Of a DNA stretch of 64,000 nt, positions 1 to 64,000 are shown piece by piece (position 1 is the first letter of the stretch; each line of letters opens with the position of its first letter). The stretch lies in contig NZ_OCMY01000001.1 of NCBI RefSeq assembly GCF_900215435.1, positions 558,001-622,000 of the forward strand. Reading direction: 5' to 3'. The position numbers and the translations under genes are program-made. The notes under the pieces were generated by a model. The model had not been told where the DNA came from. It worked only from the letters and a program-made list of their open reading frames with translations, and did no database searches. The stretch is from Candidatus Pantoea floridensis (GTDB lineage Bacteria; Pseudomonadota; Gammaproteobacteria; Enterobacterales; Enterobacteriaceae).

Positions 1-459
1 CATGTTCAGGCCGTCATCCGCCGCTTCATAGGCCGATATGCGCCCGACTTCCGCCACCGCATCCAGATCCCAGCTGGCCGCCAGGCCAAGCGGAATCGGG
101 AAGATGGTGCGCTGACCGTGCACCACGTCATAGGCAAAGAACAGCGGGATTTTCAGGCGGCTGAGCTGCATCACCTGATCCTGCATGGCGCGAATATCCT
201 GTCGCGTTACGGTATTAAAAATGGCCCCGACCTGACCGTGTTGAATCATGTCGCGAACCGCCGTTTTCGGTGTATCCGGTCCGACGCTAATCAAACGCAT
301 CTGCCCGATTTTTTCATCAAGGGTCATTTTGCTAAGCAGCTGATTAACAAAGGCGTCGCGCGCCTGCTCGGTCATGGCATGTGGGCCAAACAAATCGTCT
401 GCAAACGCAGGTTGCATGGCTAAGGAAACAGCGAGGCTAACAGAGTAAATCCATTTCAT
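1..459 (-). CDS. bglX: BglX periplasmic beta-glucosidase, N-terminal part (runs off the window)
   Basis: The reverse strand from 459 to the window edge reads 153 codons without a stop, starting MKWIYSVSLAVSLAMQPAFA, a typical Sec signal peptide. It continues with DDLFGPHAMTEQARDAF and MTLDEKIGQMRL, and then FAYDVVHGQRTIFPIPLG, the start of a glycoside hydrolase family 3 N-terminal domain. The enzyme hydrolyses beta-glucosides in the periplasm. It is divergent from dld, as in E. coli, which supports the name. The catalytic aspartate and the C-terminal domain are outside the window. Start chosen at the only ATG giving a signal peptide. Confidence 0.93.
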   Translation of the reverse strand, partial: MKWIYSVSLAVSLAMQPAFADDLFGPHAMTEQARDAFVNQLLSKMTLDEKIGQMRLISVGPDTPKTAVRDMIQHGQVGAIFNTVTRQDIRAMQDQVMQLSRLKIPLFFAYDVVHGQRTIFPIPLGLAASWDLDAVAEVGRISAYEAADDGLNM

Positions 460-614
460 CAGGTCGGGCTCTCTTAAGTGACTGCGCAATATCGAAATAA
501 CCGGGGCAGTTTGCCACAAGATGAGGATAGCAGGTAGCTGCCGATGTCACACCGCGACCCTACCGCAGACGCGTGCTACAGTAGAAGCGCCATGTTAAAG
601 ACAAGGATAGGCCA

Positions 615-2324
615 ATGAATAACAACACTTCGCACCCTACTCTGCTCGCCGAACTGCGTCGTCTGGTGGGTTCGTCACACCTGTTAACCGATGCAGAACA
701 GACCGCGCGCTACCGCAAAGGTTTTCGCTCGGGCGAAGGCGACGCGCTGGCGGTGATTTTTCCCGGCTCGCTGCTGGAGTTATGGCGTGCGTTGCAAGCG
801 CTGGTTAGCGCCGATGCCATTATTTTAATGCAGGCCGCCAATACCGGTCTGACGGAAGGTTCCACGCCGCACGGTAATGATTACGATCGTCCGGTGGTCA
901 TCATCAGCACCTTGCGGCTGGATAAGTTGCATCTGATCGATGACGGCAAACAGATCCTCGCCTTCCCTGGCAGCACGCTGTATCAGTTGGAAAAAGTGCT
1001 GAAACCGTTAGGACGTGAGCCGCATTCTGTTATCGGTTCCTCCTGTATCGGCGCATCGGTAATGGGCGGAATCTGTAATAACTCAGGCGGTTCGTTGATC
1101 AAACGCGGTCCGGCCTACAGTGAAATGGCCCTGTACGCGCAGATTGATGCCAGCGGCAAACTCAAGCTGGTAAACCATCTTGGCATCGATCTTGGCCATT
1201 CGCCGGAGGAGATGTTGGGGCGTTTGGATGACGATCGCTGGCAGCAGAACGATGTGCGTTGGGATGAGCGCCACGCCTCCGATCATGAATATGCCGAGCG
1301 CGTGCGCGATATCACTGCCGACACCCCGGCGCGCTTTAATGCCGATGAGCGCCGCCTGTTCGAAGCGTCTGGCTGCGCGGGCAAGCTGGCAGTATTTGCC
1401 GTGCGTCTCGACACCTTCCCTACCGAACCGCAGCAGCAGGTATTTTATATCGGCACCAACGATCCGGCTGAGCTGGGCGATATTCGCCGTCATATTCTGG
1501 CAGAATTTACGCATCTGCCGGTGGCGGGTGAATATATGCACCGCGACATTTTCGATATCGCTGAGGTGTATGGCAAAGATACCTTCGTGATGATCGACAA
1601 GCTCGGCACCGATAAAATGCCGCTGTTTTTTACCCTTAAGGGCCGCGTTGATGCCTGGCTGAGCAAGCTGAGTTGGGTAAAACCGCATCTTACCGATCGC
1701 CTGTTGCAGCGCGTCAGCGGCTGGTTACCGGCGCATCTGCCCAAACGTCTTAAGCAGTATCGCGACAAATATGAACACCATCTGATGCTGAAGATGTCCG
1801 GCGACGGCGTTGCTGAAGCGCAGGCGTATCTGACCGAATATTTCCGCGAAGGCGGCGGCGCCTTCTTCGCCTGCGATGCCAAAGAGGGCGCGCACGCGTT
1901 CCTGCATCGCTTTGCCGCTGCCGGTGCGGCTGTGCGCTATCACGCGGTGCATGCTGACGAAGTGGAAGATATTCTGGCGTTGGATATTGCGCTGCGCCGT
2001 AACGATGAGGAGTGGTTTGAGCGCCTGCCCGCCGAGTTTGATAAGGATCTCAGCCACCGCCTCTATTACGGCCACTTCTTCTGCCATGTGTTCCATCAGG
2101 ATTACATCGTCAGAAAGGGCGTCGATGCGCATGCGTTGAAAGAGAAGATGCTGGCGATTTTAGCCGAGCGCGGCGCGGAGTATCCGGCTGAGCATAACGT
2201 TGGACATCTGTATCAGGCGAAACCGCAGCTGCAGGCGTTTTATCGTCAGCTGGATCCTACTAATAGTTTCAATCCGGGAATTGGTAAAACCAGCAAGCAC
2301 AAGGGTTGGGCGGTAAAAATCTAA
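615..2324 (+). CDS. dld: Quinone-dependent D-lactate dehydrogenase Dld
   Basis: 569 residues, close to the 571 of E. coli Dld. A peripheral membrane flavoenzyme that oxidises D-lactate to pyruvate and passes electrons to quinone. The FAD-binding (PCMH-type) domain covers roughly residues 35-250; the segment near 135-160 (HSVIGSSCIGASVMGGICNN) is the conserved FAD contact region. The C-terminal half is the Dld-specific membrane-binding and substrate domain, ending FNPGIGKTSKHKGW. Lies between bglX and pbpG as in E. coli. The weak AAGGATAGG stretch just before the ATG may serve as ribosome binding site. A palindromic repeat follows the stop codon. Confidence 0.96.
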   Translation: MNNNTSHPTLLAELRRLVGSSHLLTDAEQTARYRKGFRSGEGDALAVIFPGSLLELWRALQALVSADAIILMQAANTGLTEGSTPHGNDYDRPVVIISTLRLDKLHLIDDGKQILAFPGSTLYQLEKVLKPLGREPHSVIGSSCIGASVMGGICNNSGGSLIKRGPAYSEMALYAQIDASGKLKLVNHLGIDLGHSPEEMLGRLDDDRWQQNDVRWDERHASDHEYAERVRDITADTPARFNADERRLFEASGCAGKLAVFAVRLDTFPTEPQQQVFYIGTNDPAELGDIRRHILAEFTHLPVAGEYMHRDIFDIAEVYGKDTFVMIDKLGTDKMPLFFTLKGRVDAWLSKLSWVKPHLTDRLLQRVSGWLPAHLPKRLKQYRDKYEHHLMLKMSGDGVAEAQAYLTEYFREGGGAFFACDAKEGAHAFLHRFAAAGAAVRYHAVHADEVEDILALDIALRRNDEEWFERLPAEFDKDLSHRLYYGHFFCHVFHQDYIVRKGVDAHALKEKMLAILAERGAEYPAEHNVGHLYQAKPQLQAFYRQLDPTNSFNPGIGKTSKHKGWAVKI

Positions 2325-2341
2325 GTGCGGTTGTTAAAAAA

Positions 2342-2393
2342 GTGGCCATCAATGGCCACCTTACATGTAGGGTCGGCATTCATGCCGACCTGG
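2342..2393. repeat. Palindromic repeats after dld (two elements)
   Basis: Two short palindromes in tandem. The first, GTGGCCAT-CA-ATGGCCAC, spans 2342-2359. The second is headed by GTAG at 2367 and has a stem GGTCGGCAT-TC-ATGCCGACC at 2371-2390. They belong to the GTAG-headed repeat family found throughout the window, but carry variant stems. They sit between the convergent 3' ends of dld and the MscS gene. Confidence 0.75.
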
Positions 2394-2411
2394 TCACATG
2401 ACGCGCTGAAA

Positions 2412-4856
2412 TTAAGGCAGTTGCTCGCCCTGCTGCTCTTGCGCGGCCGCCGGAAGCGCGCGGCGTTCAATGATCATGGTTTGCGGCGTGGAAAGCACAA
2501 TACCCTCCTTGCGCAGACGCGTGAGAATATCAAACAGCAAATCACTCTTGGCACCGGAAATCTGGCGCTGGCTGGCAACGTTGCCGGTGACGCTCAACAC
2601 GATCCCCGCTGGCGTTAAATCTTTGAACGAAACGGACGGCTCAGGCGTTTCCAGGATGCGCTCGTTCTCCTGATACACTTCCAGCAGAATTTCCCGCACC
2701 CGCACCGGATCAATATCCAATGGGAACGTCAGCAGAATGGTCACCACGCCCTGCGCGTTACCCATGGTGGCGTTACGCACGTTTTGCGAGATCAGCTGGG
2801 AGTTCGGCACAATCACCGTGGATTTATCGCTGAGCTGAATTTCCGTGGCACGCACGTTGATACGACGAATATCGCCCTCGATGCCGCTGATGCTCACCAA
2901 ATCGCCCACCTTCACCGGACGCTCGGTCAACAAAATCAGACCGGAGATGAAGTTCTTCACAATCTCCTGCAAGCCGAAACCGATGCCGACCGATAAGGCG
3001 CTGACGATCCACGCCAGCTTGTTCCACTGCAAGCCCATAATCGACAGCGTCAGCAGAATAACCAGCACGTAACCAATGTTGCTGAACAGCGTCACCAGCG
3101 ACACGCGCATGCCGACATCCATGGTGGTTTTTGGCAGGAAGTCTTTATCCAGCCAGCGACGCACCGAGCGCAGCACATAAATGCCCACTACCAGGCAGAG
3201 AATCGCGTTAACCATGTGCGCCGGCACAATGTTCAGCGACTCCATTCCTTTGCCGCCCCAGAACTCAATCACCTTCTGAATCAGCTCTATCGGCGTTGAG
3301 GAGGCGAAGGTGCCGTTGAGCAGCGCCAGCGCGAGGATAGCAATCAGCAAGGTTTTACCCAACGCGCTCAGCAGCGTAGCCGCCTGTTGCAAGTGGCGCT
3401 CATCAATATTGAGTGAGCTTTGCAGCCGCTTGCCCGTTGCATTGCTGGTGGAGAACAGACTTTCACAGCCGTCCTGTACCAGATGGCTGAGGAAGTAGAA
3501 CGAGCCAAACAGAATGCCGCACCAAATCACCTCGTAGCTGAGGAAGCGTGCCAGCGTAACGTAGCCAATGATCAGAGAGATCAGGATCGCCAGCGCCGTA
3601 AGCATCAACGCCAGCTGTACTAAGCCAACTAGAGTGGAGCGTGCTTCAGGCTGGTGGCCGGCCTGCGCCATGCGACGACGCACGCGGTTCACGCGCATGC
3701 TGATAGCAAGGCCGGTGCAGCCAATCAGCAATGCGGTCAAGCCGTTTGCAAAAATCGTGGTATTGAGGCTGGTTCCCACGCTGTAGTTAAACGCCTCAAC
3801 CGTCTGGAAAACAAACACCAGCGCCGCGGTAAAGGGCGGGAACGGTTTCAGCGCCTGCGCCACTTCATTGGAGATGGCAGGCAAACGCCAGCTGGGACGA
3901 CGCGTAGACAAAAACGCCCGCCCCAATCCAGCAATTAAGCCGCAGTAGACGCTGAGCTGCACCAGGCGCTCAACAAAATCCTGCACGTCGCCAGAGACCT
4001 CATCGCGGCGCGTAAAGGCCAGCGCAAGGAAGTTGAAGGTGAGCACAACGGCCGCAAGTGTGGTCAAGGCTATCGCGGCCGCCAGGAAGCTACGACGTAA
4101 ACGCCCTTCCGGCATTTTGTTAATGCTCACCCACGCCAGAAACTCTTCGCCGTAGCGACGGCCGAGCGTCATCACCAGCATCGCGGCGACCAGCCAACCG
4201 ATGGTGCCAAAGCGCCAGCCCGATTCCCACGATAGCGCGGCGGTGTCTTGTAGTTCATCGCGAAAATCACTGATTTTCTCGGCGTCGAGATCCTGGCTGC
4301 TGAAGATCGGTGACCAGAAACGCGGGCCGAAAATACTGCCCGAGTTCAGTGCCAGCTGGCTTTTTAACTGGTCACGACGCAGGTTAACGATCTGCGATGA
4401 CAGCACCAGCGCACCGTTTTTGATGCCATCGGCCTGCTTGATTTGGTCGTCTAGCTTACCTTTTTGGTTCTCCAGCGCCGCACGCTTGCGCGTCACCTCC
4501 GGCGTCTCTTTCACGCCGCTGTCGGCTTTGGGCGCCGGACCGAGTACCGCCAGCTGTGCATCCAGCTGCTGACGCTGCGGAATGAGTGCCTGACCAAGGG
4601 TTTCGGCATTCCCCGAAAGCTCCAGCGCCATCTCATTGAGCTGGTTGAGCTGGCTTTCGTTGGTATCGCCCGAGACCTGGCCTTTAATTTTATCGAGGAT
4701 TTTCTGCATTTTAGGCAGCTCGACCAAGGCGTTAACTTTGGGGGCAGCGTCCTCTTGCTGATTCGCGGCCGCGCTGTCGTCTGCAAAACTCAGCGCCGGG
4801 GTTAACAGCACCAGCAGCAGTAAAAATGGCGTAAGTAAGGAACGGAACTTGAACAT
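2412..4856 (-). CDS. MscS-family mechanosensitive channel with N-terminal DUF3772 region
   Basis: 814 residues. A signal peptide (cleavage near residue 25, SFA-DDS) is followed by a charged, coiled-coil-like periplasmic region to about residue 200 (DUF3772 type), then about ten hydrophobic segments. The MscS core starts near residue 600: VGIGFGLQEIVKNFISG is the pore helix region, followed by the beta domain (ERPVKVGDLVSISGIEGDI, then IVPNSQLIS). By family knowledge it is an inner-membrane channel that opens under membrane tension during hypo-osmotic shock. It is larger than MscS (286) and similar in size class to YbiO; the exact paralogue is not certain. This position in E. coli (between dld and pbpG) has no such gene, so it is an insertion relative to that genome. 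Confidence 0.85.
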   Translation of the reverse strand: MFKFRSLLTPFLLLLVLLTPALSFADDSAAANQQEDAAPKVNALVELPKMQKILDKIKGQVSGDTNESQLNQLNEMALELSGNAETLGQALIPQRQQLDAQLAVLGPAPKADSGVKETPEVTRKRAALENQKGKLDDQIKQADGIKNGALVLSSQIVNLRRDQLKSQLALNSGSIFGPRFWSPIFSSQDLDAEKISDFRDELQDTAALSWESGWRFGTIGWLVAAMLVMTLGRRYGEEFLAWVSINKMPEGRLRRSFLAAAIALTTLAAVVLTFNFLALAFTRRDEVSGDVQDFVERLVQLSVYCGLIAGLGRAFLSTRRPSWRLPAISNEVAQALKPFPPFTAALVFVFQTVEAFNYSVGTSLNTTIFANGLTALLIGCTGLAISMRVNRVRRRMAQAGHQPEARSTLVGLVQLALMLTALAILISLIIGYVTLARFLSYEVIWCGILFGSFYFLSHLVQDGCESLFSTSNATGKRLQSSLNIDERHLQQAATLLSALGKTLLIAILALALLNGTFASSTPIELIQKVIEFWGGKGMESLNIVPAHMVNAILCLVVGIYVLRSVRRWLDKDFLPKTTMDVGMRVSLVTLFSNIGYVLVILLTLSIMGLQWNKLAWIVSALSVGIGFGLQEIVKNFISGLILLTERPVKVGDLVSISGIEGDIRRINVRATEIQLSDKSTVIVPNSQLISQNVRNATMGNAQGVVTILLTFPLDIDPVRVREILLEVYQENERILETPEPSVSFKDLTPAGIVLSVTGNVASQRQISGAKSDLLFDILTRLRKEGIVLSTPQTMIIERRALPAAAQEQQGEQLP

Positions 4857-5013
4857 GTTTAATAAGATTCCAGCGTAATAACAGCCGATAAACGCACGTG
4901 TGCAGATGAATGGCGGCTAGTTTAAGACGTTGCCGACACTGAAACTATAGGAATGAAGGTGTAAAACATTGGCGCTAACGATAAGCGTTTTTGCAGGTAA
5001 ACCGAGGTGAATG

Positions 5014-5081
5014 GAGTCGCCATGAATGACGACCCTACGACATACCGCCGATGACCTGTAGGGCCGCCATTCATGGCGACC
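5014..5081. repeat. Inverted pair of GTAG-headed palindromic repeats
   Basis: A left element (GTCGCCATGAATGACGAC followed by CCTAC) and a right element (GTAGGGCCGCC-ATTCAT-GGCGACC, 5058-5081) face each other over 17 bases. The left stem has lost one pair. Located between pbpG (3' end) and the MscS gene (5' end). Apart from this pair, the 237-base gap 4857-5093 shows no gene. Confidence 0.8.
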
Positions 5082-5093
5082 AAAACAAGCGCG

Positions 5094-6032
5094 CTATTCC
5101 GCCTCGCTATTGCTGGCCGTCAGGCCTGACTTCTGCTTTTTGTACGCCAGCGCCGCGGCCGGAACCGGTGCGGCTTTACCGGTTTCCAGCCAGTCACGCA
5201 GACGGTTGGCATCGGCAAAATGGGTGTATTTTCCAAACGCGTCCAGTACCACCAGCGCCACCGGACGGTTATTGATCACCGTGCGCATCACCAGGCAGTG
5301 CCCCGCTTCATCGGTATAACCGGTTTTGGTCAGCTGGATACGCCAGTCGTTTTTGTACACCAAATGGTTGGTGTTACGGAACGGCAGCGCATAATTCGGA
5401 TGTTTAAATACCGCCGTGTCTTCTTTGGTGGTGCTTAACTCACCAATCAGCGGGTACTGACGTGTAGCTTTCGCCAGCTTTATCAGGTCTTCCGCGCTGG
5501 AAACGTTCTGAATCGACAAGCCGGTCGGTTCCACATAACGCGTATGCGTCATACCGAGCGCACGTGCTTTGGCATTCATGGCACGAATAAAAGCATCGTA
5601 ACCGCCCGGATAGTGGTGCGCCAGGCTGGCGGCCGCGCGGTTCTCCGACGACATCAGCGCCAGCAGCAGCATGTTGCGGCGGCTGATTTCACTGTTCAGT
5701 TTGACGCGGGAAAATACGCCGCGCATTTCAGGCGTGTGGCTGATATCGACCGACAGCATTTCATCCATCGGCAGTTTGGCATCCAGTACCACCATCGCCG
5801 TCATTAGCTTGGTCAGCGAAGCAATTGGGCGTACGCGGTTAGGATGACTGGAAAACAGCACTTTGTTGTTTTCCAGATCGACGATCATCGCGCTGCCGGA
5901 GGCGATTTGCGGTTGGGCAATCGGCGCCAGGTTTGAGAGTACGGCCGGCGCAGCGAGCGCGGGTGTCACAGCGGCTGGCGCGGCGACAAACAGCGCCAGC
6001 GACAGCAGGGAAATACGCATTTTTGCAGACAT
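5094..6032 (-). CDS. pbpG: D-alanyl-D-alanine endopeptidase, penicillin-binding protein 7
   Basis: 312 residues (E. coli PBP7: 310). A signal peptide ends near residue 28. The serine-peptidase S11 motifs are all present: SxxK at S72-K75 (ASLTKLM), SxN at S129-E-N131 (SSENRAA) and KTG at 236-238 (LTKTGYT). The periplasmic enzyme cuts D-Ala-meso-DAP cross-links in peptidoglycan. Neighbours bglX, dld and yohC match E. coli. Two ATG codons (residues 1 and 5) could start it, neither with a good Shine-Dalgarno sequence; the first is kept because the E. coli protein aligns to it. Confidence 0.95.
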
Positions 6033-6177
6033 CGTGTCAAAAAAATCCGGTCAGGAGTTTTGCGCTGTGTAAACACACAGGCCGCCCACATCAAGCCAGA
6101 CGGGATGCGGGCTGGCTGCAGTATCATACGCACTTCCCTGAGAAATTTCTTAACGAGATTGTTTCCAGGCGTTAAAA

Positions 6178-6285
6178 GGCCGCCATGAATGGCGACCTTT
6201 TGGGTTGAGTGCGATTTCGTTTGTCGGTCGCCATGAATGGCGACCTTAAGGGGGCGGTTTTGTAGGGTCGCCATTCATGGCGACC
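6178..6285. repeat. Cluster of three GTAG-family palindromes
   Basis: Three copies of the 20-base palindrome GG(T/C)CGCCAT-NN-ATGGCGACC at 6178-6197, 6226-6245 and 6266-6285, the last with the full GTAGG head at 6262. The first two are in inverted orientation relative to the third. They fill most of the 262-base gap between yohC (3' end) and pbpG (5' end). No gene is seen in this gap. Confidence 0.82.
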
Positions 6286-6294
6286 AGGATAGCC

Positions 6295-6882
6295 TCAGAA
6301 TAACCGTGGACCATATCCCCAGATAACCACCGTCAGCGCCAGCAGCACCTCGAACACCAGCACCCCTATCGCCAATGTTGAGCCGGAGAAGCGCAGACTT
6401 TCATCACGGTCAATACTCAGGAATACCGGGATCCCGACGTAAAGCAGATAACCGGTGTAAACCAGCGCAATCGCGCCGACCAATACGCACAGCCACACCA
6501 GCGGATAGAGCGCCACCAAACCACTAAGGAACAGCGGCGTTGCCACATAGCCCGCAAACACGGTGCAGCGTTGCAGGCTCGGGCGCTGCGGATAATTACG
6601 CGCCATCCAGTGAATCACACGCCCCATCACGGCAACGCCACCAAGAATCATCAGGTAGAACAGAATGCCCAAACCGATACCGGTCAGCCTGTTGAGTAGT
6701 ACGAACTGCCCTTCGCCCAGATTCCAGCCCAGTTGCGTGGTGCCGATGAAGGCGCAGATCACCGGGATCGCCGCCATTAGCAGAACATGATGGGTGTAAT
6801 GGTGCGAAACGCTCTCATTTTCCTGTTTAATATCGCGCATTTCCTGACCAGGATGCGCCAGTAAACCCCAGACATGATTCAT
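6295..6882 (-). CDS. yohC: Inner-membrane protein YohC, Yip1 family
   Basis: 195 residues, same as E. coli YohC. Starts MNHVWGLLAHPGQEMRDI, then about five hydrophobic segments between residues 30 and 190, typical of the Yip1/DUF1282 family. The cellular role is not established. A strong GAGGAG stands before the ATG at 6882. Divergent from yohD, as in E. coli. Confidence 0.92.
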   Translation of the reverse strand: MNHVWGLLAHPGQEMRDIKQENESVSHHYTHHVLLMAAIPVICAFIGTTQLGWNLGEGQFVLLNRLTGIGLGILFYLMILGGVAVMGRVIHWMARNYPQRPSLQRCTVFAGYVATPLFLSGLVALYPLVWLCVLVGAIALVYTGYLLYVGIPVFLSIDRDESLRFSGSTLAIGVLVFEVLLALTVVIWGYGPRLF

Positions 6883-7049
6883 ACGGTTACTCCTCTAATG
6901 CAAGGGGCTGCCCCTAAAGCAAAAGACCTCGACAACGCAGGCAGCGTCTCTCAAGTATAATCGTCGCCGCTGTTTTTGCGGCTAACCCTACAAATAAAGG
7001 CGCTGGCGTATAAACTGGTAACAGTCTCAACATTTACAGGGAGGATGAT

Positions 7050-7625
7050 TTGCATCTCGATATCAATGGATTAATTAGCCAATACGGCTATCTGGCGCTG
7101 CTGATTGGCTGTATCGCCGAAGGAGAAACCTTCACCTTACTGGGCGGGGTTGCGGCGCATGAAGGCTTGCTGCACTTCACCGGCGTGGTGTTGGCCGCGA
7201 TGATTGGCGGCATTATTGGCGATCAGCTGTTGTTTTGGCTGGGACGCCGCTACGGTACACGCATTCTGCGCCGTTTCCGCAAACATCAGGAAACCATTGG
7301 CAAAGCCAATCGGCTGATTCAGAAACACCCTAGTTTATTCGTCATCGGCGTGCGCTTTATGTATGGCTTCCGCATTGTGGGGCCAATCATCATTGGCACC
7401 AGCCGCCTTAAGCCGCTGCGTTTCTTTATTCTTAACGTCATCGGCGCCGCGCTATGGTCACTGATTTTTGTCTCTATCGGCTACTTTGCTGGCGAGATCG
7501 TTGCGCCGTGGCTGCATAAGATCGATCAGCACCTCAAACCCGTATTGTGGTTAGCGGCGGCGGTTATTTTTGGCATCGTGCTGCGCTACATTATTCGCCA
7601 CTGGAACCGCCGCCGCGCGGGTTAA
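7050..7625 (+). CDS. yohD: DedA-family membrane protein YohD
   Basis: 191 residues (E. coli 192). The start is TTG: GGGAGG at 7039-7044 lies five bases before it, and the next residues (HLDINGLISQYGYLALLIG) align with the E. coli N-terminus. The nearby ATG at 7045 is in another frame. DedA/SNARE-associated motifs are present: EGETFTLLGG near residue 28, the GRRYG-type loop near 65-70, and the RFMYGFRIVGP segment near 104-114. Family members act in membrane phospholipid or undecaprenyl-phosphate translocation; the substrate of YohD is unknown. Confidence 0.92.
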   Translation: MHLDINGLISQYGYLALLIGCIAEGETFTLLGGVAAHEGLLHFTGVVLAAMIGGIIGDQLLFWLGRRYGTRILRRFRKHQETIGKANRLIQKHPSLFVIGVRFMYGFRIVGPIIIGTSRLKPLRFFILNVIGAALWSLIFVSIGYFAGEIVAPWLHKIDQHLKPVLWLAAAVIFGIVLRYIIRHWNRRRAG

Positions 7626-8402
7626 TTACGAGTGATAACCTTTAAACTGCGGATTCGCCAGCATAAAACCACCGTCGACAATGAAAGATTGTCCGGTGGT
7701 GTAGGTTGCCCATTCCGAGCAGAGCCAGGCCACTAAGCTCGCCACCTCACGCGTATCGCCGGGACGTCCAATCGGGATCTCCGGCATACGTCGGCCTTGC
7801 TCGTCATCTTTCATATCATTCATCGCCGTGGCAATTGCGCCCGGCGCCACCGCGTTGACCAAAATATGGTGCGGCAATAAGCTCAACGCCATTGATTTGG
7901 TCAGGCCACCGAGTGCATGTTTCGCGGCGGTATAGGCGCTGGCGTCCGGTAGCGGCGTGTGTTCATGCACCGAAGTGATATTGATAATACGTCCACCGTC
8001 GCCCTGATCGACCATATGCCTTGCGGCAATCTGCCCACAGATAAAAGCACCATCGACATCCACATTAAACACTTTGCGCCAATCCTCAAAAGTGACATCG
8101 AGAAAGTCAGCTTTGGTCATCACGCCCGCGTTGCACACCAGCACGTCAATGCGCCCCAGCGAGTTGATCAGCTGCGCCAGTTGTTGCCCGCCGGCTTGCG
8201 GATCGGCAAGGGCAACCTGCCGCACCTGCGCCATCTGTCCACGACTCTCCACCATACGTGCGGTTTCCTGGGCGCCCTCTTCATCCGAACTCCAGGTGAT
8301 GCCAAGCGTATAGCCCGCTTCGGCCAGCATCACCGCACAACTGCGACCAATGCCAGAACTGGAACCGGTAACCACGGCGACTTTCTGTTTTCCTGAACTC
8401 AT
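7626..8402 (-). CDS. yohF: Short-chain dehydrogenase/reductase YohF
   Basis: 258 residues. Classical SDR fold: nucleotide-binding TGSSSGIGR at residues 13-21, NAG near residue 90, a catalytic serine in NITSVHE, and the YTAAKHA (YxxxK) motif near 155-161. Uses NAD(P)H; the physiological substrate is unknown. AGGAG precedes the ATG at 8402. Adjacent convergent to yohD with no gap, the same layout as in E. coli. Confidence 0.9.
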   Translation of the reverse strand: MSSGKQKVAVVTGSSSGIGRSCAVMLAEAGYTLGITWSSDEEGAQETARMVESRGQMAQVRQVALADPQAGGQQLAQLINSLGRIDVLVCNAGVMTKADFLDVTFEDWRKVFNVDVDGAFICGQIAARHMVDQGDGGRIINITSVHEHTPLPDASAYTAAKHALGGLTKSMALSLLPHHILVNAVAPGAIATAMNDMKDDEQGRRMPEIPIGRPGDTREVASLVAWLCSEWATYTTGQSFIVDGGFMLANPQFKGYHS

Positions 8403-8520
8403 AACATTCTCCTGATTGAGGGTGTCTTAACAGTATAGAAGTTATCCTTCTGTGCCTCAGTGCCGCCGAATCTGCCGTTGCGTCTATAGTTAACCATTAC
8501 ATACCGCAAAGGGGGGCAAG

Positions 8521-10335
8521 ATGAGCGACATTAAACGCAGAATAGACGACCACGGTGTGATTGGTGATTTACGCACCTGCGCACTGATCGCCAACGACGG
8601 CACCATCGATTATCTCTGCTGGCCAGAGCTTGATAGCCCTTCGGTATTTGCTGCGCTGCTCGATAGCGACGAAGCCGGACTCTTCTCTCTCGCCCCCGAC
8701 TGGAAAAATGCCCGCCAGCAGCAGCTCTATCTGCCCGATACCAATATTCTGCAAACCCGCTGGCTGGACGATGCGGGCGTGGCGGAGATCACCGATTACA
8801 TGCCGATCTGCGACGAGCACAGCAAAGTGCCGCGTCTGGTACGTCGCGTGAAAATGGTGCGCGGCACGGCGAAGTTCCATCTGCTGTGCGCGCCGCGCCA
8901 CGATTATGCGCGCGCAGAAACCACCACCGAAGTGCGTCCTGGTGGTATCGCTTTTCTGGCCGCAGGACAACCGGCTTTACGCCTCAGCGCCACGGTGGTG
9001 ATGACGCGCGAGAACCACAGCGCAGTGGCGGAGTTCACCCTGAAAGCCGGTGAGTGCGCCGAGTTTATTTTTGGTAACGATGACGATCCAAACGTGGCGA
9101 AAATTGCCACCGAACAGTGCTTCCGCGACACGCTGGAATATTGGCGACGCTGGAGCAGCCACAGTTCGTATCGTGGGCGCTGGCAGGAACAGGTGACGCG
9201 TTCGGCGCTGGCGCTCAAGCTGTTGACCTCACATCAGCACGGTTCGATTGCCGCCGCCGCCACCTTTGGTTTGCCGGAGGAATTGGGGGGTGAGCGCAAC
9301 TGGGATTATCGCGCCTCATGGATTCGCGACGCCTCGTTCAGCATGTATGCGCTGATGCGCCTTGGCTACACCGAAGAAGCGCGAGATTTCACTAAGTGGG
9401 TCGGCCGCTGCGTTGAGCACAGTCACGACGACACCCCACATCTGCAGGTGATGTATCGCCTGGATAGCGGCACCGAGCTGCATGAAACCGAGCTGCTCAA
9501 TCTTTCCGGCTACGCTAATTCACGTCCGGTGCGCATCGGCAATGATGCCTGGCGCCAAACCCAACTCGATATTTACGGCGAGCTGATGGATGCCATTTAT
9601 CTCGCCAACAAATATGGCGAGGCGATTTCGCAGCGCGGCTGGAAGTATGTCTCCGACATGATCGATTATGTCTGCGTGAACTGGAATCAACCCGATGCCG
9701 GCATTTGGGAGATGCGCGGTGAACCGGAGCATTTCCTGCATTCGCGTTTAATGTGTTGGGTGGCACTCGATCGCGCACTGCGGCTGGGTATGAAGCGTTC
9801 GCTGCCAATGCCCTATGAACGCTGGGATCGCGTGCGCAGCGAGATCCGCGATGATATCTGGCAAAACTTCTGGAATCCTGAGCTGGGCCACTTCACCGCG
9901 ACACGTGGCGGAAACTTCCTTGATGCCTCGATGCTGCTGATGCCGCTGGTGCGCTTTGTCAGCTCAACCGATCCAGATTGGCTGGCCACGCTGGATGCGA
10001 TTAAAACCCATTTAGTGAGCGATGGTTTAGTGCGCCGCTATAACATTCATGAGACGCCTGCCGATGCATTAAGTGGCGGAGAAGGCTCCTTTGCGGCCTG
10101 CTCCTTCTGGTACGTAGAGTGTCTGGCGCGCGCCGGGCGGGTGCATGAAGCACATTTTGAGTTTGAGAAGCTGCTGAGCTACGCCAATCCGGTTGGCCTG
10201 TACGCCGAAGAATTTACCTCTCACGGCAATGCATTGGGTAATATGCCGCAGGCGCTGTCGCATCTGGCGCTGATCAGTGCCGCTTTTTTCCTCAATCGTA
10301 AATTGAGTAATGAAGTGACGCTGTGGCAGCCTTAA
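8521..10335 (+). CDS. Glycoside hydrolase family 15 protein (glucoamylase/trehalase-like)
   Basis: 604 residues, no signal peptide, so cytoplasmic. The N-terminal beta domain (DHGVIGDLRTCALIANDGTI, DYLCWP) is followed by an (alpha/alpha)6 barrel from about residue 250, beginning ERNWDYRASWIRDASFSMYA. The two acidic catalytic regions of GH15 are visible: GIWEMRGEPEHFLHSRLMCW (general acid) and LYAEEFTSHGNALGNMPQALS (general base). Bacterial relatives act on alpha-glucans or trehalose; the substrate cannot be told from sequence. It stands alone, with no trehalose or glycogen genes nearby, and is absent from this place in E. coli. Confidence 0.87.
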   Translation: MSDIKRRIDDHGVIGDLRTCALIANDGTIDYLCWPELDSPSVFAALLDSDEAGLFSLAPDWKNARQQQLYLPDTNILQTRWLDDAGVAEITDYMPICDEHSKVPRLVRRVKMVRGTAKFHLLCAPRHDYARAETTTEVRPGGIAFLAAGQPALRLSATVVMTRENHSAVAEFTLKAGECAEFIFGNDDDPNVAKIATEQCFRDTLEYWRRWSSHSSYRGRWQEQVTRSALALKLLTSHQHGSIAAAATFGLPEELGGERNWDYRASWIRDASFSMYALMRLGYTEEARDFTKWVGRCVEHSHDDTPHLQVMYRLDSGTELHETELLNLSGYANSRPVRIGNDAWRQTQLDIYGELMDAIYLANKYGEAISQRGWKYVSDMIDYVCVNWNQPDAGIWEMRGEPEHFLHSRLMCWVALDRALRLGMKRSLPMPYERWDRVRSEIRDDIWQNFWNPELGHFTATRGGNFLDASMLLMPLVRFVSSTDPDWLATLDAIKTHLVSDGLVRRYNIHETPADALSGGEGSFAACSFWYVECLARAGRVHEAHFEFEKLLSYANPVGLYAEEFTSHGNALGNMPQALSHLALISAAFFLNRKLSNEVTLWQP

Positions 10336-10425
10336 AAATTCACATTTTGGGCTGAGGAGCTAAGAGAATTGTCTGGTAAACACAAGGAATTGCGTAAAGT
10401 ATCTTCAGCCAGCGAAAATCCTGAT

Positions 10426-10454
10426 TTCCATCAATGCACCAATGCACATATAAT
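10426..10454 (+). promoter_or_regulatory. Possible sigma-70 promoter of ldtB
   Basis: A perfect TATAAT at 10449-10454 with a weak -35 match (TTCCAT, 10426-10431) at 17 bases. It lies about 75 bases upstream of ldtB. Inferred from the motif only. Confidence 0.35.
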
Positions 10455-10531
10455 GCGCAGCGGGTCATACTGACCACGATGGATTCGACACACTGACAAG
10501 CCTGAAACATGGCCATAACGACTTGAAAAAC

Positions 10532-11584
10532 ATGAAAATGAGCATTCGCGCGTTCGCTTCACTCGCCCTCGCACTGGCGGCGTTCAGCCAGTCGGCATTT
10601 GCAGTAGTCTATCCGCTGCCGCCGGCTAATAGCCGTCTGATCGGCGAAAATATTGAAATCACCGTTCCTGATGACAGCAAACTTCCGCTGGAAGCCTTTG
10701 CTGCGCAGTATCAGATGGGCCTCAGCAATATGCTCGAAGCCAATCCGGGTGTTGACGTTTATCTGCCGAAAGCTGGCACTAAAATGATCATCCCGCAGCA
10801 GCTGATTTTGCCTGACGCGCCGCGTGAAGGCATCGTGATCAACAGCGCTGAGATGCGTCTTTACTATTACCCGAAAGGCACCAAGACCGTGGTCGTGCTG
10901 CCAATCGGCATCGGCGAATTGGGTAAAGATACGCCAATGAACTGGATCACCAAGGTTGAGCGTAAGAAAGATGGCCCAACCTGGACGCCAACCAAAGCGA
11001 TGCACGCGGAATACGCAGCGCGTGGTGAAAGCATTCCAGCCGTGTTCCCGGCGGGTCCAGATAACCCGATGGGACTGCATGCGCTCTACATTGGCCGCCT
11101 GTATGCCATTCACGGTACTAATGCCAACTTCGGCATCGGCCTGCGCGTGAGCCACGGCTGTGTGCGTCTGCGCTCTGACGACATTAAATGGCTGTTCGAC
11201 AACGTGCCAGTCGGCACCCGCGTCCAGTTCATCGATCAGCCGGTGAAAGCGAGCGTTGAGCCAGACGGTTCGCGCTACATTGAAGTCCACAATCCGCTGT
11301 CGACCACCGAAGAGCAGTTCAACTCTCGTGAGCTGGTGCCGATTAACCTGACGTCTGCGGTGACCAAAGTGATTGCCGATGCCAGCACCAACCAGGATGC
11401 GGTGAATAACGCAATCCAGGCGCGTAACGGTATGCCGATCAAAATTAATGGCCCAGCAGGTGAAGCCCAGCCAGCACCGGTGCCGGTACAAGAATCTTCT
11501 GACGCAACGCCGAAAGAAGAACCGATGACGCCGCAGGGTGCTAACGGCGCAGCGCCTGCTGCTCAGCCGGCTACCAGCCTGTAA
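10532..11584 (+). CDS. ldtB: L,D-transpeptidase LdtB (YbiS type)
   Basis: A signal peptide ends at about residue 24 (SAFA-VVYP). A LysM-like region ([20 protein letters not shown]) is followed by a YkuD catalytic domain with the motif [10 protein letters not shown] and SHGCVRL; the nucleophile is Cys210. By homology it links Braun lipoprotein to meso-DAP in peptidoglycan. The core matches E. coli YbiS closely, but a tail of about 45 residues rich in Ala, Pro, Gln and Glu follows, absent from the 306-residue E. coli protein. The in-frame start could also be TTG at 10523 or ATG at 10538; none has a clear Shine-Dalgarno sequence, and 10532 best fits the YbiS N-terminus. Confidence 0.93.
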
Positions 11585-11599
11585 TTACGTGTTGTGATG

Positions 11600-11624
11600 A
11601 GCCAGCCTGCGGGCTGGCTTTTTT
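11600..11624 (+). terminator. Rho-independent terminator of ldtB
   Basis: AGCCAGCC-TGC-GGGCTGGCT hairpin followed by six T, 15 bases after the ldtB stop. Confidence 0.9.
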
Positions 11625-11641
11625 GTGCGTGCGATTAGCCA

Positions 11642-11709
11642 GGTCGCCATGAATGGCGACCCTACGAAAAAATCATCAGGGTTATGTAGGGGCGCCATTT
11701 ATGGCGACC
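11642..11709. repeat. Inverted pair of GTAG-headed palindromic repeats
   Basis: A left element at 11642-11665 (GGTCGCCATGAATGGCGACC followed by CTAC) and a right element at 11686-11709 (GTAGG head, GGCGCCATTTATGGCGACC). They are separated by 20 bases, between the convergent ends of ldtB and the ZntB-like gene. Confidence 0.85.
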
Positions 11710-11717
11710 TGGCCACC

Positions 11718-12743
11718 TCAATCACGCGGTCGTCGAAATGCCAGCCAGCCCGCCACTAACGTGAACGCCAGCACCACTAACACCAGCAGCAGAAAGCCAT
11801 GCGGATTGCTCGCCAGCGGAATGCCGCCGACGTTCATGCCAAAAAAACCCGCCACGATATTGATCGGCAGCGCCAGCACGGTTATCACCGTAAGCAAGAA
11901 CAGCGTACGGTTGCTCTGCTCCATCAGACGCGCGGCAATCTCTTCCTGCAACAAACGGATCCGCTCCATTAGCCCAGCCAAATCATTCAGCGCCACGCTG
12001 AACTCTTCGGTGAAGATACGCAGCTCACCCAGCGGTTCGCGCTTTAGCCATTGAGGCGGGCGATTTAGCAAACGAAACAGCGCCGCGGGTTCGGGTGCCA
12101 GCAGGCGCTGCACGCGCAACAGCATGCGGCGTAAATGACCCAGTTCATGACGGTTAGTTTTGATCGCCGCACTCAACAGGCGCTCTTCAATGGCGTCCAC
12201 CGCCTGACTGGAGCGACGCACCACCTGTTCCAGCTGCGCCTCCTGCTCGCCCAGCAGCCACAGCAGCATCGCATCGGACTCCGCAAACACCAGCTTGTCG
12301 ATCTGCTGATGCATACGCTCAATCATGCCAACGGGCCGAAAGCGCGCGGTGACAATCACATGCGGGCAGCACCACATCCACAGCGTGGCATTCTGGGTGC
12401 TGCGCTCCTCTTTACTGAAGGTGACGTCATTGAGCACCGCCAGCAGCGCATCGTTTTGATGGGCTAAACGGGTGCGCGGTGAAGCTGAATGTATCTCATC
12501 GAAAAAATCGCGGTCTACGCCAAAGTGGTCCTGAACCCAACGTTCAGCACGTGCGTGATTAAGATTTATGTGCAGCCAAAGAAAGGTCGATTCCGGCAGC
12601 TGTTGCTGCGCCAATTGTGAGGCTTCACGCGCATTTAACCGCTGTGGCGGCGACGCCGGGGTAAACAGATAACCATGAATCAGTCCGGCCACTTCGTTAT
12701 TGAAGTCCGGCAGGGAGGCAAGCGGTAACACGGGCTGGAGCAT
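11718..12743 (-). CDS. CorA-family divalent cation transporter, ZntB-like
   Basis: 341 residues. A long cytoplasmic N-terminal domain carries LWLHINLNHARAERWV, then two C-terminal membrane helices (about 275-297 and 310-332) joined by the periplasmic loop FFGMNVGGIPLASNP. The GMN signature is that of the CorA superfamily, and NVGGIP is typical of the ZntB branch, which moves Zn2+. The E. coli ZntB protein has 327 residues and lies elsewhere. Whether this is the orthologue or a paralogue is not settled. Confidence 0.82.
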   Translation of the reverse strand: MLQPVLPLASLPDFNNEVAGLIHGYLFTPASPPQRLNAREASQLAQQQLPESTFLWLHINLNHARAERWVQDHFGVDRDFFDEIHSASPRTRLAHQNDALLAVLNDVTFSKEERSTQNATLWMWCCPHVIVTARFRPVGMIERMHQQIDKLVFAESDAMLLWLLGEQEAQLEQVVRRSSQAVDAIEERLLSAAIKTNRHELGHLRRMLLRVQRLLAPEPAALFRLLNRPPQWLKREPLGELRIFTEEFSVALNDLAGLMERIRLLQEEIAARLMEQSNRTLFLLTVITVLALPINIVAGFFGMNVGGIPLASNPHGFLLLVLVVLAFTLVAGWLAFRRPRD

Positions 12744-12908
12744 AGCAGCAGGTCATTCCGAAGCGGTCAGATCCACAGGGTGCGACAGGGATGTTGCAGC
12801 AATATGACACTGGCCGTTCACCATCATCATTCTGTCATACAAACCCCGTATCACACTGGAAGTCAAAGGGTGCCGTTCGAGCATCGTGATTTAACACTGA
12901 GGTGTTTT

Positions 12909-14519
12909 ATGGCTGAAAACAGTTTACCCGCATCGACCTCCTCGTCCCATAACGGACGCCCGAACCTTAATCGAGGCAACGGTCCTGCCTCACGCCTGAT
13001 CTTTGTGCTGCTGCTGATGGCTGGCCTGCTGTATGCGGGCATCAACCTGTTTAACGACGTTGAAGAGACTGGCGCACCGGTGACCAGCTACACGCCATTC
13101 CTGCTGCTTGGCGTGGCGCTGATTATTGCGCTCGGCTTTGAATTTGTGAACGGTTTCCACGATACCGCCAACGCCGTCGCCACGGTGATTTACACCCATT
13201 CGCTGTCGCCCGGCGTGGCGGTGATGTGGTCCGGTTTTTGTAATTTCCTCGGCGTGCTGCTCTCCAGCGGCGTGGTGGCGTTCGGCATCATTTCGCTGCT
13301 GCCGGTAGAACTGATTCTGCAAGCGGGCAGCGGCCACGGTTTTGCCATGGTGTATGCGCTGCTGTTTTCGGCAATTATCTGGAACCTCGGCACCTGGTAT
13401 TTCGGCTTGCCCGCCTCTTCATCCCATACGCTAATCGGTTCGATCATCGGCGTTGGCGTGGCGAATGCGTTGCTGCACGGGCGCAGCGGCACCAGCGGTG
13501 TCGATTGGGATCAGGCGATTAAAGTGGGCTACGCGCTGCTGCTGTCGCCGGTTGTCGGCTTTATCTGCGCCGGGTTGTTGCTGCTGGCGATGAAAGCGTT
13601 TATCCGCAATCGCCAACTGTATGAAGCGCCGAAAGGCAATCAGCCGCCGCCGGTGTGGATCCGCGGCTTGCTGATCCTCACCTGCACCGGCGTCTCCTTC
13701 GCGCACGGTTCGAATGACGGGCAGAAAGGCATGGGCTTAATCATGCTGATTCTGGTCGGCACCATGCCGATTGCCTATGCCCTGAACCGCTCGCTGCCGC
13801 CGGAGCAAATCCCGCGCGTCGCCGCCTTAACACAGGTCACCGAACAGCAGCTGCTGACGCTGCAACCGGCGCCCGCCGCGATGCCTGCGCCGCGCGAGGT
13901 ACTGACCGAATTCGTGCGCACCAGCCAAAACCGTCCGCAGGTATTACCTGCACTCGGCATGATGCTGGGCGATATCGGTGACCAGATTCGCCGCTATGGC
14001 GCGGTGGAGAACATCCCGGTGCAGGCGGTGACCAACACGCGCAACGAGATGTATCTGGCGTCGGAAACCATTAAACATCTGCAAAATGCCAAAGTGGCAT
14101 TGCCGGAAGAGACCGCGCGCAATCTGACGGCGGTAAAAAAAGAACTGGATGCCGCCACGCGCTTTATCCCGATGTGGGTGAAGGTGGTGGTGGCGATTGC
14201 GCTGGGCCTTGGCACCATGGTGGGCTGGCGCCGCATCGTGGTCACCGTGGGTGAGCGCATCGGCAAAACGCATCTCACCTACGCGCAAGGTGCCAGCGCC
14301 GAGCTGGTGGCAATGGCGACCATCGGCGCAGCCGACGTCTTCGGCCTGCCGGTTTCCACCACCCATGTACTCTCCTCTGGCGTCGCCGGATCGATGGCCG
14401 CCAACCGCTCAGGTCTGCAACTCGCCACCATTCGCAATCTGGCGATGGCCTGGGTACTGACGCTGCCGGTTTCTGTCTTACTTTCGGGGCTCCTTTACGC
14501 CCTGTTTATCCACCTGTAA
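12909..14519 (+). CDS. PiT-family inorganic phosphate transporter
   Basis: 536 residues from the ATG at 12909, which has TGAGGTG before it; the frame is open further upstream, but that part lacks a start with a ribosome binding site. Both PiT signatures are present: FEFVNGFHDTANAVATVIYT in the first half and VFGLPVSTTHVLSSGVAGS in the second. About ten to twelve membrane segments flank a central hydrophilic loop (about residues 265-400) longer than average. It should import phosphate or metal-phosphate with protons. The N-terminus has about 35 polar residues before the first helix. The ppk2 gene starts 12 bases after the stop, so the two are probably one operon. Confidence 0.9.
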   Translation: MAENSLPASTSSSHNGRPNLNRGNGPASRLIFVLLLMAGLLYAGINLFNDVEETGAPVTSYTPFLLLGVALIIALGFEFVNGFHDTANAVATVIYTHSLSPGVAVMWSGFCNFLGVLLSSGVVAFGIISLLPVELILQAGSGHGFAMVYALLFSAIIWNLGTWYFGLPASSSHTLIGSIIGVGVANALLHGRSGTSGVDWDQAIKVGYALLLSPVVGFICAGLLLLAMKAFIRNRQLYEAPKGNQPPPVWIRGLLILTCTGVSFAHGSNDGQKGMGLIMLILVGTMPIAYALNRSLPPEQIPRVAALTQVTEQQLLTLQPAPAAMPAPREVLTEFVRTSQNRPQVLPALGMMLGDIGDQIRRYGAVENIPVQAVTNTRNEMYLASETIKHLQNAKVALPEETARNLTAVKKELDAATRFIPMWVKVVVAIALGLGTMVGWRRIVVTVGERIGKTHLTYAQGASAELVAMATIGAADVFGLPVSTTHVLSSGVAGSMAANRSGLQLATIRNLAMAWVLTLPVSVLLSGLLYALFIHL

Positions 14520-14531
14520 TGGGAGAAAATG

Positions 14532-15452
14532 ATGGCGACACACGACAACAGCTTCCACAGCGAGACCTTTAATCAGCGTCTGCTGCAGGAGTTTTACGAC
14601 AGCTACGACGAAGAGCTGGAAATGGAGCTGGACGACCTGCGCTTCAATGATAACGGTGAGACGCAGGCCGAGGGCGACAAAGCGTTTCGCCGCCGCTATT
14701 TCCGCGAGCTGCTACATCTGCAGGGCGAGCTAGTGAAGCTGCAGGATTGGGTGATGCGCACCGGCCATCGCGTGGTGATTCTGTTTGAAGGCCGCGATGC
14801 GGCGGGGAAAGGCGGCGTGATCAAACGTATTACTCAACGTCTGAATCCGCGAACCTGCCGCGTAGCCGCCCTGCCCGCGCCTAACGATCGCGAAAAAACC
14901 CAGTGGTACTTCCAGCGTTACATAGCGCATCTGCCGGCTGCCGGTGAGATCGTGATGTTTGACCGCAGCTGGTATAACCGCGCAGGCGTGGAGCGCGTCA
15001 TGGGTTTCTGCAACGAAGAGGAAGTGGAAGAGTTTTACCGCAGCGTGCCAGAGTTTGAAAAAATGCTGACGCGCAGCGGCATCCAGATCGTTAAATACTG
15101 GTTCTCAATCACCGATGAAGAACAGGAGCTGCGTTTCCTCAGCCGCATTCACGATCCGCTTAAGCAGTGGAAACTGAGCCCAATGGACCTCGAAAGCCGT
15201 CGCCGCTGGGAAGATTACACTGAGGCGAAAGAGGAGATGCTGGAACGCACCAACATCCCCGAAGCACCGTGGTGGGTGGTGCAAGGCGTGGATAAAAAAC
15301 GTGCGCGTCTCAACTGTATTAGTCATCTGCTGCAGCAGATGCCGTACGAAGAGAGTGAAGCCAAACCGGTTATGTTACCGCCGCGCGAACGTTCGGAAGA
15401 CTATCGCCGCGCGCCAGTACCTGAGCACATGGTGGTGCCAGAGAAGTATTAA
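14532..15452 (+). CDS. ppk2: Polyphosphate kinase 2
   Basis: About 306 residues. Single-domain PPK2 with Walker A-like FEGRDAAGKGGVIKRI (near residues 82-97), the lid region (PTRxxx-type RVAALPAPNDREKTQWYF) and Walker B-like MFDRSWYNRAGVERVMGF. It transfers phosphate between polyphosphate and nucleoside diphosphates. Two ATG codons stand side by side at 14529 and 14532; GGGAG at 14521-14525 fits the second better. It directly follows the phosphate transporter, which suggests coupling of phosphate uptake to polyphosphate metabolism (inference). Its stop overlaps the convergent MFS gene by four bases. Confidence 0.93.
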   Translation: MATHDNSFHSETFNQRLLQEFYDSYDEELEMELDDLRFNDNGETQAEGDKAFRRRYFRELLHLQGELVKLQDWVMRTGHRVVILFEGRDAAGKGGVIKRITQRLNPRTCRVAALPAPNDREKTQWYFQRYIAHLPAAGEIVMFDRSWYNRAGVERVMGFCNEEEVEEFYRSVPEFEKMLTRSGIQIVKYWFSITDEEQELRFLSRIHDPLKQWKLSPMDLESRRRWEDYTEAKEEMLERTNIPEAPWWVVQGVDKKRARLNCISHLLQQMPYEESEAKPVMLPPRERSEDYRRAPVPEHMVVPEKY

Positions 15453-16669
15453 TCGCTCGCAGTTTGCACGGCTGGCTGGCGGCCGTGCAGCTGTTGCAGA
15501 CGCAGCGTCAGGCCAAAGGCACCCAGCACCATTAACGCCGCCGCCAGATACACCGACTGCATGCCCCAGTGACCAATCAGCAAACCCGCCACCGGACCGG
15601 TTAATCCCAGCCCTAAGTCGAGGAAGGCCGAATAGGTACCAAGCGCCGAGCCCTGATCCTGCTGCTGCACCCGCTTCACCGCCTCAACGCCAAGCGCCGG
15701 GAACACCAGCGAGAAGCCGCCGCCGGTGAGAAATGCCCCAACATCTACCAGCCACACGCTGTCGGCCTGCCAAATCAACAGCAATCCAGCGCACTCCAGC
15801 ACCAATGACACCAGCGACACTTTCAAGCCACCAAAGCGGGTGATATAGCGGCCAAACCCGAGGCGAACCACCACGAAGCCCAGGCTGAATAAGGTGAGCG
15901 CAAACGCCGCGCCGCTCCAGTCGCGGCTGGCGAAATAAAGGGTGATAAACGTTGAGATAACGCCAAAACCAATAGTGCCAAAGCCGAGCGCCAGACCAAA
16001 CATCCACACGCGGCTGACCACGCGATGAAACGGAATACGCACGCCGGCCGTGACGCTGACGCTCGCTTTGCGGCTCGCCATCCAGAAGCCCGCAACGCCC
16101 ATGATCGCCACCAAACCGGCAAAGCCGCTGATGCCAAACCACTGATTCAGCAGTACGCCGAGCGGCGCACCAATCGCCATGGCGAAATAGGTGGCTACGC
16201 CGTTCCACGAGATGACGCGCGCGGTTTGCAGCGGACCGACGATGTTCATGCCCCATAAGGTGGATCCGGTGCTGCTGAAGCTTTCACCTACGCCGAGGAA
16301 CAGACGTCCGGCCGCCAGCAGCGCCAGGCTCAACATCGGCACGTCGCTGCACAGCGCGGCGAGAATCGATAGCACACCGCTCATGCCGCAGAACAGCAAT
16401 CCCATCATCACCACGCGTTTTGGACCCAAGCGATCCGCCAGACGCCCCGAATGTGGGCGGCTTAATAGGGTGGCGAAGTATTGCAGACTGATGATCAATC
16501 CGGCGATGAATGAGCTGAAACCGAGCTGGTTATGCACGAATCCCGGCAGCACCGCAAGCGGTAAACCCACCGAAAGGTAGCAAAAGAAAGTGAAAATAAT
16601 GACGGAGAGAATGCGTTTATTTAACTGAGCGTTACTCAGTACAGCGGCGTCAGACATGGGAAATGGCAT
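15449..16669 (-). CDS. MFS transporter, YhhS/YfcJ family
   Basis: About 406 residues with twelve predicted membrane helices. The loop motif GRLADRLGPKRVVMMG after helix 2 is the major facilitator signature, and SFSSTGSTLWGMNIVGPLQTARVISWNG and GFSLVFPALGVEAVKRV are characteristic of the YhhS/YfcJ (UPF0226) family. Substrate unknown; relatives have been linked to export of small molecules. The start is uncertain: TTG at 16678, ATG at 16669 and ATG at 16657 are in frame and none has a good ribosome binding site. Confidence 0.85.
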   Translation of the reverse strand: MPFPMSDAAVLSNAQLNKRILSVIIFTFFCYLSVGLPLAVLPGFVHNQLGFSSFIAGLIISLQYFATLLSRPHSGRLADRLGPKRVVMMGLLFCGMSGVLSILAALCSDVPMLSLALLAAGRLFLGVGESFSSTGSTLWGMNIVGPLQTARVISWNGVATYFAMAIGAPLGVLLNQWFGISGFAGLVAIMGVAGFWMASRKASVSVTAGVRIPFHRVVSRVWMFGLALGFGTIGFGVISTFITLYFASRDWSGAAFALTLFSLGFVVVRLGFGRYITRFGGLKVSLVSLVLECAGLLLIWQADSVWLVDVGAFLTGGGFSLVFPALGVEAVKRVQQQDQGSALGTYSAFLDLGLGLTGPVAGLLIGHWGMQSVYLAAALMVLGAFGLTLRLQQLHGRQPAVQTASD

Positions 16670-16767
16670 CGAAAACAATGATGAAAGGAGTCAACCACTA
16701 TAACCTTAGCCTGCTAATAGATCGCAGATTTTTTAGTTATAAAGTTTTAACCACATTTGATTGATAC

Positions 16768-16824
16768 GGTCGCCATGAATGGCGACCCTACGAGGGTTTC
16801 GTAGGGTGCACATTGATGCGCACC
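16768..16824. repeat. Inverted pair of palindromic repeats with two stem types
   Basis: Left element 16768-16791 has the GGTCGCCAT/ATGGCGACC stem; right element 16801-16824 has GTAGG followed by GGTGCACAT/ATGCGCACC, a different stem with one mismatch. Nine bases separate them. They lie between dusC (3' end) and the MFS gene (5' end). Confidence 0.82.
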
Positions 16825-16851
16825 GGCATACACAGGCAATTTTTTGCGGTA

Positions 16852-17802
16852 TTAAGCGATTATCGCGGCCGCATGCCGCTCTATCGCTGTGGCGATCTCG
16901 GCGGAGACTTTGAGGGTGCGAACTTCACTGAATAAGCCGTCGGCTTCGTGATAGGCCTTGCGCAGATAGCCAAGCCACTGCTTGATGCGTGCCACGTGAT
17001 ACATGCCGGTATCGCCCTGCTTCTCCAGCTGGGTGTACTTCAGCAAGAGTGCCACCACTTCGGACCACGGCATCGGTGCTTCGTTGTACTTCACCACGCG
17101 CGCCAGGTTCGGCACGTTGAGCGCTCCGCGGCCAATCATCACCGCATCGCAGCCGGTAATGCGCATGCAATCCTGCGCATCCTGCCAGTTCCAGATTTCG
17201 CCGTTAGCGATCACCGGAATGCGCAGACGCTGACGAATTTCGCCAATCGCCTGCCAGTTGATACTTTCGGCGCGATAGCCGTCTTCTTTGGTTCGACCAT
17301 GCACCACCAGCTCGCTGGCTCCAGCTTGCTGCACGGCATCGGCGATTTCAAAGCGACGATCGCTGGCATCCCAGCCAAGGCGCACTTTCACCGTTACCGG
17401 CAAATGATCCGGCACCGCTTCACGCATCGCTTTCGCGCCGCGGTAGATCAGTTCAGGATCTTTCAGCAAAGTGGCGCCGCCACCGCTGCCGTTCACCAAC
17501 TTCGATGGACAGCCGCAGTTGAGATCCACGCCCCACGAACCGAGTTCCACCGCACGCGCGGCGTTCTCTGCCAGCCATTCGGGATATTGCCCAAGCAGCT
17601 GCATGCGAACGCGCGTGCCTGATGGCGTGCGGCTATGGTTATGCAGCTCAGGACATAAACGATAGAAGGATTTTACCGGCAGCAGCTGATCGACCACGCG
17701 CAAAAACTCGGTCACGCACAAATCATAATCATTCACCCCGGAGAGCAGCTCACGCACCAGCGAATCGAGCACGCCCTCCATCGGCGCCAGCAAAACCCTC
17801 AT
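16852..17802 (-). CDS. dusC: tRNA-dihydrouridine(16) synthase DusC
   Basis: 316 residues from the ATG at 17802 (E. coli 315). An FMN TIM-barrel enzyme that reduces U16 of tRNA. APMEG at residues 6-10 is the Dus start motif, and the catalytic cysteine is Cys98 in [17 protein letters not shown] and IANGEIWNW further bind FMN and tRNA. The start is four bases after the rhlE stop and has no clear Shine-Dalgarno sequence, so translation is probably coupled to rhlE. In E. coli dusC lies near yohF, not beside rhlE, so this linkage differs. Confidence 0.94.
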
Positions 17803-17806
17803 GACG

Positions 17807-19192
17807 TTAGGCGTTCCCGGTTTTCTTCGGTGCCGGACGACGACGACCGCTGTTCGCCGCTGGAGCCGCCTGACCTGCGCCCTGCGCTGGACGACGCGCT
17901 GAACGCGCTTCACCCTGCGGACGTGGCGCATTGCCGCTGTGCGGGCGCGAGACGTTGCCGCCCTGACCGCGGCCCTGGCCTTGACCACGGCCCTGACCGC
18001 GACCACCGCCCTGCTGCTGACGACCGTTCTGAATCGGTTCCGCTTTAATGCTCGGATCGACTTCGAAACCTGGCAGCTCAATGCGCGGGATTTCACGCTT
18101 CAGCAGGCGCTCAATATCGCGCAGCAGTTTGTGTTCATCCACGCACACCAGCGACAGTGCAACACCGGTTGCGGCCGCACGACCGGTACGACCGATACGG
18201 TGCACGTAGTCTTCGGCCACGTTTGGCAGCTCATAGTTCACCACGTGCGGCAGCTCTTCAATGTCGAGGCCACGCGCCGCGATGTCTGTGGCCACCAGCA
18301 CGCGAATGCCGCCAGATTTGAAGTCAGCCAATGCACGGGTACGTGCGCCCTGGCTCTTATTGCCGTGGATGGCGGCGGCGGTAATGCCGTCTTTATTTAG
18401 TTGCTCAGCAAGATGATTCGCGCCGTGTTTGGTACGGGTGAACACCAGCACTTGCTGCCAGTTATCACGACCAATCATCAGCGACAGCAGTTCCCGCTTG
18501 CGCTTCTTATCCACGAAATGCACTTGCTGTGAAACCTGCTCAGACGCGGTGTTACGACGCGCCACTTCAACCTGTTCTGGGTTGGTGAGCAGCTTTTCCG
18601 CCAGCGTTTTGATCTCATCAGAGAAGGTCGCGGAGAACAGCAGGTTCTGACGCTTCGCAGGCAAACGCGCCAGCACGCGACGGATGTCATGGATGAAGCC
18701 CATGTCGAGCATACGGTCCGCCTCATCCAGCACGAGGATTTCGACCTGCGACAGATCAACCGCGTTCTGATGCGCCAGATCGAGCAGACGACCCGGTGTT
18801 GCCACCAGCACGTCAACGCCGCCGCGCAGTTTCATCATCTGCGGGTTAATGCTCACGCCACCGAAGACTACCAGCGAACGGATATCGAGATATTGGCTGT
18901 ACTCGCGCACGTTCTCGCCAACCTGTGCCGCAAGTTCGCGGGTCGGGGTGAGGATTAACGCACGCACCGGACGGCGGCCACGCGCCGTCGACGGTTTTGC
19001 AGTCAGACGCTGCAGCAACGGCAGCGTAAAGCCGGCAGTTTTACCGGTGCCGGTCTGGGCGCTTGCCAGCAGGTCACGACCAGCCAGCACCACGGGGATT
19101 GCCTGACGCTGAATTGGCGTCGGCTCTTGGTAGCCTTGTTCTGCTACCGCACGCAAAATATCGGCACTTAAGCCGAGAGAGTCAAATGACAT
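17807..19192 (-). CDS. rhlE: DEAD-box RNA helicase RhlE
   Basis: 461 residues (E. coli 454). Helicase motifs in order: Q motif [14 protein letters not shown] (20-33), Walker A AQTGTGKT (45-52), PTRELA, DEAD in [14 protein letters not shown] (about 155), SAT in FSATF, and HRIGRTGR in the second RecA domain. After about residue 390 a basic, glycine-arginine-glutamine-rich tail ([16 protein letters not shown]) ends in PAPKKTGNA; such tails bind RNA. The family works in ribosome assembly and RNA turnover. Upstream gene of a two-gene unit with dusC. Confidence 0.95.
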
Positions 19193-19344
19193 GCAGGTGT
19201 ATTACTCCGAACCGTCCTGACCGCCGTTAGCGGTGTAGTTTTCAGGAGGGATATGACGCAAGCGCGGGGCTCACGTGTGAAAAGGGCACAAACTACCATG
19301 CGTAAGGGCGCGAGTTTAGCAGCTTTCCGCGGCCACAGCATCCA

Positions 19345-19374
19345 TAAAAAAAGGAGCCGCATTCGGCTCCTTTT
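19345..19374 (-). terminator. Rho-independent terminator of ybhQ
   Basis: On the reverse strand GGAGCCG-AAT-GCGGCTCC is followed by seven T. It lies 34 bases past the ybhQ stop and before rhlE. The forward strand also has a short T run, so it may stop both directions. Confidence 0.85.
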
Positions 19375-19407
19375 CGTCAGGTCCGCATTACTGCGGTCCT
19401 TAAGCGA

Positions 19408-19800
19408 TCAACTGCGCTTCTTCTCGATGCGCTGCACTGGCTCTTTCGCCAGCAATGAAACCAGCGCCGGACCAACCAACATCACTACGCCGAGCAAACC
19501 GATCAGCAGGTTGTTGTGGATAAAGCGGGAGATCAGGAACAGCGTTAACATGGCTGCACCAAAGTAGTAAGTGGTGGTTACCTCTTCAAGGGAATCACCC
19601 ATTCTACGTAAACGGGCACTACGCTGCATGACCAGCATGGTAATAAATACCACCGCATAAGCTGCCACCAGGGTACTGCTCACTTCAACCAGCGCCCTAT
19701 GTTTCCAGCCCCAAACCAGCGCTGCAACCACCAACAGGTGCATCGCAATGTGCAAACAGGTTTGTCCGGTAACAATCTGAACACGATTAGACCATTTCAT
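19408..19800 (-). CDS. ybhQ: Inner-membrane protein YbhQ
   Basis: 130 residues from the ATG at 19800, which has AGGAGA eight bases upstream. Starts MKWSNRVQIVTG, then four hydrophobic segments; TTTYYFGAAMLTLFLISR and VMLVGPALVSLLAKE match E. coli YbhQ (136 residues). Function unknown. The gene is divergent from ybhP, as in E. coli. Confidence 0.9.
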   Translation of the reverse strand: MKWSNRVQIVTGQTCLHIAMHLLVVAALVWGWKHRALVEVSSTLVAAYAVVFITMLVMQRSARLRRMGDSLEEVTTTYYFGAAMLTLFLISRFIHNNLLIGLLGVVMLVGPALVSLLAKEPVQRIEKKRS

Positions 19801-19977
19801 TCTCTTCTCCTGGCAGACCCAACAGGTCGCCCAAGTGTATCTGGCTGGAGGCCAGACGAACTTCCTCAATGTAAAGCAAATTTCAGATTACGCCCTAATT
19901 TTCAGCCCTCAACACCACTCATTTGTGACAAAGACTACACTTTGGGCTGTTGATGATGAAAAGGAGCGCGTCGCAGT

Positions 19978-20739
19978 ATGCCACAAAATACGCAAGGATT
20001 TTCATTTAAAGTCCTGACGATCAATACCCACAAGGGGTTCACCAGCTTCAATCGCCGCTTTATCCTGCCGGAATTGCGCGATGCTGTCCGCGCAACCTCC
20101 GCGGATATCGTCTTCCTGCAAGAGGTGATGGGCACCCACGCGATCCATTCGCTGCACATCGAGAACTGGCCGGAAACCTCACACTATGAGTTTCTGGCCG
20201 ATACCATGTGGGACGATTTCGCCTATGGCCGCAACGCCGTTTATCCTGAGGGACATCACGGGAACGCGATATTGTCACGTTTCCCCATCGTTGAATATCA
20301 AAACCGCGATATTTCTGTGGCAGGAAGTGAAAAACGCGGCATGTTGCACTGCCAGATCCGCCTGCCAGATCGTAGCGAACCGCTGCATGTGTTCTGCGTG
20401 CACCTGGGGTTGAAAGAGAAGCACCGCCAGGCACAGATGAAGATGATGTGCGACTTCATTGCTACGCTGCCGCCAGATGCGCCTGTCGTGGTGGCCGGTG
20501 ATTTTAACGACTGGCAGGTGAGCGCCAACCGCTTTCTTAAACGTGCCGTCGGGTTAGAGGAAGTGTTCAGTATCAAAACTGGTCGCCCCGCCCGCACTTT
20601 CCCGGCACGTTTCCCGCTGTTGAGGCTCGATCGCATCTATATCCGCAATGCTACGGTGAGTAAACCCTGGGCGTTACCGGTGAAACCCTGGTCCCACCTG
20701 TCCGATCACGCGCCGTTAGCGGTGGAGATTTTCCTATGA
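19978..20739 (+). CDS. ybhP: Endonuclease/exonuclease/phosphatase family protein YbhP
   Basis: 253 residues, as in E. coli. EEP-fold motifs: LTINTHKGF (metal/substrate start), [13 protein letters not shown] near residue 175 and [10 protein letters not shown] at the end. Probably a metal-dependent phosphodiesterase or phosphatase; the substrate is unknown. GATGAAAAGGAG stands before the start. First gene of the ybhP-clsB-ybhN operon, overlapping clsB by four bases (ATGA). Confidence 0.92.
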
Positions 20740-21980
20740 GTTTTAGTTGGCGCGACGGTAATCAGCTCCGTCTATTAGAAAATGGTGACCAGTTCTTCCC
20801 GCGCGTGCTAGGCGCTATCGCGCGCGCCGAACGCACGCTGCTATTGGAAACCTTTATTCTGTTCGAGGATGAAGTCGGTACCGATCTGCATGAAGCCTTG
20901 CTGCAGGCGGCCCAGCGCGGCGTGAAAATAGAGGTGATGGTGGATGGTTACGGCTCGCATGAACTATCTGACCACTTTGTCGATAGCCTGACGGCCGCCG
21001 GCGTGCGCTTTATCTATTACGATCCGCGCCCGCTGGTGCTTGGTATGCGCACCAATGTGTTCCGCCGTCTGCATCGCAAAATTGTGGTGATCGATGAGGT
21101 GATCGCCTTTGTTGGCGGCATTAACTTCTCCGCTGAGCACAATACCGATTACGGCGCCCAGTCCAAGCAGGATTATGCCGTAGAAGTAAAAGGTCCGGTG
21201 GTGCTGGATATTACCCAATACGTGCAGCAGCAGATGGGCAGCGAACAGCACACGCGGCGCTGGTGGGGCGGGCGATCGCATCGTCCGGCAGTCAACGCCC
21301 TGCCTGGCGAGGCTCAGGTGCTGTTTGTCTATCGCGATAACGATGAACATCGCGACGATATCGAGCAGCACTATCTCGCTATGCTACGCAAGGCGAAGAA
21401 GGATGTGATTATCGCTAATGCCTACTTCTTCCCCGGCTATCGCCTACTGCGTGAGATGCGCAGCGCGGCCCAACGCGGCGTACGCGTCAGGCTGATTGTG
21501 CAAGGCGAACCCGATATGCCGATCGTCAAAGTGGGCGCTGAGCTGCTGTACAACTATTTAGTCGACGGCGGCGTGGAGGTGTATGAATACTGCCGTCGCC
21601 CGCTGCACGGCAAAATTGCGGTGCAGGATGAGCAGTGGTCAACGGTAGGATCGAGCAACCTCGATCCGCTGAGTTTATCGCTCAATCTGGAAGCGAATTT
21701 GATAGTACACGATCGCGCCTTCAATCAGGCGCTGCGTGAGAATCTGGAACTGCTGCTGCAGCACGATTGCGTGCGCGTAGAGGATGACAAGCTGCCGCCG
21801 CGCAATTGGTGGCAGCTGACCAAAGGTATCATTGTGTTCCACTTCTTACGCCACTTCCCTGCCATCGCCGGTTGGTTGCCTGCCCATACGCCGCGCCTGT
21901 CACAGGTTGCTCCGCCCGTACAACCCGAAATGGAAACTCAGGATCGGGTCGAAGCCGATAATCCAGGAGCAAAATCCTAA
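20736..21980 (+). CDS. clsB: Cardiolipin synthase B
   Basis: 414 residues (E. coli 413). Phospholipase D superfamily with two HKD motifs: H113-x-K115 to D120 (LHRKIVVID) and H291-x-K293 to D298 (LHGKIAVQD), both followed by the usual GG/GS-N segment. It makes cardiolipin from phosphatidylglycerol at the inner membrane. Start overlaps the ybhP stop (ATGA), and its stop overlaps the ybhN start (TAATG). Confidence 0.95.
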
Positions 21981-22954
21981 TGTCGAAAAAGAATCCACGC
22001 TGGCAACTGGCAAAGAAGATCCTTACTGCGCTCTTTTTTATTGCGGTGATCGTGCTGCTGGTGATCTATGCGCGCAAGGTGAACTGGGAAGATGTCTATA
22101 CGGTTATCGTCGGCTACAACCGTTACGTGGTGCTGAGCGCCGCCGTGCTGGTGATAGTGAGTTATCTAACGTATGGCCTGTACGATCTGATTGGACGCGC
22201 CTACTGCGGGCATAAGCTGGCGAAACGCCAGGTAATGCTGGTGTCATTTATCTGCTATGCCTTCAACCTGACGCTCAGCACCTGGGTGGGCGGCGTGGCG
22301 ATGCGCTATCGGCTTTATTCGCGGCTTGGCCTGCCGGGCAACACCATCACACGCATTTTCTCGCTGAGCATCGCCACCAACTGGCTCGGCTATATTTTGC
22401 TGGCTGGCGTGGTATTCGCGGCGGGCATGGTGCCCATTCCTTCCGGGTGGTTTATTGGCGAAACCACGCTGCGCATCATTGGCGCAGTGCTGTTAGTGAC
22501 AGTGGCGATCTATTTATGGGCCTGTGCCTTCGCGAAGAAACGCCGTTGGACGGTGAAAGGCCAGCATCTGCAGCTGCCGTCGCTGCGTATGGCACTGTTT
22601 CAGTTTGCAGTTTCCTGCGCCAACTGGATGGTGATGGGGATGATCATTTGGCTGCTGCTGGCACGTCAGGTTGATTATCCTATCGTGCTGGGCGTGCTGC
22701 TGATCAGCAGTATTGCCGGCGTCATTATTCATATCCCGGCCGGGATCGGCGTGTTGGAAGCGGTTTTCCTGGCGCTGCTGAGTGGGCAACATGCCTCGCA
22801 CGGCACCATTATCGCGGCGCTGCTCGCCTATCGCGTGCTCTATTTTATTCTGCCGCTGTTAGTCGCGCTGGTGCTCTATTTGTGGCTGGAGAGTCGCGCA
22901 AAACATTTGCGCCAGAAGAATGAGCAGAAGATGGAGAAATCGGTTTCGCGCTAA
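21980..22954 (+). CDS. ybhN: Inner-membrane protein YbhN (LPG synthase-like UPF0104 family)
   Basis: 324 residues with about eight membrane helices. IPAGIGVLEAVFLALL (near residue 250) and the TWVGGVAMRYRLYSRLGLP segment belong to the integral-membrane part of lysylphosphatidylglycerol synthase-type proteins; no aminoacyl-transferase domain is present. Function unproven; the link with clsB suggests a lipid-related job. TAATG overlap with clsB implies translational coupling. Confidence 0.91.
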   Translation: MSKKNPRWQLAKKILTALFFIAVIVLLVIYARKVNWEDVYTVIVGYNRYVVLSAAVLVIVSYLTYGLYDLIGRAYCGHKLAKRQVMLVSFICYAFNLTLSTWVGGVAMRYRLYSRLGLPGNTITRIFSLSIATNWLGYILLAGVVFAAGMVPIPSGWFIGETTLRIIGAVLLVTVAIYLWACAFAKKRRWTVKGQHLQLPSLRMALFQFAVSCANWMVMGMIIWLLLARQVDYPIVLGVLLISSIAGVIIHIPAGIGVLEAVFLALLSGQHASHGTIIAALLAYRVLYFILPLLVALVLYLWLESRAKHLRQKNEQKMEKSVSR

Positions 22955-22962
22955 AGATCATC

Positions 22963-23011
22963 GTAAGGTCGGCATTGACGCCGACCTGGTCGCCAGGAAT
23001 GGCGACCCTAC
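22963..23011. repeat. Tandem palindromic repeats after ybhN
   Basis: First element 22963-22986 (GTAAG head, stem GGTCGGCAT/ACGCCGACC), second 22988-23011 (stem GGTCGCCAG/AATGGCGACC, tail CTAC). Both are slightly degenerate. Unlike the other pairs, only one base separates the palindromes. Located between convergent ybhN and ybhL. Confidence 0.8.
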
Positions 23012-23026
23012 GAAGATATGCGAGGT

Positions 23027-23734
23027 TTAGCGGCGGTTGCCGAAAATACGCAGCAGCATCAGGAACAGGTTAATGAAATCGAGATACAGCGTTAGCGCGC
23101 CCATAATTGAGGTTCGACGCAGGTTCTCTTTGTCATTCACGTTGATGTTCTCACCAATCGCTTTCAGCTTCTGCGTGTCATACGCGGTGAGACCCACAAA
23201 CACCACCACGCCGATATAGGTAATTGCCCACATCAACGCCGGGCTTTTCAGCCAGAAGTTTACCAGCGACGCCAGCAGAATACCTATCAGCGCCATAAAC
23301 AGCAGGCTGCCAAAACGGCTCAGGTCGCGCTTGGTGGTGTAACCGTAGAAGCTCATCGCCCCGAACATCCCCGCCGTTACAAAGAAAGTGCTGGCAATGG
23401 ATGAATAGGTGTAGACGAGGAAAATACTCGCCATCGTCAGCCCGGTGAGCGCCGAATAGAGCATAAACAGCCCGGTTGCCAGCGTGCCGCTTAAACGATG
23501 CACCATACCCGACAGCACAAATACCACCGCCAGCTGCGCGATGATCAGTCCAAAGAAAGTAATACGGTTCGCAAACACCAATTCCATGACAGCCGGTGTG
23601 CGAGCAGCGAACCACGAAACAAACGCGGTGAGCAGTAAGCCGCAGGTCATCCAGCCATACACCTGCGCCATATAGGTCTGCAGCGAGGTGGATGCCTGCT
23701 GCACGATTGAATCATTACGTGGATATCGGTCCAT
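23027..23734 (-). CDS. ybhL: BAX inhibitor-1 (TMBIM) family protein YbhL
   Basis: 235 residues from the ATG at 23734 (E. coli 234), with GAGGTG before it. Starts MDRYPRNDSIVQQ, then seven membrane helices; YDTQKLKAIGENI near the C-terminus carries the conserved aspartate of the UPF0005/BAX inhibitor-1 family. Bacterial members act as calcium-leak channels in vitro; the role here is unknown. Confidence 0.93.
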   Translation of the reverse strand: MDRYPRNDSIVQQASTSLQTYMAQVYGWMTCGLLLTAFVSWFAARTPAVMELVFANRITFFGLIIAQLAVVFVLSGMVHRLSGTLATGLFMLYSALTGLTMASIFLVYTYSSIASTFFVTAGMFGAMSFYGYTTKRDLSRFGSLLFMALIGILLASLVNFWLKSPALMWAITYIGVVVFVGLTAYDTQKLKAIGENINVNDKENLRRTSIMGALTLYLDFINLFLMLLRIFGNRR

Positions 23735-23790
23735 GAAGCACCTCATTAATGCGAAACAATAGGTAAGTGTGGAGTGTACACCCGTTTGCG

Positions 23791-24885
23791 TCAACGGCGC
23801 GTCAAGCACTGTTGATAGCGGCCATTTACGCGCTGGGCAAACCACGCGGTGGTGAGGTTGCGGGTGATTTTCGGGCTCTCCAGCTTAATGCCCGGCAGCA
23901 TTTCACGCGGCACTCGTTTGCCGGCCATCTTATCGGCAAGAATAAAGGTCTGTTTCCACAGCGTGCTGGTGGCGAAGTCGGCGGTGTCGCCCTTCTCCAG
24001 ATCGCGGCGAATTTCGCGGTTGCTCATATCCAGCTGCTTGCTCAGGCTGCGCACCGCCAGTTCGGTGGAGCTGGCCTGCTCGCTGCCATACATGATCAAA
24101 TCGCCATCCAGTGCCAGCTTGATACCGCTGGCGCGTGCGATCGCGGCCTGGAAGGCGGCATTGCGGCTGGCGTACCAGCCGGCATTGAAGTCGGCGAAGC
24201 GGTACAGCATCTGGCTGTAATCGGCTGGATAGCCGAGCAAATGCAGCGTACCGAAGTAGATGCCACCGCGTCGGGTGAAGACCTCGCGGCGAATCGATCC
24301 ATCCACCGCATACGGATACCCTTTGGCATGCGCTTCGGCAAACGCAATGCTGACCTGCATCGGCCCACCGGTGTGGATCGGGTTGAGATTGCCAAATAGC
24401 TTCTGCCCCATCGGCACCATATCAATGAAATCATCGAAAATGGCGCTCAGCTCTTTCTCGCTGCGCACGTTATCCAGTCGTGCCGCATAGCTTTCGCCAT
24501 TCGGCGATTTAATCAGCAGCGCGGTGCGCACCAGAAACGCCGGAACGTGCACCTTGGCGGCGCGGCGATCGATTTCACCCCAGGCAATTTTAGGTAAGCC
24601 CGGCACTTCCGCATCGGCACTGAAGTTGGATTCCTGATCGGTAACCGCAATCACCGCGCAAATGTTGCTGGCGCTGGGATCGATTTGCTGCACGCGGAAA
24701 GCGGTATAGATATCGTCAGCCCAGGCGGATTTCTGTTTCACGTCGCTGGGCAACAGCTGCTGGATCTGACTTTTGACATCAGCAGGCTGACGCGCCGGTG
24801 CCTGCGGCTCTTTTTTCGTGCTACAACCGGCCAGCACCAGCGCAGCCAGCACTGCTGCGCCCTTCACAATTTTCGTGGTTTTCAT
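23791..24885 (-). CDS. yaiW: Outer-membrane lipoprotein YaiW (DUF1615)
   Basis: 364 residues, identical in length to E. coli YaiW. A lipoprotein signal ends LVLAGC with Cys21 as lipidation site. AVTDQESNFSADAEVPGLPKI and RREVFTRRGGIYFGTLHLL are family motifs. In E. coli it is a surface-exposed lipoprotein that assists uptake of proline-rich peptides with SbmA. There it is linked to sbmA; here it stands between ybhL and moaE and no sbmA is in the window. Start ATG at 24885 has GGGAGC upstream. Confidence 0.92.
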   Translation of the reverse strand: MKTTKIVKGAAVLAALVLAGCSTKKEPQAPARQPADVKSQIQQLLPSDVKQKSAWADDIYTAFRVQQIDPSASNICAVIAVTDQESNFSADAEVPGLPKIAWGEIDRRAAKVHVPAFLVRTALLIKSPNGESYAARLDNVRSEKELSAIFDDFIDMVPMGQKLFGNLNPIHTGGPMQVSIAFAEAHAKGYPYAVDGSIRREVFTRRGGIYFGTLHLLGYPADYSQMLYRFADFNAGWYASRNAAFQAAIARASGIKLALDGDLIMYGSEQASSTELAVRSLSKQLDMSNREIRRDLEKGDTADFATSTLWKQTFILADKMAGKRVPREMLPGIKLESPKITRNLTTAWFAQRVNGRYQQCLTRR

Positions 24886-24965
24886 CCTGCTCCCTGACGC
24901 CAACAAAAACCGTACCTTAACGTTTTCAGTGGTCTGCCGCTATCGGAGCGGGAAGATTTTGCGCG

Positions 24966-25424
24966 CTAGCTCCAGCGCTCAGCGGCTTGATGATCGCTGT
25001 CACGCGCATCAACCCAGCGATCGCCTTCGGCAGTGGCTTCGCGCTTCCAAAACGGCGCGCGGGTTTTCAGGTAATCCATAATGAACTCGGTGGCGGCGAA
25101 CGCGCTGCTGCGATGGGCGCTACTGACGCCAACAAACACGATTTCATCACCGGGGAACAGTTCGCCAACGCGATGAATCACCGTTACCTGCTGTAGCGGC
25201 CAGCGCTGACGCGCCTCGACGACAATATCCGCCAGCGCTTTTTCCGTCATGCCGGGATAATGTTCCAGCGTTAACGCCGCAACAGCATCGCCGAGATTGT
25301 GATTACGCACTTTGCCGGTGAACGTGACGACTGCGCCATCGCTATCGTGGGCGGAGAGTAAGCTATATTCCTGGCCAACGTCGAACAGCTCAGTGCCGAC
25401 ACGAATTCGCGTTTCCATGCTCAA
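24966..25424 (-). CDS. moaE: Molybdopterin synthase catalytic subunit MoaE
   Basis: 152 residues (E. coli 150). VTFTGKVRNHNLGDAV and THRVG-type IHRVGELFPGDEIVFVGVSSAHR are typical; the lysine of APFWKRE is in the active-site region. With MoaD it inserts two sulfurs into cyclic pyranopterin monophosphate to form molybdopterin. Overlaps the moaD stop by four bases; last gene of moaABCDE. Confidence 0.96.
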   Translation of the reverse strand: MSMETRIRVGTELFDVGQEYSLLSAHDSDGAVVTFTGKVRNHNLGDAVAALTLEHYPGMTEKALADIVVEARQRWPLQQVTVIHRVGELFPGDEIVFVGVSSAHRSSAFAATEFIMDYLKTRAPFWKREATAEGDRWVDARDSDHQAAERWS

Positions 25425-25666
25425 CCTCCGGTAACCGGCGGGAAAAATGCCACTTCATCACCCGCGCGCAGCGGATGGCTCATAGGCACCAGCGTTTGAT
25501 TCACTGCCGCCAGCAATTTGCCAGACTCCAGCGCCAGCGCCCAGCGGTCGCCCTGCCCGGCTAACGCCGCACGCAGCGTGGCAACATCGGCATAGTCCGG
25601 TGCCAGTTCCAGCGCGCTGGTGCCGGTTAATTCCCGAACCTGGGCAAAAAACAGCACCTTAATCAT
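25421..25666 (-). CDS. moaD: Molybdopterin synthase sulfur carrier MoaD
   Basis: 81 residues, ubiquitin-like fold. The C-terminus is PPVTGG; the terminal Gly-Gly is thiocarboxylated and donates sulfur to MoaE. Overlaps moaC by eight bases and moaE by four, so translation is coupled. Confidence 0.96.
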
Positions 25667-26144
25667 GGCTCACCGCCTTGAAATCCCCGGATTTACCGCC
25701 GCTTTTGCTCAGCAACCGCAGCTGATCGATGACAATGTCTTTTTGCACCGCTTTGCACATGTCATAGATGGTGAGCGCTGCGACCGACGCCGCGGTTAAG
25801 GCTTCCATCTCGACGCCGGTTTTGCCCGTCAGGCGACAGAGTGAAGTGACGCGCACGCGGCTGTGTTCCGGTTCAGCAATCAGGGCCACTTCCACCTTGC
25901 TCAGCATCAGCGGATGGCACAGCGGAATCAGTTCCCAGGTGCGTTTCGCCGCCTGAATGCCGGCGATACGCGCGGTGGCGAACACGTCACCTTTATGGTG
26001 GCTGCCGTCGATAATCATCTGCAGCGTTTCTGCGCTCATCAGCACCAGCGCTTCCGCTTGTGCTTCGCGCACCGTTTCAGTTTTACCAGAGACATCCACC
26101 ATGTGGGCTTCGCCTGCGGCATTGATATGCGTTAAGGATGACAT
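25659..26144 (-). CDS. moaC: Cyclic pyranopterin monophosphate synthase MoaC
   Basis: 161 residues, as in E. coli. [18 protein letters not shown] near the start, [15 protein letters not shown], and [22 protein letters not shown] are the MoaC signature segments; KAVQKDIVI carries the active-site lysine. Works after MoaA in the first step of molybdenum cofactor synthesis. Two bases from moaB. Confidence 0.96.
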
Positions 26145-26146
26145 AC

Positions 26147-26668
26147 TTACAACTTCTTCAAATGAGAGACAAAATTACACGGACGGGTACGCGCATCCAG
26201 CTGATCTTCAATGATGCGCTCCCAGCCGCTGCGGCAGGCGTTGGTCGATCCCGGCACGGCAAAAATCAGCGTCTGATTGGCCAAACCGGCAACGGCGCGC
26301 GACTGCAGCGTTGAGCTTCCGATCTCTTCATAGGAGATCATGCGGAACAGTTCACCAAAGCCTTCAATCTCACGATCGAACAGCGGCAGCAAGGCTTCAG
26401 GCGTACTGTTTTTGCTGTTGAAACCGGTGCCGCCATTGATAATCACCACCTGCACATCGTCGCTGGCGATCCAGCGCGATACCGTGGCACGAATGCGATA
26501 GCGGTTGTCCGGCACCATCGCGCGGTCCACCACCTGATGCCCGGCTTCTGCCAGCGCTTCACGCAGGTAATCGCCGGATGTGTCATTACTGGCATCACGG
26601 CTATCAGAGACGGTCATTACCGCTACATTTAAGGCGATAAATTCGCCGGAAGGTTTACCCATGGCCAT
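26147..26668 (-). CDS. moaB: Molybdenum cofactor biosynthesis protein MoaB
   Basis: 173 residues (E. coli 170). MPT-binding/adenylyltransferase (MogA-like) fold with [15 protein letters not shown] and [18 protein letters not shown]. In E. coli MoaB is dispensable, with MogA doing the adenylation. Third position between moaA (11 bases upstream) and moaC. Confidence 0.95.
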
Positions 26669-26679
26669 AACTCCTGTGT

Positions 26680-27666
26680 TTAGCCACCAATAAAGGAGAG
26701 GTTTTGCGTGATGCCGGTATTGCCCTGATGCAGAAAGTGCGTCTGCTTTTTCTGCCCAAGGCTGTGCGCAATGCGCGCCTGCAGCTCTGCTTGCTGATCG
26801 TCAGACGCCAGCAAATCGCGCAGCGACACGCCGCCGTCGCCAAACAGGCACAGATGCAATTTACCCATCGCTGAGACGCGCAGGCGATTACAGCTGGCGC
26901 AGAAATCTTTCTCGTACGGCATGATTAGGCCCACTTCACCCTGATAATCGGGATGACGAAACACCTGCGCCGGCCCGTCGCTGCGGCCGCGCGGCTGGCG
27001 CTGCCAGCCCTGCATAATCAGCTGGTCGCGAATCACTTCACCGGAGATATGATGACGATGGAACAGATCGCTGCCTTCACCGGTTTCCATTAGCTCGATA
27101 AAGCGTAGTTGAATCGGCCGCAGGCGCAGCCACTCAAGGAAGGTGCTGAGGCTGTGGCTGTTCACATCGCGCATCAGCACGCTGTTAACTTTCACTTTCT
27201 CGAAACCGGCATCGAAGGCGGCATCGATGCCCGCCATCACCTCGGCAAATTTGTCTTGTCCGGTGATGGCGTGAAACTGGCGCGCGTCGAGGCTATCGAC
27301 GCTGACGTTAATGTGGGTGAGACCGGCTGCGCGCCACGCTCGCACGTCGCGCGCCATGCGGTATCCGTTGGTGGTCATGGCAATCTGGCGGATGGCATCG
27401 TTTTCCCGCACCGCGGCGATGATGTCGGTAAAATCACGACGCATGGAAGGTTCACCGCCGGTCAGCCGCACTTTTTCAGTGCCCGCCGCCGCAAAGGCAC
27501 GCGTCACGCGACGAATCTCATCCAGCGAGAGAAAGCTTTTGTTGTGCGTGCCGCTCGGCTTATAGCCGTTCGGCAGGCAGTAGGTACAACGGAAGTTACA
27601 CACATCCGTGACCGACAGGCGCAAGTAGTAAAAGCTGCGCGCGTAGGCATCTGTAAATTGTGGCAC
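26680..27666 (-). CDS. moaA: GTP 3',8-cyclase MoaA
   Basis: 328 residues from a GTG start at 27666 (E. coli 329). The GTG is chosen because [20 protein letters not shown] aligns with the E. coli start and AAAGG lies about eight bases upstream; the frame is open further but without homology. Radical-SAM cluster cysteines are C23, C27 and C30 (CNFRCTYC); the second cluster is in CASCNRL and HLCLF. The terminal Gly-Gly is conserved. It rearranges GTP in the first step of Moco synthesis. Confidence 0.95.
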
Positions 27667-27681
27667 CTGAACACCTTTCCA

Positions 27682-27780
27682 AAGTCGGGAGATGCAGGCA
27701 TTTCTTTCTGCACCCTGGCAGCTCAATGCTGCGGCCTGTATTCCATATCTTTCACGACTTAGGAAACCAGGCTTGGGAGT
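27682..27780 (-). promoter_or_regulatory. Probable Moco riboswitch in the moaA leader
   Basis: On the reverse strand, just before moaA, nested complementary segments can be seen: CCTG...TTCC pairs with GGAA...CAGG around AAGTCGTGAAAGATATG; GCAGC-ATTGA-GCTGC forms a hairpin; and CAG..GCA-GAAAGAAA-TGC-CTG forms another. The E. coli moaA leader is known to hold a Moco riboswitch in this place. The identification is by position and visible structure, not by a covariance search. Confidence 0.75.
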
Positions 27781-27852
27781 TTGTTGTCATTGTGGACAAC
27801 ACGGTTAAAACGAATGGTAGCGCGATTAGCGATTAGCATCCATCAGTGAATT

Positions 27853-27878
27853 TCGCTATATATATTGATACATAACGT
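27853..27878. promoter_or_regulatory. ModE-like binding site upstream of moaA
   Basis: CGCTATATA-TATTGA-TACATAACG matches the two-half ModE consensus (CGNTATATA, six bases, TATATAACG) with few mismatches. It lies between moaA and yvcK, about 190 bases before moaA. In E. coli ModE-molybdate activates moa. The stretch 27879-27987 holds the yvcK leader and an AT-rich promoter-like region; no other gene is seen in the 321-base gap. Confidence 0.7.
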
Positions 27879-27987
27879 ATTTTTCACCGCATTTTCGCGA
27901 CAGGATACGGTAAAATACGCCGCAGATATTGATGCACATCAGTTCAACTACGCCTCAATGCGAGGACGGCAGTGACAAAGGAGAAAC

Positions 27988-28890
27988 ATGAATCGAACCC
28001 TGGCAGATTTGGATCGCGTAGTGGCGCTGGGCGGCGGGCACGGTCTTGGACGCGTGATGTCAGCGCTGGCACCGTTGGGCTCGCGCTTAACCGGTATTGT
28101 CACCACCACCGATAACGGCGGATCCACCGGCCGCATTCGCCGCTCGGAAGGCGGCATTGCCTGGGGCGATATGCGTAACTGTATCAATCAGCTGATCACT
28201 GAACCGAGCGTCGCCACCGCGATGTTTGAGTACCGCTTTAGCGGCAATGGTGAGCTGGCCGGGCATAACCTTGGCAACCTGATGCTGAAAGCGCTTGATC
28301 ACCTAAGCGTACGTCCGCTGGAAGCCATCAACATTATCCGTAATTTGCTTAAAGTGGATGCGTTTCTCATTCCGATGTCAGAACAGCCTGTTGATCTGGT
28401 GGCACAGGATGGCGAAGGCAACATGGTATACGGGGAAACCGCTATTGATGAGATGAAGCAGCCCCCCGAGGAGTTGATGCTGCACCCGAACGTGCTGCCC
28501 ACGCGCGAAGCGATCGAGGCGATAGGCGAAGCGGATTTGATTCTGATTGGCCCCGGCAGTTTTTACACCAGCCTGATGCCAATATTGCTGATGGAAGATA
28601 TGGCGCGCGCACTGCGCCGCACGCCCGCTACCATGGTATTTATTGGCAATCTTGGTCGTGAACTGAGTCCGGCAGCGGCCAGCCTGAATGTTGCTGACAA
28701 ACTGGCAATCATGGAGAAAGCCATTGGCAAACGGGTGATTGATGCGGTGGTGGTAAGTCCAGCCGCAGATATTAGCGGAGTGGAAGATCGTTTAATTATT
28801 CGCGAACCGCTGGAAGCCGCCGATATTAAATACCGTCACGACCGCCAACTGCTGCGCATTGCGCTGGAACACGCGATTCAGGCAGTTTAG
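27988..28890 (+). CDS. yvcK: Gluconeogenesis factor YvcK/YbhK family protein
   Basis: 300 residues (E. coli YbhK 302). CofD-like fold with [18 protein letters not shown] at the N-terminus, [13 protein letters not shown], and [13 protein letters not shown]. The B. subtilis member binds UDP-sugars and is needed on gluconeogenic carbon and for cell shape; the enterobacterial role is unclear. AAAGGAG precedes the start. Divergent from moaA and convergent with uvrB, as in E. coli. Confidence 0.93.
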
Positions 28891-28894
28891 TTTC

Positions 28895-29006
28895 CAGGTG
28901 CGCCGCAATGCACACCTGACGAAAACCCCACGGAATTGGCGTTGGATCGCCATACATTCCCGCGCGATCATGATGAGTTCACGTAGGGTCGCCATGCATG
29001 GCGACC
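28895..29006. repeat. Two palindromic repeats between yvcK and uvrB
   Basis: A clear element with GTAGG head spans 28983-29006 (stem GGTCGCCAT/ATGGCGACC, loop GC). A second, degenerate one spans 28895-28918 (CAGGTGCG...TGCACACCTG), only five bases after the yvcK stop. The 65 bases between them show nothing recognisable. Confidence 0.72.
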
Positions 29007-29017
29007 AGGATGAATGA

Positions 29018-31039
<2,022 letters not shown>

Positions 31040-31118
31040 GTTTTAGCGGTTCCAGCAGATGAAGTCGGCGGGCAGGCTGCTAATTCTACTCTGCTGTGGC
31101 GAATTTGCCAGAAAAAAA

Positions 31119-31138
31119 TACTGGACATAATCACAGTA
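31119..31138. promoter_or_regulatory. LexA (SOS) box of uvrB
   Basis: TACTGGACATAATCACAGTA matches the CTG-N10-CAG core and flanks of the LexA operator. It lies 80 bases upstream of uvrB, agreeing with LexA control of E. coli uvrB. Confidence 0.85.
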
Positions 31139-31219
31139 CCGTTGCACGATAATCGTTCCTGCAGGGAAATTTCTTCCGTGCATTTTAAGCGGCATGAGGC
31201 AAATGCTTGTTGCGCAATG

Positions 31220-31451
31220 TTATCCCCAGAGCGAGGATGCTTTTAACATTTGTCAAGAGAGCGTCATTAAATTGCAGTCCGATGACAAGGCAGATAAATC
31301 GCAGGCTTGATTTTAACTAACCTGCTGTTTTAATTGAATTACACCTAAAAGCCCAGATTCTCATCATAATGTATGAAGGCCGCGAATTTACTCGCTTGCG
31401 CCCGGTTTTCAGTCGCTAATGCACAAGGTTATCCACAGTAATGGTGGATAA
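31220..31451. promoter_or_regulatory. DnaA-box group upstream of uvrB
   Basis: A perfect box TTATCCACA is at 31429-31437, and an inverted near-perfect box (GGTGGATAA, 31443-31451) faces it across five bases, giving an eight-base inverted repeat. A weaker copy (TTATCCCCA) is at 31220-31228. E. coli uvrB is known to have DnaA sites in a similar upstream position. Binding is inferred. Confidence 0.6.
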
Positions 31452-31942
31452 GTGAATCCAGCCCAAAGCCCATCAGCTGTGTATAATTTTCTTGCAGGTC
31501 GTCTTCAGGGCAAAAAAAAAATTTTTCGTCTTTTTTTTCTCACCGGTCGGATAGCCTTAACTCCCTTTTTCTCCTCTCTGCTCCCCCATTGTGAAGGGGA
31601 AACGCGCCTTTTTAATACCACTTTTTCCTAAGTTATTGCCTTACGAACGATCATATGCACCAGAAACGTTAAGCCATCAGCACTGTCGAAGTGCAGCCGG
31701 TTTGTCACCGCATGGAATTGTTAAGCATTTCTCAACTTTCGAACCTTGATTTTGCCGTTTTTAGGCGCTGCTCGGTTTCCATTTCCAACCTGGCCTGGGA
31801 ATTGCAGTGTTTAAAGCCAGGGAGTAACGCGTCCTCCTCGGCTTTTGCCGACGACAGCGGTGTCCATCAATCGTGCACGACTGTATGCCAGACGACACAG
31901 AGCGGGAGCATTCAGGCTAATAATCTGGAAGGAGAATGTCAG
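31452..31942. other. Long gene-free leader before the UrtE-like gene
   Basis: About 490 bases with no recognisable protein gene. It contains TATAAT at 31482-31487, a run of nine or more A followed by T-rich sequence near 31510-31550, a weak CCCC/GGGG hairpin followed by T's near 31585-31612, and CCTGGC/GCCAGG complementary segments near 31786-31825. From 31691 the frame of the downstream gene is open (GTG start) but the translation shows no family. A long leader RNA or small RNA is possible; nothing here proves it. Confidence 0.4.
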
Positions 31943-32659
31943 ATGCTGAGTTTACGTTCGGTGAATCAGTTTTACGGTCAAAATCACATTCTGTGGGATG
32001 TGGATCTCGATCTGCCGCCGGGTACCTGTACCGGCGTGTTGGGCAGCCCAGGCATGGGTAAAACCACGTTGGTTAATTGCATTATGGGCCGCTTGCCTAT
32101 CAACAGCGGCTCGATGACCTGGCAAGAAGATGGCTCGCCGCCGGAGGATTTACTGCTGCAACCGGCCGAGATGCGTGCCCGCACCGGGATTGGTTATGTC
32201 CCGCAGGGGCGGCACATTTTCTCGCAGATGAGCGTGGAAGATAACCTGCTGATTGCCCTAATGGCAGCGCAGGACGATCGCAGCCGTGCGATTCCGGAAA
32301 TGGTCTTTGATCTGTTTCCGGCGCTCTATTCGATGCGCCACCAGCGCAGCGGCGAACTGCCGATGGAGCAACAGCAGCATTTGGCCCTGGCGCGCGCATT
32401 GGTGCTGCAACCCAAGCTGGTGATTCTCGATGAACCAACGGAAGGCATGTCGCCGTGGCTGGAAGAGGAGATGGGCAATCTTATCCGACGGCTTAACCGC
32501 GAATACGGTCTGACGATTCTGTTGCTGGAGCAGCACGTGTCATTCATCCGCCGCGTTGCCGACTATTTTCTGCTGCTGCATCGTGGACGCAACGTGGCGC
32601 ACGGCAAAATGGCGCAGTTGGATGACATCACCGTAAATAAGTGGTTAACGGTGACGTAG
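31943..32659 (+). CDS. Orphan ABC ATPase, UrtE/LivF-like, with degenerate signature motif
   Basis: 238 residues from the ATG at 31943 (GGAAGGAG eight bases upstream). Walker A is G34-SPGMG-K40-T; Walker B is VILDEPTEGMSP near 158-170; VPQGRHIFSQMSVEDNL is the Q-loop region of the UrtE (urea) and LivF (branched amino acid) ATPases. The ABC signature, normally LSGGQQQ, reads ELPMEQQQ at 138-145, so its serine and glycines are gone. No permease or binding-protein gene is nearby. It may have become regulatory or pair with a distant system; ATPase activity is doubtful. Absent from this place in E. coli. Confidence 0.83.
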   Translation: MLSLRSVNQFYGQNHILWDVDLDLPPGTCTGVLGSPGMGKTTLVNCIMGRLPINSGSMTWQEDGSPPEDLLLQPAEMRARTGIGYVPQGRHIFSQMSVEDNLLIALMAAQDDRSRAIPEMVFDLFPALYSMRHQRSGELPMEQQQHLALARALVLQPKLVILDEPTEGMSPWLEEEMGNLIRRLNREYGLTILLLEQHVSFIRRVADYFLLLHRGRNVAHGKMAQLDDITVNKWLTVT

Positions 32660-32684
32660 ATAGTACAAAACGGCATCTGGCATC

Positions 32685-32708
32685 GTAGGGTCGCCATTCA
32701 TGGCGACC
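32685..32708. repeat. Single GTAG-headed palindromic repeat
   Basis: Canonical element: GTAGG head then GGTCGCCAT-TC-ATGGCGACC, between the convergent UrtE-like gene and bioD. Only four bases separate it from the bioD stop. Confidence 0.85.
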
Positions 32709-32712
32709 TGGA

Positions 32713-33384
32713 TTATTGCGGCAGTGTCAGATAGCGCCCGCAATCGCCTTGCTGCGCCTCATCGCTGAGGTGCGGGATCTCACCGAGGAACGGCGCGTCA
32801 ATGCGCTGACGCAGCGTGGCCATATATTCCTGATGGCGTTTGCCCGGCGGCTGGATATCATTGGCAATCCAGCCCGCCAGGCATAAACCTCGCGCTTTCA
32901 CCGCCTCAGCGGTAAGCAGCGCATGGTTGATGCAGCCTAACTTTACGCCCACGACCAGAATTACGGGTAGCTGCTCGGCTTCAACCCAATCTGCATAGGT
33001 CTGCGTGTCCGATAGCGGCGTAAACCAGCCGCCCGCGCCCTCCACTAACACCCATTCCGCCTGCTGCTCAAGCACGCGTAAGCCAGCAGAAAGTGCGGCA
33101 AATTCAATTGGCCTGCCCTCTTCTGCACTGATGATATGCGGTGAAGTCGGCTCGACAAACGCCAGCGGATTCACCTGCTCGTAGCGTAGCGGCACGCTGC
33201 TGTAGCGCTGCAATGCCAATGCATCACTGTTGCGGACGCCTTCTTGTGTGATCTCACAGCCGGACGCCACCGGTTTATAGCCAGCGGTGCGCAATCCTGC
33301 GGCGCTCGCCGCCTGCAACAGTGCGCCGCTGGCCACGGTTTTGCCTACTTCGGTATCGGTTCCGGTAATAAACCAGCGTGTCAT
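32713..33384 (-). CDS. bioD: Dethiobiotin synthetase BioD
   Basis: 223 residues (E. coli 225). P-loop GTDTEVGKTVASGALL at residues 8-23, then the VEGAGGWFTPLSD active-site segment near 115. Closes the ureido ring of dethiobiotin from DAPA, CO2 and ATP. Last gene of bioBFCD; its start overlaps the bioC stop by four bases. Confidence 0.96.
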   Translation of the reverse strand: MTRWFITGTDTEVGKTVASGALLQAASAAGLRTAGYKPVASGCEITQEGVRNSDALALQRYSSVPLRYEQVNPLAFVEPTSPHIISAEEGRPIEFAALSAGLRVLEQQAEWVLVEGAGGWFTPLSDTQTYADWVEAEQLPVILVVGVKLGCINHALLTAEAVKARGLCLAGWIANDIQPPGKRHQEYMATLRQRIDAPFLGEIPHLSDEAQQGDCGRYLTLPQ

Positions 33385-34136
33385 TTCGTTAAAACTCCAT
33401 ACATCAAGTGGTAGCTCAGGCGGTAACCGGCCTCATCCTGCGGCCAGTGCTGCTCAAGTGTTGCTAACTGAGTACGTGTCAGCACGCTGCTGCCGCGTCC
33501 GTCGTGCAGATGCGTAGCACCAATGCCTTTCAGGGAACGCATGGCGCTAAGCGCACTGGGGAAATGCAGCATAACGATCTGCTGCTCTGCCTGCATCGGT
33601 AGCGTTGCGGTGGCCGCGCGCAACTGCGCTGCGCTGAGAAAACGATTGGCGTGGCGGCGACCATCCAACTGCGCCCATGCGTGATGCACTTCGTGTAGCG
33701 AACCGTCGAGCAGCGTGGAGAACAGCACCGTGCCGCCTGGGCGCGTGACGCGCAAAAACTGCTGCAGCGCAGTGCACAAATCACTGCTCCACTGCACTGC
33801 CAGGTTGCTCCACACGCCGTCAACGCTGGCATCCGCTAGCGGCACATCATCAATATCACCCAGCAGATAATGCTGCGCCGATTGCTGTTCGCGCGCCGTT
33901 TGCAGCATATCGGGTGAGAGATCGAGCGCGGTCAGCGTACGCCCGCGATCGCGCCAGTAGCGGCTATACCAGCCGGTGCCGCAACCGGCATCCAGCAGAT
34001 GCGGACCAAAACCAGCCGGTGCCCGCGCCAGCAGCGCATCACCGCTCAGTCGCTGCAGCTGCGCATGCTGTTCGTAATGTGCGGCCGCACGACCAAAAGC
34101 CTGCGCCACGGCCTGCTTGTTAACCTGCAGCGTCAT
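33381..34136 (-). CDS. bioC: Malonyl-[acyl carrier protein] O-methyltransferase BioC
   Basis: 251 residues from the ATG at 34136, the same length as E. coli BioC. SAM-binding [15 protein letters not shown] (motif I) near residue 47 and [13 protein letters not shown] follow [22 protein letters not shown]. It methylates malonyl-ACP so that fatty acid synthesis can make pimeloyl-ACP. The start lies inside the 3' end of bioF (17-base overlap). Confidence 0.95.
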
Positions 34137-35271
34137 ACAGCGCCTCCAGCAGTCGATCAATATCATCGGTGTGATGTGCAGCGGTGAGCGTGATGCGCAG
34201 CCGCGCGGTACCCGGTGGCACCGTGGGCGGACGGATCGCGCTCACCCAACAGCCGGCCTGCGCCAGCCGCTGCGACAGCGCCAGCGCCGCGCTATTTTCG
34301 CCAACGATCAGCGGCTGAATCGCACTGTCTGAAGCGACCAGCTGCCACGGTAAATCCGCTGCGCCGGCGCGGAAGCGCGCAATGTGACTGTGCAACCGTT
34401 CACGCAGCGCATCACCTTGTTGAATCTGCCGCAGCGCCGCCAGCAGGGCATAGCACTGCGCCGGCGGCATGGCGGTGGAATAGATCAGATGGCGGGAAAA
34501 TTGTTCAACGTAATCGGCGGTCGCATCATCGCACAGCAACGCGGCACCACTGACGCCAAACCCTTTGCCAAAGGTGACGATCAGCAGTTCCGGCTTCACC
34601 TGTTGCTGCCAGCAGCTGCCGCGCCCTTGTGCACCGGTAACACCGATGCCGTGCGCATCATCCACCAGCAGCCAGCCGTTGCCATGCCGCGTCTGTTCTG
34701 CAATAGCCGCGAGCGGCGCGCTGTCGCCATCCATACTAAAAACGCCTTCTGTGACCACCAATGTGCCACCGTCTGATGGCGTCGCCAGCAGTTTCGCCAG
34801 GCTTGCCGGCTGATTATGGGCAAAGCGGCGCAGGCTGGCCGGACTGTGGCTGGCTGCATCCAGCAGCGACGCGTGCGCCAGCTTATCGGCAAAGATGCGA
34901 TCCTGCTTTTCCGCCAGCAGATGGATCACCGCCTGATTGGCGGCAAATCCCGAAATGAACAGCAGCGCGCGCGAATAGCCCAGCCAATCGGCCAGCTGTT
35001 CCTCCAGCTTGGCGTGATGGCGGCTGTAGCCGGTAACGTGACCGGATGCGCCTGCACCTGCGCCCGCCTCAGCCGCGCCCTGCTGCCACGCGGCGATAAC
35101 CGCCGGATGCTGGCTCAGGCCGAGATAGTCGTTACTGGAGAAGTGCCGATAGCGTTGGCCGTCGAGCGTAATTTCCCGCACGTTGTTATGTTCGATGGGA
35201 CGCCGCTGCCGCCAGCCATCGGCGGCCCGCCGCGCCGCCAGCGCGTGATCGATACGTTGTGACCAGCCCAT
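34120..35271 (-). CDS. bioF: 8-amino-7-oxononanoate synthase BioF
   Basis: 383 residues (E. coli 384). PLP-dependent alpha-oxoamine synthase with [12 protein letters not shown] and [13 protein letters not shown]; the lysine of TFGKGFG binds PLP. Condenses pimeloyl-ACP with alanine. ATG follows the bioB stop with no gap (TAAATG). Confidence 0.96.
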
Positions 35272-36303
35272 TTACACAGCCGCGTTGTAGAACTGCTCGG
35301 TATCCGCCTGTAGCAGTTGTTCGCTGAGCTGATATTGCTGCTCATTATCCCCCGCCGTTGTCGCGGTATGTTCCGGATTGAGGCCGAGTTTGCGGAAAAG
35401 AATCAGATCTTTATCCTCTTCCGGGTTTGGCGTGGTGAGCAGTTTACAGCCGTAGAAGATCGAGTTAGCCCCGGCCATAAAGCACATTGCCTGGGTTTGC
35501 TCACTCATCTGCTCGCGACCGGCAGAGAGACGCACGTGCGACGATGGCATCATGATGCGCGCCACCGCAATGGTGCGGATAAAGTCGAACGGTTCCACAT
35601 CCTCGTTATCCGCCAGCGGCGTGCCTTTCACCTTCACCAGCATGTTGATTGGCACGCTCTCCGGTGGCGTCGGCAGGTTAGCCAACTGCACCAGCAAACC
35701 GGCGCGATCTTTCACCGTTTCCCCCAGGCCCACGATGCCGCCCGAGCACACTTTGATGCCCGCGCCGCGCACTTTGTCCAGTGTATCCAGGCGATCCTGA
35801 TAGCTGCGCGTGGTGATGATGTTGCCGTAGAATTCTGGCGAGGTATCGAGGTTGTGGTTATAGAAATCGAGGCCGGCTTCAGCAAGGCGCTGCGCCTGGC
35901 TGCCATCCAGCGTGCCGAGCGTCATGCAGGTTTCCATGCCCATCGCTTTCACCCCCTGCACCATCTGCTGCAGATAGGGCATGTCGCGCTCGTGCGGATT
36001 TTTCCACGCCGCGCCCATGCAGAAACGGCTTGAGCCGGCGGCTTTGGCTTTGCGCGCCGATTCCAGCACCGCATCCACTTCCATCAGACGTTCGGATTCG
36101 AGACCGGTTTTGTAGCGCGCGCTCTGCGGACAGTATTTACAATCTTCCGGACAGGCGCCGGTTTTGATCGACAGCAGCGTGCTGACTTGCACCTGGCGTG
36201 GATCGAAATGTTGACGATGCACTTGCTGCGCTTCAAACATCAACTCAAGGAAAGGTTTTTCGAAAAGTGCCTGAGCTTGTGCCAGTGTCCAGCGGTTTGC
36301 CAT
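35272..36303 (-). CDS. bioB: Biotin synthase BioB
   Basis: 343 residues (E. coli 346). Radical-SAM enzyme: cluster cysteines C51, C55 and C58 in [13 protein letters not shown]. It inserts sulfur into dethiobiotin. [17 protein letters not shown] and the late [11 protein letters not shown] segments are typical. First gene of the leftward bio operon, divergent from bioA over the BirA operator. Confidence 0.97.
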
Positions 36304-36354
36304 TGCTTACTCCAAAAAAAAGGGGGTTCATCCCGACGATTAACGTGGTTATAC

Positions 36355-36387
36355 TTGTAAACTAAATCTTTTTAAAATGGTTTACAA
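36355..36387. promoter_or_regulatory. BirA biotin operator between bioB and bioA
   Basis: Inverted arms TTGTAAAC (36355-36362) and GTTTACAA (36380-36387) are spaced as in the E. coli bioO operator. Bound by BirA-biotinyl-AMP, it should repress both divergent promoters. The right arm ends five bases before the bioA ATG. Confidence 0.92.
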
Positions 36388-36392
36388 TACGC

Positions 36393-37688
36393 ATGTTCAC
36401 TCAGGACGACCTCAACTTTGACCGCCAGCATATCTGGCATCCCTATACGTCGATGCGCGATCCCCTGCCCTGTTATCCGGTGGTGGCAGCGCACGGCTGC
36501 CAGCTACAGCTGGCCGATGGACGTGAACTGGTGGATGGCATGTCGTCATGGTGGGCAGCGATTCACGGCTATAATCATCCGCGTCTTAACCAGGCACTGC
36601 AGCAGCAAATGGCGCAGATGTCGCACGTGATGTTTGGCGGGATTACGCATCCGGCAGCAGTTGAGCTAAGCCGCCAGCTGATTGCCATGACGCCCGAGGC
36701 GCTTGAGTGCGTATTTCTTGCTGATTCCGGTTCGATCGCTGTCGAAGTGTCGATGAAAATGGCTCTGCAATACTGGCTGGGACGTAATCAAACGCGACAG
36801 AAATTCCTCACGCTGAAACGCGGTTATCATGGCGACACCTTTGCCGCGATGTCGGTGTGCGATCCGCAAAACTCCATGCACAGCCTGTGGCGTGGCTATT
36901 TGCCGGAGCACCTGTTTGCCGACGCGCCGCAGTGCGCATTCGATGCTGAGTGGAATGAGGCCGATTTCGCCGATTTCGCGCAGCTGGCCGAAACCCATCA
37001 TCGTGACATCGCGGCGGTCATTCTGGAGCCGATTGTGCAAGGCGCAGGCGGCATGCGCTTCTATCACCCGCGTTATCTGCAGCAGGTCCGTGAGCTGTGC
37101 GATCGCTACGGTTTATTGCTGATTGCCGATGAGATCGCCACCGGCTTTGGCCGCAGCGGCAAGCTATTTGCCTGCGACCATGCGGGTATCACGCCGGACA
37201 TTCTCTGCCTCGGCAAAGCGCTGACCGGGGGCACTCTGACGCTATCCGCTACGCTCACTACGCGTGAAGTCGCCGATACCATCAGCCGCAGCGCGGCAGG
37301 CTGCTTTATGCATGGCCCAACCTTTATGGGCAACCCGCTGGCCTGCGCGGTGGCGGTGGAAAGTCTGGCGATGATTAATGAAGGTCACTGGATGACACAG
37401 GTGCCCCACATTGAACAGCAGTTACGCGCGGAACTGTTGCCGCTGCGCAGTCATCACGCGGTAGCCGATGCCCGCGTGCTGGGGGCGATTGGCGTGATCG
37501 AAACGCATAAGCCGGTGAACATGGCGGCGCTGCAACAGTTCTTTGTGCAATGTGGGGTGTGGATCCGTCCGTTTGGCCGTTTGATTTATCTGATGCCACC
37601 TTATCTGATTTCTACCGCCGAGCTGACGCAGCTCACACGGGCGGTCAGCGCGGCACTGGATGTTGCGGCGCATTTCCACCATGATTGA
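36393..37688 (+). CDS. bioA: DAPA aminotransferase BioA
   Basis: 431 residues (E. coli 429). Class III aminotransferase: DGMSSWWAAIHGYNHP near the start, LLIADEIATGFGRSGKLF, and the PLP lysine K275 in CLGKALTGG. Transfers the amino group of SAM to KAPA. The start is supported by homology (QHIWHPYTSMRDPLP) but no Shine-Dalgarno sequence precedes it, since the operator lies there. Confidence 0.96.
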   Translation: MFTQDDLNFDRQHIWHPYTSMRDPLPCYPVVAAHGCQLQLADGRELVDGMSSWWAAIHGYNHPRLNQALQQQMAQMSHVMFGGITHPAAVELSRQLIAMTPEALECVFLADSGSIAVEVSMKMALQYWLGRNQTRQKFLTLKRGYHGDTFAAMSVCDPQNSMHSLWRGYLPEHLFADAPQCAFDAEWNEADFADFAQLAETHHRDIAAVILEPIVQGAGGMRFYHPRYLQQVRELCDRYGLLLIADEIATGFGRSGKLFACDHAGITPDILCLGKALTGGTLTLSATLTTREVADTISRSAAGCFMHGPTFMGNPLACAVAVESLAMINEGHWMTQVPHIEQQLRAELLPLRSHHAVADARVLGAIGVIETHKPVNMAALQQFFVQCGVWIRPFGRLIYLMPPYLISTAELTQLTRAVSAALDVAAHFHHD

Positions 37689-37717
37689 GAACACTGCACA
37701 ACCACAAAGGAGCGATC

Positions 37718-38194
37718 ATGCGTGTATTCAGCCAGGATTTTAACGATGGCGATAAGATGCCAGAGCGGCACGTTTTCAATGGGATGGGTTATCAGGGCGA
37801 CAATTTGTCACCGCATCTGGCATGGGATGATGTCCCGGCGGGCACCAAAAGCTTTGTCGTGACCTGCTACGATCCCGACGCGCCAACGGGCTCCGGCTGG
37901 TGGCACTGGGTGGTAGCGAACATTCCCGCCGAAGTAACCGTACTGCCGCAAGGTGCCGGTTCTGGCGTGGCGGAACTGCCAGAAAGCGCCATTCAGACAC
38001 GCACCGATTTTGGCCAAAGCGGCTATGGCGGCGCCGCTCCACCGCAGGGCGAATCGCATCGCTACATCTTTACGGTGCATGCGCTGGATACGGACAAGAT
38101 TGAGGTGGATGAAGGTGCGAGTGGCGCGATGGTTGGTTTTAACGTGCATTTTCATGCGCTAGCCAGCGCGTCGATTACGGTGAAATACGCATAA
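37718..38194 (+). CDS. ybhB: PEBP-family protein YbhB
   Basis: 158 residues from the ATG at 37718, the length of E. coli YbhB; AAAGGAG lies upstream. Phosphatidylethanolamine-binding/RKIP fold with CYDPDAPTGSGWWHWVVANIP and the G-x-P loop GYGGAAPPQGESHRYIF. Cytoplasmic; function unknown. It follows bioA by 29 bases as in E. coli. Confidence 0.94.
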   Translation: MRVFSQDFNDGDKMPERHVFNGMGYQGDNLSPHLAWDDVPAGTKSFVVTCYDPDAPTGSGWWHWVVANIPAEVTVLPQGAGSGVAELPESAIQTRTDFGQSGYGGAAPPQGESHRYIFTVHALDTDKIEVDEGASGAMVGFNVHFHALASASITVKYA

Positions 38195-38201
38195 TAAGAA
38201 A

Positions 38202-38259
38202 GGTCGCCATTAATGGCGACCCTACGACGGATTTTGTAGGGTGCGCATTTATGCGCACC
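38202..38259. repeat. Inverted pair of palindromic repeats with two stem types
   Basis: Left element 38202-38225 (stem GGTCGCCAT/ATGGCGACC, tail CTAC) and right element 38236-38259 (GTAGG head, stem GGTGCGCAT/ATGCGCACC), separated by ten bases. Both stems pair fully although they differ at three positions. Between convergent ybhB and pgl. Confidence 0.86.
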
Positions 38260-38264
38260 TAATA

Positions 38265-39257
38265 TCACAGTTGGTGGATGACGACCCACATCGGACCTTG
38301 TCCTACCGCGTAACGCGCCAGCGGATGCAGCAGGCCGCGCTCCTGGATTTTATACACTTCGATATGGTGCGATTTCTGCCCTGCCGCGACCAGATATTGT
38401 CCGCTATGGTCAATGTTGAAACCGCGTGGCTGCGTTTCCGTTGGCTGGAAACCTTCAATCGCCAGCACGGCACCATCTTCACTGATGCTGAACACGGTAA
38501 TGGTGCTGCTGGTACGGTCGCAGGCATAAAGGAAACGGCCATCTGGCGTAATGTGAATATCGGCGGCCCACCGCGTGTCGCTGAAGTCTGGCGGCATCAT
38601 ATCAAGGCTCTGCACGCGCTCGACCTGGCCGTGTACGTTGTTTAATGCCCAGACATCCACCGTGCTATCCAACTCATTGACCACGTAACCGTAGGCACCG
38701 TTCGGGTGGAACGCCATATGCCGCGGACCCGCACCTTCAACGGTGGTGACCTGCGCTTGTTCACGCGGCGCCAGCGTTCCATCGGCATTCAGCTGATACA
38801 GGCAGATGCGATCCTGCTTCAGTGCCGGTACGAACAGCGTTTGGTTGTTCAGGTCAATATTTGCTGAATGGCAGCCGTCTAAACCGTTAATCACATGGCT
38901 TGGTGCCTGCGGCAAGCCATCGCTACCAATTGGGCTGACGCTGACGCAGGCATCGTTATACGAGCCGCAGAACAGATAGTTGCCGTGACGATCGGTGGAG
39001 ATGTGCGTTGGGCTGCCCGGCAGCGGCGCTTCGCCGGCCAGGCTCAACGTACCGTCGGCCGCAATGCGGAACGCCAGTACACGAAAATTCGGACGAGCAC
39101 CGACATAGAGAAAATCTTTTTTCGGGCTCACCACCATCGGCTGCACCTGCCCGGCAACATCCGTTACCTGCAATAACGTCAGTGCGCCATCTTCCTGTAA
39201 CTGCCAGGCGTGGATCTGCTGGCTCTCGGGACTGGCGGTATACACGACTTGTTTCAT
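38265..39257 (-). CDS. pgl: 6-phosphogluconolactonase Pgl (beta-propeller type)
   Basis: 330 residues (E. coli YbhE 331). Seven-bladed propeller repeats throughout, with [28 protein letters not shown] and [24 protein letters not shown]. Hydrolyses 6-phosphogluconolactone in the oxidative pentose phosphate pathway. Divergent from ybhA, as in E. coli. Confidence 0.95.
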
Positions 39258-39405
39258 GCGTTTTCCTTATTCGCTGCCTGATGAAAGGGATAACTGTAGC
39301 GCGTTTCATTTTGTCGCGCTGGATTCATTTGTGCCCTGTTTTTTGTCTCAGGGCCGCTGCCGGGTGTAGACTTAACGCTTTGCTAACTCCCGGACGGAAA
39401 GTGTA

Positions 39406-40224
39406 ATGAGCTACCGCGTAATCGCCCTTGACCTCGACGGCACCCTGCTGACCCCGAATAAAACCATTCTGCCAGAATCCATTGAAGCGCTGTCCCGCGC
39501 GCAACAGGCGGGCGTCAAAGTGCTGATCGTTACCGGTCGCCACCACTGCGCTATCCACCCTTTTTATCAGGCACTTAAGCTGGATACACCCGCAATCTGC
39601 TGTAATGGCACCTATTTGTATGATTATTCGGCGAAGAGGGTGCTGGCTGCCGATCCGCTGGATAAAAGCAAAGCTGCGCGTGTGATTGAGATGCTGGATG
39701 AAGAGAATATTCACGGCTTGCTGTATGTCGATGACGCGATGCTGTATCACACGCCAACTGGCCACGTAACGCGTACGCTGAACTGGGCGCAGTCACTGCC
39801 GGAAGCGCAGCGCCCGCTGTTCCTGCAGGTGCCAAGCCTGGCGCAGGCCGCCATTGAAGCCAAATCGATCTGGAAATTTGCGCTGTCGCACCCCGATACG
39901 CGCGCACTGCAGCAGTTTGCCGAGCGCACCGAAGCCGAACTCGGTCTGGCGTGCGAATGGTCGTGGCACGATCAGGTGGATATCGCGCAGGCAGGAAACA
40001 GTAAAGGCAAGCGCCTCGCTCAGTGGGTGGAGAGCCAGGGCTTCAGCATGCAAGACGTGCTGGCGTTTGGCGACAACTATAACGATCTCAGCATGCTGGA
40101 ACAGGTGGGATTAGGTGTGGCGATGGGCAATGCCGATGACGCGATCAAAGCGCGCGCCAAAAAGGTGATTGGTACCAATGTGGAACCGGGCATCGCTGAA
40201 GTGATCAACCAGGAAATCCTGTAA
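39406..40224 (+). CDS. ybhA: HAD-family phosphatase YbhA
   Basis: 272 residues, as in E. coli. HAD motif I is ALDLDGTLLTP near residues 8-18 with the nucleophile Asp10; VTGRH is motif II; GDNYNDLSML near 224 is motif IV (Cof type). E. coli YbhA dephosphorylates pyridoxal phosphate and fructose 1,6-bisphosphate in vitro. Convergent with modC. Confidence 0.93.
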   Translation: MSYRVIALDLDGTLLTPNKTILPESIEALSRAQQAGVKVLIVTGRHHCAIHPFYQALKLDTPAICCNGTYLYDYSAKRVLAADPLDKSKAARVIEMLDEENIHGLLYVDDAMLYHTPTGHVTRTLNWAQSLPEAQRPLFLQVPSLAQAAIEAKSIWKFALSHPDTRALQQFAERTEAELGLACEWSWHDQVDIAQAGNSKGKRLAQWVESQGFSMQDVLAFGDNYNDLSMLEQVGLGVAMGNADDAIKARAKKVIGTNVEPGIAEVINQEIL

Positions 40225-40280
40225 CCGAAGGATGTTGCGGCGCAATTTATTGCGCCGATTTTATCAAACCGCGCAATAAA

Positions 40281-41339
40281 TCATGCCGTAATCGACACGC
40301 TTTTAATCTGGGCATACAGCCACTGATCGGGACGAATCCCCAGCTCATCTCGCGCCCACGGCGAAATACGCGCCCACAGCTCGCTGATGCCAATACGCAG
40401 TTTCACTTCCACCTGATCGTCAATCTCCAGCAGCTCGACCACCTTCGCCGGCAGGATATTGCGAATCGACGTATTTTGCGGTGGCTGTAGCGCCAGCGAC
40501 ACATCGGCCGAGGCGATGCGAATACGCAGCGGTGTTTTCAGGGGATGATTCACGCGGCTGACCCAAATGTGCTGATCGCCGAGCGACAGCGCCGTCATCG
40601 GGTAATTCGGATGCTGCTCCAGCACCTGCACACGCAGTACGCTGGTGCGTTCAGCCATCGGCAGCCACGGTCGCATTGCCGAGCTGCTCCACACTTTCTC
40701 CAGTGGCCCAAACGCCTTTACCTGGCCCGCGTCCAGCACCAGCACGTTATCCGCCAGCTGCAAAATTTCATCAAGGCTGTGTGTGACGTAAAGGATGGGA
40801 ATATCCACCTGCTTCGCCAGCTTTTGCAGATAGGGCATCAGCTCACGTTTGCGCGGCAAGTCCAGCGATGCCAGTGGTTCATCCATCAGCAAAATATCTG
40901 GCGCAGTCAGTAATGCGCGGCCAATCGCCACGCGCTGTTTTTCTCCACCCGACAATGAGGCCGGAAAACGACTGAGCAACGGCTCTAAACCGAGCAGCGC
41001 TACCAGCGCGTTGAACTGCGGTTTCATTGATGCCGCCATGCCATATTGCAGGTTGCCGCGCACGCGATAGTGCGGGAACAGGCGCGCATCCTGGAACACA
41101 TAGCCAATACGGCGCTTTTCCGGCGGCAAATTGACCCGCGTTTCCGCATCAAACAACAGACGATCGTTCAGCTGAATCTGACCGCGCTGCGGCTGAGTCA
41201 GGCCGCCAATGGCATTAATTAATGAGGTTTTACCTGCACCGGAGACACCGAAAATCGCCGTGATACCGCTGCCGGGGATGCTGACGCTGACGTCGAGCTG
41301 GTGATCGCCCAGCTGTTGAGAAATTTGCAGATTGAGCAT
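40281..41339 (-). CDS. modC: Molybdate ABC transporter ATP-binding protein ModC
   Basis: 352 residues from the ATG at 41339, as in E. coli. Walker [13 protein letters not shown], signature [17 protein letters not shown], Walker [13 protein letters not shown], and a C-terminal molybdate-binding (MOP/TOBE) domain around 290-350. Powers molybdate import with ModB and ModA. Starts on the modB stop (TAATG). Confidence 0.96.
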
Positions 41340-42031
41340 TATGCGGCTCCCAGCCGTTTGCGGCCCCAGCGCGCCAGCAGTTCGGATGCCACCAGCGACA
41401 TCAACGCCAACGCAATCGCCACAGCACACAGGCGGGCAGCCGTGCCTTCCGCACCGGGCGTTTCAATCAAAGTAAACATCGCCGACGGAATGGTGCGCGT
41501 TTCGCCGGGAATGTTGGAAACAAAAGTGATGGTCGCGCCAAATTCGCCCAGCGAACGGGCAAAGGCCAGTACTGTCCCGACAATAATGCCCGGCAAAGTG
41601 AGCGGAATGGTGATGGTGAAGAACACACGCCAGCGTCCGGCGCCAAGCGTACGCGCCGCCTGCTCCAGTTTGGTATCGACCGCTTCAAGTGCGAGGCGAA
41701 TAGCCCGCACCATCAGCGGAAAGGCCATCACCGCGGATGCCAACACCGCACCGCGCCAGCTAAAGGCAAAGGTGAAGCCGAACCAGTCATATAACCATTC
41801 GCCGATAAAGCCGCGTCGGCCCAGCGCGATCAGCAATAGGTATCCCACCACCACGGGCGGTAATACCAGCGGCAGGTGAATAAGGCTATCCACCAGGGTT
41901 TTGCCTGGAAACCGGCAGCGCGCCAGAATCCAGGCCATCATGATGCCAAACGGCAGGCTGCACAGCACCGCTACACAGGAAACTTTCAGGCTGAGAAACA
42001 CAGCCTGCCATTCGGGATCGCTCAGTATCAT
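41339..42031 (-). CDS. modB: Molybdate ABC transporter permease ModB
   Basis: 230 residues (E. coli 229), five or six membrane helices. The EAA loop [23 protein letters not shown] interacts with ModC. Overlaps modA by four bases. Confidence 0.96.
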
Positions 42032-42801
42032 TTCTTCGGCGTAAATCCATACTGTTTAAACACTGCAGCGGCATCCGGCCCCTGCAAATAGTTGTAGAAG
42101 GCTTCTACCGTTGCGTTCTGATGATCTTTGACAATCGCCATCGGATATTCCACAGGTTTGTGGCTATCTTCCGGGAAACGTCCCACTACCTGCACTTTTT
42201 CGCTGGCAACGGCATCCGATCCATAAACGATGCCGTAAGGCGTTTCGTTACGTTCAACCAGTGCTAGCGCAGCGCGCACATTATTCGCTGGCGCCAGCTG
42301 CGGGGATAAAGCGTCCCACGCGCCCAGTTTCTGTAATGCTTCTTTGGCATAAATTCCGGCTGGTACGTGATCCGGATCGCCCACCGCCAGCCGCTCGCCT
42401 TTTAGCAAACTCTTCCAATCGGTTTGGTTATTGATGGTAACCGTTTTCGCTGCGTCACTTTTGGGTGCAATCAGTACTAAATCATTGCCGAGCAGCGTGT
42501 AGCGCGTGCGGGTTACTACGCTGTTTTTACCGACGACATCGTCCATCCACTGCTGATCGGCTGAGATGAACAGATCGGCAGGTGCCCCCTGATCAATCTG
42601 GCGCGCCAGCACCGATGAAGAGGCAAAAGAAGAGACCACTTCAACGCCGGTTTTCTTCTGGTATTGCGTGGCGATCTCCTGCAGCGCATTAGTCAATGAC
42701 GCGGCGGCGAACACGGTGATCTTCTCCGCGGCCACAGCCTGACCGGCCAGGGTCACACTTAAAACTGTTGCAGCTGCCCAGCAGTAATGATTTTTTTGCA
42801 T
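42028..42801 (-). CDS. modA: Molybdate-binding periplasmic protein ModA
   Basis: 257 residues, as in E. coli. A signal peptide ends AVAA-EKITVF (near residue 24). FAAASLTNALQEIA and SFASSSVLARQIDQGAPADLF are the oxyanion-binding loops. Delivers molybdate to ModBC. A ModE site stands 17 bases upstream of the start. Confidence 0.96.
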   Translation of the reverse strand: MQKNHYCWAAATVLSVTLAGQAVAAEKITVFAAASLTNALQEIATQYQKKTGVEVVSSFASSSVLARQIDQGAPADLFISADQQWMDDVVGKNSVVTRTRYTLLGNDLVLIAPKSDAAKTVTINNQTDWKSLLKGERLAVGDPDHVPAGIYAKEALQKLGAWDALSPQLAPANNVRAALALVERNETPYGIVYGSDAVASEKVQVVGRFPEDSHKPVEYPMAIVKDHQNATVEAFYNYLQGPDAAAVFKQYGFTPKK

Positions 42802-42817
42802 TTGTTGCTCCTTGTTA

Positions 42818-42841
42818 CGTTATATATTTGATAATACAACG
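42818..42841. promoter_or_regulatory. ModE-like operator of modABC
   Basis: CGTTATATA-TTTGAT-AATACAACG fits the ModE palindrome (left half perfect). Located just upstream of modA. ModE-molybdate represses modABC in E. coli by binding here. Confidence 0.82.
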
Positions 42842-42892
42842 TGAGCACACATGCGTCATGAGATTGTTATCGGCAGGATTTTTCGGAAGTTA

Positions 42893-42924
42893 AAAAACAA
42901 AACGCCCGCGAGATGCGGGCGTTG
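42893..42924 (-). terminator. Rho-independent terminator of acrZ
   Basis: On the reverse strand AACGCCCGC-ATCT-CGCGGGCGTT is followed by a T-rich run, six bases past the acrZ stop. Confidence 0.85.
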
Positions 42925-42929
42925 AGGAA

Positions 42930-43088
42930 TTAGTGTTGTGAGCTATTGGCAGGGCGGTCTTCGCGGCGGCCAAATTTAGAGATGACGTTAAAAACTTCAC
43001 CCAGGCCATAAATCAGACCGAGCATAATCGCCATCACAATCGGCACCATGATGATAGCCACGGCCAGGCTTTTTAGCAGTTCCAGCAT
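42930..43088 (-). CDS. acrZ: AcrZ, small membrane partner of the AcrAB-TolC pump
   Basis: 52 residues beginning [19 protein letters not shown]. One membrane helix (about residues 8-30) and a short cytoplasmic tail [13 protein letters not shown]. It matches E. coli AcrZ (49 residues) and sits between modA and modE in the same orientation. AcrZ binds AcrB and affects its substrate preference. GAGGTTTCC before the ATG is a moderate ribosome binding site. Confidence 0.93.
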
Positions 43089-43206
43089 GGAAACCTCACG
43101 CAGAAAATAAAAAAGTGATTGTAACGGTTAGAGAAAAAAACGCACTGCCCTTTTCGTGCTTTTACTTTTAAGCAGTAAACTGAGCTGATTAACCAAAGGA
43201 GCTGAC

Positions 43207-43989
43207 ATGCAGGCAGAACTTTCTCTTCATATTCGTCTTCAGCAGAAGCTGTTTGCCGATCCGCGCCGTATTGAGCTGCTGAAACGCGTGCAGCAAACCG
43301 GCACCATTAGCCAGGGCGCGAAGCTGGCGGGCATCAGCTACAAAAGTGCCTGGGACGCGATTAACGAAATGAACCAGATGGCCGATCAAATCTTAGTTGA
43401 GCGCGCTACCGGTGGCAAAGGCGGCGGCGGCGCGCAGCTAACGCAGTATGGCGAGCGTCTGATTCAGCTGTTCCTGCTGATGGAGCAGATTCAGCAGAAG
43501 GCATTCGATGTGTTGCAAAACGACAGCATGCCGCTCGACAGTCTGCTGGCGGCGATTGCGCGTTTCTCGCTGCAAACCAGCGCGCGTAACCAGCTGTTTG
43601 CTACAGTGCTGGCCAGCGATCACCAGCATGTACAACAGCATATTGATGTGCTGCTCGCCGACGGCGTTACGCGTTTACAGGTGGCCATCACCGAACGCAG
43701 CGCCGAGCGGCTGCAACTCGATAGCGGCAAAGAGGTATTGGTGTTGATTAAAGCGCCGTGGATTCACGTCAGCAGCGCGCCAGGCCACAGCGGCAACCAG
43801 CTGGCGGCACACATTAGCGCCATTGAGCCTGGCGAGCTGGTTAGCGAAGTGCTAATGGCGCTGCCGAGCGGAGAGACGCTATGCGCCACCGTCACCAACG
43901 ACGAGGTTAAACAGCAGAATCTACAGGTTGGCGCCAGTGTGACCGCCAGTTTTAATGCCGAACACGCCATCATCGCCACACTGCTCTGA
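43207..43989 (+). CDS. modE: Molybdate-responsive transcriptional regulator ModE
   Basis: 260 residues (E. coli 262). N-terminal winged helix (TGTISQGAKLAGISYKSAWD, the HTH near 35-55), a wing in RATGGKGGGGAQLT, and two tandem MOP domains (about 125-190 and 195-260) with SARNQLFATV and ISAIEPGELVSEVLM. Binds molybdate and the palindromes before modA and moaA. AAAGGAG lies upstream of the start. Confidence 0.95.
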   Translation: MQAELSLHIRLQQKLFADPRRIELLKRVQQTGTISQGAKLAGISYKSAWDAINEMNQMADQILVERATGGKGGGGAQLTQYGERLIQLFLLMEQIQQKAFDVLQNDSMPLDSLLAAIARFSLQTSARNQLFATVLASDHQHVQQHIDVLLADGVTRLQVAITERSAERLQLDSGKEVLVLIKAPWIHVSSAPGHSGNQLAAHISAIEPGELVSEVLMALPSGETLCATVTNDEVKQQNLQVGASVTASFNAEHAIIATLL

Positions 43990-44065
43990 ATTCAGCGCCA
44001 TGATTTGACTTCGCGGATATCGCTGGTTAAAACAGAACGACACGATGCAAAAAACGGAATGAATC

Positions 44066-45538
44066 ATGGCTTCATTGCAAATTTCGCAAGGCATATTTCA
44101 CCTTAGCGACTCCCGAGCACTGTCCCTTCACGATTTAACCCTCAACAGCGGCGAAAGCTGGGCCTTCGTCGGCGCGAATGGCAGCGGTAAATCGTCGCTG
44201 GCGCGCGCCCTCTCCGGCGAGTTATTGCCGGGTAAAGGCAGCGTGCGGCAGGATTTCCAACGCCGTGCACGTCTTTCACTCGAGCAGCTGCAGAAGCTGG
44301 TGAGCGATGAGTGGGAACGCAATAACACCGACCTGCTAAGTGATGGCGAAGACGATACCGGTCGCACGGCTGCGCAGATCATCCAGGACGAAGTTAAAGA
44401 TGACGCGCGCTGTCAGACGCTGGCGCAGCAATTTGGTATCAGCTATTTGCTGGATCGCCGCTTTAAATATCTCTCCACCGGTGAAACGCGCAAAACGCTG
44501 CTGTGTCAGGCGCTGATGGCGCGGCCGGATCTGCTGATCCTCGATGAACCTTTTGATGGGCTGGATGTGGCATCACGCGCCAGCCTGGCACACACTCTCA
44601 ACGATCTGCATCAAAACGGTTACACCGTGGTGCTGGTGCTGAATCGCTTTGACGATATTCCTGCCTTCGTTGAGAACGTAGGCGTACTGGCAGAGTGCAC
44701 ACTGACGCACGTCGGTGAACGTCGTGCAATATTGGCAGAAGCGCTGGTGGCACAGCTGGCGCACAGCGAGACGCTTTCCGGCATGGCGCTGCCGGAAGCG
44801 GATCAGCCCGATCAACTGCCGCAGCTGGCCGAAGATGCGCCGCGCGTGATACTGCGTAACGGCGTGGTGTCGTACAACGATAAAGCGGTAATTGATGGTT
44901 TAACCTGGCAGGTGAATCCCGGTGAACACTGGCAGATTGTTGGGCCGAACGGCGCAGGAAAATCGACCCTGCTCAGTTTGGTCACCGGCGATCATCCACA
45001 GGGATACAGCAACGATTTAACACTATTCGGTATCCGACGCGGTAGCGGCGAAACCATCTGGGATATCAAGCAGCATATCGGCTACGTTAGTAGCAGCTTG
45101 CACCTTGATTATCGCGTCAGCTGCAATGTGCGCACGGTGGTGCTTTCCGGTTTCTTCGATTCCATTGGCCTGTATCAAGCGGTGTCCGATCGGCAAAAAG
45201 CCCTGGCGCGGCAGTGGCTGGCGCTGCTCGGCATGGATAATCAGCTGGCCGACGCGCCATTTCACAGTTTGTCGTGGGGACAACAGCGGCTGGTGCTGAT
45301 TGCGCGTGCGCTGGTCAAACATCCCACGCTGCTGATCCTCGATGAACCACTGCAAGGACTTGATCCGATTAACCGCCAGCTGGTGCGTCGCTTTGTCGAT
45401 GTGCTGATTGGTGAAGGCCGTACGCAGCTGCTGTTTGTGTCCCATCACGCCGAAGATGCTCCGCAGTGCATCACGCATCGTTTAAGTTTTGTCGCGCAAG
45501 AACAGGGTTACGGTTTCCTGCAGGAAGCACTGCGGTAA
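44066..45538 (+). CDS. modF: Molybdate ABC-type ATPase ModF
   Basis: 490 residues, as in E. coli. Two fused ABC domains: Walker A GANGSGKSSLA in the first half and GPNGAGKSTLL in the second; signatures are YLSTGETRKTLLCQALM and LSWGQQRLVLIARAL. It is homologous to photorepair protein PhrA and follows modE, but a molybdenum role is not firmly proven. Only a weak GGA stands before the ATG. Confidence 0.94.
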   Translation: MASLQISQGIFHLSDSRALSLHDLTLNSGESWAFVGANGSGKSSLARALSGELLPGKGSVRQDFQRRARLSLEQLQKLVSDEWERNNTDLLSDGEDDTGRTAAQIIQDEVKDDARCQTLAQQFGISYLLDRRFKYLSTGETRKTLLCQALMARPDLLILDEPFDGLDVASRASLAHTLNDLHQNGYTVVLVLNRFDDIPAFVENVGVLAECTLTHVGERRAILAEALVAQLAHSETLSGMALPEADQPDQLPQLAEDAPRVILRNGVVSYNDKAVIDGLTWQVNPGEHWQIVGPNGAGKSTLLSLVTGDHPQGYSNDLTLFGIRRGSGETIWDIKQHIGYVSSSLHLDYRVSCNVRTVVLSGFFDSIGLYQAVSDRQKALARQWLALLGMDNQLADAPFHSLSWGQQRLVLIARALVKHPTLLILDEPLQGLDPINRQLVRRFVDVLIGEGRTQLLFVSHHAEDAPQCITHRLSFVAQEQGYGFLQEALR

Positions 45539-45543
45539 TTGGC

Positions 45544-45602
45544 GGTCGCCATTAATGGCGACCCTACGAAAGCGCTTAGTAGGGTGCGCATTCATGCGCA
45601 CC
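45544..45602. repeat. Inverted pair of palindromic repeats between modF and gal
   Basis: Left element 45544-45567 (stem GGTCGCCAT/ATGGCGACC) and right element 45579-45602 (GTAGG head, stem GGTGCGCAT/ATGCGCACC), eleven bases apart. It begins six bases after the modF stop. Confidence 0.86.
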
Positions 45603-45622
45603 GGAATTAAAATCCCCCCTTA

Positions 45623-45638
45623 ATGTAACCGCTACCAT
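45623..45638. promoter_or_regulatory. GalR/GalS-type operator 1
   Basis: ATGTAACCGCTACCAT; its complement ATGGTAGCGGTTACAT equals the core of the E. coli internal gal operator. It lies 184 bases before galT. Confidence 0.78.
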
Positions 45639-45700
45639 TTCATTGCCTGGTAAATCAACAATCACACGCAACAACCCCACAAAATGAGAATCGTCACCTT

Positions 45701-45716
45701 GTGTAAACGATACCAT
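45701..45716. promoter_or_regulatory. GalR/GalS-type operator 2
   Basis: GTGTAAACGATACCAT is nearly the E. coli external gal operator (GTGTAAACGATTCCAC). It lies 78 bases from operator 1, compared with about 114 in E. coli. A CRP-like stretch (TGTGCTACTTTGATCA) follows at about 45751. Confidence 0.78.
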
Positions 45717-45806
45717 TTATCCAGACTGGATCACGCTTTCACGCGGGTCTTTGTGCTACTTTGATCAAAACCATTTTTATCTTTTTGCCGTTTACCAGGA
45801 CTTATC

Positions 45807-46850
45807 ATGGAAAAATTTAACCCGGTTGATCATCCGCATCGCCGCTATAACCCATTGATCGACCAATGGGTGCTGGTTTCGCCGCATCGCGCTAAGCGTC
45901 CGTGGCAGGGCGCGCAGGAAACGCCGGCGCTGGAACAGCTGCCCGCTCACGATCCTGATTGTTTCCTGTGTGCTGGAAACACCCGCATTACCGGCGACAA
46001 AAATCCCAACTACAAAAGCACCTATGTCTTTACCAACGACTTTGCTGCGCTGATGACCAATACGCCCGACGCGCCGCAGAGCGAAGATGTGTTGATGCGC
46101 TGCGAAAGCGCGCGCGGCACCAGTCGCGTAATCTGCTTCTCGCCGGACCACAGCAAAACGCTACCTGAGCTGCCGCTGAGCGGCCTGGAAGACATTGTGC
46201 GTACCTGGCAGGAACAGACCGCCGACCTCGGACAGCATTACCCTTGGGTTCAGGTGTTCGAAAACAAAGGTGCGGCGATGGGCTGCTCTAATCCCCATCC
46301 GCACGGCCAGATTTGGGCCAACAGTTTCTTACCTAATGAAGCGCAAAAAGAAGACAACAATCAGCGCCGTTATTTTGATGAGAAAGGTTCGCCGCTGCTG
46401 GTTGATTACGCGGCGCGCGAACTGAAAGATGGCAGCCGCACGGTGGTGGAAACCGAGCACTGGCTGGCGGTTGTGCCCTGGTGGGCCGCCTGGCCGTTTG
46501 AAACGCTGCTGCTGCCAAAAGCCCATGTGAAGCGCATTACCGATTTAACGGAACCGCAGCGCACCGATCTGGCGCTGGCGCTCAAGCAGCTGACCAGCCG
46601 CTACGATAACCTGTTCCAGTGCTCATTCCCCTATTCGATGGGTTGGCACGGTGCGCCGTTTAACGGTGAAGCCAACGATCACTGGCAGCTGCATGCCCAT
46701 TTCTATCCACCGCTGCTGCGTTCAGCCACGGTGCGCAAATTTATGGTTGGCTATGAAATGCTGGCCGAAACCCAACGTGATTTAACGGCGGAACAGGCAG
46801 CTGAACGTCTGCGTTCTGTCAGCGATGTCCATTTCCGCGAGGCGCAATAA
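45807..46850 (+). CDS. galT: Galactose-1-phosphate uridylyltransferase GalT
   Basis: 347 residues (E. coli 348). Zinc ligands C52 and C55 (DCFLCAGN), and the catalytic HPHGQ with nucleophile His166 (NPHPHGQIW). Transfers UMP from UDP-glucose to galactose-1-phosphate in the Leloir pathway. First gene of galTKM; galE, which precedes it in E. coli, is missing. ACCAGGA before the ATG. Adjacent to galK without a gap. Confidence 0.97.
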
Positions 46851-47999
46851 ATGTCATTAAAATCCATTACTCAACAGGTTTTCGCTGACACTTTCGGCTA
46901 TCAACCCACCCACAGCATTCAGGCGCCGGGCCGCGTGAATTTGATCGGCGAACACACTGACTATAACGATGGCTTCGTGCTGCCGTGCGCCATCGATTAT
47001 CAAACCGTGATTGCCTGCGCCAAACGCGATGATCGTGAAGTGCGCGTGATTGCCGTTGATTACGACAATCAGCAAGACAGTTTCTCGCTGGATGCACCCA
47101 TTGAGCCGTTAAAAGAGCCGATGTGGGCCAACTACGTGCGCGGCGTGGTGAAACATCTGCAGAAACGCGATGCCAGCTTTGGCGGCGTGGATATGGTGAT
47201 CAGCGGCAACGTGCCACAGGGCGCAGGCTTAAGTTCATCGGCATCTCTGGAAGTGGCGGTCGGCACCGTGTTCCAGCAGCTGTATGCGTTGAAGCTGGAC
47301 GGCGCCGCCATTGCGGTGAACGGTCAGGAAGCCGAGAACCAGTTTGTAGGCTGTAACTGCGGCATTATGGATCAGCTGATTTCTGCGCTCGGCCAACCCG
47401 ATCACGCCATGCTGCTCGATTGCCGCACGCTGGGTACGCGCGCGGTCTCCATGCCGGAAGACATCGCGGTGGTGATCATCAACTCTAATTTCAAGCGCAC
47501 CCTGGTGGGCAGCGAATACAATACGCGTCGCGAACAGTGTGAAACCGGCGCCCGCTTCTTCAACAAACCCGCACTGCGTGATGTCACGCTGGAGGAGTTT
47601 GCAGCCTCCGAAGGTGAGCTGGATGCGCTGGTAGCGAAGCGCGTGCGCCACGTCATTACGGAAAATGCGCGTACGCTGGAAGCGGCCGATGCCTTAAGCG
47701 CGGGCGATCTGAAGCGTATGGGCGAACTGATGGCTGAATCACATGCCTCGATGCGTGATGATTTTGAAATCACCGTACCGCAAATCGATCAGCTGGTTGA
47801 AATTGTGAAAGCAGAGCTCGGCCCGCGCGGCGGCGTGCGCATGACCGGCGGCGGTTTCGGCGGCTGTATTGTGGCGCTGATGCCAATCGATCTGGTCGAT
47901 GCCGTGAAGGCGGCAGTGGCCGCAAAGTATGAAGCGCAAACCGGCATTAAAGAAACCTTCTACGTGTGCAAAGCCTCCGCAGGAGCAGGCCAATGGTAA
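46851..47999 (+). CDS. galK: Galactokinase GalK
   Basis: 382 residues, as in E. coli. GHMP kinase: [20 protein letters not shown] (galactokinase signature, residues 25-44), [18 protein letters not shown] (ATP loop) and [14 protein letters not shown] at the C-terminus. ATG directly after the galT stop. Confidence 0.97.
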
Positions 48000-49027
48000 C
48001 TGACGTTAATTCACACGCGCCAGATGGGCAACCGTGGCGCATCACCGTGTTGCGCAATCGCAACGGCATGGTCGCCACCTTTATGGATTGGGGCGCCACC
48101 TGGCTATCGGCACGCGTGCCAATGCGCGATCACAGCGTGCGTGAAGCGCTGCTCGGCTGCGCCACACCGTCCGATTATCTGCATCAGGATGCCTATCTCG
48201 GCGCTACCATCGGCCGCTACGCCAACCGCATCGCCTCGGCAGAACTTAAGCCGCTTAATCTGCTGCTGGCCGCTAATCAAGGTGCACATCAGCTGCACGG
48301 CGGACCGGAAGGTTTTGATAAACGTCGCTGGCAAATTCTTAGCCAGAGCGAAAGCGAGGTGCACTATCGCCTCGATTCGCCCGATGGCGATCAGGGGTAT
48401 CCCGGCAATTTGATTGCTGACGTGATCTATCACCTGGATGATGATAATTGCCTGTCGATTCGCTATGAAGCGAAGACGGATAAACCCTGCCCGGTCAATC
48501 TGACCAATCATGCTTACTTTAACCTTGATGCGCATCATGGCGATGCGCGCCAGCATCGCTTACAACTGCACGCCGATCGTTACTTGCCGGTGGATAGCGA
48601 GGGAATCCCCAACGCACCGCTGAAAGAAGTGGCTGGAAACAGTTTTGATTTCCGCCAGCCGAAGCGCGTCGCTGATGAGTTCCTTGCCGATGACGATCAA
48701 AAAGCGGTGAAAGGTTATGACCATGCCTTTTTACTCAACACGGCAGGCGACAGCAGCCAGCCCGCGGCCCATTTGTGGTCTGCGGATGGCAAGCTGGAGT
48801 TGAGCGTTTTTACCGCCGCACCGGCGCTGCAATTTTATACGGGTAACTATTTGGCGGGCACCCGCGCCCGTGAGCAAGACAGCTATACTGCTTTCCAGGG
48901 CATTGCTCTTGAAAGTGAATTTTTACCGGATTCGCCCAACCATGCTGAATGGCCGCAGCCCGATTGCTGGCTGCAACCTGGCGACAGCTGGCAGTCCGTG
49001 ACGCGTTATCGCTTCACGCCGCACTGA
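47993..49027 (+). CDS. galM: Galactose mutarotase GalM
   Basis: 344 residues from the ATG at 47993 (E. coli 346), overlapping the galK stop by seven bases; AGGAGCAGG lies upstream inside galK. Aldose 1-epimerase motifs: [35 protein letters not shown] and the late [17 protein letters not shown] with the catalytic glutamate. Confidence 0.95.
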
Positions 49028-49044
49028 GCCGCCGGATGAAAAAC

Positions 49045-49085
49045 GCGCACTGCGTCACCGACAGGCTTACGCAGTGCGCTGTTTT
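49045..49085 (+). terminator. Terminator of the gal operon
   Basis: GCGCACTGCGT and ACGCAGTGCGC form an 11-base stem with a 13-base loop, followed by TGTTTT. The T run is short. Confidence 0.75.
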
Positions 49086-49178
49086 CGGCTATGGTATGGC
49101 GCTATTAGTGAGCCGCTTCTTAGGCGGCCGCAGCCGGTTTCAATACTAATCGTAAATCGAGCATTAAGGAGTAAAGCT

Positions 49179-49931
49179 ATGGCCGTAACTAAGCTGGTAC
49201 TGGTGCGACACGGCGAAAGCCAGTGGAACCAGGAAAACCGCTTCACCGGATGGTACGACGTGGATCTGTCTGACAAAGGTCGCACGGAAGCCAAAGCAGC
49301 TGGTCAGCTGCTGAAGAAAGAAGGTTTCGTGTTTGATTTTGCTTACACCTCAGTGCTGAAGCGCGCTATCCACACGCTGTGGAACGTGCTGGATGAGCTG
49401 GATCAGGCCTGGCTGCCGGTTGAGAAAACCTGGCGTCTGAACGAGCGTCACTACGGTGCGCTGCAAGGTTTGGATAAAGCAGAAACCGCCGCTAAATACG
49501 GTGACGAGCAAGTTAAACAGTGGCGTCGTGGCTTTGCCATCACGCCACCGGAACTGGACCGCGCTGATGAGCGTTTCCCAGGCCACGATCCGCGTTACGC
49601 TTCACTGACTGACGCGCAGCTGCCAACCACCGAAAGCCTGGCGCTGACCATCGAACGTGTTATTCCTTACTGGAACGAAAGCATTCTGCCGCGCATCAAG
49701 AGCGGTGAGAAAGTGATCGTTGCCGCACACGGTAACTCCCTGCGCGCACTGGTAAAATACCTCGATAACCTGAGCGAAGATGAAATCCTTGAACTGAACA
49801 TCCCAACTGGCGTGCCGTTGGTGTATGAGTTCGACGAAAACTTCAAGCCGCTCAAACGTTACTATCTGGGTGATGCTGACGAGATCGCTGCGAAAGCAGC
49901 AGCCGTTGCCAACCAGGGTAAAGCCAAGTAA
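49179..49931 (+). CDS. gpmA: 2,3-bisphosphoglycerate-dependent phosphoglycerate mutase
   Basis: 250 residues from the ATG at 49179 (E. coli 250), with AAGGAG upstream; the frame is open further upstream without homology. [12 protein letters not shown] gives the phosphorylated His11; [14 protein letters not shown] and [17 protein letters not shown] complete the active site. Interconverts 3- and 2-phosphoglycerate in glycolysis. Confidence 0.97.
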
Positions 49932-49948
49932 GCGAACGCTGAAACGCA

Positions 49949-49979
49949 AAAAGGCCAGACTCGCGTCTGGCCTTTTTTA
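49949..49979 (+). terminator. Rho-independent terminator between gpmA and aroG
   Basis: AAAAGGCCAGAC-TCGC-GTCTGGCC then TTTTTT, 17 bases after gpmA. The A run on the left makes it usable by aroG on the reverse strand as well. Confidence 0.9.
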
Positions 49980-49992
49980 TTGCACGCCGCGA

Positions 49993-51045
49993 TTAACCGC
50001 GACGCTGTTTAACCGCCTGCGCCAGTTGACGCAATGCTTTCTCGGTATCTGCCCAGCCGATGCACGCATCGGTCACGCTCTGGCCATACACCAGCGCTTT
50101 ACCGCTTTCGAGGCTCTGGTTACCTTCTACCAGATGGCTCTCAATCATCACGCCGGTAATCGCCTGCTCGCCGCCCGCAATCTGCTGCGCCACGTCGTCA
50201 GCAACCACCATCTGACGCTGGAACTGCTTGCTGCTGTTGGCATGGCTAAAGTCGATCATCACCTGTGGACGCAGATCCGCTTTCTCCAGACCGATTTTCA
50301 CCGCGGCTACATGTTCAGCGCTGTAGTTCGGCTCTTTGCCGCCGCGCAGAATGATGTGGCAATCTTCGTTACCGCTGGTTTCGACAATGGCCGAGTGGCC
50401 ATACTTGGTGACGGAGAGGAAGCAGTGTGGCGCGCTGGCCGCACCAATGGCGTCAATCGCCACTTTAATGGTGCCATCGGTGCCGTTTTTGAAACCAACC
50501 GGGCACGAAAGGCCAGAAGAGAGTTCACGATGCACCTGTGATTCGGTGGTACGCGCGCCAATTGCGCCCCAGCTCATCAGATCGGCCATATATTGCGGTG
50601 TGATCATATCAAGGAACTCACCCGCCGCCGGCAAACCCATATCGTTGATATCCACCAGCAGCTTGCGCGCCAGGCGCAGACCGTCGTTGATCTGGAAGCT
50701 GCCATCCATAAAGGGATCGTTGATCAGCCCTTTCCAGCCGACCGTGGTACGCGGTTTTTCAAAATACACGCGCATCACCACTTCTAAATCATCTTTGAGC
50801 TCTTCACGCAGTTGCAGCAGGCGCGCCGCATACTCTTTCGCCGCTTTAGTATCATGAATTGAGCAAGGACCGATGACCACCAGCAAACGATCATCCTGAC
50901 CGTGCAAAATGCGGTGAATCGCCTGACGTGATTGGGCAACGGTTTCGGCAGCTTTATCGGTGGCGGGGAATTTTTCAAGCAAGGCAACAGGAGGAAGTAA
51001 CTCTTTGATCTCTCTGATGCGCAAATCGTCGTTCTGGTAATCCAT
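49993..51045 (-). CDS. aroG: DAHP synthase, phenylalanine-sensitive AroG
   Basis: 350 residues from the ATG at 51045, as in E. coli AroG; an in-frame ATG four codons upstream is less likely. MDYQNDDLRIREIKELLPPV, VIGPCSIHD, KPRTTVGWKGLINDP, and GGKEPNYS are class I DAHP synthase motifs. Condenses phosphoenolpyruvate and erythrose-4-phosphate, the entry to aromatic synthesis. Closest by sequence and by context to the Phe-inhibited isoenzyme. Confidence 0.96.
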   Translation of the reverse strand: MDYQNDDLRIREIKELLPPVALLEKFPATDKAAETVAQSRQAIHRILHGQDDRLLVVIGPCSIHDTKAAKEYAARLLQLREELKDDLEVVMRVYFEKPRTTVGWKGLINDPFMDGSFQINDGLRLARKLLVDINDMGLPAAGEFLDMITPQYMADLMSWGAIGARTTESQVHRELSSGLSCPVGFKNGTDGTIKVAIDAIGAASAPHCFLSVTKYGHSAIVETSGNEDCHIILRGGKEPNYSAEHVAAVKIGLEKADLRPQVMIDFSHANSSKQFQRQMVVADDVAQQIAGGEQAITGVMIESHLVEGNQSLESGKALVYGQSVTDACIGWADTEKALRQLAQAVKQRRG

Positions 51046-51344
51046 ACATAATTCCATTCAAATTTCTGGCCCAACGTCCGCCGGGCGCAACCCGCCCACT
51101 TTAGCCCTTCATGCGTCGGGTGTAAATTACGCGCGGAGGTTAAATGTACATCTCAAATTTGCATTTACCCATCCCTGCGCTAAGCTTTTTAAATGTAAGC
51201 ACTAAGGATCGATGTGTTTGCAAAATTTAATATTTAAGCGAAGCGTATAAGGTGGAATTTTATTCCATCGCGGCACGCTATTTTCGTCAATCAACACCAG
51301 CCGGTGTTAGACGGCAACTATCCATTAATTACCGGAGCATAATG

Positions 51345-51680
51345 ATGAATAAGTTTGCAATTATCTTTCTCACCGCAGCGATGACTTTAAGTAGCGGTGC
51401 GGTCATGGCTGCAGATAACAACGGTGAGGCCAATGCCTCAGCGAAAGCGGGCGCGGCGGCAGGCGGCGCTAAACAAAATCTGCCACCGAATAATGTTGAT
51501 AACAGTAAAATCAATAACGGCAGCACTAATACTAACAGCGCTGCGACATCGGGTACCGATTCAAGCAATATGTCCAAAACTCAGATTCATAAAAATACAC
51601 TTTGCAAAGAGGGCAAATGCCCTGATATGAACAAAAAGGTCGGTACTAAACATCATAAAACCGATGGCACTACACAATAA
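51345..51680 (+). CDS. ybgS: YbgS-like small periplasmic protein
   Basis: 111 residues from the second of two adjacent ATGs (51342, 51345); GGAG at 51334 fits the second. A signal peptide ends near residue 22 (VMA-ADNN). The mature part is low in hydrophobics, rich in Ala, Asn, Ser and Lys, and keeps the pattern PNNVDNSKIN and HKNTLCKEGKCPDMNKKV with two cysteines, as in E. coli YbgS (126 residues). Function unknown. Between aroG and zitB in E. coli. The 299 bases upstream hold the divergent aroG and ybgS promoters and no gene that I can see. Confidence 0.9.
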   Translation: MNKFAIIFLTAAMTLSSGAVMAADNNGEANASAKAGAAAGGAKQNLPPNNVDNSKINNGSTNTNSAATSGTDSSNMSKTQIHKNTLCKEGKCPDMNKKVGTKHHKTDGTTQ

Positions 51681-51700
51681 CTCAGTCATAGGCTTAAATC

Positions 51701-51728
51701 GGGAGAGCTTCGGCTCTCCCTTTTATTT
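51701..51728 (+). terminator. Rho-independent terminator of ybgS
   Basis: GGGAGAGC-TTCG-GCTCTCCC with a stable tetraloop, followed by TTTTATTTT, 20 bases after the ybgS stop. It isolates ybgS from the two-component genes. Confidence 0.92.
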
Positions 51729-51783
51729 TGCCCTGTGCCCTTTTCCGCTATGCTGAAGCAATGAAATTCACAGGAAATGTTTC

Positions 51784-52368
51784 ATGGCTTCATTGCTGCT
51801 TATTGATGATCACCCGTTAGTCGAAGTCGCACTGGAAGCGGCCTGCGTCAACGCCCCCATTACGCTCAACATCCATGCCGCTGGCGATGAAGCTCAGGCG
51901 CGTCAGTTGTTGCAGCGTCACGCCATCGATTTGATTGTGCTCGACATCGGCTTACCGGATTGCGACGGGTTGGAGCTGCTTCGCCGTTTACGCATGCGCC
52001 ATCCGCATTGCCCCGTGCTGATCTATTCAGCACAACAGAGTCGCCACACGCTGCTCACTGCGGTTTCACTCGGCGCCGCCGGTTACGTGGTGAAAAGCCA
52101 AAGTATGGCGCAATTATTGAGTGCGATTCTAGCGGTGCTGGGCGGACAACAGGCTTTTCCACCGCTACCTGAACGTATCGAACTGCCGCTGACCGAGAAA
52201 GAGCAGCAGATCGTTGCGCTATTGGTGCGCGGACTGTCAAATTTACAAATTGGCGAACAGCTGCATATCAGCAATAAAACCGTCAGCACCCATAAGAAGA
52301 ACATCCTGGAAAAAACCGGCGTGCACTCGGTGGTTGAGCTGGCCGAGCTGTGGAAAGCGCAGCAGTGA
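51784..52368 (+). CDS. LuxR/NarL-family response regulator, EvgA/BvgA-like
   Basis: 194 residues. Receiver domain 1-120 with acidic pocket D8-D9, phospho-acceptor D54 (LIVLDIGLPD) and K104. A LuxR-type HTH follows at about 130-190 (LTEKEQQIVALLVRGLSNLQIGEQLHISNKTVSTHKKNIL). Domain order and pairing with a hybrid kinase carrying two periplasmic binding domains match EvgA-EvgS and BvgA-BvgS. AGGA lies nine bases before the ATG. First of three overlapping genes; stop overlaps the kinase GTG (GTGA). Not present at this place in E. coli. Target genes unknown. Confidence 0.91.
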   Translation: MASLLLIDDHPLVEVALEAACVNAPITLNIHAAGDEAQARQLLQRHAIDLIVLDIGLPDCDGLELLRRLRMRHPHCPVLIYSAQQSRHTLLTAVSLGAAGYVVKSQSMAQLLSAILAVLGGQQAFPPLPERIELPLTEKEQQIVALLVRGLSNLQIGEQLHISNKTVSTHKKNILEKTGVHSVVELAELWKAQQ

Positions 52369-55300
52369 GAAAACTCTTTCTATTGGTTTTGCTATTGCTG
52401 AGTCTACCGGCGAGAGCCGATTTGCTACCCGCCAGCAGCGTGATGTTACCCGCGATGATGCCCGCGCCGCATGCCGAGCCATGGTCTGGCGCGACATTAC
52501 GGGTGGCGGTGCCAGCGCAGAATAGCGCCCCCTGGGCGATGCGTATTGGCGATCGCATCTGGGGTATTGATGCCGATTATCTCAGCGCACTCAGTCAGCT
52601 CACCGGCACTCGCTTTACGCTGCAAAGCTATGCGGATCGCGCGCAGCAGCTGGCGGCGCTACAGCGCGGCGACGTGGATTTCGTGTTAAGCACCGAGCAC
52701 GCCGCCTCACCTCCTGAGGTGCTTCTCAGCGATAGCTGGTACAGCAGCCCGATTCGCATCTATCGCAATCGCGATAATCAGCGTGCGGTGATGTTCAACA
52801 GCGATACCGCACAGCTCACCATTGCCGATGCCACGCTGGCGCAGCTACCAACCGCGTTTGTGCAGCAGCATCGCTGGCATAGTTTACCGGGCGATTTGCA
52901 GGCGCTATACGCCTTGCTTAACCAACAAAGTGATTATCTGATTGCCGATGACGCCAGCGCAGGTTTTCTGCTCGACCAGTTGCAACAGGGACAAATTTAC
53001 CAGATTGCTGCCGATCCCGGTGCCGGTGAGCTGACGTTACGCGCACTGGCCAAAGACGCCGCCTTGATTCACTGGCTTAACGGCCAGCTTCGTTTGCTGC
53101 CTGCCGAGTTTAGCAACCGCGTGCAGCAGCGCTGGAGTCCGCCGCTGCTGCGTTATCAGGACACGCAAACGCTGATGCTTTCCACCAGTGAGAAACAGTG
53201 GCTAGCGCAGCATAGAGAGATTCCTTACGCGGTCGAAGCCGATAATGCGCCATGGAGCTACCGCGATAGCAGCGGCAATGCACGAGGCTTTGGCATCGAT
53301 TTACTCAATGCGCTAAGCCAAAGTACTGGCCTGCATTTTACGCCGCGCTGGGTTAACAATGCGCAACAGGCTGCCACGTTATTGCAGCAGCAGCAGGTCA
53401 TGCTAAACCTGTTGCAGCCGCTGTTCGGCGACGATGCCAGCAGCAATACCTTGCCAGTGTGGCGTGCGATTTGGGGAATTTACACGATCTCAACGCATCC
53501 ACCAATGAGTTGGCAATCCCTGCAAGGACAGCGTGTGGGCGTATTGCGTGGCGATTTGGCGCAGCGTTTACTGCCCTCCAGCATCACGCCACAGCTTTTT
53601 GACGATCGTGCACAGCTCTGGCAGGCGCTAAATAACGGCCAGATTGATGCGTTAGTCGATAATGTCCTTTCCGCCCGCTGGCGTATGGCGAGCCATACCG
53701 ACAATCGTATTCATTTGGCTTTCGCCGCCAGCGATATTGCCTGGCCACTGGCGCCACAGGTTAGCGTTGCGCAGCCGGAACTGCGTGCGCTGCTCGATCA
53801 TGCACTGCAGCAGATTCCCTCTGATACGCTGAGTCAAATGCGCCTGAGCTGGTCGCAGCCTCCGCAGCCGGGCACCACTATGGCGATGCGTAATATCCCG
53901 CTGATGATCCTCATTGCGGCTGGCATTACTATCCTGCTGCTGCTGGCGCTCCTGCTGCGGCGCTATTGGCAACAGCGCCGCGATAGGCTGCAGCGGGAGC
54001 AGGCCGAGCGCGCCAATGCCGCCAAAAGCCAATTTCTCGCCACCGCCAGCCATGAATTGCGCACGCCGATGCAGGCGATCCTCGGCTTGCTGGAGCTGGA
54101 ACAGCAGCAGCATCCGAGTGAACGATTAACGCTGATGCACAGCAGCGCGCGATCGCTGATGGCGCTGCTTAACGATTTACAGGATCACGCGAGGATTGAG
54201 AGCCAAAGTTTCCGCCTCGCACCACGTCCGCTTAACCTGGCGCATTGGCTGCACCAGCAGCAGCAGTTCTACCACCCTTTAATGCGGGATGCCGGACCGA
54301 ATTTGGTCGCTGAAGCGCTCACGCCGCTGCCGGCCTGCGTGCTGCTGGATGGCGATCGCCTGCAGCAGGTGGCGAATAATCTGGTGGCTAACGCGCTGAA
54401 GTTTACCCGCGAGGGAGAAGTGCGCATTACGCTGGCCGTTGATCAACATATCCAGCTTACCGTGGCCGACAGTGGCAGCGGTATTCCGCTCAGCGAGCAG
54501 GCGCAGCTGTTCGAGCCGTGGTATCAGGCGCCGTCCGGCAAAAGTCATGCGGTACAAGGCAGCGGGCTAGGTCTGTTTATCTGTCGCGAAATCGTGCAAC
54601 GCATGGGCGGTTCGCTGGCGCTTACCTCAGCGCCAGGCCACGGCACCACGGTAAGCGTGCAGCTCCCGCTGGTATTAAGTGATGAGCCGTTGACTGAACG
54701 TGCGGAAAGCTGGCCGCATTATCCCCAATTACGTGTCGCAATCGTTGACGATCATCCCACCAATCTTTTAGTGATGCAGCAGCAGCTGGCGAACTTTGGG
54801 GTGCAGGCTGAGGTGTTTGAAGATGGCCGCAGGCTGCTGCAGGCCGATGCCCGGATGCCGTTTGAGCTTCTGTTTATTGATCAAATGATGCCACGTCCCG
54901 ATGGTTTGACCCTGCTGCGCATCCTGCGCCGTCGTCAGCGCCAGCGTGGTAAAAGCATGCTACGCGTGCTCTGTTCCGCCGATGTGCAGCTGTTGAAAAT
55001 GGCGCTGCGGAACGATGAAGCGTTGCTGCTTAAACCCATCGAACTTGATCATCTGGCGCCGCTGCTGGCGCGTGCGGTAAAGGATCCCCTGGAAGTGCTG
55101 CCAAACAGTCTGCTGACTCTGGCACAAAACAATCCAGCTTTTATCCCCCGTATCGGGCAAACATTGCAGCGCACGCTGCAACAGGATCGCGATGCGCTGT
55201 TAAAAGCCCACCATACGCAGAATTGGGCCGAGCTGGAGCACGCTGCGCACCGGATGAAAGGAAGCTGGCTAATGCTGGGCATTGATGAGGTTGCCGAGCA

Positions 55301-55436
55301 GTGCCAGCAGCTGATCGCACAGGCTAGACAGCAGCAGTTGAACGTTGATGATCTCAATTTACTGATATCATTAACAAACAGGTTACTTAAACAACTGGAA
55401 AATTATGGCACACACTCACTCGCACAGCGCACCTAA
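52365..55436 (+). CDS. Hybrid sensor histidine kinase with two periplasmic solute-binding domains (EvgS/BvgS type)
   Basis: 1023 residues from a GTG start that overlaps the regulator stop; residues 1-18 form a signal peptide ([17 protein letters not shown]). Two SBP_bac_3-like Venus-flytrap domains span about 40-265 and 285-505. One membrane helix (about 511-533) is followed by HisKA with H563 ([14 protein letters not shown]), HATPase ([29 protein letters not shown]), a receiver with D839 (LLFIDQMMP) and an Hpt domain with H962 (AAHRMKGSW). The relay H563-D839-H962-regulator D54 is complete. Unlike EvgS and BvgS, only 30 residues separate the helix from H563, so there is no PAS domain. The 3' end overlaps zitB by 32 bases in another frame. 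Confidence 0.92.
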
Positions 55437-56370
55437 CAGCAACCGCACGCGACTGGCGGCTGCATTCGGCGTAACGGCGCTGTTTATGGTGGCCGAAGTG
55501 GTCGGCGGGATCGTTTCCGGCTCGCTGGCGCTACTGGCCGATGCTGGACATATGTTGACCGATGCCGCTGCGCTGCTAATGGCATTACTGGCCGTACAGT
55601 TTGCCCAACGCAAACCTAACGCGCGTCATACCTTTGGCTTACTGCGTCTGACCACGCTGGCGGCGTTCGTCAATGCCATCGCGCTGCTGGTGATTACGGT
55701 TCTGATTGTCTGGGAGGCGCTACGTCGCTTCTATCAGCCACAGCCGATTGCTGGCGGTTTGATGCTCGGTATCGCCATTGCCGGGCTGCTGGCTAACCTG
55801 CTGTCATTCTGGCTGCTGCATCGCGGCAGTGAAGAGAAAAATCTCAACGTGCGCGCTGCAGCGCTGCACGTGCTCGGCGATTTACTCGGTTCGGTTGGTG
55901 CGATTGTCGCCGCCGTGATCATTATGCTGACCGGCTGGACGCCAATCGATCCGATTCTGTCGCTGCTGGTGTCATTGCTGGTGGTGCGGAGCGCCTGGTC
56001 GTTACTGCGCGAAAGTCTGCATGAGTTACTGGAAGGCGCGCCAGCCCATATTGATGCCAATAAACTTTCACGCGAGCTCACACGCACTATTGATGAAGTG
56101 CGTAATGTGCATCACGTGCATCTTTGGCAAGTGGGCGAAAAACCGGTGTTGACGTTACATGTGCAGGTCATTCCGCCTTACGATCACGACGGCCTGCTAC
56201 AGCGTATACATCACTTTTTGCACCAACACTATCAGATTGCCCATGCCACGGTACAGATGGAGTATCAGCCGTGTAGCGGAACAGATTGTGAGCTCGGTTT
56301 AGATGGCCATTCCGCGCAGCACGATCATCATGATCATACCGCGCTGGAAGGCCACGCCCATCATCATTAA
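55405..56370 (+). CDS. zitB: Zinc exporter ZitB (cation diffusion facilitator)
   Basis: 321 residues (E. coli 313). Six membrane helices; the metal site shows as [17 protein letters not shown] (HxxxD, helix 2) and [15 protein letters not shown] (helix 5). Histidine-rich termini (AHTHSHS at the start; [20 protein letters not shown] at the end). Exports Zn2+ by proton exchange. The start is fixed by alignment with E. coli and lies inside the kinase gene. Converges on pnuC, sharing stop-codon bases. Confidence 0.95.
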
Positions 56371-57086
56371 TGTGACAGCGCACGCGAGCCCTGTTCGCGT
56401 GCGCTTTGCATCCACAGCCGCGAACCATTAAGCGCAATCAGCGTGAGAATGACGTATTCAAGCGACATCGCATATACGCCCTGGCGCGCGAAGATCATCA
56501 CGCTGATGACGTTGATGACCACCCAAAGCAGCCAGTTCTCGACGTATTTACGCGTCATCAAAATCATCGCCACAATCGACAGCACCATCATGCATGAATC
56601 CCAGAACGGGAACGCATCCGGCTGCAATTGTGGCATCGCGACGTTCAGGCCGACACTCTGCATAATGTCCACCGCCGTTTTGGTCAGGAAGGCAAAAACC
56701 GGGTCGATGTAAACCGTCATTAGCGCTATCGCTAACACGCATGCAACGCCCCAGCCCATCGCTTTCGGCAGCGGCAGCCAGCGGATTCGCAACTCGGTTT
56801 CGTTATTGCTGGTTTGTCGGCTCCATGCATACCAGCCATAGACGTTGGCGACAAAGAAAAACAGCTGCAGTAATAGGCTAGCGTAAAGCTGGATTTGGAA
56901 GAAGATCACCGCAAACAACGTGACGTTGATCAGGCCGAAAAAGTAGTTAATGATTTTTTCAAGGCTGGCTAGCCAGATACACAACAGGCCCGCGACGGTG
57001 CCGATGGCTTCAATCCACGACAGATCGTAGCCGCCAACGCCCAGCGGAATGTGAACCAGAATATTTTGTGTGCTAAAGAAGTCCAT
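56367..57086 (-). CDS. pnuC: Nicotinamide riboside transporter PnuC
   Basis: 239 residues, as in E. coli. About seven membrane helices; [27 protein letters not shown], and [13 protein letters not shown] (the WxxW-type substrate region). Imports nicotinamide riboside for NAD salvage. 36 bases downstream of nadA in the same direction, so likely one operon under NadR. Confidence 0.94.
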
Positions 57087-57111
57087 GTGAGGTACCTATA
57101 GCCTAAATATG

Positions 57112-57134
57112 CAGGGTACGCGTCATGCGTTCCC
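57112..57134. repeat. Degenerate palindromic repeat over the nadA stop
   Basis: GCAGGGTACGCGTCATGCG followed by TTCCC resembles the GTAGG-GTGCGCAT family with one head change, one mismatch and one missing base. It overlaps the last codons of nadA. The relationship is uncertain. Confidence 0.45.
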
Positions 57135-58184
57135 TTTTACCTTGAGTTTAAGATCTGCAGCGAAAGATAGCATGCGATTGAGTGGGATCAACGCAGCCTC
57201 ACGCAGCGCGTCTTCAACATGAATTTCATGCTCGCTGCCGCCGCGTGCTAATCCTTCGGCAATGGCTTTAAGGCCGTTCATCGCCATCCACGGACAGTGC
57301 GCACAGCTGCGGCAAGTGGCGCCTTCACCGGCGGTTGGCGCTTCCAGCAGCTCTTTATTCGGTACCGCCTGCTGCATTTTGTAGAAGATGCCGCGATCGG
57401 TGGCGACGATCATCTGCGGATGCGGCAGGCTCTGCGCCGCCTGAATCAGCTGGCTGGTGGAACCGACCGCATCGGCTAAATCGACAATCGCCTGCGGTGA
57501 TTCAGGATGCACCAACACAGCCGCATCCGGATAGAGCGCTTTCATACGTTGCAGCGCCTGGGTTTTGAATTCGTCATGCACGATGCACGCGCCCTGCCAG
57601 CACAGTACATCGGCACCGGACTTCTGCGTGACGTAACGGCCAAGATGGCGATCCGGCGCCCAGATGATTTTCTCGCCGAGGCTATCAAGATGTTCAATCA
57701 GTTCAACCGCAATACTCGACGTCACCACCCAATCGGCGCGCGCTTTAACCGCCGCCGAGGTGTTGGCGTACACCACCACGGTGCGATCGGGATGCTGATC
57801 GCAGAAGCGGTTGAACTCTTCAATAGGGCAACCAAGGTCGAGTGAACATTCCGCCTGCAACGTAGGCATCAGCACGGTTTTTTCCGGGCTGAGGATTTTT
57901 GCTGTTTCGCCCATAAAACGCACGCCCGCCACCAGCAAGGTTTTTGCTGGATGCGTGCTGCCGAAACGCGCCATTTCTAGCGAGTCTGATACGCAGCCAC
58001 CGGTCTCTTCCGCCAGCGCCTGAATCTCTGGATCGGTGTAATAATGGGCCACCATCACCGCATCACGTTCTTTTAGCAAGCGTTTGATTTCGTTCTTGTA
58101 GTAGGATTTTTCATCCACACTGAGACGCGCCGGTTTCGGCGGGAAAGGATAGATCGCGTTTTCAGGATCAAACATCAGACTCAT
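57123..58184 (-). CDS. nadA: Quinolinate synthase NadA
   Basis: 353 residues (E. coli 347). 4Fe-4S enzyme condensing iminoaspartate and dihydroxyacetone phosphate. [47 protein letters not shown] and the [13 protein letters not shown] cluster region are conserved. The C-terminus ([12 protein letters not shown]) is a few residues longer than in E. coli, and its end coincides with a repeat-like palindrome. Confidence 0.96.
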
Positions 58185-58250
58185 GACACGGCTCTCGTTT
58201 TCTCAATTTAACAAAATCGCCTACTGTGGCGATGATGCGGCATTAAAACC

Positions 58251-58282
58251 GCTATCGTGTTTTATATGCTAAACACGATAGC
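58251..58282. promoter_or_regulatory. Perfect inverted repeat with NadR-like box upstream of nadA
   Basis: Arms GCTATCGTGTTT and AAACACGATAGC are exact complements across an eight-base centre. Inside is TGTTTT-ATATGC-TAAACA, one mismatch from the NadR consensus TGTTTA-N6-TAAACA. It stands 67 bases upstream of nadA and 38 bases past the ogt stop, so the outer arms may also act as a terminator for ogt. Confidence 0.68.
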
Positions 58283-58319
58283 GGAAATACGCGAGAGTGT
58301 CGTCTCTTTTTTGCGCGCT

Positions 58320-58826
58320 CTATAGCAACAATACGCTGCCGATAGATTTCTGCGGGCTTTCCAGTTCAAGCAGGAACGCTTTAACGCTGAGACCGCCCGC
58401 AAAGCCGGTCAGTTTCCCGTTGCTGCCAATCACGCGATGGCACGGCGCCATAATCGAAAGCGGGTTTTTACCGTTCGCCGCACCTACCGCGCGCACCGCT
58501 TTAGGATTGCCAATTTGTTCGGCGATTTGCTGATAGCTACGGGTTTCACCAAACGGAATAGTGAGTAACGCTTGCCACACTTTTTTCTGGAATTCGGTGC
58601 CTACCGTGTCGTACGGCATATCAAACTGCTGGCGTTCACCGGCGAAATATTCGCGCAGCTGCCGTTCTGCCTCACAGAGTATCGGGTGTTGATCGTTACG
58701 GCTGATCGGCGTTAACGGTACGCGCTGCGAACCTTCGTTTTCCCACAGAATGGCCGACAATCCGTTGTCAGTAGCAATAAGCGTGAGCTCCCCAACAGGG
58801 GTGGCGATAATTTTGGCATGATACAT
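58320..58826 (-). CDS. ogt: Methylated-DNA--protein-cysteine methyltransferase Ogt
   Basis: 168 residues (E. coli Ogt 171). The alkyl acceptor is Cys129 in IMAPCHRVIGS; GTEFQKKVWQALLTIPFGETRSYQQIAE and RAVGAANGKNPL form the DNA-binding helix region. Directly reverses O6-methylguanine. Divergent from the Ada-AlkA fusion gene, 158 bases apart. Confidence 0.94.
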   Translation of the reverse strand: MYHAKIIATPVGELTLIATDNGLSAILWENEGSQRVPLTPISRNDQHPILCEAERQLREYFAGERQQFDMPYDTVGTEFQKKVWQALLTIPFGETRSYQQIAEQIGNPKAVRAVGAANGKNPLSIMAPCHRVIGSNGKLTGFAGGLSVKAFLLELESPQKSIGSVLLL

Positions 58827-58984
58827 AGTGCACCTCCGGCGTAATCTCTGTTAGCGATTATCGCATTTCCGCCGCAAGAAACTGGCTGTTTTCGGTCATC
58901 AGCATAAACTGGTTAGCTGTCCGAAAGCAGCGAGTTTTCCGGTTGAGCTTGCGCGACCATGCCGTTTATTTGCTGGAGATCATG

Positions 58985-60448
58985 ATGTTTGATCCTGAAA
59001 TTGCTTACCAGGCGCTGACCTCGCGCGATAGTCGCTTTGACGGGCTGTTTTTTGTCGGCGTAACGTCAACCGGTATTTATTGCCGACCGATCTGTCCGGT
59101 GAAAGCACCGATGCAGAAGAACTGCCTGTTTTTCAGCAGCGCAGAAGCCGCCGAGAAAGCGCATTTTCGACCATGCTTACGCTGTCGCCCGGAACTGGCA
59201 CCCGGTTTTGCGCCGGTGGATAGTCATCATCGCATTGCCGATCGTTTGATCCGCCGTATTGAAGAGGGCTTGCTGGAAGAGCAGGAGACGCTCGCAGAGA
59301 TCGCCAGCGAGTTCAACCTCAGCGAACGTCAACTACGGCGTGTGGTGCAGCAGGAGCTCGGTGTTTCGCCATTAGAATTGCGTCAGACGCGCCGTATGCT
59401 GCTTGCTAAGCAACTTCTGACGGAAACCTCGCTACCGGTAACGGAAATTGCCTACGCCAGCGGCTTCCGTAGCCTGAGACGTTTTAATGATGTGTTTCAG
59501 GCGCGCTACCGCATGACACCTTCCCGTCTGCGCAAGCAGAGTCAGCCCGATTCTACTACTACGGTGCAGGAAAGCGCTGAACTGCGCCTCAGTTATCGGC
59601 CGCCTTACGATTGGGATGCGATGCTCGATTTCCTGCAGCAGCGCGTCATGAAAGAGGTGGAATGGGTCAACGACGGCATGTATCACCGCACCGTGGCGCT
59701 GGGCGGCTGTCGCGGTTGGGTGCGCGTGAGCCATCTCGCAGAGAAACAGTCATTGAACGTGCAATTCACGACTTCGCTAACGCCGGTGCTGCCCGCCCTG
59801 TTACGTCGTCTGCGCGATCTGTTTGATTTGGATGCGCAGCCACAGCGCATAGCAGAGCACCTCAGCCACGATGCGCTGCTGGCGGAGAGTCTATCGCGCT
59901 TTCCCGGTTTACGCGTTCCTGGTGCGTTTGACGGCTTCGAGCTAGGTGTTCGGGCGATACTCGGCCAACAAGTAACGGTGAAAGCCGCAACGACGCTGAG
60001 TAGTCGCATGGCACAACGCTTTGGCGAACCGCTGGCAACGCCGTGGCCAGAGCTGTCTCGTTTGCCGCCCAATGGCGAGGCGCTGGCGGCGGCAAGCATT
60101 GATGATATCGCTAGCCTTGGGATTGTGAGTGCACGTTCTCATGCTATTCAGGCATTGGCGCAGGCGTGTACTTCTGGTGCCTTGCGCTTTAACGGAGCGG
60201 TGAATCCTGATGTGGTTCAGCAGCAGTTGCTGGCGCTGAAAGGGATTGGGCCGTGGACGGCGAGTTATATTGCGATGCGCGCGCTGCGTTGGCCTGATGC
60301 GTTTCCCAAAGAGGACATTGCGATTCGTAATAATCTCGGCGGCGTGAGTGCCAAAGTGGCGGAGCAGTTATCGCAGGTTTGGCGACCGTGGCGCAGCTAT
60401 GCGGTGCTGCATATTTGGAAAAGTCTGACGCCGGTTAAGAGCAAGTAA
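58985..60448 (+). CDS. Ada-AlkA fusion: methylation-sensing activator and 3-methyladenine glycosylase
   Basis: 487 residues from the second of two adjacent ATGs (58982, 58985), chosen by GGAG spacing. N-terminal Ada zinc domain with C33, C37, C64 and C67 (IYCRPICP, FRPCLRCRP); C33 is the expected methyl acceptor. An AraC-type HTH follows (about 85-185: LAEIASEFNLSERQLRR; VTEIAYASGFRSLRRFNDVF). The rest is AlkA: N-terminal domain, then HhH-GPD with LKGIGPWTASYIAMRAL and the catalytic D444 in FPKEDIAIRNN. It lacks the O6-methylguanine transferase domain of E. coli Ada, which Ogt next door can supply. Such fusions occur in many bacteria. Confidence 0.92.
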   Translation: MFDPEIAYQALTSRDSRFDGLFFVGVTSTGIYCRPICPVKAPMQKNCLFFSSAEAAEKAHFRPCLRCRPELAPGFAPVDSHHRIADRLIRRIEEGLLEEQETLAEIASEFNLSERQLRRVVQQELGVSPLELRQTRRMLLAKQLLTETSLPVTEIAYASGFRSLRRFNDVFQARYRMTPSRLRKQSQPDSTTTVQESAELRLSYRPPYDWDAMLDFLQQRVMKEVEWVNDGMYHRTVALGGCRGWVRVSHLAEKQSLNVQFTTSLTPVLPALLRRLRDLFDLDAQPQRIAEHLSHDALLAESLSRFPGLRVPGAFDGFELGVRAILGQQVTVKAATTLSSRMAQRFGEPLATPWPELSRLPPNGEALAAASIDDIASLGIVSARSHAIQALAQACTSGALRFNGAVNPDVVQQQLLALKGIGPWTASYIAMRALRWPDAFPKEDIAIRNNLGGVSAKVAEQLSQVWRPWRSYAVLHIWKSLTPVKSK

Positions 60449-60497
60449 ACCGAGTCATCAGCCGAAAGGACCTAACATTTAAAAAGCATAGAAAAGC

Positions 60498-60522
60498 AAA
60501 AAGGCGCCTTTAGGGCGCCTTT
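60498..60522 (-). terminator. Terminator of the tRNA-Lys cluster (probably bidirectional)
   Basis: AAAGGCGCC-TTTAG-GGCGCCTTT. On the reverse strand it is followed by five T and lies ten bases past the last tRNA; in the forward direction it can stop ada-alkA transcripts. Confidence 0.85.
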
Positions 60523-60531
60523 CTACATAAC

Positions 60532-60607
60532 TGGTGGGTCGTGCAGGATTCGAACCTGCGACCAATTGATTAAAAGTCAACTGCTCTACCAACTGAGCTA
60601 ACGACCC
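60532..60607 (-). tRNA. tRNA-Lys (anticodon TTT), copy 1
   Basis: 76 bases on the reverse strand, starting GGGTCGTTAGCTCAG and ending with the acceptor GACCC-A-CCA. The anticodon loop is CTTTTAA within GTTGACTTTTAATCAAT; the T loop is GGTTCGAATCC. CCA is encoded. Confidence 0.98.
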
Positions 60608-60632
60608 GCTGGGGGCTTACAACCTGATTTGA

Positions 60633-60708
60633 TGGTGGGTCGTGCAGGATTCGAACCTGCGACCAATTGATTAAAAGTCAACTGCTCTACCAACTGAGCT
60701 AACGACCC
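60633..60708 (-). tRNA. tRNA-Lys (anticodon TTT), copy 2
   Basis: Identical in all 76 bases to copy 1, 25 bases upstream of it on the reverse strand. Confidence 0.98.
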
Positions 60709-60761
60709 ATCAAGGTTGTGAAGCTTACTGAAGAAATCATCTCACTAACAACGGGTTGAGA

Positions 60762-60837
60762 TGGTGGGTCGTGCAGGATTCGAACCTGCGACCAATTGAT
60801 TAAAAGTCAACTGCTCTACCAACTGAGCTAACGACCC
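60762..60837 (-). tRNA. tRNA-Lys (anticodon TTT), copy 3
   Basis: Identical to the other two copies; first in the transcript, 53 bases before copy 2. The 166 bases between this gene and the cpoB stop (60838-61003) contain no gene; they should hold the tRNA promoter. Confidence 0.98.
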
Positions 60838-61003
60838 ATCTTCAGTGCTGCCGATACTTGTTAAGATATGTCCCGGCAACGGCGGCATATATTACTGATT
60901 TAGCGGGGCGGCGCAACCCTTATTTATCACCAAATCACTCAATCGCTTACCTTTCATGCTGCAAGACCAGAAATCACACGAAATCCGGTCTTTTATGCAC
61001 AAA

Positions 61004-61795
61004 TTACAACCCGGCAAGGCGTTTTTGCGCCTGCTTAGCAGAATCACTATTTGGGAATTGTTTGATCACCTGTTGGAAGACCGCTTTGGCTTTCGCCGTG
61101 TCGTTCTTCTCTTGCATGATCACGCCAACCTTAAACAGCGCTTCCGGGGCTTTTGGCGATTTCGCATAATTTTTTACCACAGTGGCAAAATAATAGGCCG
61201 AATCGTCTTTTTTACCCTTGTTGTAAAACAGCTGACCGAGCCAGTAATTGGCATTCGGCTGATAGGTAGAATCAGGATATTTCTTCACCCAAGCCTGCAG
61301 GGCTGTAATGGCCTGATCGTACTGCTTCTTCTCCAGAATCAATGCAACCGCAGCATTGTAATCCGTGTTGGCGTCGCCGGTTTGAGCTGGCGCTGCCGCA
61401 CTGGCATTATCGCTGCTAGCGCTATTCGCAGCTGCTGCGCCTGCTGCCGCATCTGCACTACCGCTCGCCTGCGCACCGTTACTGCCGGAGCTTAGGCTAT
61501 CGATCTGCTGATAGAGCTGTTTCTGGCGCTCAACAACCTGGTTAAGCTGATAGCTGTTTTGCTGGATTTGCCCGCGCAGCGAATCGATATCGCTTTGGTT
61601 ATCGCTCATCTGCTGCTGCAACTGCTGCAAAAGCTGAGCCTGGGCATTAGAGATACGTTCAAGAGTGGTGACGCGGTCTTCGACCGAGCCTGAGCCAACG
61701 CTACTGATTGACGCCTGGGCATTAGCGGCCCAGGGGGCCGCTAAACCAACCAGTAACGACAGACTCAATAGATGAAGTCTGAAGTTACTCATCAT
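61004..61795 (-). CDS. cpoB: Cell division coordinator CpoB (YbgF)
   Basis: 263 residues, as in E. coli. A signal peptide ends near residue 26 (WAANA-QASIS). A coiled coil (about 35-100, VEDRVTTLERISNAQAQLLQQL) drives trimerisation, then an Ala/Ser-rich linker and three TPR repeats from about 145. It links Tol-Pal to PBP1b activity during septation. Two ATGs (61795, 61792) are possible. Last gene of tolA-tolB-pal-cpoB. Confidence 0.95.
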   Translation of the reverse strand: MMSNFRLHLLSLSLLVGLAAPWAANAQASISSVGSGSVEDRVTTLERISNAQAQLLQQLQQQMSDNQSDIDSLRGQIQQNSYQLNQVVERQKQLYQQIDSLSSGSNGAQASGSADAAAGAAAANSASSDNASAAAPAQTGDANTDYNAAVALILEKKQYDQAITALQAWVKKYPDSTYQPNANYWLGQLFYNKGKKDDSAYYFATVVKNYAKSPKAPEALFKVGVIMQEKNDTAKAKAVFQQVIKQFPNSDSAKQAQKRLAGL

Positions 61796-61804
61796 ACGAT
61801 TATC

Positions 61805-62326
61805 TTAGTAAACCAGTACGGCACGACGGTTTTTAGCGTATGCCGCTTCGTCATGACCCAGTACAGCTGGTTTTTCTTTACCGTAAGAAACGATAGACAT
61901 CTGGTCAGCAGAAACGCCTTTGCCTTGCAGATACATCTTAACGGCGCTTGCACGACGTTCGCCCAGGGCGATGTTGTATTCTGGGGTACCGCGCTCATCC
62001 GCATGACCTTCGATGGTCACTTTGTAAGACGGGTTGCTACGCAGGAATGCAGCGTGCTGATCCAGCATCTGAGCGTAATCAGACTGCACGTCATACTTGT
62101 CCAGACCGAAGTAAACGATGTTGTTCTGCTGCAGCTGCTGCATCTGCAGGCGCGCTTGCTCGTCAGAAGACATGTTACCGTTCTGGCCCGCACCAGCACC
62201 GTAAGCACCGTCGTTAGCGCCCATACCAGTCTGATCGTTGTTGTTGTTTTTGTGTGAGCTACATGCAGCTACTGCGATAACCGGCAGAGCCAGCATCAAA
62301 CCCTTCAGCACTTTATTCAGTTGCAT
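61805..62326 (-). CDS. pal: Peptidoglycan-associated lipoprotein Pal
   Basis: 173 residues, as in E. coli. Lipobox VAACSS with Cys22 as lipidation site, a Asn/Gly-rich linker, and an OmpA-like domain with [24 protein letters not shown] that binds DAP in peptidoglycan. Anchors the Tol system to the outer membrane. Nine bases separate it from cpoB. Confidence 0.97.
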
Positions 62327-62390
62327 TTCTTTATCCTATTATTTTGTTTGCCATACATTTTAATCCCCCGCCGTGCAGGGGACCTATGCA

Positions 62391-63686
62391 TCACAGATAC
62401 GGCGACCAGGCAGGGAATTTGACCTGTCCATCAGTTGCCGGAAGACGCGCTTTGAAACGCCCGTCGGTTGAAACCAACTGCAACACGGAACCCATCCCCT
62501 GAGTAGAGCTATAGATTACCATTGTGCCGTTTGGCGCCAGACTTGGCGTTTCATCCAGGAACGTATCCGTTATTGTTTGAACGGCTCCCGTTACCAGATC
62601 CTGTTTGGCGACGTGCTGCGCGCCACCGGCGCTGCTGATCATCACCATGGTTTTGCCGTCGGTAGACACATCCGCATCCTGGTTTTGCGCACCTTCCCAG
62701 GTAATACGTTGTGGCGCACCGCCGTTAACTCCAACTTTATAAATCTGAGGCGCACCGGCCTGATCCGAGGTATAAGCCAACGTCTGGCTATCCGGGAACC
62801 ACGTCGGTTCTGTGCTGTTATAACGGCCGTCCGTTACCTGACGCGTCTGGCCAGAAGCCAGATCCATCACATACAGGTTCAGGCTACCGGTTTTCGACAG
62901 CGCGAAGGCCAGTTTAGAACCGTCCGGTGAGAAGGCTGGCGCACCGTTGTGGCGCGGATAAGAAGCGACCTGACGAATTGCACCGTTAGACAGCGTCTGA
63001 ACCACCAGCGCAGATTTACCACTTTCAAAGGTCACGTAAGCCACTTTGCTGCCATCTGGTGACCAGGCTGGCGACATCAATGGCTGCGGTGAACGGTGAA
63101 CCACAAACTGGTTGTAGCCATCGTAATCCGACACGCGCAACTCATACGGGAACTGACCGCCATTGGTCTGAACCACATATGCAATACGGGTACGGAATGC
63201 GCCTTTGATGCCGGTCAGCTTCTCGAACACTTCGTCACTGGCGGTGTGCGCGGCATAGCGCAGCCACTGCTTCGTCACTTTGTAAGAGTTCTGCGCCAAT
63301 ACAGTGCCTGGTGCGCCACCGGTATCCACCAGCTGGTAGGCAATTTGATAGCTGCCGTCAGCGTTTGGCGTTACCTGGCCCACCACAACCGCATCAATGC
63401 CCAAGGCGCTCCATGCAGCAGGCTGGACTTCCTGCGCACTCGCGGGTTGCTGCGGCAGACGAGAACGATCCAGCGGGTTAAATTTGCCGCTGTTACGTAA
63501 GTCGGCACCTACAATACCGCCGATATCTTCTGGTGCCGCACCGGGGCCAGCCCATTGGAACGGAACCACACCAATAGGACGTGCGGTGTTAACGCCCTGC
63601 GTAATTTCAATACGTACTTCTGCATGGAGCATAGCTGCCCACAGCAGTACAAAAAAACCTAAGGTTACACGAAGTGCCTGCTTCAT
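62391..63686 (-). CDS. tolB: Tol-Pal system protein TolB
   Basis: 431 residues (E. coli 430). A signal peptide ends near residue 22 (MLHA-EVRIE). The N-terminal domain (about 23-165) is followed by a six-bladed propeller with repeated [23 protein letters not shown] and [12 protein letters not shown] units that binds Pal. ATG at 63686 with AAGGGAGATAAG upstream. Confidence 0.97.
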
Positions 63687-63802
63687 CTTATCTCCCTTAC
63701 CTGAACCAGAGGTTCATGATAATTCGCACAGTTCCTGAAAAACACGAGTACTCATAGAGTACGGCAAGCTAACCATAGTTCAACCTGCCATACGTTACTG
63801 CA

Positions 63803-64000
63803 TTATTCCGGTTTGAAACGCATAGGTGCGTTTTTAAACACTTCATACACTGCCTGAGAAGGCGGCTTAGGAATACGAGCCTGCTTCGCAGCAGCGATAG
63901 CCGCCTGACACAAGGCTGGATCACCACCTTCCGATTTAACATCAATCAGCAAACCATCCGGTGCCAGCTTAATGCGCAGGTTGCACTCTTTACCTTTATA
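63803..64000 (-). CDS. tolA: TolA C-terminal end (runs off the window)
   Basis: The last 65 codons and the stop (63803-63805) are visible on the reverse strand: YKGKECNLRIKLAPDGLLI, then EGGDPALCQAAIAAAKQARIP and KPPSQAVYEVFKNAPMRFKPE. This is the TolA domain III, which contacts TolB, Pal and several bacteriocins and phage proteins; the two cysteines (KECNL, ALCQAA) form its disulfide. The membrane anchor and long helix lie outside the window. 116 bases separate it from tolB. Confidence 0.96.
   Translation of the reverse strand, partial: YKGKECNLRIKLAPDGLLIDVKSEGGDPALCQAAIAAAKQARIPKPPSQAVYEVFKNAPMRFKPE

Follow-up and report, generated by a model that had tools for sequence, protein, structure and literature searches.

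The locus examined here raises the question of why the gene for a zinc exporter, zitB, begins inside the gene for a sensor kinase, and whether the kinase and its regulator have any part in zinc export. The window, a 64,000-nucleotide stretch of Candidatus Pantoea floridensis DNA, carries on its + strand ybgS (51342–51680; Pfam PF13985, E 1.9e-42), a NarL/LuxR-type response regulator of 194 residues (51784–52368; Pfam Response_reg and GerE, with Asp54 the presumed phosphoacceptor), a PAS-less BvgS-family hybrid histidine kinase of 1023 residues (52365–55436; assigned from Pfam, a structure model and sequence and fold matches) and zitB (55405–56370), a CDF-family exporter of 321 residues that scores 565 bits against NCBIfam equivalog NF002923 (cut-off 408). 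On the − strand, pnuC (56367–57086) converges on zitB with a 4-base overlap that is also present in E. coli. The kinase is read from the GTG at 52365; an earlier GTG at 52350, used in the mechanical open reading frame, gives 1028 residues. The open reading frames bear out the earlier note in placing regulator, kinase and zitB in one direction with overlaps of 4 bases (52365–52368) and 32 bases (55405–55436), and in E. coli ybgS and zitB are indeed direct neighbours, 113 bases apart. The E. coli locus has the same order, aroG-ybgS-zitB-pnuC-nadA, but lacks the regulator-kinase pair, and its region before zitB is unlike the kinase tail (p 0.39). The 4-base regulator/kinase overlap is possible from candidate starts in 45 of 54 loci. 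All seven sampled Pantoea/Erwinia-type loci, among them that of the window, show a kinase/zitB overlap of 11–44 bases, and so do 31 of the 35 named ones (11 bases in L055); of the other four, L048 is cut by a contig end and L061, L065 and L069 have broken kinases.

Pfam recognizes in the kinase two SBP_bac_3 stretches followed by HisKA, HATPase_c, Response_reg and Hpt, with no PAS match at E 0.01, so that the protein comprises two Venus-flytrap domains, a transmembrane/linker helix (residues 513–582), HisKA with His563, HATPase, a receiver with Asp839 and an HPt domain with His962. These three residues are invariant in an alignment of 34 kinases (the window's kinase and 33 of the 116 found), and Asp8, Asp9, Asp54 and Lys104 of the regulator are invariant across 48 regulators. 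The structure model was of middling confidence (pLDDT 73.8, pTM 0.43), and nothing beyond domain order and fold match was drawn from it; a single modelled helix, 513–582, runs from the transmembrane segment into HisKA, with low confidence in that stretch. The best two Foldseek matches are periplasmic structures of BvgS (4q0c) and EvgS (9ilw), with low TM-scores of 0.20–0.22 by query length, and the sequence and fold matches to BvgS and EvgS span both Venus-flytrap domains. Passages of two papers (PMC5829827, PMC4352136) describe a PAS-less BvgS subfamily with two Venus-flytrap domains, a transmembrane segment, a helical linker leading directly into HisKA, HATPase, receiver and HPt, and a NarL-type regulator. 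The window pair has this domain order and regulator type, and on its two Venus-flytrap domains, its HisKA-HATPase-receiver-HPt series and a helical linker in place of PAS the kinase belongs in that subfamily. It is 22% identical to BvgS in the Foldseek alignment, PAS being present only in BvgS of the two, and the pair differs from BvgS-family systems in sitting ahead of zitB. The kinship with EvgAS and BvgAS that had been proposed holds at the family level, E. coli EvgAS sharing the architecture apart from PAS, with sensor homology at E 6e-23. Membership of EvgAS itself was rejected, however, because the NCBIfam equivalog cut-offs for EvgS and EvgA are far from reached: the kinase scores 243 bits where 1995 are required, the regulator 95 where 251 are. 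Published accounts give acid as a stimulus of EvgS (PMC5573083) and nicotinate or sulfate as stimuli of BvgS (PMC4352136).

The kinase was found in 19 of 295 sampled genomes of the family, and in all 19 the regulator-kinase pair lies beside zitB; among 35 named contigs the kinase adjoins zitB in 34, and the remaining contig ends before zitB would be reached. (In L039 the contig begins inside the kinase, which leaves the regulator outside it.) The three-gene order, for which a search across relatives had been suggested, is thus found in many of them and is not peculiar to one strain. No published work on a regulator-kinase-zitB locus was found among the titles and abstract openings listed by searches of the open-licence literature. 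Distances of regulator plus kinase track those of zitB, with a Spearman coefficient of 0.84 over 465 pairs from 31 loci; each of the two kinase clades is monophyletic, and the kinase-zitB neighbourhood is most simply explained by shared inheritance.

The strongest constraint on codon choice in the kinase gene falls at its 3' end, upstream of the zitB overlap, in codons 998–1007 (55356–55385, + strand; rank 1 of 806 windows of codons), and the 20 most constrained such windows all begin at residue 995 or later. In seven pairs, dS is 0–0.26 over codons 996–1012 and 0.51–1.90 in the rest of the gene. Ile1001 is encoded by ATA in 27/27 sequences, a codon used for only 100 of 1439 isoleucines overall, Arg1006 by AGG in 27/30 and Leu1011 by CTG in 33/35. 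The last of these lies in a conserved CTGGA block of the tail consensus (55395–55399, + strand), the presumed zitB ribosome-binding site. The constrained region also holds TGATATCAT (55363–55371, + strand), which from its fixed position and conservation we take to be the extended −10 element of a zitB promoter, P2; it has the TGn before the −10 hexamer that characterizes extended −10 sigma-70 promoters. The form TGnTATnAT stands exactly 42 bases before the zitB ATG in 32 of 39 loci (42 minus L010 and L062, which are duplicates, and L048, which is cut), and once elsewhere in 119,926 nt. The seven other loci carry TGATAACAT at −42 (L044), TGCTACTAT at −45 (L042, L043, L055, L060 and L064) or TGCTACTCT (L051). 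In three further genera, 21 of 23 loci with the pair have TGnTAnnAT at −42; the pair-bearing loci L156 and L158 are without the exact form at −42. The motif is common by itself (3 in the window against 4.7 expected), and only its fixed place and the codon constraint are unusual. No conserved −35 accompanies it, conservation in the −60 to −1 consensus falling above about −50, and the more distant clade (12 loci) shows neither a P2-like element nor a kinase/zitB overlap of more than 1 base, which also counts against a promoter here. A sigma-70-like site at 55325–55352, the only + strand site from a promoter scan, was rejected as the zitB promoter on the position of the 20 top windows.

In many relatives that lack the pair here, a stretch of kinase-tail DNA survives ahead of zitB, and its register relative to the start codon is preserved. 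By blastn the remnant in L115 matches its congener over 83 bp (77%, E 3e-9), that in L113 over 71 bp (76%) and that in L118 over 47 bp (81%). Local alignment against shuffles made with two-base blocks, which preserve dinucleotides only roughly, detects a remnant at p≤0.005 in 9 of 21 Erwiniaceae-type loci lacking the pair, leaving 12 with none at that threshold; among 25 controls none reaches p<0.05, whereas L112, which has no blastn match, reaches p≤0.001. Of the 21 loci, 13 have TGnTAnnAT at −39 to −42 and 8 are without it, as are all 25 controls. The broken-kinase loci L061, L065, L069 and L071 also retain P2. Since the remnants include shifted or stopped frames, it is the DNA rather than the protein that has been retained. 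Genomes without the pair are nested among those with it several times (a 66-row tree has 11 changes, of which 6 are forced), as judged on quick trees with SH-aLRT support only, the first midpoint-rooted and the kinase tree containing long outgroup rows and rows of odd make-up. These loci were collected through zitB, a search that genomes having lost both pair and zitB escape; in the best-sampled genus 1 of 37 genomes has no zitB match. The pair had been regarded as an addition here, but within the Erwinia/Pantoea group the nested genomes and the retained tail DNA make loss the more convincing interpretation, and the trees and the DNA scars favor loss of an older pair.

The account that we consider probable is that a PAS-less BvgS-type phosphorelay was inherited in its place between ybgS and zitB, that the last kinase codons hold the extended −10 together with the zitB ribosome-binding site, and that Erwinia-type lineages lost the pair repeatedly, many of the losses leaving the promoter-bearing tail before zitB. 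By analogy with the family, a ligand at the Venus-flytrap domains would start phosphotransfer from His563 through Asp839 and His962 to Asp54 of the regulator. On this account the putative promoter in the last kinase codons best explains why zitB starts within the kinase gene. Of the two possibilities raised before, dependence of zitB on the upstream genes or a promoter within the kinase gene, the element at −42 favors the second; zitB would be transcribed from its own promoter and, as far as these comparisons go, the relay is probably unnecessary for it. Some co-transcription of kinase and zitB is likely nevertheless, as the terminator scan places no terminator between them, and read-through from a regulator promoter, P1, may add to zitB transcription. 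P1 is presumed from the conserved block TTCCGCTATGCTGA (51743–51756, + strand) with a −10-like TATGCT (51749–51754); TAT[GT]CT occurs 20–60 bases ahead of the regulator in 39/39 near-clade loci (duplicates L010 and L062 included) and 10/12 distant ones. The strong terminator said to cut off ybgS is partly upheld: a hairpin of 8 pairs with a U tract is present at 51701–51720 (+ strand) and similar hairpins recur at the same place, before regulator or zitB, in relatives, but the scan of the window as a whole yields no more than chance (9 found, 7.6 expected). Promoters within the coding sequence of an upstream gene are a known phenomenon, and as in those cases the downstream gene would be read from a start inside its neighbor; what sets P2 apart is the codon constraint and the remnants seen where its host gene has gone. 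The loci would thus form a natural series in which a neighbor's promoter constrains kinase codons and often persists as a fossil once the kinase is lost, the odd overlap being explained without shared control, which cautions against inferring function from overlapping neighbors. Genomes of one genus that differ in having the relay offer pairs for asking whether it touches zinc.

Control of zitB by the relay, with the phosphorylated regulator driving a long transcript from P1 or acting at P2 so that zinc export follows a periplasmic signal, appears unlikely. The shared strand, the overlaps, the lack of a terminator between kinase and zitB and the adjacency in every readable kinase-bearing locus (19/19 and 34/34) would suit it, as would the short kinase-zitB spacing in the distant clade (−1 to +53 in 10 of 12 loci). 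Vertical inheritance alone accounts for the adjacency, however, P2 is retained in many genomes without the pair at the locus, and none of the 20 top windows shows operator-like codon constraint above P2. Nor does the sensor resemble a metal-binding one: no His or Cys is invariant in residues 22–512 of the 34 kinases, these two residue types being those covered, and the most conserved His residues are His283 (32/34) and His169 (29/34). With neither conserved His/Cys ligands nor a sign of an operator, the metal-linked sensor proposed in the earlier note was rejected, and the zinc-sensor idea is unsupported, nothing found showing that the sensor controls zinc. The nearness of nadA-pnuC might hint at nicotinate sensing, as reported for BvgS (PMC4352136), but nadA, pnuC and zitB are neighbors in E. 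coli without the pair.

An improbable and disfavored course of events is that the zitB promoter is the older, the pair being inserted upstream and its kinase frame afterwards extending into that promoter, with genomes lacking the pair primitive. E. coli-type genomes have neither pair nor remnant, each promoter block can occur by itself in front of zitB (L114, L113) and parsimony counts do not discriminate gains from losses. The L113 remnant nevertheless reads in frame as the kinase's last residues, which argues against this order of events, as does the repeated nesting. The distant-clade kinases, which carry no such promoter, likewise speak against it, since at the sequence level they have an alignable, leucine-spaced C-terminus. 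We are more doubtful still that regulator, kinase and zitB form a functional unit predating the divergence of Erwinia/Pantoea from the Ewingella type, in which the regulator tunes zinc export through P1 read-through and P2, and of which lineages dropping the relay keep only P2; relay loss would then have turned a signal-tuned zinc exporter into a constitutive one. Least likely is that the conserved tail is another DNA or RNA element, such as a regulator-binding site or zitB leader: constraint does run past the −10 to the Arg1006 AGG and the CTGGA block, but TGnTATnAT at a fixed distance has the shape of a promoter, the tail is kept where the locus has no regulator, and Rfam matches the window six times, always outside 51000–57200, with none at gathering score in this part.

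Accounts of zitB expression in E. coli are at odds, one calling the gene 'constitutively expressed' (PMC5768658) and the other 'directly inducible by zinc' (PMC4424684). The zitB-ybgS spacer is also listed in PMC5493296, as a row of a SELEX table whose section deals with heat-shock sigma promoters.

In the source genome of the window (G000, 5.45 Mb), whose closest named relatives at the zitB locus are Pantoea, the genes for a NarL-type regulator (51784–52368) and a hybrid kinase (52365–55436) lie between ybgS and zitB (55405–56370), with convergent pnuC and nadA beyond. The ORF coordinates bear out the overlaps of 4 bases (regulator/kinase) and 32 bases (kinase/zitB) described in the earlier note. 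The strong terminator it placed behind ybgS is present as a terminator-like hairpin (51701–51720), and like hairpins recur there in relatives, but the terminator scan was overall no better than chance. The convergent ends of zitB and pnuC overlap by 4 bases (56367–56370), identically in E. coli (L131, 3371–3374). Close Pantoea relatives share a conserved stretch ahead of the regulator gene (51760–51783) that includes TGAAATTCACAGGAA and reads TTTCATG at the start codon; it resembles a short inverted repeat covering the ribosome-binding site.

The three-gene order is not confined to this strain. A kinase match of any kind at E 0.001 was obtained in 206 of 295 sampled family genomes, and zitB at E 1e-60 in 159; only 19, G000 included, hold a kinase above 700 bits (next best 287 bits), and zitB adjoins it in all 19. 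The 43 loci of a named collection comprised eight distant kinases and 35 orthologues, which come from Pantoea, Mixta and Erwinia apart from two records filed as other Enterobacteriaceae (L056 is probably the same genome as L010, and L062 as L009, their contigs being equally long); zitB is next to the kinase in 34 of the 35, the contig of L048 ending before zitB. A protein search, scoring only the 8000 candidates with most shared words, returned 116 kinases and added Winslowiella, further Erwinia and Ewingella names; one source labels the P. ananatis protein BvgS.

The best account of the locus, judged from sequence, is that zitB has its own predicted promoter and ribosome-binding site within the kinase gene, the promoter being of extended −10 type, and that the relay would be a BvgS-type system independent of it. 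Of 42 Pantoea/Erwinia-type loci, 39 were compared after removal of the duplicates L010 and L062 and of L048, which is cut short; in 32 of them the motif TGnTATnAT sits precisely 42 bases upstream of the zitB start codon (ATG), and the 119,926 upstream bases hold a single further copy. The seven exceptions are L044 (TGATAACAT at −42), five loci with TGCTACTAT at −45, and L051 (TGCTACTCT). TGnTAnnAT occurs at −42 in 21 of 23 loci with the pair from three further genera (absent in L156 and L158), and all 12 loci of a distant kinase clade are without the element. No conserved −35 was found upstream of it, which weakens the account, as does the lack of the element in the distant clade and in 8 of 21 loci without the pair. 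The kinase codons here are frozen: in a set of 35 intact kinases, all 27 Ile1001 codons are ATA, which accounts for only 100 of the 1439 codons for Ile overall, all 19 Ser1002 codons are TCA, and 27 of 30 Arg1006 codons are AGG. Of 806 ten-codon windows, the one beginning at residue 998 is the most constrained, and the top 20 all begin at residue 995 or beyond, upstream of the zitB overlap, which starts only at codon 1014. In seven pairs, dS over codons 996–1012 is 0–0.26 versus 0.51–1.90 in the rest of the gene. Thus, of the two routes the earlier note offered for zitB, the promoter inside the kinase is favoured over a need for the upstream genes. Added read-through from the presumed regulator promoter is nevertheless likely, since the scan placed no terminator-like site between the kinase end and the zitB start. 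For E. coli zitB, "constitutively expressed" in the available text of PMC5768658 agrees with this account, although that of PMC4424684 describes the gene as zinc-inducible.

The kinase contains two Venus-flytrap, HisKA, HATPase, receiver and HPt domains and no Pfam match to PAS. It is one of the PAS-less two-Venus-flytrap BvgS homologues, a type that makes up about 30% of such homologues according to the available text of PMC5829827. Its sensor matches the periplasmic structures of EvgS (9ilw, E 6e-23) and BvgS (4q0c, E 5e-20) by sequence, and these are also the top two Foldseek matches of the kinase model (pLDDT 73.8, pTM 0.43), with low TM-scores. Kinase and regulator clearly miss the NCBIfam equivalog cut-offs for EvgS and EvgA, and that identity was rejected. 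In the model, a single helix (513–582) would join the membrane to HisKA. Kinase residues H563, D839 and H962 are invariant in 34/34 kinases (33 taken from the 116, plus the one encoded here), and regulator D54 in 48/48 regulators (L010, L061, L062, L065 and L069 left out). Outside the tail, dN is far below dS in seven pairs (L001 versus L009 sensor: dN 0.065, dS 1.70), and the kinase is therefore under purifying selection where intact. The metal sensing proposed earlier, for zinc in particular, is unsupported because the sensor holds no invariant His or Cys among the 34 kinases, the best being H283 (32/34) and H169 (29/34). G000 carries two further large Venus-flytrap-type hybrid kinases close together (C1:718400–721210, +, L006; C1:722035–725424, −, L004) and more matches at C1:2619391–2622447, C1:4162049–4165327 and C2:211529–214120.

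As the earlier note stated, ybgS and zitB are direct neighbours in E. coli (113 bases between them in an example record; zitB in 5375 of 5426 genomes). When 65 loci were placed on a tree built from zitB, pnuC and aroG, the pair turned up on both sides of a clade of 17 lacking it, with eight changes, six forced by starred branches; in a second tree of 66 loci, Erwinia/Pantoea-group genomes lacking the pair are nested among those with it, with 11 changes over the whole tree, six forced. Parsimony by itself cannot distinguish gain from loss. One genus of 37 genomes (36 with zitB) gave 30 readable loci, 15 with and 15 without the pair, which is also present in 7/8 of a second genus and 1/2 of a third; these loci were located via zitB, so genomes lacking both would be missed. 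Regulator+kinase distances follow zitB distances (Spearman 0.84 over 465 pairs drawn from 31 loci), and both kinase clades are separately monophyletic, which favours descent with repeated loss, the pair having likely been present in the common ancestor of both clades. One ancient transfer is a possible alternative. Within the Erwinia/Pantoea group, the nested genomes and the kinase-tail remnants disfavour the view that the pair is an addition here.

Traces of the pair persist where it is missing. Among 20 such loci compared by blastn, L115 keeps 83 bp of kinase-tail DNA (matching L014 of the same genus at 77%, E 3e-9), L113 71 bp (76%) and L118 47 bp (81%), each of them in register with the start of zitB. 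Shuffling against the tail consensus gave 9 of 21 Erwiniaceae-type loci without the pair at p≤0.005 and 10 at 0.05 (L095 and L154 being near-identical), and none of 25 loci outside this type, E. coli included, below 0.05. Of the 21, 13 have the element between −42 and −39 and 8 lack it; none of the 25 outside has it there. Some remnants have a shifted frame or a stop; hence DNA is what is kept. L114 (G230) instead keeps the pre-regulator block of its congener L012 (31 bp, 84%). Both in L114 and in L120 (G190), the sequence ahead of zitB looks like the regulator promoter (CGCTATnnT), not like that of the kinase tail, as if the opposite deletion end had been retained. Where the kinase is interrupted (L061, L065, L069 from Mixta mediterraneensis, and L071; all drafts, with assembly error possible), neither zitB nor the −42 element is disrupted; in L069 the regulator match is also partial. 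Elsewhere in the window, Rfam matched a Moco riboswitch (27655–27791, −), a CpoB/ybgF thermometer (61766–61904, −) and a Peptidase-S11 RNA (6042–6130, −).
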